This document shows, piece after piece, positions 1-35,492 of a DNA stretch of 35,492 nucleotides. The notes under the pieces were generated by a model. It did not search any database. It was not told the origin of the DNA and worked only from the letters and a program-made list of their open reading frames with translations. Where the stretch lies: assembly GCA_021841985.1 (NCBI GenBank), contig JAKCCP010000198.1, positions 1 through 35,492 of the forward strand. The letters run 5' to 3'. Position 1 is the first letter of the stretch, and each line of letters starts with the position of its first letter. Position numbers and translations under genes: made by a program. Source of the DNA: Pseudomonadota bacterium (GTDB lineage: Bacteria; Pseudomonadota; Alphaproteobacteria; Acetobacterales; Acetobacteraceae).

Positions 1-430
1 CCCCGCCGAGGGGGGGGGGGGCGCGTCCACCACTGGCAGCGAAAATGACTGGATTATTGTTGCCGCAGCGCGTGAACATCAGCAATTGACGAGTCAGCGA
101 TTGACGAGCGGATCGCGTGCGGGCGTGGTGCCCCCGCCGATGGTATCCCACCCTCTGTGGGTCACCATCCCTGCGTCAGTCAACCTACTCCTATAACATC
201 AAAGAGTTGCGGCACAAGGAGATGCAAGTCGCCGAACAGGCGGAGAAAAGCTATGCGCATTTCGTCGCCGCGTGGAGACCGCACCTACCCACCGAACGTC
301 GGCGGGCGGCCGCCTCAAACCGGCAGGGACTTCACGGGCTGCCCGATGACACTTCCAGCCGTTGCGCCATGCTTCGCCGCGAGGTCGACCGCACAATGAA
401 AAAATAGCGAACTTCGCCAGGAAAGTCTTG
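1..430. other. Non-coding stretch, no supportable gene
   Basis: I see no gene that can be defended here. The stretch opens with a run of twelve G (10-21). Open frames exist on both strands (for example 117-407 plus), but their proteins are Arg/Pro/Ala-rich, recognisably like nothing I know, and lack a convincing ribosome site. The stretch abuts the transposase remnant that follows, so it may be eroded mobile-element sequence. The non-coding zone continues on the other side of the remnant, from 721 to 1058, where I also find no gene. Confidence 0.5.
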
Positions 431-434
431 TCCA

Positions 435-720
435 TCACATCCGTGGTTCTCGCTGATTTCCACTGGCTCACCGGCAAGCGCGTGAAGGTGAACAGGCGAC
501 GCCAGGGCACTTCAGCCGCCATTTGGTGAGGAACAGCCTGCCGACGCATTACCTCGGCGTTGTTCTCGGCAGAGATCATGTCGTTGTAGTCGGCCGTGAT
601 CTCCTTGTGCAGCGTCTCGGGGGTATGCGCGAGCAGATTGCGATGCTTGTGTACGGTGCAGCACTGGGTCGGCACCTCCGGCCAGAGACTGGCCAGGACG
701 CGTTCGAGGCCGCCCCCACC
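435..720 (-). pseudogene. Decayed IS256-family transposase fragment
   Basis: The minus strand encodes a piece of an IS256-type (mutator-like, DDE) transposase. The visible landmarks are the core CTVHKHRNLLAHTPETLH, then EITADYNDMI, and then FTFTRLPVSQWKSARTT, in the order expected for the family's C-terminal half. Between the second and third blocks the reading frame is lost: the expected KWRLK-type segment lies in another frame near 495-535 and part of the normal spacing is missing. After SARTT the frame runs into unrelated residues where the family continues with its conserved Glu region. An intact IS256 transposase is about 400 residues; less than a quarter remains. I saw no terminal inverted repeats. 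It is a dead relic. The family assignment rests on remembered motifs and is fairly secure. Confidence 0.75.
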
Positions 721-1058
721 TGCGAAGAGCCGCCACCCTTGCCACGCAAACGCTTCGACGTCAAACACCTGAGGCACGAGCCGCATGTGTTAGCAGCGCA
801 TGCTCGGATCTCTGCGGGGAGACCAGAGTGACCCGGTCCCTACCGTGACGAGCCCAATGGGAGCTGGGGGCAGCGCCCTCGTTCGGTCCAAAATCTCCTT
901 CACCCGATTGGTCCGCCGCGCTTTGTGCAGCGCACACCTAAACCTTGCGAAAACACGCCGGCGCGCGCATGATATTTTTATCCGGATGGCGTGGGTCACC
1001 GTCAAACAATAAAAAATAACGGCGATCCGCCCTGCTCCGGGCATCAGGGAGCGAAACA

Positions 1059-1493
1059 ATGACACTCGCCAGCATTCTGAAAACCAAGGGTCATGATGTT
1101 ACCACGGTGCGCGCCACCCACACCATCGCCGAGGTCGCGAACCGGCTCGCCGAGCGGCGGATCGGCGCGGTCGTGGTCGAGGACGCCGCCGGCCAGGTGC
1201 TCGGCATTGTGAGCGAGCGCGATATTGTCCAGGGGCTTGCCACGCACGGCGCTGCCGCCCTCCACATGACAGCCGGCCAGATGATGACCACCCAGATCGT
1301 CACCGCCAGCCCCTCGACCAGCGTCTCCGAGGCGATGCACCTGATGACCAATGGCCGCTTTCGCCATCTGCCGATCCTGGAAGCCGGCCATCTGGTCGGC
1401 ATCGCCAGCATCGGCGATATCGTCAAGGCGCGGCTGATGCAGCAGGAATACGAGGTGGACAGCCTCAAGGCCTATGTTGCGGGCGGGGTTTAG
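1059..1493 (+). CDS. CBS-domain pair protein
   Basis: This 144-residue protein consists almost entirely of two CBS domains. The first spans roughly residues 5-65, with the RIGAVVVED and GIVSERDIV signatures. The second spans roughly 72-130, with RHLPIL and GIASIGDIV. CBS pairs (Bateman modules) bind adenosine nucleotides or related ligands and act as energy or ionic sensors, but free-standing ones usually have no assigned partner. The start is supported by an AGGGAG ribosome site about seven bases upstream. A weak promoter candidate (TTGCGA at 945-950, CATGAT at 969-974) lies upstream. The gene is convergent with pheA, with only nine bases between stop codons. The partner and the ligand cannot be told from sequence. 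Confidence 0.88.
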   Translation: MTLASILKTKGHDVTTVRATHTIAEVANRLAERRIGAVVVEDAAGQVLGIVSERDIVQGLATHGAAALHMTAGQMMTTQIVTASPSTSVSEAMHLMTNGRFRHLPILEAGHLVGIASIGDIVKARLMQQEYEVDSLKAYVAGGV

Positions 1494-1502
1494 CGCCCGA
1501 CC

Positions 1503-2345
1503 CTAGCGAACTGGCGCCGTCCGCCGGGCGGCGGGATAGACGCCGAGGATATGCACCGCGCGGGAGAAAAACGCGAGTTCTTCGAGGGCGCGCGCCAGCG
1601 CGGGCTGTTCCGGATGGCCATCGACATCGCAGAGAAATTGCGTCGCGGTGAACTCGCCGTCGACCATATAGCTCTCAAGCTTGGTCATGTTGACGCCGTT
1701 GGTGGCGAAACCGCCGAGCGCCTTGTAGAGCGCGGCCGGCACGTTGCGCACGCGAAAGACGAACGTGGTTATCACCCCCTTGGTCTCGGGCGGCGGGCGG
1801 TGGGGTGTGGTGGCCATGATATAGAATCGTGTGGTGTTGTGCGCCGCATCCTCGACATTGCGGCGAAGAATGTCGAGACCATAGATCTCGGCCGCCAGCG
1901 CCGAGGCGATGGCGGCGTCTTCGGGATTGTTCCATTCGGCGACGAGCTGGGCGGCGCCCGCGGTATCGGCCTCGATCACCGCCTGGAGGCCGTGTTCGCG
2001 GATCAGGACACGCACCTGGCCGAGCGCCACGGCGTGCGAGTGCACCCGTTTCAGCGTCTCCATGCGCGCCCCGCGTGGGGCCAGCAGACAATGCTCGACG
2101 CGCTGAAAATGCTCGCCGACGATGGCCAGTCCGCTCTCGGGCAGCAGATGATGGATGTCCGGCACGCGGCCGGCGAGGCTGTTCTCGCAGGGCAGCATGG
2201 CGAGCCCGGCGGCGCCGGTGCGCAAAGCCTCCATCGCCGCCTCGAAGGTGTCGCAAGGCAGCGTCGGGCGGCCGGGAAAGGCCGTGCGGCAGGCGAGATC
2301 GGAATAGGCGCCGGGGCGGCCCTGAAAAGCGATCGGGCGGGTCAC
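1503..2345 (-). CDS. pheA: Prephenate dehydratase
   Basis: This is a monofunctional prephenate dehydratase of 280 residues, the usual size, converting prephenate to phenylpyruvate in phenylalanine synthesis in the cytoplasm. The N-terminal catalytic domain (about residues 1-180) begins with IAFQGRPGAYSDLA and carries the catalytic NTTRFYIM segment near residue 170. The C-terminal ACT regulatory domain (about 188-270) has LYKALGGFATNGVNMTKLES, the phenylalanine-binding region, so feedback inhibition by phenylalanine is expected. No chorismate mutase domain is fused. The start is GTG, and its first four bases overlap the stop of kdsB (GTGA, 2342-2345), so the two genes are probably translated as a unit. 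Confidence 0.95.
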   Translation of the reverse strand: MTRPIAFQGRPGAYSDLACRTAFPGRPTLPCDTFEAAMEALRTGAAGLAMLPCENSLAGRVPDIHHLLPESGLAIVGEHFQRVEHCLLAPRGARMETLKRVHSHAVALGQVRVLIREHGLQAVIEADTAGAAQLVAEWNNPEDAAIASALAAEIYGLDILRRNVEDAAHNTTRFYIMATTPHRPPPETKGVITTFVFRVRNVPAALYKALGGFATNGVNMTKLESYMVDGEFTATQFLCDVDGHPEQPALARALEELAFFSRAVHILGVYPAARRTAPVR

Positions 2346-3091
2346 GCGGGGGCTTCCACGGGCGGGGCCAGAAGCGCGCGGGCGCGCTCGAGATCAGCCG
2401 GGGTATCGACGCCGAACGGGCCATGGGCGATGCGCGCGCAGCCGATGCGCAAGCCGGCCTCCAGGGCGCGCAGTTGCTCCAGATTCTCGCGCGCCTCGAG
2501 CGGGCTCACCGGCAGGGCCACGAAACGCGCGAGTGCGGCGCGACGATAGGCATAGATGCCGATATGGTGCCAGAGCGGCCCCTCCCCCCAGGGGATCGCG
2601 GCGCGCGAGAAATAGAGCGCCGGGGCGATCGCGCGGCCGGGGCCAAAGGCGCAGGCCGCCTTGACCACCGAACTCGCGGCTCCCTCCGCCGCGCTCACGA
2701 TCGGCGCCACCAGCGTCGCGATATCGAAGGCCGGCTCGGCGAGCGGGGTTAGCACGGCGGCGAGAGCTTCGGGCGCGATGGTCGGGAAGTCGCCCTGGAG
2801 GTTGACGACGACATCGTAGAGCCCGTCCGGGTCGATTTCCTGCAACGCGGCGAAGATACGATCCGAGCCCGAGGGCAGCGCCGGGTCGGTGGCGACGGCC
2901 TCGAATCCACCGTTGCGCGCGGCGGCAATGATTTCGGCATCGCCAGCGGCGATCGCAACTGGGCCGAGCCGCGCCGCGCGCGCCCGCGCGGCGACATGCA
3001 GGACCATCGGCCGGCCGTGGATATCGGCGAGCGGCTTGCCTGGCAGACGGGTCGCCCCCAGCCGCGCCGGGATCAGGATGATCGGGCGCAT
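2342..3091 (-). CDS. kdsB: 3-deoxy-manno-octulosonate cytidylyltransferase
   Basis: KdsB activates Kdo with CTP to give CMP-Kdo, the donor for the inner core of lipopolysaccharide; the enzyme is cytoplasmic. The 249-residue protein has the family hallmarks in order: the nucleotide-binding start IPARLGATRLPGKPL, the metal-binding VVNLQGDFP near residue 100, HHIGIYAYRR near 175, the LEQLRALE segment and the terminal GVDTPADL. Length is normal. It is the first gene of a kdsB-pheA pair, a pairing with no metabolic logic, though the overlap indicates co-translation. It is divergent from the cytochrome gene, with about 170-195 bases between them that must hold both promoters. Confidence 0.96.
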   Translation of the reverse strand: MRPIILIPARLGATRLPGKPLADIHGRPMVLHVAARARAARLGPVAIAAGDAEIIAAARNGGFEAVATDPALPSGSDRIFAALQEIDPDGLYDVVVNLQGDFPTIAPEALAAVLTPLAEPAFDIATLVAPIVSAAEGAASSVVKAACAFGPGRAIAPALYFSRAAIPWGEGPLWHHIGIYAYRRAALARFVALPVSPLEARENLEQLRALEAGLRIGCARIAHGPFGVDTPADLERARALLAPPVEAPA

Positions 3092-3287
3092 GGCGGGACG
3101 CGAAAGCGGCGGGCGCGGGCGGCGGGCGAGACGTCTCTGGTGATCGGCATGGGTTGCGGGGGAATAGCGCTTTCCTTATGGTGCAGGCACTTTTAGGGGG
3201 CTGAGACCCGACGCGCAACGCGCTCTCGCGCTGGCGTGGGGGTTCAAGCTTGGCAAACGCAATGTGCTCGATCGGGGTTCTCGCCGT

Positions 3288-4295
3288 ATGGACAGTATGG
3301 AAGTCAACAAAGCACTCGCGGCCATCCTGGTGGCGGGAATCGCCTATTCGCTTGCCGGCGTGATCGCCGACGGGCTGGTGCACCCCCAGGAGCTGAAAGA
3401 AAGCGCGATCAAGATCGAGGGAGTGCCGGCGGCGACCGAGAGCGCCCCGGCGCAGCCCACGGGCCCGGCGCCGATCGCCGCCCTGCTCGCCTCGGCGAGC
3501 CCGGAGAAGGGTGAGCAGGACGTACAGAAACTCTGCACCGTGTGCCATACCTTTGCTGAGGGCCAGCCGGCCAAGGTCGGGCCCAATCTCTACGGCATTA
3601 TCGGCGCGCCACGCGCCCACATGGCCGGGTTCGACTATTCCGACGGCTTGAAAAAACTCGGTGGCACCTGGAACTACGAGGAACTCAACCATTGGCTCTA
3701 TGACCCGCGCGAGGTGGTGCCGGGCACCCGCATGGCCTTCGCCGGCATCAAGAACGACGCCGAGCGCGCCGATGTCATCGCCTATTTGCGCACGCTCTCG
3801 AAAAACCCCAGATCGGAGCCCAAGGTCGAGCCAGCGGCAGCGACCAGCGCCGCTGCTCCCGCCGCCGGCGCCGCGGCGGCACCGGCAGGGCCGGATTTCG
3901 CGACCTTGGTGGCGGCCGCCGATCCGGCGAAAGGCAAGGCCGATGCCGAGAAGCTCTGCACCGTCTGCCATTCCTTCGGCAAGGGTGAGCCGGCCAAGAT
4001 CGGCCCTAATCTCTACGGCATCGTCGGCGCGGCGCGCGCCCACATGGCCGGGTTCGACTATTCCGACGGTTTGAAAAAACTCGGCGGCACGTGGAACGAC
4101 GACGAACTCAACGCCTGGCTTACCAACCCGCGTGACGTGGTTTCGGGCACCCGCATGGCGTTTGCCGGCATCAAGAGCGAGAAGGAGCGCGCCGAGGTCG
4201 TGGCCTATCTGCGCAGCATCTCGCCCGAGGCGCCACCTTTGGCCAAGGCCGGCGCCGCGGCGCCGGAGAAGCCGGCCGAGCCGGAGAAGAAATAG
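3288..4295 (+). CDS. Membrane-anchored di-heme cytochrome c (duplicated domain)
   Basis: The protein has an N-terminal hydrophobic segment (about residues 7-25), likely an uncleaved anchor that places it on the periplasmic face, then an Ala/Pro linker and two class I cytochrome c domains. Heme-binding motifs are CTVCH at residues 83-87 and CTVCH at 224-228, exactly 141 codons apart. Each domain has a PGTRMAFAG or SGTRMAFAG segment that supplies the axial methionine. The two domains are about 70 percent identical and are joined by a second Ala/Pro-rich linker. I chose the ATG at 3288 (MDSMEVN) because the in-frame GTG at 3264 adds only a charged tail with no ribosome site. Single-domain relatives resemble mitochondrial-type or membrane-bound c552 electron carriers to terminal oxidases. 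The exact partner is unknown. Confidence 0.9.
   Translation: MDSMEVNKALAAILVAGIAYSLAGVIADGLVHPQELKESAIKIEGVPAATESAPAQPTGPAPIAALLASASPEKGEQDVQKLCTVCHTFAEGQPAKVGPNLYGIIGAPRAHMAGFDYSDGLKKLGGTWNYEELNHWLYDPREVVPGTRMAFAGIKNDAERADVIAYLRTLSKNPRSEPKVEPAAATSAAAPAAGAAAAPAGPDFATLVAAADPAKGKADAEKLCTVCHSFGKGEPAKIGPNLYGIVGAARAHMAGFDYSDGLKKLGGTWNDDELNAWLTNPRDVVSGTRMAFAGIKSEKERAEVVAYLRSISPEAPPLAKAGAAAPEKPAEPEKK
3612..4090. repeat. Internal tandem duplication in the cytochrome c gene
   Basis: The two heme domains are a direct repeat with a period of 423 bases. The best conserved block is 3612-3667 against 4035-4090: 56 bases with two differences, both silent. The first 35 bases are identical. Flanking parts of the domains have diverged more, so this block is either under strong constraint or has been homogenised by gene conversion. 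Confidence 0.85.
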
Positions 4296-4310
4296 GCGCG
4301 GCCGCGGCAC

Positions 4311-5099
4311 TTGGCGCCAGCCGAGCGGGTGCGGCTGATCGCCGTCGCGGAAGCCGCGGCCGCGGCGGCGGCCGCGGCTGTTCGCCCATGGTTCCGCGCC
4401 ACGCTCGATGTTGCGCTCAAGGCCGATCAAAGCCCCGTGACCATCGCCGATCGGGCGGCCGAGCGGGCGATGCGCGACGTGATCGCGGCGGCGTGCCCCC
4501 GAGATGGCATCTTAGGCGAGGAATTCGGCCTCGAGCGCGCGGACGCGCCGCGCCGCTGGGTGCTTGACCCGATCGATGGCACCCGTGCCTTCCTCACTGG
4601 CCGACCGCTGTTCGGCACGCTGATCGGTGTGCTCGAGGCGGGAAAGCCAATGCTCGGTCTGATCGATCAGCCGATCACCGGCGAGCGCTGGCTTGGCGTG
4701 GCTGGCGAGCGGCTGCGCTTTCGTGGCCCCTGGGGCGGTCGTCCCGGCACCCGCCTTTGCCCCTCCCTCGAAGCCGCCGAACTCGCCGCCACCAGCCCGG
4801 CCATGTTTTCTCCCACGCAGGGCCCACGCTTCACGCGCCTTGCGGGGGCGGTGCGCCGCGTCTCCTGGGGGGGGGATTGCTATTCATACGGGTTGCTCGC
4901 GCTCGGCTTGATCGACATCATCGCTGAGGCCGATCTGAAGATATGGGATTGGGCGGCTCTTGCTCCGGTGGTCGAGAGCGCGGGTGGCGTGGTGAGCGAC
5001 TGGCAGGGCCGCGCGCTCGCCGAAGGAGGTGATGGCACCATGCTGGCGCTGGGCGATCCCACGCTGCGTGAAGCAGCGCTCAAAGCCCTTGGCGGGTGA
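4311..5099 (+). CDS. hisN: Histidinol-phosphatase, inositol monophosphatase type
   Basis: This 262-residue protein belongs to the Mg-dependent inositol monophosphatase superfamily. It has the metal-binding Glu in GILGEEFGLE (about residue 68), the DPIDGTRAF motif (about 86-94) and the third metal site in WDWAALAPVVESAGG near residue 218. The segment GTLIGVL and the GGDCYSYGLLALG stretch match the HisN branch, which removes phosphate from L-histidinol phosphate in histidine synthesis in actinobacteria and alphaproteobacteria. A general inositol-phosphatase role cannot be fully excluded. The start is uncertain: TTG at 4311, only 15 bases after the cytochrome stop, or GTG at 4329. The N-terminus contains a run of nine alanines. 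A run of nine G (4867-4875) codes for the W-G-G part of the conserved core. Confidence 0.85.
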   Translation: MAPAERVRLIAVAEAAAAAAAAAVRPWFRATLDVALKADQSPVTIADRAAERAMRDVIAAACPRDGILGEEFGLERADAPRRWVLDPIDGTRAFLTGRPLFGTLIGVLEAGKPMLGLIDQPITGERWLGVAGERLRFRGPWGGRPGTRLCPSLEAAELAATSPAMFSPTQGPRFTRLAGAVRRVSWGGDCYSYGLLALGLIDIIAEADLKIWDWAALAPVVESAGGVVSDWQGRALAEGGDGTMLALGDPTLREAALKALGG

Positions 5100-5173
5100 T
5101 CGCGCCCTGGGCAACAAAGGTCTATACTGGCCACCCGGAAATGTATCCAAGGAACATGAGGGGAACTAGAGCC

Positions 5174-7063
5174 GTGCTTCGGAGGAATTTTCTCGCCACA
5201 CTGCCGTTTGTGCCGGGTGCACTGGCGCGCTTACCGGGGCCACCGATCTGGCGCGCGGCCGATGCCACTCCTACCGCCCCGCTGCCCCCACCGGCTGTCA
5301 CGCCACGGCCGAGCCATGTCGTGACATTGCTTGAAAAGCCGCTGCTGCCGCCTGATTTCCCCTATTTCCCCTATGTCAATCCAGAAGCGCCCAAGGGCGG
5401 CGGGGTGACGCTCTCGGCGATCGGCACGTTTGACAATTTCAACAGCTTCATCGTGCGTGGCACGGCGCCCGACGATATCGGCCGCATCTATGATACCTTG
5501 CTGCGTGCCGACATCAACGAGCCGAGCACGGCCTATGGCCATCTCGCCGAGTCGATCGAGATCGCGCCCGATCATGCCAGTGTCGCGTTCAACCTGCGCG
5601 CCGCCGCGCGGTTTCACGATGGCACGCCGGTCACCGCCATGGATGTCGTCTGGACCTTTGATACGCTCCGGAGTGTCGGGCGGCCTTTCTATCGCCTCTA
5701 TTACGCCGATATCGAACGCGCCGAGGCGGTCTCGGCGCGTCGCGTGGTGTTCCATCTCAAGCCCTCGCCGGATCGCGAATCACCGCTTATCCTCGGAGAA
5801 ATGCCAGTCCTGCCCATGCATTTCTGGAAAGACCGGGATTTTTCCAAGCCGCTCACCGACACCCCGCTCGGCTCCGGCCCCTATCGCGTCGAGGCGGCGG
5901 AGTTTGGCCGTAGCCTCACCTATCGCCGTGTGCATGACTACTGGGCGCTCGATCTGCCGACGGCGCGCGGACAGTTCAATTTCGGTCATATCCAGGTCGA
6001 GTATTTCCGCGACGCCACCGTCGCGTTCGAAGCCTTCAAGGCCGGGCAGGTCGATTTCCGGGAGGAGAATATCGCCAAGCAATGGGCCACCGCCTATGAT
6101 TTTCCCGCCCTGCAGCATGGGCTGGTGAGCAAGGAGAATTTGTCCCAGCATCTGCCGACTGGCATGCAGGGATTTGCCATGAACACGCGGCGACCGATCT
6201 TCCAAGATCGCCGGGTGCGCCAGGCGATGGATCTTGCCTTCGATTTCGAGTGGTGCAACGCTAATCTTTTCTATGGCGCCTATACGCGTACCAAATCATA
6301 TTTCTCCAATAGCGACATGGCTTCCTCGGGCCTTCCGGAAGGCGCCGAACTGGCGCTGCTGGAGCCGCATCGCGCACAACTGCCAGCCGAGTTGTTCACT
6401 GCGCCCTTTACCCTGCCGGTGAACAACGCCTCGGGCAATAATCGTGAAAATCTGATGAAGGCGCTGGCGCTTCTCAAACAGGCCGGTTGGGAAGTCAAGG
6501 AACGCAAGCTCATCAACCAGGATGGCATTCCATTCACCTTCGAGATCCTGCTCGACGAGCCGGCTTTCGAGCGGGTCTCGCTGCCCTATGTGCAGTGGCT
6601 CGCGCATCTCGGCATCGAGGCGCGGGTGCGCACCGTCGATCCGGCGCAATACCAGCAACTCATCAATGCCTTCAATTTCGACATGACGGTCGCGGTGTTT
6701 CCGCAATCGGACTATCCTGGCAACGAGCAGGCCGGCTACTGGAGCAGTGCGGCGGCCAAGCAGGAGGGCAGCGATAATTTAATGGGAGTTGCCGATCCCG
6801 TGGTTGATGCGCTGGTCGGCAACGTCATCACAGCGCCCGATTACGACAGCCTTTTGCCGGCGGTGCATGCGCTCGATCGGGTGCTGCTGTGGAACTGGTA
6901 CATGGTGCCGCATTGGTATCTGCAATCGGTGCGCGTTGCCTATTGGCGCCGTTTCGGCCGGCCACCACAGAAAGTGCGCTCGGGGCTCGCCTTTGAGACT
7001 TGGTGGGTTGACGAGAAACTTGCCGAAGTCACCGATCAGGCGCGCCGCGCCGGCATGGAATAG
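5174..7063 (+). CDS. yejA: Oligopeptide-type ABC transporter substrate-binding protein (YejA-like)
   Basis: This is a family 5 extracellular solute-binding protein of about 629 residues, the periplasmic receptor of a Yej-type importer (microcin C and peptide uptake in enterobacteria). The mature part starts near the HVVTLLEKP segment. YejA-type landmarks follow: [48 protein letters not shown], and [20 protein letters not shown] prefer the GTG at 5174 because GAGGGGA lies nine bases upstream; ATG codons at 5141 and 5156 are alternatives with poorly spaced sites. With this start the protein begins [19 protein letters not shown], an R-R-x-F-L signal that looks like a Tat leader. It is the first gene of yejABEF, with seven bases before yejB. 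The substrate is probably a peptide, by family. Confidence 0.88.
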
Positions 7064-7070
7064 CACTCGC

Positions 7071-8153
7071 ATGGCTGCCTATCTGCTGCGTCGCTTGCTG
7101 CTGCTGGTGCCAACCCTATTCGGCATCATCGCGATCAATTTCGCGGTCGTGCAGTTTGCTCCTGGCGGTCCGGTCGAGCAGATGATCGCGCAACTCAAAG
7201 GTCATGGCGGGGAAGCCAGCGGGCGGATGACGGGGGCTGGCGTGCGCGAGGCGATGCCTGGCCAGAGCGGGCTCTACCGCGGCGCGAGCGGCCTCGATCC
7301 GCATATCGTCGCCGATATCCGCCGCATGTTCGGCTTCGATAAACCACCGCTACTGCGTTTCTGGCTGATGCTGAAAGGCTATCTGCGTTTCGATTTCGGG
7401 CGCAGCTTCTTCCGCGACAAGACGGTACTGCATCTTATTCTTGAGAAACTTCCCGTCAGCGTCTCACTCGGGCTGTGGTCCACCCTGATCGTCTATTTTG
7501 TCTCGATCCCGCTCGGCATCGCCAAGGCGGTGCATGACGGCGGGCGTTTTGATATCGCGAGCAGCGCCGTGGTGCTGATCGGTTACGCGGTACCGGGCTT
7601 CCTGTTCGCTATTCTGCTGGTCGTGCTGTTCGCCGGCGGCTCGTTCGTGCAGTGGTTTCCACTGCGTGGCCTGACGAGCGCGGGCGCCGAACACTGGAGT
7701 TGGCCGGCGCGCATTCTCGATTATCTTTGGCACATAGTGTTGCCAACCGTGGCGCTCACTGTCGGTGGCTTTGCGAGCCTCACGATGCTGACCAAGAATT
7801 GCTTTCTCGAAGAAATCCGCAAGCAATATGTGCTCACCGCCTGGGCTAAGGGGGCGAGCCGGCGGGGCGTGCTCTATGGGCATGTGTTTCGCAATGCCAT
7901 GCTGCTGATCGTCGCGGGCTTCCCGCAGGCCTTCATTAGCATCCTTTTTACCTCGGCGTTGCTGGTGGAAATTATCTTCTCGCTGGATGGGCTTGGCCAG
8001 CTCGGTTTCGAAAGCGCTATCGCGCGGGACTATCCAGTGATGTTCGGCGCACTCTACATTTTTACCTTGCTCGGTCTTTTCATGCAGATCGTTGGCGATC
8101 TGCTTTATACCGTTGTCGATCCGCGCATCGATTTCGAGGCCAGACGGGCATGA
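7071..8153 (+). CDS. yejB: ABC transporter permease (YejB-like)
   Basis: This is an inner-membrane permease of 360 residues, DppB/OppB type. The first helix is at the extreme N-terminus ([20 protein letters not shown]), followed by the family's FAPGGPVEQ motif near residue 27 and a long periplasmic loop. The transport domain has further helices from about residue 130 to the end. The EAA-type coupling segment, [22 protein letters not shown], sits near residue 245-270 and contacts the ATPase. YejB proteins have a characteristic long loop between helix 1 and helix 2, which is seen here. The ATG at 7071 follows the yejA stop by seven bases; a longer upstream frame is a shadow of yejA. Its stop overlaps yejE by four bases (ATGA). 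Confidence 0.93.
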
Positions 8154-9178
8154 CCCTTTCGCCGCTGACGCGCCGGCGCATCGCGGTGTTTCGCGCGCAC
8201 AAGCGCGGCTGGTATTCGCTGTGGATTTTCGTCCTGCTTTTCCTGGTCTGCCTGTTCGCAGAATTCATCGCCAACGACCGTCCGCTGATCATCCGCTTTG
8301 AGGGAAATTGGTATTTTCCGGTACTATTCGACTACAGCGAAGATACCTTTGGGCCGGAATTCATGCCGACCGAGGCCGATTATACCGATCCCGATATTGT
8401 GCGTGCCATCCGCGCCCGGGGCTGGATGCTGTGGCCGCTCGTTCCCTTTCATTACGATACCATCGTCAAGGATCTACCCCAGCCCGCCCCGGCGCCGCCC
8501 TCGTGGCGCAACCTGCTCGGCACTGACGATCAGGCGCGCGACGTCCTGGCGCGCGTGATCTATGGTTTTCGTCTCTCGGTGCTGTTCGGTTTTACCCTCA
8601 CCGCGATTTCCTCGGCGATCGGCATCGCCGCTGGCGCGGTACAGGGATTTTACGGTGGCATCGTCGATCTCCTGTTTCAGCGTTTTATCGAAATGTGGTC
8701 GGGGATGCCACAACTCTACCTCCTGATCATTCTTGGCAGCATCATCACGCCGGGTTTTTTTGTCCTGCTGGTTTTTTTGCTGCTGTTCAGTTGGATGAAC
8801 CTCACCGGGGTGGTGCGCGCCGAGTTCCTGCGCGGGCGCAATCTCGACTATGTCCGCGCCGGGCGCGCACTCGGGCTTTCTGATCTCACGGTGATGTTCC
8901 GCCATATTTTGCCCAACGCGCTGGTCGCCACCTTGACCTTTCTGCCCTTTACCCTCTCGGGGTCGGTCACTATCCTCGCCAGCCTCGATTTCCTCGGCTT
9001 CGGTCTGCCGCCCGGCTCGCCCTCGCTCGGCGAACTGGTCTCGGAGGGCAAGAACAATCTGCAGGCGCCCTGGCTCGGCATCACCGCCTTCGTGGTGCTG
9101 GGCGGCATGCTCACGCTGTTGATCTTCATCGGCGAGGCGGTGCGCGACTCGTTTGACCCACGCAAGATCATGCAATGA
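8150..9178 (+). CDS. yejE: ABC transporter permease (YejE-like)
   Basis: This is the second permease subunit, 342 residues, DppC/OppC type. A single N-terminal helix (about residues 20-40) is followed by an unusually long periplasmic segment, typical of YejE. This includes the [20 protein letters not shown] region and ends at [23 protein letters not shown], the conserved entry to the transport domain. The coupling helix is at [26 protein letters not shown] near residue 230-255. The C-terminus ends with SFDPRK, normal for the family. Four-base overlaps with yejB and yejF show that the operon is translationally coupled. It forms the membrane heterodimer with YejB. Confidence 0.94.
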
Positions 9179-10782
9179 GCCTGCTCAGCGTCGAAGATCT
9201 TTCAATTTGCTTCGGCGACCGCCACGTCGTGGAAGACATCTCGTTCACCCTTGATCGCGGCGAGACCCTGGCTCTGGTCGGTGAATCAGGCTCGGGCAAG
9301 ACGCTCACCGCGCTTTCCCTGCTGCAATTGCTGCCGCCTGGGGCGCGCAATGACGCCGGGCGCATCGTGCTTGACGGGCAATCGGTGATCGGCGCCGATG
9401 AGCGCCGCCTACGCCGCCTGCGTGGTGGCGTTGCCGGCATGGTGTTCCAGGAGCCGATGACCAGCCTCAACCCGCTGCACCGGATCGGCCGCCAGGTCGC
9501 CGAGGCGATCCGGCTGCATCAGCGGGTGCCACGCGCCGAGCGCAAACGACGGGTGGTCACGCTCCTGGAGCAAGCTGGATTTGCTGATGCTACGCACCGG
9601 CTGGAAGCTTTCCCGCATCAGCTTTCGGGCGGCCAGCGGCAGCGCGCGATGATTGCCATGGCACTCGCCAACGACCCAGCCCTCTTGATCGCCGATGAGC
9701 CGACGACCGCCCTCGATGTTACCATACAGGCGCAGATTCTTGCGCTGCTGGCTGAGTTCAAGGCGGCACGCGGTCTGGCCCTGCTGCTGATCACCCATGA
9801 CCTGGCGATCGTGCGGCGCTATGCCGACCGGGTCTGCGTGATGAAGGAGGGCAGGATCGTCGAGGCCGGTCCAGCGGCCGCGGTGTTTGCCGCCCCTGCC
9901 CATCCCTATACCCGATTGCTGCTCGCCGCCGAACCCGCCGGTCCGCCGGCGCCGCTGCCGGCGGAAGCGCCGGTGCGGCTCGATGCCAGAGATGTCACCG
10001 TGCATTTCCCGATCCAGCGCGGCGTGCTGCGCCGCACCGTCGGCTATGTCCGCGCCGTTGATGGCGTCTCCATCGCAGTGCGTCGCGGCGAGACGGTGGG
10101 GGTGGTGGGCGAGTCGGGCTCGGGCAAGACCACGCTCGGCTTTGCGCTGCTCGGCCTGGTGCGCCCGCGCGGACGGCTGGTGTTCGAGGGCACCGATCTC
10201 CTTGCCCTCGACCGCCGCAGCCTGCGCAAGATGCGATCACGCATGCAGATCGTTTTCCAGGATCCCTATGGCAGTCTGTCGCCGCGTATGTCGGTTGGCG
10301 ACATCGTGGCCGAAGGGCTCACGGTGCATGCGCGCGAGTTGTCGCGCGCTGAGCGCGAGGCTCGGGTCGCGCAGGCGCTCGAGGAGGTTGGGCTATCAGC
10401 TGATATCACGCATCGCTATCCGCATGAATTTTCCGGCGGTCAGCGCCAGCGCATCGCCATCGCCCGGGTGCTGGTGCTGAAGCCGCCGCTCGTCGTGCTC
10501 GATGAGCCAACCAGTGCGCTCGACCGCTCGGTGCAGGCGCAGATCGTCGAGTTGCTGCGCGACTTGCAGTGCCGCTATCCGGTGAGCTTTGTCTTCATCA
10601 GCCACGATCTCGCGGTGGTGCGGGCCCTCGCTCATCGCATCGTGGTGATGCGCCATGGCAAGGTGGTGGAGCAGGGCGATGCCGAGACCCTGTTTACGCG
10701 CCCGCAACACCCCTATACCCAGGCGCTGATGGAGGCCGCCTTTGCGCTGGCCCCGGTGCAATACGCCGATGGCGATGCGTAG
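9175..10782 (+). CDS. yejF: ABC transporter ATPase with two nucleotide-binding domains (YejF-like)
   Basis: This 535-residue cytoplasmic protein carries both ATPase domains of the importer on one chain. Domain 1 (about residues 1-260) has Walker A GESGSGKT near residue 38, signature LSGGQRQR near 155 and Walker [13 protein letters not shown]. Domain 2 (about 270-535) has GESGSGKT near 315, FSGGQRQR near 420 and [12 protein letters not shown]. Each domain is followed by the oligopeptide-transporter C-terminal extension ([10 protein letters not shown] and [10 protein letters not shown]). All catalytic motifs look intact in both halves, so both sites should hydrolyse ATP. It is the last gene of yejABEF; its stop is nine bases from the stop of a convergent gene. 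Confidence 0.95.
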
Positions 10783-10791
10783 TTTTCTCCC

Positions 10792-11208
10792 TCAGCGCCG
10801 ACCGACCCCCATCAGGGCGGCGCCGAATAGCGCCCCGGCGAGGGTCGCGACGCCGATCAGCAGCCGTAGCCGCCGCGCTGCCGCCGCTGCCTCCTCGCTC
10901 AGCCCCTGGCGCACGCGCGCGCGGAGCTGCGCGACGCGGCCGGGCAGATCGGCGGGCGGGACCTCGGGTGCGACCGCTTTGCTTGGCGCGAACTCGGCCG
11001 CCAGCGCGTCGATCCCGGCGACATCGCCGCGCGCCAGGGCCTGATCGAGCACCGCTTCGAGGTGCAGCGCGCGAGCGAGCGGCAGGGGTGCTGCGTAGGT
11101 GGCGAGGATCCCGGTCAGCCCGACCACCACGAACGCCATGGCGAGGAAGCCGATGAGGCTGGGATTGGCGCGCGGCCGGTTCTCCGGCGTCATGCCGCCG
11201 GGCCTCAT
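10792..11208 (-). CDS. Small membrane protein of unknown function, coupled to lexA
   Basis: I do not recognise this 138-residue protein. It has one hydrophobic helix near the N-terminus (about residues 18-40, [19 protein letters not shown]) and a second at the C-terminus (about 115-135, [19 protein letters not shown]). Between them is a charged, Ala-rich, probably helical region. This topology suggests an inner-membrane protein with a helical domain of about 70 residues on one side. Its ATG overlaps the lexA stop (ATGA, 11205-11208), so it should be made with LexA and induced with the SOS response. A second in-frame ATG at 11193 is possible. SOS inhibitors of division are often small membrane proteins, so a damage-linked role is a reasonable guess, but it is only a guess from position. 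Confidence 0.65.
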
Positions 11209-11975
11209 GCGTAGTGCCGCAGCAGCGCCACCAGCCGCCCCTGGAGGCTCACCCGATCGGCGGGAAAAATGCGGGTCTCGTGGCGGGCATTGGCGGGTTC
11301 CAAGGCGATTGAATTGCCGCGCCGGCGCAGGCGCTTCAGCGTCACCTCGTTCTCGTCGATCAGCGCCACGACGATCTGGCCGTTTTCCGCCGTCTCGCCG
11401 CGGCGGATGATGACCGTGTCGCCGTCCAGAATACCGGCCTCGACCATCGAATCGCCGGCAACCTCCAGTGCATAGTGCTCGCCATTGCCGAGCAGGGCGA
11501 CCGGCACCTCGATCGTCGTGCCCTGATCACGCAGCGCCTCGATCGGCAAGCCGGCGGCGATCCGGCCATAGAGCGGCAACGGCACGGCACTCGCCTGCGC
11601 GGGCGCACGGACTCCGGCGAGGCGGGAGGAAAAATCGCCGCGGATGACGTTGGGCGTGAAGCCGCCGAGGCCGGGATCGGCGGCTTCAGCGAAGCCTTTC
11701 GCGCCATTACTCAGGGGGGCGCCACTCCCCTGGGGCCCGCCATTATTCCGAGGATTGAGTCCCTCGGGGAGGCGGAGCACTTCGAGGGCGCGCGCGCGAT
11801 GGTGGTGGCGACGCAGAAATCCCCGCTCTTCCAGCGCCGTGATCAGCCGGTGGATCCCGGATTTCGATTTGAGACCCAGCGCCAGCTTCATTTCCTCGAA
11901 ACTCGGCGAGAACCCGGTGGTGCGGAGATGCCGATCGATGACGGTCAGGAGTTGGTATTGCTTACGCGTCAGCAT
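11205..11975 (-). CDS. lexA: LexA repressor
   Basis: LexA represses DNA-repair genes and cleaves itself when stimulated by RecA filaments. The winged-helix DNA-binding domain covers about residues 1-68. The S24 peptidase-like domain covers about 128-256 and carries the catalytic Ser176 (GDSMVEAG), the catalytic Lys214 (EVTLKRL) and the scissile Ala141-Gly142 bond (RIAAGLP). All key residues are present. At 256 residues it is longer than typical LexA (about 200-240) because of a Gly/Asn/Pro-rich linker at about 70-127 whose DNA is full of inverted repeats. The start ATG has GAGGAG about ten bases upstream. The promoter with the SOS box lies at 12087-12116. It is co-translated with the membrane protein downstream. 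Confidence 0.96.
11658..11687. repeat. Perfect inverted repeat inside the lexA linker
   Basis: Two perfectly complementary 11-base arms (11658-11668 and 11677-11687) flank an eight-base loop. They encode LexA residues about 97-106. Two shorter inverted repeats lie nearby in the same linker: AGGGG/CCCCT around 11713-11731 and CCGAGG/CCTCGG at 11748-11753 and 11762-11767. The cluster is confined to the non-conserved linker. Confidence 0.7.
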
Positions 11976-12086
11976 GCCGAACGGCTCCTCGGTGGGGCGG
12001 AAAGGGCAGGGGGCATCCCGACGACGCCAAACTTGCCCACCCGCTTACGCGCGGCCGGCGCGCCGAGCGCGTCGATTCGCTTTTTT

Positions 12087-12116
12087 GTTCTATATTGGTT
12101 CACGCTGCCCGGTCAA
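12087..12116 (-). promoter_or_regulatory. lexA promoter with SOS box
   Basis: Bases 12087-12101 read GTTC-N7-GTTC, the direct repeat bound by alphaproteobacterial LexA (GAAC-N7-GAAC on the lexA strand). On the minus strand a good sigma-70-type promoter overlaps it: -35 TTGACC (12116-12111) and -10 TATAGA (12094-12089) with 16 bases between. The box covers the -10 and part of the spacer, the ideal position for autorepression. The lexA start is about 110 bases downstream. The divergent CarD-like gene starts 122 bases away on the other side and might also be affected. Confidence 0.85.
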
Positions 12117-12223
12117 GCCGCCTCGCGCCGCCAATTTCCTGCATTAGCGCCTGAGCCACCGACGCCCGATGTATTTGCCGGGCAAAATCCCACATATCAA
12201 GGCAATAAGTAAGGATCGGAAAA

Positions 12224-12829
12224 TTGGCCGCTGCTATCATGATCACCACGGAGATGGTCGATGCCGCCTTCGGGGCAACCGCCGCGCGCATGCGCCCGGA
12301 TGACAGCGACCCGTTCCGGGTCGGCGATTTTGTCGTCTATCCGACCCATGGCGTGGGCAAAGTCGAGCGCGTGGGGCCGGAGGAATTCGCCGGGCACAAG
12401 CTCAACATCGTGCGTATTTCATTTGCCGAGAATCGCATGACGCTGCGCATCCCGCTGGCTCGGGCGCGCGCCGCCGGGCTGCGCAAGATTGCCACCAACG
12501 AAGCGCTCGCCGCTGCGATGCTCACCTTGGAAGGCCGCCCGCGGGTGAGCCGGCTGCTCTGGGCCAAGCGTGCGCAAGGCTATCTCGCGAAGATCAACTC
12601 CGGTGATCTCGGAGCACTCGCCGAGGTCGTGCGCGATCTGCAAAGCGCCGCCGATGGTACCGGTAGCAGTTTCAGTCAGCGCAACCTGTTCGAACTGGCG
12701 ATCGAGCGTTTTGCCAGCGAGAGCGCCGCGATCGAGGGCGCCAGTCGCGCCGCGACGATCGAGAGGCTCACGCGCCTCTTGCAGCAACGCCCCCGGCCTG
12801 CCGTCGGTCCAGATCCGGTGAGAGTTTGA
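12224..12829 (+). CDS. CarD-family transcription regulator
   Basis: This protein of about 200 residues has the CarD/TRCF RNA-polymerase-interacting domain at about residues 30-90 (FRVGDFVVYPTHGVGKVERV, then MTLRIPLARARAAGLRKI). An all-helical C-terminal domain (about 95-190) has RPRVSRLLWAKRAQGYLAKINSGDLGALAEVVRDL, the part that binds promoter DNA next to the -10 element. CarD proteins contact the RNA polymerase beta subunit and stabilise open complexes, often at ribosomal promoters. The start is uncertain: TTG at 12224 has AAGGA eight bases upstream, while the ATG at 12239 has none at a proper distance. The residues before the domain are poorly conserved. It is divergent from lexA and seems to stand alone. 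Confidence 0.9.
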   Translation: MAAAIMITTEMVDAAFGATAARMRPDDSDPFRVGDFVVYPTHGVGKVERVGPEEFAGHKLNIVRISFAENRMTLRIPLARARAAGLRKIATNEALAAAMLTLEGRPRVSRLLWAKRAQGYLAKINSGDLGALAEVVRDLQSAADGTGSSFSQRNLFELAIERFASESAAIEGASRAATIERLTRLLQQRPRPAVGPDPVRV

Positions 12830-13113
12830 AAAAGAAGGCCCTCGCGCCCTGAAATCAACCGCGAAGAGTCAATGTTTTCAGAGGGTATTTTTTCAAGCTC
12901 GATTGATCTGCGGGCTCCGAGGGCATCAATATCCGGCGCTTGCGCGATGGGGCTGGCGCAATCACCCCGACAGCCCTATATAGCGGCCACGGCGCTTTTC
13001 CAGCGTGGGTTTCGTGTGCCTTGTTATGCGGCTTCGTCGCAACCGGTGCCCCCAAATTTGAAAAGTATTCCGGTCCACACCGCGTGGATCGCCGGGTTGC
13101 ATGGAGAGACATG
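12830..13113 (+). promoter_or_regulatory. Long leader region of the cold-shock gene
   Basis: These 284 bases separate the CarD-like gene from the cold-shock gene and contain no convincing protein. An in-frame upstream extension of the cold-shock frame and a minus-strand frame (12855-13166) both lack family resemblance. A TATATAG element near 12980 could be a promoter -10. If so, the transcript would have an untranslated leader of about 120 bases or more, as is known for cspA-type genes, whose leaders fold as temperature-responsive structures. I cannot fold it here. Confidence 0.4.
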
Positions 13114-13320
13114 ATGTCACAAGGCACGGTCAAATGGTTCAACGCACAAAAGGGTTTCGGTTTCATTCAGCCGGATGACGGGGCAAAGGACGTTTTTGTC
13201 CATATTTCCGCTGTCGAGCGGTCCGGGCTCGGACATCTCAACGAAGGCCAGAAGGTCAGTTTCGATATCGAGAGCGGCCAGCAGGGCAAAACCTCGGCGA
13301 CCAATCTCAAGGCGATCTGA
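13114..13320 (+). CDS. Cold-shock domain protein
   Basis: This is a single cold-shock (OB-fold) domain of 68 residues, a nucleic-acid chaperone that melts RNA secondary structure. RNP1 is KGFGFIQ (about residues 14-20) and RNP2 is DVFVHIS (about 28-34); the opening [10 protein letters not shown] and the ending ATNLKAI are typical. Two adjacent ATGs occur, at 13111 and 13114; the GGAGAG site at 13103-13108 is better spaced for 13114. Alphaproteobacteria carry several paralogs and the sequence does not tell whether this one is cold-inducible. A hairpin follows the stop. Confidence 0.95.
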
Positions 13321-13330
13321 ACCCGCGACT

Positions 13331-13356
13331 CCGATGCCGCCGCAGCGCGGCATCGG
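13331..13356 (+). terminator. Hairpin after the cold-shock gene
   Basis: A perfect ten-base stem (CCGATGCCGC at 13331-13340, GCGGCATCGG at 13347-13356) encloses a six-base loop, starting ten bases after the cold-shock stop. No T-run follows, so it is not a classical intrinsic terminator; it may end transcription weakly or protect the 3' end of the message. Confidence 0.55.
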
Positions 13357-13428
13357 CCGCGCCAGAAACCGGTGCCGCCGAGCCACTGAACGGGCGCGGC
13401 TGAGGGCCGAGCCGCGAGGGAGGACGCC

Positions 13429-13638
13429 GTGACCCGCCACAAATTCGCGATCGGTCAGGTGGTGGAATTCTTACCCGGCCCGCGTGACGCGAATATCCCG
13501 CGCGGTCGATACAAGATCCAGCGCCTGATGCCGGCCGAGAGCCGAGAGCCGCAATATCGCGTCAAGCATGCGGCGGATAGCCATGAGCGGGTGCTGCCCG
13601 AGAGCCAACTCGCGGCCGAGTCCGGGATATGGCGCTAG
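13429..13638 (+). CDS. Small conserved hypothetical protein
   Basis: This 69-residue basic protein has no signal peptide or membrane helix. Its opening, HKFAIGQVVEFLPGP, followed by GRYKIQRLMPAESREPQYRVKH and HERVLPESQL, looks like a small beta-barrel. It resembles short conserved proteins I associate with alphaproteobacteria, and no function is assigned to them that I know. The GTG start is supported by GAGGGAGG about six to ten bases upstream. It lies 108 bases after the cold-shock gene and could be co-transcribed with it if the hairpin between them is leaky. Confidence 0.75.
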   Translation: MTRHKFAIGQVVEFLPGPRDANIPRGRYKIQRLMPAESREPQYRVKHAADSHERVLPESQLAAESGIWR

Positions 13639-13739
13639 AGCCAGGACAGGGCGCGCGGGCACACCTATTTCAGATTTCAGACGTGCCTGTATTCACCTCG
13701 AGGCGGCGCTTAGCAGCATAATGAGCTAAGGAGAAAGAG

Positions 13740-13931
13740 ATGGCATTCAAACCAAACTACAACCAAAAACGGGCCGAGCGGAATCGCCTGCTGCAGGCGA
13801 AGAAGGAGGCCAAGCAGCGGGAACGCGAGGAAGCGGTCGCCCGCCGCAAGGCCGATCCCCACCCGGCCGGACAGGAACACCAAGCGGGACAGGACGCGGC
13901 GCCGGGTGCCGAGGACGAGCGCGGCGCCTGA
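13740..13931 (+). CDS. Small Lys/Arg/Glu-rich helical protein
   Basis: This 63-residue protein opens with MAFKPNYNQKRAERNRLLQ, a signature of small alphaproteobacterial proteins of unknown function. It continues as a highly charged, probably single long helix or coiled coil (KKEAKQREREEAVARRKA, about residues 21-40) and a disordered, Gln/Gly/Ala-rich tail. The AAGGAGAAAGAG site lies directly before the ATG. The strong basic charge would suit nucleic-acid or ribosome binding, but that is inference from composition. Confidence 0.75.
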   Translation: MAFKPNYNQKRAERNRLLQAKKEAKQREREEAVARRKADPHPAGQEHQAGQDAAPGAEDERGA

Positions 13932-13962
13932 ACCCCTCTCCGCGCAAAAGAGGCATCAGCCA

Positions 13963-14181
13963 ATGAAACGCCGTAGCGTCAGCAGCTTCATGATATTCGA
14001 TGTCACCTACGCCGATGGTAGCCAGAGTTCCCATCGCAAAATTCCCGCCGCAGCGCTCGCGGAAGCCAAGGACGAGGCGGCGATCAAGGCGGTAATTGAA
14101 GCGCAGGATCGGGAAATCGCGCTGGCCTCTGGTCGCTCACGCGGCGAGATCAAATCGGTCACGCGCTCGCGCCAGGGATGA
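13963..14181 (+). CDS. Small conserved hypothetical protein
   Basis: The protein has 72 residues. The central part (about residues 8-30) reads SFMIFDVTYADGSQSSHRKIPA, a likely beta-hairpin, and is followed by a helix (LAEAKDEAAIKAVIEAQDREIALASG) and a basic tail. No family with known function is recognised. The ATG has AAAGAGG about nine bases upstream and lies 31 bases after the preceding small gene, so the two are probably in one transcript. This makes a run of a cold-shock protein and three small basic proteins in about 1 kb. Confidence 0.7.
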   Translation: MKRRSVSSFMIFDVTYADGSQSSHRKIPAAALAEAKDEAAIKAVIEAQDREIALASGRSRGEIKSVTRSRQG

Positions 14182-14346
14182 AATTTAACCCCTCAATGCT
14201 CTTTACGCGGCGAGGGTGAGCATGCTCTGATATGTTGGAGGCGTGGATCGGGCGGCGTGCTGTTTCAAGCTCGCCGAGCTGGTCCATCTCTCTCATGCGC
14301 CGATCAATGCGGTGCGCGGACAACCAATCAGGGGAGACGTTTTGGA

Positions 14347-16107
14347 ATGGATCGCAACAGAAGCCGCCTGTTCGGCGGATGTGCTTTGGGCCTGGTGCTG
14401 GCGCTAGGCCTCATGGGAAAACCCGCGGGGGCCCAGGATGTCACCGATCAGCGACTCTTGAACGCCGATCAGGAAGAAGGCAACTGGATCCTTCATCATA
14501 AAGACTATTCCGCCCAGCGCTTCTCCACGCTCAATCAGATCAACGCCGGCAACGTCAAGGATCTGCGGGTTGCCTGGACGCTGCAATTGGGTGGCGTCGA
14601 GGGCGGCGGCATCTGGTCGCATGGTGGGCTCGAAGGCACGCCGCTCGCCGAGAACGGCTTTCTCTATGTCACCGATGGCTGGGGCTCGCTCTACAAGATC
14701 GACACCCATGGCGGCCAGGGCATGCTGATGTGGAAGATGGATCCCAAGACCGACCATGACTGGGCTGGCGCCATCGCCTGCTGCGGCGTCGATAACCGCG
14801 GCGCGGCCTTCTGGCACAATCTTGTCGTCACCCACACCCTCGACGGGCGGCTGATCGCCACCGACAAGGAAACCGGCAAGATCCTCTGGCAGCGCCAGGT
14901 CGCCAACCCCGACAAGGGCGAGGTCGTCACCGGCGCGCCGCTGGTCGTCCATGACATGGCGATCACCGGGGTCGCCGGCGCCGAATACGGGATCCGCGGC
15001 TGGATCGCCGCGACCGATCTCAATACCCACCAGGAACTCTGGCGCACCTATACCATCCCGGCCAAGGGCGAGCCGGGCAGCGAAACCTGGAAGGATGATC
15101 ACGACGCCCTGGCCACCGGAGGCGGCTCGACCTGGGTCACCGGCAGCTACGATCCCGCCACCGATACCATCGTCTGGGGGGTCGGCAATCCGGGGCCGGA
15201 TTGGGACAACGCCTATCGTCCCGGCGATAACCTCTATACCGACAGCACGCTCGGGCTTGACGCTAAAACCGGCCAGATCAAATGGCATTTCCAGCACACG
15301 CCGAACGATCCGTTCGACTATGACAGCGTCGCCGAAAATGTTCTGGTCGATGTCAACGGCCAGAAACTCGCCCTCGAAGCGGATCGCAATGGCGTCGGCT
15401 ATGCCGTCGATCGCACCAACGGCAAGTTCGTCTGGGCGCTGCCCTTCGTGAAGCAGTTCACCTGGACCAAGGGGATCGATCCCACCACCGGCCGGCCGGT
15501 CGATTACGACCCGAGCAAGGGGGTTCAGACCTATGTCGCCTCGGTGACGCCGAGCCGCACGAACAAAGTGACGACGATTTGCCCGGGCAATATGGGCGGC
15601 AAGAACTGGCCACCGACCGCCTACAACCCGACCCTTCATCTTTGGTACATCCCGGTCATCGAGAGCTGTAACCGCATCACCGTCGAGGAGACGATACCTG
15701 GTAAATCCTTCAAGTCGCGTGAATTCTTCACCGGCGGCGGGCCAAGCGATCCGATCCGCATCACCGGCAGCGTCACCGCGATCGACGTCACCACCGGAAA
15801 GATGGCGGGCAAGGCGGAAACCCCCTATCCGATGCTGGGCGGCCTGCTCGCCACGCCCGATCTCGTCTTTGCCGGTCAGCCCGACGGCAAGGTGATGGCG
15901 CTCGATGCCAAATCGCTTGCCACGCTCTGGGAATTTAACACCGGCGGCGGTGTCAGCGCGCCCCCGATGACGTTCACCGTGGATGGCAAGCAATATATTG
16001 CTCTCTTGGTCGGCCAGGGCGGTGCGTGGGACAAGTGGTTCATCGATTCGACCCCTGATCTCAAGCGTATCGCGCCGGGTTCGACGCTCTACGTCTTCCG
16101 GCTGTAA
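14347..16107 (+). CDS. PQQ-dependent alcohol dehydrogenase, lanthanide-type
   Basis: This periplasmic quinoprotein of 586 residues is in the methanol/ethanol dehydrogenase family and oxidises primary alcohols with electrons passed to cytochrome c. A signal peptide (about residues 1-36, ending at PAGAQDV) precedes an eight-bladed beta-propeller. Visible active-site features are the vicinal cysteines Cys145-Cys146 (ACCGVDNRGAAFW), metal-site Glu213 (AGAEYGIRG), Asn281 (GVGNPGPDW) and the catalytic Asp324 in DPFDYDSV. Asp326, two residues after the catalytic Asp, is the extra ligand found in lanthanide-dependent XoxF and PedH/ExaF; calcium enzymes have Ala or Ser there. No cytochrome domain is fused, so it is not a quinohemoprotein. 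I chose ATG 14347 because AGGGGAG lies upstream and the signal peptide begins there. The substrate (methanol or longer alcohols) is not settled. Confidence 0.92.
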   Translation: MDRNRSRLFGGCALGLVLALGLMGKPAGAQDVTDQRLLNADQEEGNWILHHKDYSAQRFSTLNQINAGNVKDLRVAWTLQLGGVEGGGIWSHGGLEGTPLAENGFLYVTDGWGSLYKIDTHGGQGMLMWKMDPKTDHDWAGAIACCGVDNRGAAFWHNLVVTHTLDGRLIATDKETGKILWQRQVANPDKGEVVTGAPLVVHDMAITGVAGAEYGIRGWIAATDLNTHQELWRTYTIPAKGEPGSETWKDDHDALATGGGSTWVTGSYDPATDTIVWGVGNPGPDWDNAYRPGDNLYTDSTLGLDAKTGQIKWHFQHTPNDPFDYDSVAENVLVDVNGQKLALEADRNGVGYAVDRTNGKFVWALPFVKQFTWTKGIDPTTGRPVDYDPSKGVQTYVASVTPSRTNKVTTICPGNMGGKNWPPTAYNPTLHLWYIPVIESCNRITVEETIPGKSFKSREFFTGGGPSDPIRITGSVTAIDVTTGKMAGKAETPYPMLGGLLATPDLVFAGQPDGKVMALDAKSLATLWEFNTGGGVSAPPMTFTVDGKQYIALLVGQGGAWDKWFIDSTPDLKRIAPGSTLYVFRL

Positions 16108-16117
16108 CCCCGCCCGC

Positions 16118-16146
16118 GTCGCTGCCCCGGATTTCGGGGCAGCGAC
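16118..16146 (+). terminator. Strong hairpin between dehydrogenase and cytochrome genes
   Basis: A perfect 12-base stem (16118-16129 with 16135-16146) and a five-base loop begin ten bases after the dehydrogenase stop. No T-run follows. As the cytochrome gene starts about 30-45 bases later in the same direction, it is more likely a processing or stabilising hairpin giving unequal amounts of the two proteins, or a partial terminator. Confidence 0.75.
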
Positions 16147-16178
16147 CCCCGCTGGTGCGAGAACAGCGCTGCCATGGA

Positions 16179-16727
16179 ATGACCAGCACCATGCACTTTG
16201 CCAAGCCTCTTGCCGGACGTACCTCGTTAGCGCTCGGGTTTTTCCTGGCTCTTTCCATTAGCGAGGGCCTGGTTGTCCGGGCGCAGACCGCTCCCAGTGA
16301 TGTCGCTGCGGGACAGAAATTGTTCCGTGCCAATTGCGCCGGCTGCCATAAATGGCATGGCGGCGGCGGCGGCGGCTATGGCGGCGATGCGCTTTCCTTG
16401 CGCAAGACCAAGCTCGACCGCGCGGCGATTATTGAGACCATCGGCTGTGGTCGCCCCGGCACCGGCATGCCCTATCATCTGCGCGACGCCTATGAGAATG
16501 GCGCCTGCTACGGGCTCAAGGAAAATGACGTCGCGAACGGCATGGCACTAGCCGCCAACAATTTTCTCCGCCCGACCGAGATTGCCGCCATCGCCGATTA
16601 CGTAATCGCCAATGTCAAGGGACGTGGCGAGCCGAATTACGCTGAGTGCGTCGCGTTTTTCGGCACAGGTTCGCGAGTCTGCAACATCTACGGCGACCAG
16701 CGCACGGCGGGAGCCGTGACGAAATGA
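16179..16727 (+). CDS. Periplasmic c-type cytochrome, partner of the PQQ dehydrogenase
   Basis: This protein of about 182 residues has a signal peptide (to about residue 37, ending near VRAQTA) and one class I cytochrome c domain with CAGCH at residues 53-57. A Gly-rich loop (KWHGGGGGGYGGDALSL) follows the heme motif, and GRPGTGMPYH probably supplies the axial methionine. Four further cysteines (CGRPG, ACYGL, AECVAF, RVCNIY) may form disulfides. Its place directly after the dehydrogenase suggests that it is the electron acceptor, like XoxG or cytochrome c550. The start could be ATG 16179 or ATG 16191; the GTG at 16155 is less likely because it overlaps no usable ribosome site. Its stop overlaps the next start (ATGA). 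Confidence 0.88.
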   Translation: MTSTMHFAKPLAGRTSLALGFFLALSISEGLVVRAQTAPSDVAAGQKLFRANCAGCHKWHGGGGGGYGGDALSLRKTKLDRAAIIETIGCGRPGTGMPYHLRDAYENGACYGLKENDVANGMALAANNFLRPTEIAAIADYVIANVKGRGEPNYAECVAFFGTGSRVCNIYGDQRTAGAVTK

Positions 16728-17383
16728 TCGGGCGCCATTTGCTGCTGGCCGGGCTGGCGCTGCTCCTGCAGGCCACGCCGCTCGCCGCAGCGGAAACCAA
16801 CGATCTGCGCGAGTTCCATATCGGCATGACGCTCCCCGAGTTGCCGGCTTCGGGCTATACCGGCTTTGCCTGCGTCGCTCCACCGCGGCAATCGCTCACC
16901 GGCTGGCAGGACTATCGCACCTGCCCCAAGGACGCCGCCGGTTGGCACGAAATCGGCTTTCGCTATGATCCGGCGGCCAATCCGATGGCGCGTTTGAACG
17001 ACAAATTCGGCGGCACCCGTGTCGCCGGCCATCCTGTGCGGCTCGCTTTGCTGCTCACCGACGAGGGCGTCGTTGCCGGTCTCAGGATCGCAACCGACCC
17101 CACGGCGCCGCTTTATCTCCACAAAAAAGCCTTTCTGCTCGCCGATCAGGTGATGGCGCGCTACGGCGCTTCGGGCTGGACCTGCGTCAAGGGCGTCCCC
17201 AGTGCTCACGAACAGCCGGTGGGCGGGGTTTTCGTCAAGGAGCATTGCGAGAAAACGACACCATCGCGTCATCTCCTGCTCGGTCGTGAGCTCTATCGTG
17301 ATCCGGCGCAGGATTTACGGGAATTCGTCGGCGGCACGGAGCTGCTGATCGAGCGCCCCGACGCGGCCGCGCCCACGCATTAA
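16724..17383 (+). CDS. Secreted protein of unknown function, coupled to the cytochrome
   Basis: This 219-residue protein has a clear signal peptide (LLLAGLALLLQATPLAAAE, cleavage about residue 25). The mature part has four cysteines (FACVAP, RTCPKD, WTCVKG, EHCEKT), an even number that suits two disulfides, and a repeated beta-rich pattern. It has no heme motif and no membrane helix after the signal. I do not recognise the family. It starts inside the stop codon of the cytochrome gene (ATGA), so it should be made in step with it. A role in the periplasmic alcohol-oxidation system, for example as an accessory or assembly protein for the dehydrogenase, follows only from the context. Confidence 0.75.
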   Translation: MIGRHLLLAGLALLLQATPLAAAETNDLREFHIGMTLPELPASGYTGFACVAPPRQSLTGWQDYRTCPKDAAGWHEIGFRYDPAANPMARLNDKFGGTRVAGHPVRLALLLTDEGVVAGLRIATDPTAPLYLHKKAFLLADQVMARYGASGWTCVKGVPSAHEQPVGGVFVKEHCEKTTPSRHLLLGRELYRDPAQDLREFVGGTELLIERPDAAAPTH

Positions 17384-17393
17384 TCTTCCGGTC

Positions 17394-18710
17394 ATGCCTC
17401 TCGGGCATGATCCTTCGATGCTCGATGATCTGAGCGAGATCGCGGCCTCACAGCCGGCGGAACGCGCGCTGCTGGAAACCGTGCGCCGGGTGCTGCGCCG
17501 GCCTTCCGGCTGGGTGGCGCTGGTGCTGCACCTGTCGCGTCTTGCCGACCGCCGGCCCTATCACGGCCGTATCGCCCGCGCCTTGCTCGTCGAGGCGGTG
17601 CCACGCGGCGGCGGCGAGATCCACGCGCTGAGCAACGGCGATCTGCTGCTGTTCTGTGACGCCCATGAGCCCTCGCCGGTGCGCCTGCTGGAGCGGCTGT
17701 TTCCGTCCGCCCTCATCTCCTTGTGGCGCCTGGAGACCGACGCGCTCGATCTCATCGCCTATGCCGCCGGGCGCCTGACCGAAATGCCGGTCGCGCCGCC
17801 GCCCCCTACGCCGCATGCCGCGGCTGAGCCGGCAGCGCGAGTGCCGGAACTCTTCGCCGAACGCGATGCGATCGGGCCGCAAATGGTCGCCGGCCTGTTT
17901 CACCGCCAGAGCGGGCTTCGTCTCATCCAGGGCGGCATGCAGCTCGCCTTTCGTGATCTTACCCCCGATCTGGCACGGCTCACCGCCCGCGCTCCCGAGG
18001 CCGAGGGAGCGCTCAGCGATACCGCTCTCCGCCGCCACTACCTGGCCGCCCTCGACCCGCCACTGCTCGCCGCGCTGAGTGCTGCCCTCGGAAGCTTTTC
18101 GCCGCTCGATATCGCCGCCCCGCGCCTGGAAGCAACGCTCCATCTGCCGCTCTCGCTCCCAGGCGTGCTGAGCGAAGGATTTGCCCATCTCGCCGCACAA
18201 AGCCGCCGCGCCGGGGTGCGGCTTGGCATCAAGCTCGATCTTGCCGAGGCCCTGACCGACGCCGTGGCGCTGGAAGCGGCGCGCGGCGTCATCGCCGAAG
18301 CGGGGGCGCGCTTCGTGCTCGCGGGCGTGGCCGCGGCGACGCTCGCTTGCTTCACCCCGGCGGCGCTGGCGCCCGATCTGCTGCTGCTCGATTACAGCCC
18401 CGATCTCGCGGAAATTACCCCTGACGCGGCACGTTTCTTTGGCCCGCGCGGCCCCGCTCGTGTCGCCCTGCGCCAAGCCGACAGCGAGGCGGCACTGGCC
18501 TGGGGGGTAGCGCGCGGGATCACCTTGTTCCAGGGCCGCCATGTTGAGGCCATGCTGGGGGCGGCGCGCATGCTGGGCTGCCCGGACGCGCGGGCCTGCA
18601 CGCTCGGCCAGTGCATCGCCCGCGCCGGCGCGCTCGAGCCGGCGGGGCGTTTCGGCTGTACCCGCCCGGCCTTGCTCGACGGGATCGGCCGGCCGCGGGC
18701 GGCGGCATGA
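17394..18710 (+). CDS. Degenerate GGDEF-EAL-like protein A
   Basis: This is a cytoplasmic protein of up to 438 residues with no membrane helix. The N-terminal part (about residues 30-125) has the hydrophobic pattern of a worn GGDEF domain, with EIHALSNGDLLLFCD where GGDEF proteins have their active-site hairpin. After a Pro/Ala-rich linker (about 130-150), the C-terminal half (about 245-420) follows an EAL domain: a LHLPLSLPGVL strand, RRAGVRLGIKLDL, PDLLLLDYSPDL, and finally WGVARGITLFQGRHVEAM, comparable to the GCDLVQGYLFSRP end of EAL domains. The catalytic EAL Glu and the metal-binding DDFGTG motif are absent, so it should not degrade c-di-GMP. The start is uncertain (17394 or 17418). It overlaps its downstream relative by four bases. 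The fold assignment is inference. Confidence 0.6.
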   Translation: MPLGHDPSMLDDLSEIAASQPAERALLETVRRVLRRPSGWVALVLHLSRLADRRPYHGRIARALLVEAVPRGGGEIHALSNGDLLLFCDAHEPSPVRLLERLFPSALISLWRLETDALDLIAYAAGRLTEMPVAPPPPTPHAAAEPAARVPELFAERDAIGPQMVAGLFHRQSGLRLIQGGMQLAFRDLTPDLARLTARAPEAEGALSDTALRRHYLAALDPPLLAALSAALGSFSPLDIAAPRLEATLHLPLSLPGVLSEGFAHLAAQSRRAGVRLGIKLDLAEALTDAVALEAARGVIAEAGARFVLAGVAAATLACFTPAALAPDLLLLDYSPDLAEITPDAARFFGPRGPARVALRQADSEAALAWGVARGITLFQGRHVEAMLGAARMLGCPDARACTLGQCIARAGALEPAGRFGCTRPALLDGIGRPRAAA

Positions 18711-19879
18711 ACGCGATCGGGTTTTCTGCCTGGACCAGCACTGCCGAGGCGCCGGCGGCGCTGGCAAGCGTAGTGCAATCCTGCGTCACGGCCGGGATCA
18801 AGCGTCAGGCGTTGATCCTCAGGCTTGGCCGGCTGCCGTCCGCCTGTATCCGGCCGCACCATCTGCGGTTGTTTCGCGCCGCCCTCGACCCTCTGCTCGA
18901 TGCCGACCGGGCGAGCGCTTTCCGCCTGCCCGACGAGACCGTGGTGGTGGTTTGGCGCGGGGCGGCGGAAAAACTTCTCGCCCGCGCGCTCGCCGCCGTG
19001 CGCCACCTCCTCGCCGATATGCCGGCGCAACTGCCGCCCTGGGAGCAACTTGCGGAAGTGACCACCCTGCCCGCGAGCGCCGAGCCGATGCTGCGCCTGA
19101 TCGCCGAGAGCGAGCCGGCGGCCGGCGGCGTGGTGGGAACAGGCACCAGCGGGCCCCGCCTTGCGCCACTTGACGCTAAATTGCTCGAAAGCCTTGAGCG
19201 CAGCCTAGCGCAGACCGATCTCTCCTCTTTCGTCCGACGCCGGCCGGTCTGCCGCCTCGATGAACAGGGCGTGATGCATCTGCAATGGGAGGAGCGGGGC
19301 CTCGCGCTCGACGATCTCGCCGCCATGCTTGTGCCCGGCAGAAGCCTCACCGCTGATCCCTGGCTGTTTCTGCGCCTCGCCCGCACCCTCGACCGCCGCC
19401 TGCTCACGCTGCTGAGCGAGCCCGCCGAACTCCGCCATGCGTCGCCCTTCGCGCTGGATCTGACCCTTGAGGGCCTGCTCGGGGCCGAATTCCTCCGCTT
19501 CGACGCCACCTTGCCGGCGAGCCTGCGCGGCGGTGTCGTGATCAATCTCCGCGCCGCCGACCTCCTGGCCGACGGGGCGGCCTTTTCCTTCGCCCGCGAT
19601 TTCGCCCATGCGCGCCACTACCGCATCGCGCTGCACGGCGCGACGCCCCACCTGTTGGCGGCGTTTTCGGTGCGGCCAGGCGCGATCGATCTCGCCCAGA
19701 TCCGCTTCACGCCAGGTCGCGCGACGTTCGAACTCCCCCCAGCCGTCGATCCGGCCTCAGTCGTGCTCGCCGACACCGACACGCCGGCCGCCCTGGAGCG
19801 CGGGCGCGCCGCCGGGATCCGCCTGTTCAAGGGGGCGCTGGCCCGCCCGAACGACCCCGCCGCCACATTTACATTCTGA
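18707..19879 (+). CDS. Degenerate GGDEF-EAL-like protein B
   Basis: This 390-residue protein looks like a distant paralog of the one before it. The N-terminal part (residues 1-115) has a GGDEF-like pattern around AFRLPDETVVVVWRG. A middle helical region follows, and the C-terminal part (about 205-380) is EAL-like: VVINLRAADLL resembles the INLS strand of EAL domains, RHYRIALHG corresponds to the next strand, and GIRLFKGALARP matches the closing GxxxxQGxxxxxP loop. As in protein A, no EAL motif or metal-binding Asp pair is visible. The start ATG lies in the stop of protein A (ATGA, 18707-18710), implying equal synthesis and probably a complex. The fold assignment is inference; I know of no named family. 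Confidence 0.6.
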   Translation: MNAIGFSAWTSTAEAPAALASVVQSCVTAGIKRQALILRLGRLPSACIRPHHLRLFRAALDPLLDADRASAFRLPDETVVVVWRGAAEKLLARALAAVRHLLADMPAQLPPWEQLAEVTTLPASAEPMLRLIAESEPAAGGVVGTGTSGPRLAPLDAKLLESLERSLAQTDLSSFVRRRPVCRLDEQGVMHLQWEERGLALDDLAAMLVPGRSLTADPWLFLRLARTLDRRLLTLLSEPAELRHASPFALDLTLEGLLGAEFLRFDATLPASLRGGVVINLRAADLLADGAAFSFARDFAHARHYRIALHGATPHLLAAFSVRPGAIDLAQIRFTPGRATFELPPAVDPASVVLADTDTPAALERGRAAGIRLFKGALARPNDPAATFTF

Positions 19880-20000
19880 TTTTTGACGTTCGATTTCCGC
19901 TACGCCAAGCCCATGGCGGCGGCGCGGCATGGTTTTTCCGCTCCCAGTGCGTATATCCCACAATGGAAAACCATCGCGAGTAGGAAATCGGTATTCCAGC

Positions 20001-20894
20001 ATGAAGCGTTTTCTAACCGTTTTGGGGCTGCTCGCCGTTATCGGCGTGATGACGGGGCTCGTCTCCTATTCGGTGACGATCTACCGGTTGTTCTGTGCCG
20101 TGACTGGCGCCGGCGGCACCACCCAGCGGGTCGATGCCGACACCGCGAAGCCCATCGCGCGCACGGTCACGGTATTTTTCAACACCGATGTCGCTCCCGG
20201 CCTGCCTTGGCGTTTCGTGCCCGCGCAAGCCTCGGTGAAGGTCCATCTGGGTGAGCAGGCTTTGGTCTATTTCGAGGCGGAAAACCTCTCTGATCAGGAT
20301 ATTATCGGCCATGCCACGTTCAACGTGACCCCCGACAAGGCCGGCATCTATTTCAAGAAAATCCAGTGCTTCTGCTTCACCGAGGAAAAGCTTGAAGCGC
20401 ACAAGAAAGTCGAGATGCCGGTGACTTTTTTCGTCGATCCGCGCATGGCCTCGGATCGCGGCACTGCGGATGTCGATCAGATCACGCTTTCCTACACGTT
20501 TTTCCGCTCCGCCCGGCCGGCCGGGGCGGAGGATCTGGCGCGTTTCGGCGATGTGCCGGATGCCAAGGCCGGGGCGGCGCTGTTTGCCAGCCAATGCAGC
20601 GGGTGCCACGCGCCAGAGGAAGCCAAGGCTGGCCCACCGCTCGCCGGGGTGGTGGGGCGCGCGGCGGGGAGTGTCTCGGGCTATCCCTACTCGGTGGCGC
20701 TGGCGCAATCGGGGCTGATCTGGACCGAGACGACGCTCGATCACTGGCTCGCCGGCCCGCAAACCCTGGTGCCGGGCGCATTGATGCCAATGAGCGTGAG
20801 CGATGCCGCGGCGCGGCGCAATATCATCGCCTACCTCAAAACCCTCTCCACCCAAGCCCAGCATGCCGACAGCACACCACCCGCCAAGCCGTAG
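20001..20894 (+). CDS. ctaG: CtaG/Cox11 copper chaperone fused to a cytochrome c domain
   Basis: One uninterrupted frame of 297 residues joins two proteins. Residues 1-172 are a full CtaG/Cox11: an N-terminal membrane helix (about 5-27), IYRLFCAVTGAGGT with Cys32, the copper-binding IQCFCFTEE with Cys123 and Cys125, and LSYTFF at the end of the beta-sandwich. Cox11 delivers copper to the CuB site of heme-copper oxidase subunit I. Residues about 185-285 are a class I cytochrome c: CSGCH at 199-203, GPPLAGVVGR, and VPGALMPMS with Met262 as likely axial ligand. Both domains are on the periplasmic side of the single helix, so the fusion is topologically sound. No oxidase genes are adjacent. The ATG at 20001 is chosen because the Cox11 start is there; the frame extends further upstream without resemblance to anything. 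Confidence 0.9.
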   Translation: MKRFLTVLGLLAVIGVMTGLVSYSVTIYRLFCAVTGAGGTTQRVDADTAKPIARTVTVFFNTDVAPGLPWRFVPAQASVKVHLGEQALVYFEAENLSDQDIIGHATFNVTPDKAGIYFKKIQCFCFTEEKLEAHKKVEMPVTFFVDPRMASDRGTADVDQITLSYTFFRSARPAGAEDLARFGDVPDAKAGAALFASQCSGCHAPEEAKAGPPLAGVVGRAAGSVSGYPYSVALAQSGLIWTETTLDHWLAGPQTLVPGALMPMSVSDAAARRNIIAYLKTLSTQAQHADSTPPAKP

Positions 20895-20907
20895 ATCCGA
20901 TAGGCGG

Positions 20908-22461
20908 CTAGGCTTTGAATGTCGTGGCAATCGTCATCCGCAGCTCACGCTTGAGAACTTTTCCCGCCGCGTTGCGTGGCAGAGCTTCTACCTCGATCAC
21001 GTATTTCGGAATCTTGAAGTGAGCGAGCTTGCCTTCGCAGAAAGCGCGCACCTCATCGGGTGTCAAATGCTCGCCGTCTCTGGGTGCGACCACCAGCAGT
21101 GGCACCTCGCCCCACTTGGCGTCGGGGACGCCGATGACGGCGAGTTCGCGGACCCTGGGGTGGCGGTAGAGCACCTGTTCGATTTCGACCGGATAAATAT
21201 TTTCGCCGCCGGAGATAAGCATATCCTTCTTGCGATCAACGATATAGAAAAACCCCTCCTCATCTTGGCGCGCCAGATCGCCGGTGTGGAACCAGCCACC
21301 ACGAAACGCTTCCTCTGTCGCCTCCGGCCGATTCCAGTAGCCGCTAAAGAGGTTGGGTCCACGCAAAACAAGTTCGCCCACTCGGCCAGGCGCGACATCA
21401 TGGTCGTTCTCGTCCACGACCCGCATCCGCATGTGCATCACCGGCAGGCCGACCGAGCCATTTTTACGTGCGGCATCACGACTGTCTAGAATGCTTGCGC
21501 AAGGCGCGGTCTCGGTCATGCCAAAACCTTCTTGAAAATTAAGCCCGCGTCCCTGGAAAAATTCAATGACCGGAATCGGACAGGGGGCACCACCTGAGAT
21601 CAGCGTGCGTAACGAGGAGAGGTTGTAATGGTCGATGTCGGGGTGTTGGCGGATGGCCAGCCACATCGATGGCACCAGAAAGAGAGCACTTACACGTTCA
21701 CGTTCCACCAGCCCCAAAATTTCGGTGGTGTCGAAGCGAGAATGCAGTACGATTTTGGCGCCAAGATAGAGTGCTGGCAGTGTATGAATACCGAGGGCTC
21801 CGATATGAAACAATGGGGCCACTGTGAGCACCACGTCATCGGTCCGGAGGGCACTGTCGCTGAGCTGCAGGTTGACGGCATTCCATGTCGCGTTGCCATG
21901 CGTAAGCAATGCCCCTTTGGGTGCGCCGGTCGTCCCTGATGTGTACATCATGGCATGCACATCGTGTTGGCCGACCTGCATCCGAACCGGATGATCCACG
22001 CTGCTTTCGAGCACGCTCTCATAGAGATCATCGCCAGACATGGCCGCGCCACCGTCCGGGACACAAATCCCATGCAGAATTTCGGTCTCTTTACGGATCG
22101 GTGCGAACAGCGGCGCGAACAGGGCATGATAGACGATCACATGTACCCCAGCATCATCGAGGATGAATCGCACCTCCGCCGGACTGAGGCGAAAATTGAT
22201 CGGGACAAAGATAGCGCCCAGCCGGGCACAAGCGAAGAGAGTTTCTAGGAATGCCGTGCAGTTTGGTAAAATAGCCGCGACCCGGTCGCATTTGCGCACG
22301 CCGCGTGCGATGAGCGCGTGAGCGAGGCGATTCACGCGGCTGTTGAGGCGGCCGTAGTCGAGCCGCTCCCCGCGGTCCACCAGCGCCTCGCGCCGCGGCC
22401 GCCAGCGCGCATGAATCTCGAGCCAGTCGCCGATGCCGCCGATCTCATGCACGCCGCTCAT
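20908..22461 (-). CDS. Acyl-CoA synthetase (AMP-forming), last gene of the operon
   Basis: This 517-residue ANL-superfamily ligase activates a carboxylic acid to its acyl-CoA through an acyl-AMP. Landmarks are the phosphate-binding loop YTSGTTGAPKG (about residue 180), GFGMTETAP (about 320), GWFHTGDLARQDEEGFFYIVDRKKDM (about 395-420, with the hinge Asp), ISGGENIYPVEIE, and the catalytic Lys in RNAAGKVLKREL near the C-terminus. The closest types are long- or medium-chain fatty-acyl and branched-acid ligases; the exact substrate cannot be read. Its start follows the previous ligase gene by two bases. It ends 13 bases from the convergent ctaG-fusion stop. Confidence 0.93.
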   Translation of the reverse strand: MSGVHEIGGIGDWLEIHARWRPRREALVDRGERLDYGRLNSRVNRLAHALIARGVRKCDRVAAILPNCTAFLETLFACARLGAIFVPINFRLSPAEVRFILDDAGVHVIVYHALFAPLFAPIRKETEILHGICVPDGGAAMSGDDLYESVLESSVDHPVRMQVGQHDVHAMMYTSGTTGAPKGALLTHGNATWNAVNLQLSDSALRTDDVVLTVAPLFHIGALGIHTLPALYLGAKIVLHSRFDTTEILGLVERERVSALFLVPSMWLAIRQHPDIDHYNLSSLRTLISGGAPCPIPVIEFFQGRGLNFQEGFGMTETAPCASILDSRDAARKNGSVGLPVMHMRMRVVDENDHDVAPGRVGELVLRGPNLFSGYWNRPEATEEAFRGGWFHTGDLARQDEEGFFYIVDRKKDMLISGGENIYPVEIEQVLYRHPRVRELAVIGVPDAKWGEVPLLVVAPRDGEHLTPDEVRAFCEGKLAHFKIPKYVIEVEALPRNAAGKVLKRELRMTIATTFKA

Positions 22462-22463
22462 AC

Positions 22464-24104
22464 TCAGCTCTCCGTGCTGCTGACAAAAACGTCACGCAAT
22501 TCGTTGCGCAGGACGTGTTTCTGGATTTTTCCTGTCGCAGTGCGGGGAAATTGCTCGACCAGCCGGATCGCCTTCGGCACCTTGAAGCTCGCCAGGCGCT
22601 CACGGCAGTGGGTCAGAAGATCCTGCTCCGAAACCTGCCGGCCTGGCTGCAAAATAACCACCGCCGCGACCGCTTCGCCCCAATATTCGTGCGGCAGGCC
22701 GACCACCGCCGCCTCCGCCACGCCGGGATGCTCCATGAGGCAGCGTTCGACCTCGATGGAGGCGACATTCTCACCGCCGCTCTTGATCATATCCTTCTTG
22801 CGGTCAGTGAACCATATGACACCTTCTCCGTCGATCCAGGCGACGTCACCGCTGTGGAACCAGCCATGGCGAAAGCTCACGGCGGTTGCTTCGGGCTGGT
22901 TGAGGTAGCCGTTCATTACCTGCGGCCCGCGATAGACCAATTCGCCGATTTCGCCGCGCGGCAGTAACCGGCCCTCTTCGTCCATGATCGCCGTCTGCAC
23001 CATGACCGTGGCCGGGCCCCAAGAGGCTGCTTTGGACAATTGGTGCGAAGGAAGCTGGAAGGTGGTGGGCGGGGTGAACTCGGTCTGGCCAGAGCCGAGC
23101 ATGACATCGGCGTTCGGGAAAAGTGCGTGGATGGCTTGCAGCCGTTCTTGTGGCATCGGCGCCATGGCGTAACGCGCGAGGCGAACCGAAGACAGATCAT
23201 GGTTCTGTATATCGGGGCTTTGCAGCAGCGCCGCATACATCATGGGAAGAAGTAGAATATGAGAAACTCGGTGGCGCGCGATCAGTTGCGGAACCAAGCC
23301 GACATCGAAGCCTGGCATCAGCACCACCGTGCCGCCGACGGAGAGAAGCGGAATCACGTCGGCGTTGAGCTGCGCGCAATGGAACAGCGGCAACAGGGCC
23401 AGCGACGTGCTGTGACGATTCATCGCCCCGGTGAGAGCTGCAGAGAGGGCCGTGATGGTCACGGCAAGATGGCTGGTGAGCACGCCCTTGGGCTGGGCGG
23501 TAGTGCCGCTGGTGTAGAGGAGCTGGACCGGATCGCGGTCGTGGATGATCGTCTCGAATTCCTGTGGCGTGCCGGCTTGGAGCAAGTCTTCAAAGCTGCC
23601 AGCGGATTTGGCGATGTCCGGCACATCGGCCCCGATCCAGTAGATGCGCTGCAAGGCTGGCAGCGCTCCTGGGAGCGGGGCGACCGCTGCGGCTAGGTCG
23701 CTCGCGGCGATTAGCACGCGGGCCCCCGCATCATGCAGGCAATAGACGATTTCCGGCCCTTTCAGCCCGAGATTGACCGGAGCACAAACCAATCCGGTCT
23801 TGGCGCAGGCGAAATAGGTGATCATCATCTCGGTGCAATTGCGCGCCATGACCGCAACCACGTCGCCGGCGCCGAGCCCCATGCCGCGCAGAGCAGCGCC
23901 GAGCTGGTTCGCTTGTTCATTCAGCGCGCGGAAGCTCAGGCTTCGTGCTCCATCAATGAGTGCCGGGCGGTCGCCGTGTTGCGCAGCGGCGCGGGTGGCG
24001 ATGTCGCCCACAGAGACGCGCTCGATCAGGTTGCGCTCGAGCGCCGAAACATCGCCCCTATCATCGCGGCGCCCTGGGGTGGGCTTTGTCGTTTGCTCGG
24101 ACAT
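22464..24104 (-). CDS. Second acyl-CoA synthetase (AMP-forming)
   Basis: This 546-residue ANL ligase is clearly different from its neighbour. Landmarks are the P-loop LLYTSGTTAQPKGVL (about residue 195), GSGQTEFTPPT (where most relatives have GxTE), GWFHSGDVAWIDGEGVIWFTDRKKDM, KSGGENVASIEVE, and the catalytic Lys in RTATGKIQKHVL. All catalytic parts are intact. Two ligases in one operon suggest either two entry substrates or activation at two steps, as when a cleavage product must be re-activated. An AAGG ribosome site precedes the ATG. It is separated from the GST-like gene by 71 bases, the largest gap in the operon. Confidence 0.93.
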   Translation of the reverse strand: MSEQTTKPTPGRRDDRGDVSALERNLIERVSVGDIATRAAAQHGDRPALIDGARSLSFRALNEQANQLGAALRGMGLGAGDVVAVMARNCTEMMITYFACAKTGLVCAPVNLGLKGPEIVYCLHDAGARVLIAASDLAAAVAPLPGALPALQRIYWIGADVPDIAKSAGSFEDLLQAGTPQEFETIIHDRDPVQLLYTSGTTAQPKGVLTSHLAVTITALSAALTGAMNRHSTSLALLPLFHCAQLNADVIPLLSVGGTVVLMPGFDVGLVPQLIARHRVSHILLLPMMYAALLQSPDIQNHDLSSVRLARYAMAPMPQERLQAIHALFPNADVMLGSGQTEFTPPTTFQLPSHQLSKAASWGPATVMVQTAIMDEEGRLLPRGEIGELVYRGPQVMNGYLNQPEATAVSFRHGWFHSGDVAWIDGEGVIWFTDRKKDMIKSGGENVASIEVERCLMEHPGVAEAAVVGLPHEYWGEAVAAVVILQPGRQVSEQDLLTHCRERLASFKVPKAIRLVEQFPRTATGKIQKHVLRNELRDVFVSSTES

Positions 24105-24175
24105 GATGACCTTATCTCCTCCCTCGGCGCGCTCGCGCCCGCTGGTTTCTCCGGCCAGTCTCCTGTCACAAAAAC

Positions 24176-24805
24176 TTAGATCGTGCCGTCACTTCTCCCT
24201 TGTGCCGCGAGCGCGCGGTGATAGCCATCTCGGGCCGAGAGCCGCTGCCAATAGGCCGCCACGGATTGAGAAAAATGCCTGTTCAGGCCAAGAATTTCCG
24301 CCAACATCAGGGCGTAGCCCACAGAAATATCCGCAGCCGTGAAACGTCCCGCGCAGAGATAGGGGGCCGCGGAGACCACGAGATCCACGCCGCGCAGCCG
24401 CCCGGCAAACCAGCGCTCGTAATCCATCGCCACAGCGCCGAGGCCGCGTTCGGCCTCGAAACGAGTGTAACGGAGAATGATGGCTTGCGGGAAGGTCAGC
24501 GTCGCCTCGCCGAAAGAAAGGAAATTAAGATAAGCGCCATGGTCCGGCGCGTCACAATCAACGGCAAGCGTGCCGGCTCCGTAGCGGCTGGCAAGAAACT
24601 GGCAAATGGCAGCCGATTCGGTCATGCGCGTCGCGCCGTCGAGGAAGAGCGGGATCGTGCCGAGCGGGTTTAGCGCCAAATACTCCTTGCGGTGAACCCG
24701 CGGGGGAAAGGGTAAAATTTCAAGCCGGTAGTCGAGGCCAAGCTCCTCCAGGGCCCAGAGGACACGGAAAGAGCGGGCATTGACACAATGATAGAGGGTG
24801 ATCAT
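24176..24805 (-). CDS. Glutathione S-transferase-like protein
   Basis: This 209-residue protein has the two-domain GST architecture. A thioredoxin-like N-terminal domain (about residues 1-80) begins ITLYHCVNARSFRVLWALEELGL and has NPLGTIPLFLDG with the cis-Pro, then MTESAAICQFLASRYG for the glutathione gamma-glutamyl contact. A helical C-terminal domain (about 90-205) contains AGRFTAADISVGYAL, the conserved GST capping box. In a CoA-ester catabolic operon it may isomerise or detoxify an intermediate; the sequence does not say. The ATG at 24805 overlaps the AtuA-type stop (ATGA); a GTG three codons earlier (24814) is less likely. Confidence 0.9.
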   Translation of the reverse strand: MITLYHCVNARSFRVLWALEELGLDYRLEILPFPPRVHRKEYLALNPLGTIPLFLDGATRMTESAAICQFLASRYGAGTLAVDCDAPDHGAYLNFLSFGEATLTFPQAIILRYTRFEAERGLGAVAMDYERWFAGRLRGVDLVVSAAPYLCAGRFTAADISVGYALMLAEILGLNRHFSQSVAAYWQRLSARDGYHRALAAQGRSDGTI

Positions 24806-26592
24806 GCGCCGCACCGCGCCGCGATCGCGGGCGTCACCGGTACCGGATAGTCCATCAGCATTTGCGCGAACGCCTTGCCCTGCGGATCGTTGCGCAGTGA
24901 GGCGGCGCCGCCGCCGCCGAGGGCCGCGTGCAACACGAAATTCAATCCGTGGATGCCGGGGAGTTCGAAGCGCTCGACACGGTCGCGCAAGTGATGGGCG
25001 AAGAAGGCGGCGACACTCTGCTCGGTCAGTGCCGCCCGGATAAACGGTAGATATTCCGCGCGGCGGGCCATCAGCCCGATATTCGCCTGATCCCCCTTGT
25101 CGCCGCTCCGTCCCCAGGCCAGCGCGACGAGCGGCACGGACGGCGCATCGGGGGGCAGGATCGCGATCTCGCCTTTTGTGTCGGGCGGCAAAGAAGCGGG
25201 ATCGAATCCTCCGGCGAACGTCGGCGGCGCAGCTTCGGCGCGGCCCGCGACCTCGACCGTGATCGGGACATCGGCTTTCGGCACGAGGCAGGAGAAGAGC
25301 CGCACCATCGGCATGACCTTGGGCCGATTGCCGCCCATGCCGCTGATGCCGGGCGCCATCGAGGTGCCCGAGGAGGTCAGTTCACGCACCAGGATCTCGA
25401 GAGCTCTTGCCTCCGGATGCCGCGCCGCGAGCTTGAGATTGACCTCGCGCGCGGCGCGGGCGCGGGAATGCGGCCCATAAGCGGCTTCGGCGCCGATGAC
25501 CTCGACGTTGGTCTCGGTGAAGGGCGGGAGATTCATCGTCCGCAACATGCCGGCGCAGCGGCGCAGCACCGCATCCGCCACCCTCTCCGCCTTGCGCGCC
25601 GCATCCAGCCCGGCGATGGTGAGATAGGCGCCGACACGGTAGCCATCCTGATAGGTAACGCTCACCTTGTAACTGTCGGTCGGTGGCCGGCCACGCGCAT
25701 GGCTCACCCGCACCCGGTCGCAGCCGGCGGCAACGATCGTGACCTCACTGAAATCGCAGCTGACATCGGGCAGCAAATAGGCGCGCGGATCGCCGATCTC
25801 GTAGAGAAGCTGCTCGCCGACGGTGGCGGGGCTGACCAGCCCGCCGGTTGCGGGCGGCTTGGTGACCGTGAAGCTGCCATCCTCGTCGAGTTCCGCGATA
25901 GGATAGCCGATATTGGCCCAGTCGCCGGTTTGTTCCCAGTCGGTGTGCAGCCCGCCGGTCGCCTGCGCGCCGCATTCGATGATGTGACCGCAGAGCGAGG
26001 CGCCGGCAAGACGGTCGAAATCATCGACCGCCCAGTGGAATTCATGCAAGGCCGCACCGAGGGTAACGGCGCTGTCCACGCAGCGTCCCGTAATGACGAT
26101 GTCCGCGCCCCGGTCCAGTGCCGCGGCGATGGGTTGGGCTCCGAGATAGGCATTCATGCTCAGCGGCGCGGGCGGCAGCGCCGCGCCGGTAGACATCTCC
26201 CGCACCCCGGCTGCGCGATAGGCATCGGCGCGCGGGAGAAGATCATCGCCGAGCACCAAGCCGATCTTGAGGTCGAGGCCCGCGACGGCGACCCGTGCCG
26301 CCAACGCCTCGGCGCAAGCGCGCGGGTTCACGCCACCGGCATTGGCGATCACTTTCACCCCGGTTTCCGCCAAGCGCGGCAAAACGCGCGCGATCGCGTG
26401 GACAAAATCATGCGCGTAGCCGGCGTGCGGATCTTTGGCCCGCGCGCGCGCCATGATCGACATCGTCACCTCGGCCAAATAATCGAACACGAGGTAGTCG
26501 AGCCGGCCGTCGTTCAGCAATTGCGGCACGGCGATGGCACTATCACCCCAGAAGGCGGAAGCGCCGCCGATACGGATCATGCGTCGCACCAT
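24802..26592 (-). CDS. AtuA-type (DUF1446) acyclic terpene utilisation protein
   Basis: This protein of about 596 residues matches the AtuA family in size and order. The start IRIGGASAFWGDSAIAVPQLLNDG is followed by FDYLAEVTMSIMARA, KVIANAGGVNPRACAEA (about residues 80-100), DIVITGRCVDSAVTLGAA (about 165-185) and GAQATGGLHTDWE. The second part has SSGTSMAPGISGMGGNRP (about 435) and a C-terminal domain with LAWGRSGDKGDQANIGLMAR. AtuA is essential for citronellol and geraniol breakdown in Pseudomonas, but its reaction is not established. ATG 26592 has AAGGAG upstream. A longer reading frame extends to 27510 but is a shadow of the enoyl-CoA hydratase. An 11-base gap separates it from the hydratase gene. 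Confidence 0.9.
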   Translation of the reverse strand: MVRRMIRIGGASAFWGDSAIAVPQLLNDGRLDYLVFDYLAEVTMSIMARARAKDPHAGYAHDFVHAIARVLPRLAETGVKVIANAGGVNPRACAEALAARVAVAGLDLKIGLVLGDDLLPRADAYRAAGVREMSTGAALPPAPLSMNAYLGAQPIAAALDRGADIVITGRCVDSAVTLGAALHEFHWAVDDFDRLAGASLCGHIIECGAQATGGLHTDWEQTGDWANIGYPIAELDEDGSFTVTKPPATGGLVSPATVGEQLLYEIGDPRAYLLPDVSCDFSEVTIVAAGCDRVRVSHARGRPPTDSYKVSVTYQDGYRVGAYLTIAGLDAARKAERVADAVLRRCAGMLRTMNLPPFTETNVEVIGAEAAYGPHSRARAAREVNLKLAARHPEARALEILVRELTSSGTSMAPGISGMGGNRPKVMPMVRLFSCLVPKADVPITVEVAGRAEAAPPTFAGGFDPASLPPDTKGEIAILPPDAPSVPLVALAWGRSGDKGDQANIGLMARRAEYLPFIRAALTEQSVAAFFAHHLRDRVERFELPGIHGLNFVLHAALGGGGAASLRNDPQGKAFAQMLMDYPVPVTPAIAARCGA

Positions 26593-26603
26593 CCTGCTCT
26601 CCT

Positions 26604-27440
26604 TCAGCCGCGCTGCCCATGGCTCGAACCGGCCCAGGCCGGCGGGCGTTTCTCGGCGAAGGCGCGCACGCCCTCGCGACCCTCGGGGCCGCGCCAGCAA
26701 TCGCGAAAGGCCTGCGCCGCCATATCGCGATAGCGCTCGGGCTCGGTGACCGAGGCGGTTTGCAGCAAATGCTTGGTCACGGCGTTCGCCCCTGGCGCGC
26801 AGCGCCCGATCTCGGCAAAGAGCCGGGCAAGGTGGGCACTGATCTCGGCCTCGTCGGCAGCGGCCTGATCGGCGAGACCCAACGCCAGCGCTTCCGCTCC
26901 ATCCAGCCGTCGGCCGGTCAACGCCAATTGCCGCGCAGAGCGCAGGCCGAGCCGGCCAACCACATAGGGCGCGATCTGTGCCGGGGCCAGGCCAAGCCCG
27001 GTCTCCGAGAGCGCAAAACGCGCGTTCGGCCCGGCAATGATGAAATCTGCACAGCAAGCGAGCCCAAATCCGCCGCCGAAGGCCGGGCCATCGACCACGG
27101 CGATGGTGACCAGCGGATGCGCATCGAGCGCGGCAAAGAGTTCGCCGCCGCGCCGGTTGGCGGCATAGATCGGATCGATCGTATCGGGCGGATCGGCTAT
27201 CGCCACGCCGGTCCCGCGCGCGCGACGCAAATCGGCGCCGGCGCAGAAGACGCCGTTGCTGCCGCTGAGGATCAGCGCCCGCAGCGAGCGATCCTCCCGT
27301 GTCGCCGCGAGGATCGCAAAAAGGTCGGCGGTAAGCTCGGCCGTCATGGCGTTCCGTGTCGCCGGGTCGTCGATGGTCGCGAACAGACGCCAATCCTCTC
27401 GCTCGAGCCGGATCACGGTGGTTGCGGGAAGTGTCGTCAT
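26604..27440 (-). CDS. Enoyl-CoA hydratase/isomerase
   Basis: This 278-residue crotonase-family protein has NGVFCAGADLRRARG (about residues 62-76), the first oxyanion-hole and acyl-binding loop, and DGPAFGGGFGLACCADFIIA (about 115-135), the second. Of the two catalytic glutamates of classical hydratases, ALSETGLGLAP near 147 retains the second position; the first is less clear because the region around residue 120 is GGGFGL. A hydratase or an isohexenylglutaconyl-CoA-type hydratase (AtuE) would fit the operon. The end AEKRPPAWAGS is normal. The ATG at 27440 overlaps the acyl-CoA dehydrogenase stop (ATGA). Confidence 0.9.
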   Translation of the reverse strand: MTTLPATTVIRLEREDWRLFATIDDPATRNAMTAELTADLFAILAATREDRSLRALILSGSNGVFCAGADLRRARGTGVAIADPPDTIDPIYAANRRGGELFAALDAHPLVTIAVVDGPAFGGGFGLACCADFIIAGPNARFALSETGLGLAPAQIAPYVVGRLGLRSARQLALTGRRLDGAEALALGLADQAAADEAEISAHLARLFAEIGRCAPGANAVTKHLLQTASVTEPERYRDMAAQAFRDCWRGPEGREGVRAFAEKRPPAWAGSSHGQRG

Positions 27441-28606
27441 GGCGCCACCCAGCCCCATTGCCGGGCGGCCAGTTCGCGCATGATCTCCTCCGCGCCGCCA
27501 CCGATCGCATTCACCCGCACCTCGCGATAGATGCGCTCGACCTTGGTCCCGCGCATATAGCCGGCGCCGCCGAAGGTTTGCACCGCCTCGCGGGCGCAGT
27601 ATTCCATGGTCAATGTGGCTTGGTTCTTCAACATACAGATCGACGCCACGGGATCCTCGCCCTGCATCACCTGCCAGGCCAACTGCTCCAGCCAGGCTTG
27701 CGACGCCTCGATCCGCATCGCCATGTCAGCGAGCTTGTGGCGAACCACCTGATGATCGACTAGCCTTTGGCCGAAGCTCCGCCGGGCGCGGGCATAGCGC
27801 AGCGTTTCTTCGAGACAGAGCCGCGCGCTGGAGATGCAGCCCGCGGCCATGCCGAGTCGCTCGCGGTTGAAATTACGCATGATGAGGCCGAAGCCCTCAT
27901 TTTCGCGGCCGATCAGATTGACAGCCGGCACGCGCACTGCGTCAAAATAGAGCGTCGCAGTGTCGGAGGCCCACCAGCCCATTTTGCGCAAGGGCGTACG
28001 GGTGAGACCAGGACGGCTCGTTTCCACCAGAAGCAGCGAAACGCCACCTTTGCCCGGCCCGCCGGTGCGCACCGCGACGGTCAGGTAGTCGGCGCGCATC
28101 CCGGAGGTGATGAAGGTCTTGCTTCCGTTGATGACATACTCCTCGCCGACACGCAGCGCCGTCGTATTCAGCGCGGCAACGTCCGAACCGCATTCGGGCT
28201 CGGTGATGGCCAGGGCCGCGATGCGCCGGCCAGCGAGCACCTCGGGTAGGACGCGCTGCTTCATCGCCGTGGGTCCGGCGGCGACGATCGGCGGCAGAGC
28301 GATGGTGTGGCTGAGCAGCGAGGCGGCGATGCCGCCGCAACCTGCGCGGGCCAGTTCCTGCGCGGCTATGACGCCAAAAAACGGATCCGCATCCACCCCG
28401 CCATAGTCTGCGGGAAAGCCGATCTGGAGCAAACCGGTCTCTGCGGCACGCTCGTAAAGCGCACGAGGGAAGCTCTCCGCCTCGTCCCATGCCGCTGCAT
28501 ACGGTTCGATTTCGCGCGCCACAAAACGGTGCATGGTGGCGCGAAAGAGGTGATGCGCCTCGGTGAGGAACGGGCTCGACGCCGGCGCTGTCGGATCGTG
28601 CGACAT
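27437..28606 (-). CDS. Acyl-CoA dehydrogenase 2
   Basis: This FAD-dependent enzyme of about 389 residues oxidises an acyl-CoA to the 2-enoyl-CoA, passing electrons to electron-transfer flavoprotein. Domain landmarks are ALAITEPECGSDVAAL (FAD/substrate loop, about residue 125), YVINGSKTFITSG (about 150), RRSFGQRLVDHQVVRH (about 275) and QTFGGAGYMRGTKVERIYREVR near 350. Near residue 370, where many members have the catalytic Glu in YEG, this one has AIGGGAEEIM; the base may be elsewhere, as in isovaleryl-CoA dehydrogenase. ATG 28606 is chosen; GTG 28618, which overlaps the carboxylase stop, is an alternative. By content it corresponds to AtuD or LiuA. Confidence 0.92.
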   Translation of the reverse strand: MSHDPTAPASSPFLTEAHHLFRATMHRFVAREIEPYAAAWDEAESFPRALYERAAETGLLQIGFPADYGGVDADPFFGVIAAQELARAGCGGIAASLLSHTIALPPIVAAGPTAMKQRVLPEVLAGRRIAALAITEPECGSDVAALNTTALRVGEEYVINGSKTFITSGMRADYLTVAVRTGGPGKGGVSLLLVETSRPGLTRTPLRKMGWWASDTATLYFDAVRVPAVNLIGRENEGFGLIMRNFNRERLGMAAGCISSARLCLEETLRYARARRSFGQRLVDHQVVRHKLADMAMRIEASQAWLEQLAWQVMQGEDPVASICMLKNQATLTMEYCAREAVQTFGGAGYMRGTKVERIYREVRVNAIGGGAEEIMRELAARQWGWVAP

Positions 28607-28614
28607 GGTCCCCC

Positions 28615-30654
28615 TCACACCGCGCCGCCAGCCGGTTCCACGACGGCCAGCACCTGTCCGAGCACGACTTGATGGCCGGGCGCAACCGCAAGGCGCGTCA
28701 GAACGCCATCACGCGGGGCCGGCAAGGTCACCTCCATTTTCATGGCCTCGAGCGTGAGCACGCCCTGGCCGCGGACTACCTTCTCGCCCGCTGCTCGCGC
28801 GACCCCGACGACCCGGCCACTCATCGGCGCCCGCACTGTTCCGTCCCCCTCTCCCCCCTCCTGCCGCGCCGTGCTGACGCGGCTCTGCGGGGCGAAGAGG
28901 AAATCCTGTCCGCCGCATTTGAGCCATAGCGCCTCGCCCTGCCAGGCAAAGCGATAGCAGAGAGAGGTCTCCCCGACCATGATCTCGCCCGGCTCGCCGG
29001 CCGCCGCAGGCGTGCCGACGATGACCATTTCCCGGCCCTCCAGGCGCAGCATGGCCTGCCCCCGCCCCGCTTCGATTTGCCCCTGCCGTTCGAGTGCTAC
29101 GGGGGCGCGGCAGGCAAGGCGCCAAGGGCGGGGCAGCGGCGGGGTGCTGCTCCAGCCGCGCCACGCCTCGGGCCAGGAAGCCGCCAGCGGGTTCGCGACA
29201 ACCGCGAGCCAGGCGGCGAGCCCCCAGATGGAAGAATCCGGGGCGGCGGCGCGGCTGGCGTCATCGGGGAAATGGGTCGGAATGAACGCGGTTGAAACGG
29301 TGTCGCCGGCAAGGAAGGCGGGATGGCGAAGCAGCCGGATCAGAAACTGCCGGTTGGTGGCAAGACCGAGTAGCGTCGTTTCCTCGAGCGCCAGGGCGAG
29401 CCGCGCGATCGCCTGCGCGCGATCAGCGCCATGGGCGATCACTTTGCCGAGCATGGAATCGTAGTGCGGGCTGACCACGACGCCAGGGGCGAGGGCGGCG
29501 TCGCAGCGCGCCGCCGGGCTTGGCGCCCACAACAGGATCGCGCCGGCGCGCGGCAGGAAGCCATCCGCCGGTTCCTCGGCGCAAAGCCGGGCCTCGACGG
29601 CATGGCCTTGGTGATGAATGTCCTCTTGGCGCAATGGCAAGGGCTCGCCTCGGGCGATGCGCAGCTGCCATTCCACGAGATCGATCCCGGTGATCAGTTC
29701 GGTCACCGGATGTTCGACCTGTAGCCGCGTGTTCATTTCCATGAAATAGAAGCGGCCCTCGGCGTCGAGCAGGAATTCGACGGTGCCGGCGCCGACATAA
29801 CCGATGGCGCGCGCGACCGTGATCGCCGCCTCGCCCATCCGCCGACGCAGCGTCTCGTTCATCCCCGGCGAGGGCGCCTCTTCGACCACCTTCTGATGGC
29901 GACGCTGTACCGAGCAATCGCGTTCGCCAAGATGAACAATCCGGCCATGCGCGTCGGCAAAGATCTGAATCTCGACATGGCGTGGCGCGATCAGCGCGCG
30001 TTCGAGGATCAATTGGCCGTTGCCGAATGCCGCCTTGGCCTCGGCGGCGGCAGCGCGGAGCGCTGGGGCAAGCTCCGCGGGCTCGGAGACCAGGCGCATG
30101 CCGCGCCCGCCGCCACCCGCCGCCGCCTTGACCATCACCGGATAGCCGATCTCTCGCGCCGCCATACCGAGGACGTGCTCAGACTGATCCTCCTCGTCAT
30201 AGCCTGGGATGACCGGCAAGCCGATCGCTGCCATCCGCCGGCGCGCCGCCGCCTTGTCGCCCATTGCCGCGATTGCCTGAGGCGACGGGCCGACAAAAAC
30301 CAGGCCCGCATCCGCGACCGCCTGGGCGAAAGCCGCGTTCTCGGAGAGAAAGCCATAGCCTGGATGGATCGCCGCCGCACCAGCGCGGCGGGCGAGCGCG
30401 ATGATCGCCTCACCGCGGAGATAGGATTGCGCCGGGGTCTCCCCCCCGATCGCGATCGCATCATCGCAGGCGGCGCGGTGCGGGCTCGCGCGGTCGGCGT
30501 CGGAATAGATCGCGAGGGTGGTGATCCCCATCCGGCGCGCGGTGCGGGCGATACGGAGCACGATCTCGCCGCGATTGGCGATCAAGAGCGGCGAGAGACG
30601 CTGCCCGGGGGCGATCTGCGGCGAAATTGCGGGGACGTGGTCCATGACCGTCAC
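28615..30654 (-). CDS. Acyl-CoA carboxylase biotin carboxylase/carrier subunit
   Basis: This 679-residue alpha subunit carboxylates biotin at the expense of ATP and bicarbonate. The biotin carboxylase part (about residues 20-465) has LLIANRGEIVLRI, KAAAGGGGRGMRLV (ATP-grasp Gly-rich loop, about 180), EMNTRLQVEHPVTE (about 305-320) and the closing VSTAF region. A linker domain follows. The biotin-carrier domain (about 605-675) has EAMKMEV with the biotinylated Lys at about 639. The architecture matches methylcrotonyl-, geranyl- and propionyl-CoA carboxylase alpha subunits. The start is GTG at 30654, overlapping the beta-subunit stop (GTGA), or the ATG at 30645. It works with the upstream beta subunit in a large alpha-6/beta-6-type complex. 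Confidence 0.94.
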   Translation of the reverse strand: MTVMDHVPAISPQIAPGQRLSPLLIANRGEIVLRIARTARRMGITTLAIYSDADRASPHRAACDDAIAIGGETPAQSYLRGEAIIALARRAGAAAIHPGYGFLSENAAFAQAVADAGLVFVGPSPQAIAAMGDKAAARRRMAAIGLPVIPGYDEEDQSEHVLGMAAREIGYPVMVKAAAGGGGRGMRLVSEPAELAPALRAAAAEAKAAFGNGQLILERALIAPRHVEIQIFADAHGRIVHLGERDCSVQRRHQKVVEEAPSPGMNETLRRRMGEAAITVARAIGYVGAGTVEFLLDAEGRFYFMEMNTRLQVEHPVTELITGIDLVEWQLRIARGEPLPLRQEDIHHQGHAVEARLCAEEPADGFLPRAGAILLWAPSPAARCDAALAPGVVVSPHYDSMLGKVIAHGADRAQAIARLALALEETTLLGLATNRQFLIRLLRHPAFLAGDTVSTAFIPTHFPDDASRAAAPDSSIWGLAAWLAVVANPLAASWPEAWRGWSSTPPLPRPWRLACRAPVALERQGQIEAGRGQAMLRLEGREMVIVGTPAAAGEPGEIMVGETSLCYRFAWQGEALWLKCGGQDFLFAPQSRVSTARQEGGEGDGTVRAPMSGRVVGVARAAGEKVVRGQGVLTLEAMKMEVTLPAPRDGVLTRLAVAPGHQVVLGQVLAVVEPAGGAV

Positions 30655-32288
30655 ATCCGCGCCACGCCAAAACTCAGTCCCGAGAGCGCGCGGCGACGCC
30701 CGGCGCGGCAGATGTCGAGCGTGAAGCCAAGGACATTGCGGGTGTCACGCGGATCGATCACGCCATCATCGAGCACTGCCCCAGAAGTATAAAACGCCGA
30801 AGTCTGGCGCTCGAAGGTTTCGATCACGCGGGTCCGCGTTGCGGCGATGGCGACGTCATCGGGTGCCATGCCACGGGCACGCGCCGCCTCCTCGGCAACG
30901 ATCGCCATGGTGAGGGCCGCCTGTTCGGCGCCCATCACCGCGGTGCGCGCGCCAGGCCAGGAGAAAATGAAATCCGGCCCGAGGCCACGCCCGCACATGC
31001 CGTAATTGCCGGCGCCATAGGAGGCGCCGCAGACGATGGTGATTTGCGGTACGCCGGCATTGGCGACCGCCTGGATCATCTTTGAGCCGATTTTGATCAT
31101 GCCCTCACGCTCGGACTGCGTGCCGACGATGTAGCCGGTGGTGTTCTGGAGGTAGACGAGCGGGGTTCCGGTCTGACAGCAGAGCTGGATGAACTGCGTC
31201 GCCTTGTTGGCGCCAGCCGGGTCGAGCGGGCCGTTATTGGTGAGGAGGCCGACCGCGTGGCGATGGACGCGCGCCTGGGCGCAGACCGTCGCCGGGCCAT
31301 AGAGGGGCTTGTATTCGAGAAAATCCGAGGCATCGACGATCCGTGCGATGACCTCGCGCATATCCACCGGCTTGCGCCCGTCCTTGGGCATGATGCCGAG
31401 CAACTCTTCGGCGGAAAAACGCGGCGCCGGGCCCGTGGCTGGCCGCTCCTCGCCGCGATCCCAGCCGAGACGCGCGACGAAATCGCGCAGGATACGGATG
31501 GCATCGACATCGTCCTCGGCGAGATATTCGGTGAGGCCGGAGACAGTGGCGTGCATCATCGCGCCGCCGAGTTCCTCATCGGTGGCGACCTCTCCCGTCG
31601 CCGCCTTGAGCAGCGGCGGGCCGGCGAGAAAAGCCTTGGCTCGGCCGCGCACCATGATCACGGTGTCGGCGAGACCGGTCATATAGGCGCCGCCGGCCGT
31701 GGATGAGCCGTGGGTGACGGCGATCACCGGGATGCCGGCTGCCGATAATCGTGCCAGATTGGCAAAAAGCGCGCCGCCGCGGACGAAATCCTCGACCTTG
31801 TAATCGAGCAAATTGGCCCCGGCCGATTCGACGAGATGCACGAAAGGCAGACGCTGGCGGAGCGCGATTTCCTCGAGGCGAAGGAATTTCGTGCCGCCCA
31901 TCGGCCGCGCGGCGCCGGCGCCGATCCCGGAATCGTCGGTGACGATTAGGCAGCGCGTGCCTGAGATGTAGCCGATGCCGGCGATGCCGTTGGTTCCAGG
32001 GATGGACTTCGCCGGATCGTCGGTATCCCGCAGGTAGCCGGCTAGCGCGCAAAGTTCGAGATAAGGCGCGCCTTCGTCGAGCGCGAGCGCCAGACGCTCG
32101 CGCGGCAGCAATTGCCCGCGGCGGGTAAAGCGGGGCGCGGAAGCCGTGGACGCGGCGCGGGCACGGCCCATCAGCCCGCGCAAATCATCGAGCAGGCCGC
32201 GCATATGGCTGGCGTTTTCTTCGAAACCGGGGCCGCTGCCGACGAAACCCGTCTGAAACCCGTCGCTCACCGGCCTAGCGCCCTTCAC
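30651..32288 (-). CDS. Acyl-CoA carboxyltransferase beta subunit (MCC/GCC type)
   Basis: This 545-residue carboxyltransferase of the crotonase superfamily moves CO2 from carboxybiotin to an acyl-CoA. Landmarks are RRGQLLPRERLALALD, GIGYISGTRCLIVTDDSGIGAGA, FVHLVESAGANL, HGSSTAGGAY with the first oxyanion Gly pair (about 190), FLAGPPLLKAATGE, and the C-terminal NTTGYIVGT, SYGAGNYGMCGRG and FSWPGARTAVMGAEQAA. Length and order match methylcrotonyl- or geranyl-CoA carboxylase beta. In MCC the segment before the first oxyanion loop reads IFYNQ or IFFNQ; here it is LFANLA, so an aromatic residue is replaced by Ala. The start is uncertain (GTG 32288 or GTG 32270); the upstream gene overlaps it slightly. 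Confidence 0.93.
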   Translation of the reverse strand: MKGARPVSDGFQTGFVGSGPGFEENASHMRGLLDDLRGLMGRARAASTASAPRFTRRGQLLPRERLALALDEGAPYLELCALAGYLRDTDDPAKSIPGTNGIAGIGYISGTRCLIVTDDSGIGAGAARPMGGTKFLRLEEIALRQRLPFVHLVESAGANLLDYKVEDFVRGGALFANLARLSAAGIPVIAVTHGSSTAGGAYMTGLADTVIMVRGRAKAFLAGPPLLKAATGEVATDEELGGAMMHATVSGLTEYLAEDDVDAIRILRDFVARLGWDRGEERPATGPAPRFSAEELLGIMPKDGRKPVDMREVIARIVDASDFLEYKPLYGPATVCAQARVHRHAVGLLTNNGPLDPAGANKATQFIQLCCQTGTPLVYLQNTTGYIVGTQSEREGMIKIGSKMIQAVANAGVPQITIVCGASYGAGNYGMCGRGLGPDFIFSWPGARTAVMGAEQAALTMAIVAEEAARARGMAPDDVAIAATRTRVIETFERQTSAFYTSGAVLDDGVIDPRDTRNVLGFTLDICRAGRRRALSGLSFGVARM

Positions 32289-33435
32289 GTCCCGGCAGAA
32301 TGCCCATGCCCTTGGCGATGATGCTGAGCATGACTTCGTCCGCGCCGCCGCCGATCGAGGTCAAGCGACCGTCGCGATACATGCGCGAGATCTCGCTCTC
32401 GGTCATGAACCCCATGCCACCCCAGTATTGCAGGCAGCTATCGATGACTTCCCGAAGCAGCCGTCCGGCGGTGAGCTTGGCCATGGAAGCGAGCTGAGTG
32501 ACATCCGCGCCGCCGAGCATGGTCTCGACCGCGCGATAGACCAGTGAACGCAGCAGCTCAACCTTCGTCTGCAACTCGGCGAGGCGGAAATGGACCACTT
32601 GATTGTCAAGCACCGAGCGACCAAAGATCATGCGGTTCGCTGTATAGTCGATCGTCATGGCGATGGCGCGCTCCATCTTGCGCAAGCACCCGGCAGCAGC
32701 CCAAAGACGTTCGATCTGGAACTGCTCCATCTGATAGATGAAGCCCTTGTTTTCCTCGCCGATACGATAGCGCTGCGGCACGCGCACATCGGTGAGAAAA
32801 ATCTGCGCCGTATCGGAGGCCCGCATGCCGAGCTTGTCGAGCTTGCGAGCGACTTCCACGCCCTTGCTCCGCATCGGCATGCAGATCAGCGATTTGTTGC
32901 GGTGCGCCGGCCCATCGGAGGTATTGGCAAGCAGGCACATCCAGTCCGCCTGGGTGCCATTCGTTGTCCACATCTTGCCGCCATTTATCACATAGTCATC
33001 GCCGTCCTTCCGCGCGGTGGTCTTGATGGAGGCGACATCGGAACCGGCGCCAACCTCGGAGACCCCAAGACAGGCAACGTACTCGCCGCTGATCGAGGGG
33101 GCGAGGAACTCGCGTCGCAAGCTATCCGAACCATGCCGTGCCAGCGCCGGCGTCGCCATGTCCACCTGCACGCCAACCGCCATGGCGACCGAAGCGCACT
33201 GCGTATTGCCGAGCGCCTCGCAAAACGCCAGGCCATATGAGTAGTCGAGTCCCAATCCGCCATAGGCTTCCGGCTTGGTGATCCCAAGGAAACCGTTCTG
33301 CCCCATCTTCCGGAACAGCGCATGGGCCGGAAAAATGCCCTCTTGTTCCCACGCCGCGACATGGGGATTGATCTCGGCCTCGACGAACCGTGTCACGGAT
33401 TCCATCAAGGCGCGGTGCGGCTCGGCATAGAGCAT
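32275..33435 (-). CDS. Acyl-CoA dehydrogenase 1, first gene of the operon
   Basis: This FAD-dependent acyl-CoA dehydrogenase of 386 residues has LGVSEVGAGSDVAS (about residue 120), YVINGGKMWTTNGTQADWM (about 145-165), MIFGRSVLDNQVVHFRLAEL (about 270) and QYWGGMGFMTESEISRMYRDGRL near 345. The end has SIGGGADEVM where many relatives have YEG, the same change as in dehydrogenase 2. I chose ATG 33435 because the family starts at MLYAEPHRALMESV; the frame extends upstream to 33492 through the promoter region. It leads the nine-gene operon and is divergent from the TetR-type gene with about 105 bases between. Its substrate may differ from that of dehydrogenase 2. Confidence 0.92.
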   Translation of the reverse strand: MLYAEPHRALMESVTRFVEAEINPHVAAWEQEGIFPAHALFRKMGQNGFLGITKPEAYGGLGLDYSYGLAFCEALGNTQCASVAMAVGVQVDMATPALARHGSDSLRREFLAPSISGEYVACLGVSEVGAGSDVASIKTTARKDGDDYVINGGKMWTTNGTQADWMCLLANTSDGPAHRNKSLICMPMRSKGVEVARKLDKLGMRASDTAQIFLTDVRVPQRYRIGEENKGFIYQMEQFQIERLWAAAGCLRKMERAIAMTIDYTANRMIFGRSVLDNQVVHFRLAELQTKVELLRSLVYRAVETMLGGADVTQLASMAKLTAGRLLREVIDSCLQYWGGMGFMTESEISRMYRDGRLTSIGGGADEVMLSIIAKGMGILPGREGR

Positions 33436-33503
33436 GGACGTCTGTTCCCCCGGCGGACACATACACTGGCCAGCGCCACGGCCGCCATCCATTGTGTTTT
33501 ACG

Positions 33504-33522
33504 GTCGCATTGCGTCTATAAT
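33504..33522 (+). promoter_or_regulatory. Candidate operator and -10 of the TetR-type gene
   Basis: A perfect -10 hexamer TATAAT lies at 33517-33522, 18 bases before the regulator's ATG. Directly before it, 33504-33516 is an imperfect palindrome (CGCA-T-TGCG core with G and C outside one mismatch). A site here could block both the regulator's promoter and the divergent operon's. No strong -35 is visible. TetR-type operators are often longer, so this is a candidate only. Confidence 0.4.
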
Positions 33523-33540
33523 GAGGGAACCCGGGAAGAC

Positions 33541-34176
33541 ATGCAAGATCCTCTTTCAGCTACAGCATCGATATCGGAGCCCCGGCGCGCGCGGGGGCGA
33601 CCACGCGACCCGGGTCTCGAAACCCGGGTATTCGATGCGGCCATCGCGCTTTATGCCGAGACCGGCTGGCCCGGCTTTCATTTTGACGCTGTCGCCCGCG
33701 GCGCCGGCGTTGGCAAGGCGGCGCTCTACCGTCGCTGGACCAGCCGCGGCGTGCTGCTGCGTGAAACGTTGGAGGCGCGCTGGTATTCCGTCGCCCAGAT
33801 CGACACCGCAAGCCTACGCGGGGATCTCCTCGCGCTCGCGCGGATGTGCTTCGACAAGCTGACCGGTCCCTACGGACGGGTGGCTCTCCACCTCCATGCC
33901 GACGCCCAACGCTTTGGCGAGATGCGGGAGTCTACCGGCCCCTGGGGTGAGGCGGTGATACGGCAGAGCCGGTTGATGGTACGCCGCGCCATCGCGCGTG
34001 GAGAAATTCCCGCCTCGATCAACCATGGATTGATCATCGATGCCGTCGTCGGCGGCGTCACCAATCACGTCACCGCGACCCCCGAGCGGCTGCGCCCCGC
34101 CATGATGGCACAGGCCGAGCTGTTCCTGGTCGATCTCGTCGATCTTGTGGTGCGCGGCATCGGCGTGCACTGCTAA
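33541..34176 (+). CDS. TetR/AcrR-family transcription regulator
   Basis: This 211-residue protein begins with a disordered stretch (PRRARGRPRDPG) and the TetR DNA-binding helices (about residues 28-75: RVFDAAIALYAETGWPGFHFDAVARGAGVGKAALYRRW), followed by a helical ligand domain. The start ATG follows GGGAAG. Its position, divergent from the acyl-CoA dehydrogenase 1 gene, makes it the likely repressor of the catabolic operon, in the manner of AtuR. The ligand is probably an acyl-CoA intermediate or its terpenoid precursor; the sequence does not show which. Confidence 0.92.
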   Translation: MQDPLSATASISEPRRARGRPRDPGLETRVFDAAIALYAETGWPGFHFDAVARGAGVGKAALYRRWTSRGVLLRETLEARWYSVAQIDTASLRGDLLALARMCFDKLTGPYGRVALHLHADAQRFGEMRESTGPWGEAVIRQSRLMVRRAIARGEIPASINHGLIIDAVVGGVTNHVTATPERLRPAMMAQAELFLVDLVDLVVRGIGVHC

Positions 34177-34265
34177 TCACACAATATTATACAGGACACT
34201 CACGCAGTGGCCCGGAAATACCACGCCCCCCGTAATGACCGGCGGGGGATTGCGGCGGGTCGGTG

Positions 34266-35363
34266 TTATGCCAGCGCCAGCGCGAGTTGCCGGGCGGGCG
34301 GATCGGGCGCGGCGTCGAGATGGCTGAGTGCGACGCCCAGCAGGCGAATGCCGCGGCGCGGCGGGAAAAGCGGGCGCAGCAGGTCAAAGCTGATCCGCTC
34401 GATCATCGCGGGCGAAATGATCGCCCCGGCCATTGTGCGGCTGCGGGTGACTTGCTGAAAGTCAGCGTATTTGACCTTCACCGTCACTGTCCGCCCGCTC
34501 AGCCCCTCGCGCTCATAGGTGGACCACAGCTTGGCGAGGAGCGGCGCGAGAGCCGAAACCAATTCGTCCCACACTGTCAGGTCGCGGACAAAAGTGGTCT
34601 CGGCGCCGAGCGATTTGCGCCGTCGCTCGGCCACGACCGGCCGCGTATCCTCGCCACGCGCGGCGGCGTAATAGAAAGCGCCGGCCTTGCCGAAGCGCGC
34701 GATGAGAAAAGCGAGGGGATAGCCCCGCAGATCGCCCCCGGTATGGATGCCGAGCGCTGCCATCCGCGCCGCCGTCACCGGCCCAATGCCATGGAATTTC
34801 GCCACCGCCAGGTCTGCAACGAAAGCTGGGCCGATCTGCGGCGTGATGACGAACAACCCATCCGGCTTGCGGTGGTCGGAGGCGATTTTGGCGAGGAATT
34901 TGTTGTAGGAAACGCCCGCCGACGCGGTCAGCCCGGTCTCGGCGCGGATGCGCATTTTGATCTCACGGGCGATGGCGGTTGCCGAGCCGCGATCGAGCAG
35001 CGGCGCGGTGACATCGAGATAGGCTTCATCGAGCGAGAGCGGCTGGATGAGCGGGGTGTAGCAGGCCAGGATCGCGTGCACCTGGCGCGAGACCGCTTTG
35101 TATACCTCGAAGCGTGGGGCGACGAAAACCAGGTCGGGACATTGCCGTCGGGCGCGGAGCGAGGCCATCGCCGAGTGAACGCCGAAGCGCCGCGCCTCGT
35201 AGCTCGCTGCCGCCACCACGCCCCGTGGCCCGGCGCCGCCCACGGCGAGCGGCACACCGCGAAGGGCGGGGTTGTCGCGCTGCTCCACGGAGGCATAGAA
35301 AGCGTCCATGTCGATATGGATGATGCGGCGGTGTTCCGGTGCCTGGTCCGACGCGAGTGGCAT
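34266..35363 (-). CDS. dinB: DNA polymerase IV
   Basis: DinB is a Y-family, error-prone polymerase for translesion synthesis. Landmarks of the 365-residue protein are IIHIDMDAFYASVEQRDNP at the start, YEARRFGVHSAMAS, PLSLDEAYLDVT with the catalytic Asp-Glu pair (about residues 103-104), AGVSYNKFLAKIASDHRKPDG, and FHGIGPVTAARMAALGIH (helix-hairpin-helix). The C-terminal little-finger domain follows (KSLGAETTF, TVTVKVKYADFQQVTRS). It ends in QLALALA without an obvious beta-clamp peptide such as QLxLF, though this tail may serve. The chosen ATG 35363 lacks a ribosome site; a TTG at 35417 would add 18 residues. No GTTC-N7-GTTC box is seen between 35364 and 35474. Confidence 0.95.
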   Translation of the reverse strand: MPLASDQAPEHRRIIHIDMDAFYASVEQRDNPALRGVPLAVGGAGPRGVVAAASYEARRFGVHSAMASLRARRQCPDLVFVAPRFEVYKAVSRQVHAILACYTPLIQPLSLDEAYLDVTAPLLDRGSATAIAREIKMRIRAETGLTASAGVSYNKFLAKIASDHRKPDGLFVITPQIGPAFVADLAVAKFHGIGPVTAARMAALGIHTGGDLRGYPLAFLIARFGKAGAFYYAAARGEDTRPVVAERRRKSLGAETTFVRDLTVWDELVSALAPLLAKLWSTYEREGLSGRTVTVKVKYADFQQVTRSRTMAGAIISPAMIERISFDLLRPLFPPRRGIRLLGVALSHLDAAPDPPARQLALALA

Positions 35364-35474
35364 GGTGGGGGACAAATAGCACCGCGCCGGGCGCGCGGGA
35401 ACGGTGACGGCTTTCAAACCGAGACACGCTCAGCGGCCTTGCCATGAGGGCGGCTGCTCGCCAAAGGAAAGCAC

Positions 35475-35492
35475 ATGGACGACAGCCCTCTC
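35475..35492 (+). CDS. Start of a gene cut by the window end
   Basis: An ATG at 35475 follows AAAGGAAAG with a good spacing and opens MDDSPL before the window ends. It is divergent from dinB. Nothing can be said about the product. A second ATG at 35444 in another frame is a weaker alternative. Confidence 0.4.

Follow-up and report, generated by a model that had tools for sequence, protein, structure and literature searches.

The gene at positions 20001 to 20894 of the window, by which we mean the whole 35,492-nucleotide stretch of Acetobacteraceae DNA analysed here, encodes a complete Cox11/CtaG copper chaperone joined in one frame to a class I cytochrome c domain. Comparison of gene content and gene order among related genomes suggests that this fused Cox11 has very probably replaced the ordinary ctaG of the cta operon. 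There is a roughly even chance that it is a CuB chaperone standing in for ctaG in which the heme serves as a redox-active aid.

The fused gene, cox11-cytc, is a single open frame with an ATG at 20001. The longest possible frame begins at 19929, but the protein recorded in the database for the window has 297 aa, as does the frame that starts at 20001. The gene and the parts of its product are as follows.

20001..20894, + strand: cox11-cytc, fused Cox11/CtaG–cytochrome c gene (297 aa, stop included)
20004..20063, + strand: N-terminal membrane helix, residues 2-21 (AF2 model)
20073..20507, + strand: Cox11/CtaG copper-chaperone domain, residues 25-169 (PF04442; PDB 1so9, E 6.7e-42)
20094..20096, + strand: third conserved Cox11 cysteine, Cys32, adjoining the membrane (invariant, 35/35 aligned)
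20367..20375, + strand: predicted Cys-Phe-Cys copper-binding motif, residues 123-125 (from sequence; invariant, 35/35)
20508..20558, + strand: linker with a conserved LARF signature, residues 170-186 (R181 and F182 invariant)
20559..20849, + strand: class I cytochrome c domain, residues 187-283
20595..20609, + strand: predicted heme-attachment site CSGCH, residues 199-203 (C199, C202 and H203 invariant, 35/35)
20784..20786, + strand: predicted axial methionine ligand, Met262 (M262-P263 invariant, 35/35)

The initial annotation described a full Cox11 and a cytochrome c domain in one frame, with the motifs of both, and profile searches against Pfam and NCBIfam confirmed this layout. The Pfam CtaG_Cox11 profile (PF04442) matched residues 25-169 above its cut-off (E 1.4e-55; 187.8 bits versus a cut-off of 25; profile positions 2-148 of 148), and the NCBIfam Cox11 equivalog profile scored 195.8 bits versus a cut-off of 162. 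Cytochrom_C (PF00034) matched residues 188-283, also above its cut-off (E 7.1e-10). The protein thus combines the full-length profile match, CFC motif, third cysteine and single N-terminal helix of a Cox11/CtaG with the CxxCH motif, C-terminal Met ligand and fold of a class I cytochrome c. The heme half resembles cytochromes c2, c552, cH and cy in both fold and sequence; the structural alignment covered residues 184-285, and the Cox11 fold was assigned with Foldseek. No SCO1/SenC domain was found in the protein by Pfam search at E values up to 1. CcmE, a marker of heme c maturation, was present in all six genomes searched. Proteins of the Cox11 family are described as inner-membrane proteins that face the periplasm, the CXC cysteines binding copper in a dimer (PMC9145763). 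By homology with this family, the part of the fused protein beyond its helix is probably periplasmic.

The architecture is widely conserved. A search with a query containing both domains gave 5512 matches, and the best 120, the window's own included, were taken as relatives. In all 120 of these best-listed matches a CxxCH motif lies 60-100 residues past the CFC motif, and in 119 of them a PGxxM ligand motif stands at the expected place. A sequencing join of two genes was ruled out, since the layout is common to the 119 other listed relatives. Residues C32, C123, C125, C199, C202, H203 and M262 never vary in 35 aligned sequences of the best 120. Values of dN/dS (NG86), obtained for seven of the eight planned pairs, were 0.08-0.20 for the Cox11 half and 0.06-0.27 for the cytochrome half. 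The cytochrome half evolves faster than the Cox11 half in six of the seven pairs; both halves look constrained, with dN/dS well below 1.

The surface of the heme domain was also compared. In mitochondrial-type cytochrome c, a lysine lies just before the Met ligand and is part of the face that docks on the oxidase. No Lys was found at the two positions before Met262 in any of the 35 aligned sequences, and the fused protein does not show the docking-face pattern of an oxidase donor, which includes the lysine just before the Met ligand. Two positions ahead of G211, 34 of the 35 retain a basic residue (Lys or Arg), and the net charge of the cytochrome domain has a median of +1 (range -3 to +4, 35 aligned).

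The copy number of Cox11 was surveyed in 150 genomes of the family, of which 95 carry Cox11, with 97 copies in total. All 97 were obtained with flanking DNA; 71 are ordinary, without the heme motif, and 26 belong to the fused clade, which bears the motif KKI/V[QE]CFCF (NKIQCFCF in G079). The heme domain is present in 23 of these 26. In two genomes of genus g50 (G050 and G129), the same chaperone ends at a stop just past the linker and has no heme domain, which from the sequences looks like a secondary loss; the copy of G140 (L110) is truncated by its contig end. Of the 23 family genomes whose fusion is intact, 21 yielded no further Cox11; 13 of these 21 are drafts at least 90% complete. Both types are present in G056 and G079. 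Whether the two types exclude each other was assessed by a Fisher test that ignores relatedness (counts 2, 69, 24 and 55; p 5.6e-6).

Sole-copy status for the window is judged from near relatives such as G001, the nearest genome, which shares 67% of the window's sampled 31-letter words and whose fused protein is 99% identical to the window's over both domains. At 99% completeness, this genome has a single Cox11, which is the fused protein. In its cta operon, ctaC-ctaD-ctaB-ctaE-surf1, the slot for ctaG is empty and the ctaB-ctaE gap is 289 bp. G087, too, has one Cox11 and an empty slot, and the fusion is also carried by a culturable relative, Lichenicoccus roseus (L012). The ordinary operon has the order ctaC-ctaD-ctaB-COX11-ctaE-surf1 (domains checked at one locus). 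A second copy beside a normal ctaG was therefore ruled out for G001, and the suggestion in the initial annotation of a second, specialised copy was not supported, 21 of 23 family genomes having likewise yielded no other Cox11.

As for gene order, ordinary Cox11 sits alongside cta genes in 71 of 71 copies, whereas the fused-clade Cox11 stands apart from them (0 of 26 copies), up to 9.5 kb having been inspected on each side and less at contig ends. No cta gene was seen in the flanking stretches examined around the fused gene, and its position outside the cta operon, already pointed out in the initial annotation, was thus borne out across the clade. It is not located between ctaB and ctaE, as an operonic ctaG is, and it belongs to a separate clade. 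The oxidase loci of 23 of the 26 fused-clade family genomes were examined (G095, G146 and G111 among them; the operon of G056 is in L149, and G013 and G035 gave no oxidase locus or a fragment). All 63 ordinary loci having both genes showed a ctaB-ctaE gap of 759-2570 bp with Cox11 inside. The gap was 189-551 bp and without Cox11 in all 13 fused-clade genomes in which a single contig carries the two genes; 11 of these bear the heme domain and two are of genus g50. The empty slot and short gap indicate that the ordinary gene is gone and that the fused gene stands in for it. From this comparative evidence, it is very likely that the fused Cox11 replaced the ordinary ctaG of the cta operon.

A canonical aa3 subunit I, defined for this analysis as a match of at least 530 bits to PF00115, was found in seven of seven ordinary, 18 of 26 fused-clade and one of 15 Cox11-less genomes. 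It was not found in G065, G131, G081, G095, G146, G111, G013 and G035, some of which are incomplete drafts; in these eight fused-clade genomes the client of the chaperone may therefore differ. The fused copy is the sole Cox11 found in G065 and G131. The gene order in these two genomes (L263, L264) reads like ACIII followed by a caa3-type oxidase. In the 94%-complete draft G024 (L326), the aa3 operon has an empty slot and a gap of 272 bp, and no Cox11 was found in the draft; this reflects either missing data or Cox11-free assembly.

In a tree of the Cox11 domain, the fused kind forms one clade (ultrafast bootstrap 100, SH-aLRT 97) and the ordinary kind of the family a separate one (100/98), the bootstrap not being fully settled. 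The tree has 98 rows, namely 33 of the fused clade, 29 of the class, and 22 of the 71 ordinary family copies and 14 of the 37 named outside copies, both drawn at random. Two changes of fusion state suffice on it, which we read as probably one gain and one loss, the latter in G050/G129. In a ctaD tree of 45 ordinary and 14 fused-clade rows (without G087, G070 and G024, which gave no usable ctaD), the fused-clade genomes cluster, yet four changes are needed versus the ordinary ones. Replacement (gain) or reversal (loss) would thus have happened more than once in the family, and this tree rules out a single clean transfer that was afterwards inherited vertically throughout the family. As to the origin of the heme domain, a tree of 68 rows and few columns needs three changes to separate all fused copies from the rest. 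Few relatives of this domain stand free of a chaperone: 90 candidates gave 18 matches, two of them still bearing Cox11.

The distribution was followed beyond the family, and confinement of the fusion to one family was ruled out by class and phylum surveys. The class survey covered 385 genomes, 326 of which had a match by either half; inspection of 30 listed loci gave at least one further fused copy, in G473, split by a run of N. The phylum survey covered 398 genomes, 213 with Cox11; inspection took in 30 listed loci and 13 additional long frames (18 regions, of which five are class-level; the other listed matches were judged by frame length), and at least one fused copy was found, in G625. In the alphaproteobacterial family of G625 (f171), seven of 119 genomes carry a fused copy, six of them full length; the copy of G986 lies in two frames, and G968 has a further partial match. 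An ordinary copy accompanies the fused one in G625, G936, G957, G968, G986 and G995, and for G998 there was no ordinary Cox11 among the matches listed. The fused Cox11 is a second copy in G473 and in at least six of the seven f171 carriers. These copies belong to a side branch, subtype B, which consists mostly of second copies in f171 and also occurs in G079. The fusion of the window is of subtype A.

A subtype B fusion is also borne by plasmid pBAL398.3 of Rhodopseudomonas sp. BAL398, which is typed as conjugative; this copy is the one on contig C4 of G936, the coordinates being in agreement. The gene order there is c-type cytochrome, SCO, PCu(A)C, fused Cox11, DsbA family and CcdA, and genes for a multicopper oxidase, DUF411, DsbE, TlpA and CusA are nearby. 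Profiles confirmed SCO1-SenC, PCuAC, Cox11 with cytochrome c, DSBA with ScsC_N, and DsbD_TM. The set (L412 2490-13109) looks like a portable copper-delivery and thiol-redox kit. In G986, PCuAC lies immediately upstream of the fused gene, and in G079 (L112) a DSBA/ScsC_N gene adjoins the fused copy and is followed by MerR, an HMA protein and a P-type ATPase with HMA. An MbnB-like protein is also found near this second, fused Cox11 of G079 (L112 2671-7897). No Sco, PCuAC, DsbA or CcdA was seen near the fused copies of G625, G473, G957, G968, G995 and G998, some of these stretches being short; in all, no copper or thiol neighbours were seen in these stretches for six of the nine subtype B genomes examined. 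In two genomes of different families, the fused copy has a gene for a ClC-type chloride channel in its vicinity (G625, L373 12440-14254; G473, L327 8427-9128).

For subtype A, 25 family loci were tested, of which two have Sco and none PCuAC, DsbA or CcdA. In three relatives, L103, L107 (the L003 contig) and L005, Sco lies two genes downstream of the fused gene, the order on one strand being fused gene, ribonucleotide reductase small chain, Sco. These regions are located as follows.

L103 7304-9001: ribonucleotide reductase small chain, between the fused Cox11 and Sco
L107 7294-8988: the same region
L005 1446-3200: the same region

In the window and in G001, the next downstream gene encodes an AMP-binding enzyme on the opposite strand. 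The window holds another cytochrome gene, separate from the fusion.

3264..4292, + strand: membrane-anchored tandem cytochrome c552-like protein (two Cytochrom_C stretches)

The best PDB match of this protein is Paracoccus c552 (3m97, E 1e-26), and its two cytochrome domains are 68% alike; single-domain c552/cy is the usual form. It is likely an ordinary electron donor of the aa3 oxidase. In G001, cytochrome c domains occur at 16 places, counting that of the fusion, and the fusion was thus ruled out as the only c-type cytochrome of the cell.

Several experiments on relatives bear on the function of the fused protein. Caulobacter without CtaG loses aa3 activity, and added copper is reported to be of no help (PMC12617631). 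In R. sphaeroides, PCuAC is reported to deliver copper to Sco and Cox11 (PMC9145763), and Cox11 family proteins are described as carriers of Cu(I) (PMC9145763, PMC6696091). These experiments, together with the sole-copy status, suggest that the fused protein may bind Cu(I) as a dimer and load the CuB site in subunit I.

On the tree and gene order described above, a Cox11 lineage fused once to a cytochrome c2-like domain and very probably took the place of the ordinary ctaG. A possible mechanism can be proposed. Anchored in the inner membrane, the protein would expose both domains to the periplasm. PCuAC/Sco would supply copper to the CFC site, and the heme, having been reduced through the respiratory chain, would give single electrons that convert Cu(II) to Cu(I) while the CFC thiolates capture the copper. 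The Cu(I) would then be handed to the CuB site in subunit I of the aa3 oxidase. The tethered heme would in this way link copper loading to periplasmic electron flow, and it may be most helpful where Cu(II) is the form met, i.e. at oxic, metal-rich sites.

The initial annotation had proposed that the heme could keep the copper or the CFC cysteines reduced. The potential of a class I cytochrome c is high, far above that of a disulfide, and reduction of protein disulfides is therefore not expected; this part of the proposal is doubtful. Its other part is feasible, since a class I cytochrome c can reduce Cu(II) if thiolates trap the Cu(I). The heme is an aid to CuB delivery and not a necessity, since in genus g50 a chaperone without the heme domain is found while the ctaG slot is empty. 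A stronger version, in which the protein is a respiration-powered CuB metallochaperone that reduces its own copper and makes oxidase assembly dependent on electron flow, the plasmid module being a portable copper-oxidase kit under copper stress, is put forward tentatively and has less than an even chance of being right.

Other functions of the heme domain were considered. It might hold the chaperone by the oxidase or the bc1 complex without any copper chemistry. Such a docking aid would fit a domain that resembles, in fold and sequence, carriers that dock on oxidases (cytochromes c2, c552, cH and cy), and a physical tether could help a gene product encoded outside the cta operon. It is nevertheless unlikely, because the lysine before Met262 is absent from all 35 aligned sequences and the median charge is +1, because mere docking would not need the invariant CxxCH and Met, and because genus g50 dispenses with the heme domain, which also argues against anchoring to the oxidase. 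With the same resemblance to c552/cy in mind, the membrane-anchored heme domain could instead feed electrons to the aa3 oxidase as a surrogate donor, the fusion merely co-localising donor and assembly factor. This is improbable: the tandem c552-like protein at 3264-4292 is a better candidate in the same window, G001 has cytochrome c domains at 16 places, the Met ligand has no lysine ahead of it, and genus g50 does without the domain.

Electrons could also flow the other way, the heme taking them from Cu(I) or thiols to the oxidase and so buffering or detoxifying periplasmic copper. For thiols this direction would be downhill in potential, and some subtype B copies (pBAL398.3, G079) do lie among copper-resistance or thiol-oxidoreductase genes. 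Subtype A, however, is usually the sole Cox11 found and has few such neighbours in the 25 family loci, and the Cox11 family is described as carrying Cu(I) (PMC9145763, PMC6696091); we regard an electron sink as quite unlikely. The least probable case is that of a passive passenger, a chance fusion kept because it is harmless. Loss of the heme domain in one genus and the faster change of the cytochrome half in six of seven pairs would agree with it, but the dN/dS of that half (0.06-0.27), the heme and Met residues invariant in 35 of 35 sequences, and the retention of the fusion in 23 family genomes, with a second subtype in other families, all speak against it.

Among known systems, the Cox11 proteins of Sinorhizobium meliloti (PDB 1so9), Rhodobacter, Paracoccus and Caulobacter have the same end-to-end domain, membrane anchor, CFC motif and third cysteine. 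Unlike the fused protein, the 1so9 Cox11 has no heme domain in the alignment, and those of Rhodobacter, Paracoccus and Caulobacter are not known to have one. The heme half matches the cytochrome c2 of Rhodopila globiformis, Paracoccus c552 and cytochromes cy and cH in fold and sequence; these are electron carriers, whereas here the domain sits on a copper chaperone and has no lysine before its Met ligand. The closest precedent is the Sco–cytochrome c fusion of Pseudomonas putida, for which Banci et al. in 2011 reportedly proposed electron transfer. It likewise joins an oxidase copper chaperone to a class I cytochrome c domain, but Sco has a thioredoxin fold and serves the CuA side, while Cox11 has an immunoglobulin-like fold and serves the CuB side. 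Corynebacterium CtiP (Caa3_CtaG with a CopD domain) is also an oxidase copper assembly factor fused to a copper-related domain; it is however of an unrelated CtaG type with many membrane helices, and the consulted parts of its descriptions mention no heme domain (PMC9145763, PMC13344008).

The initial annotation knew of no described Cox11-cytochrome fusion, and none was found in the open-access literature searched, as far as its accessible text goes. Databases already label such proteins 'cytochrome c oxidase assembly protein Cox11/mono/diheme cytochrome c family protein', and some CtaG genes are reported to sit in isolated clusters (PMC6431628). According to a review, the way in which Cox11 passes on its copper is not well understood (PMC6696091), and human COX11 is reported to have its redox and copper status controlled by other proteins of the cell (PMC9232578). 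A naturally occurring chaperone that brings its own redox cofactor, in genomes that yielded no further Cox11, would offer a direct test of CuB loading, with genus g50, where the heme domain appears to have been lost, as a natural control. The family also provides a probable case of gene replacement in a core respiratory operon, and pBAL398.3, typed as conjugative, carries a cassette for copper delivery.

Some further genes of the window are worth recording. Two neighbouring genes upstream of the fusion, at 17394-18710 and 18611-19876 (+ strand), have no Pfam match; by eye, relatives of the second are present close to the fused Cox11 at L103 10608-11894 and at L005 2-292, the latter being cut by the locus end. 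The gene at 14257-16104 (+ strand) gave a match to a beta-propeller of the PQQ-dehydrogenase type.
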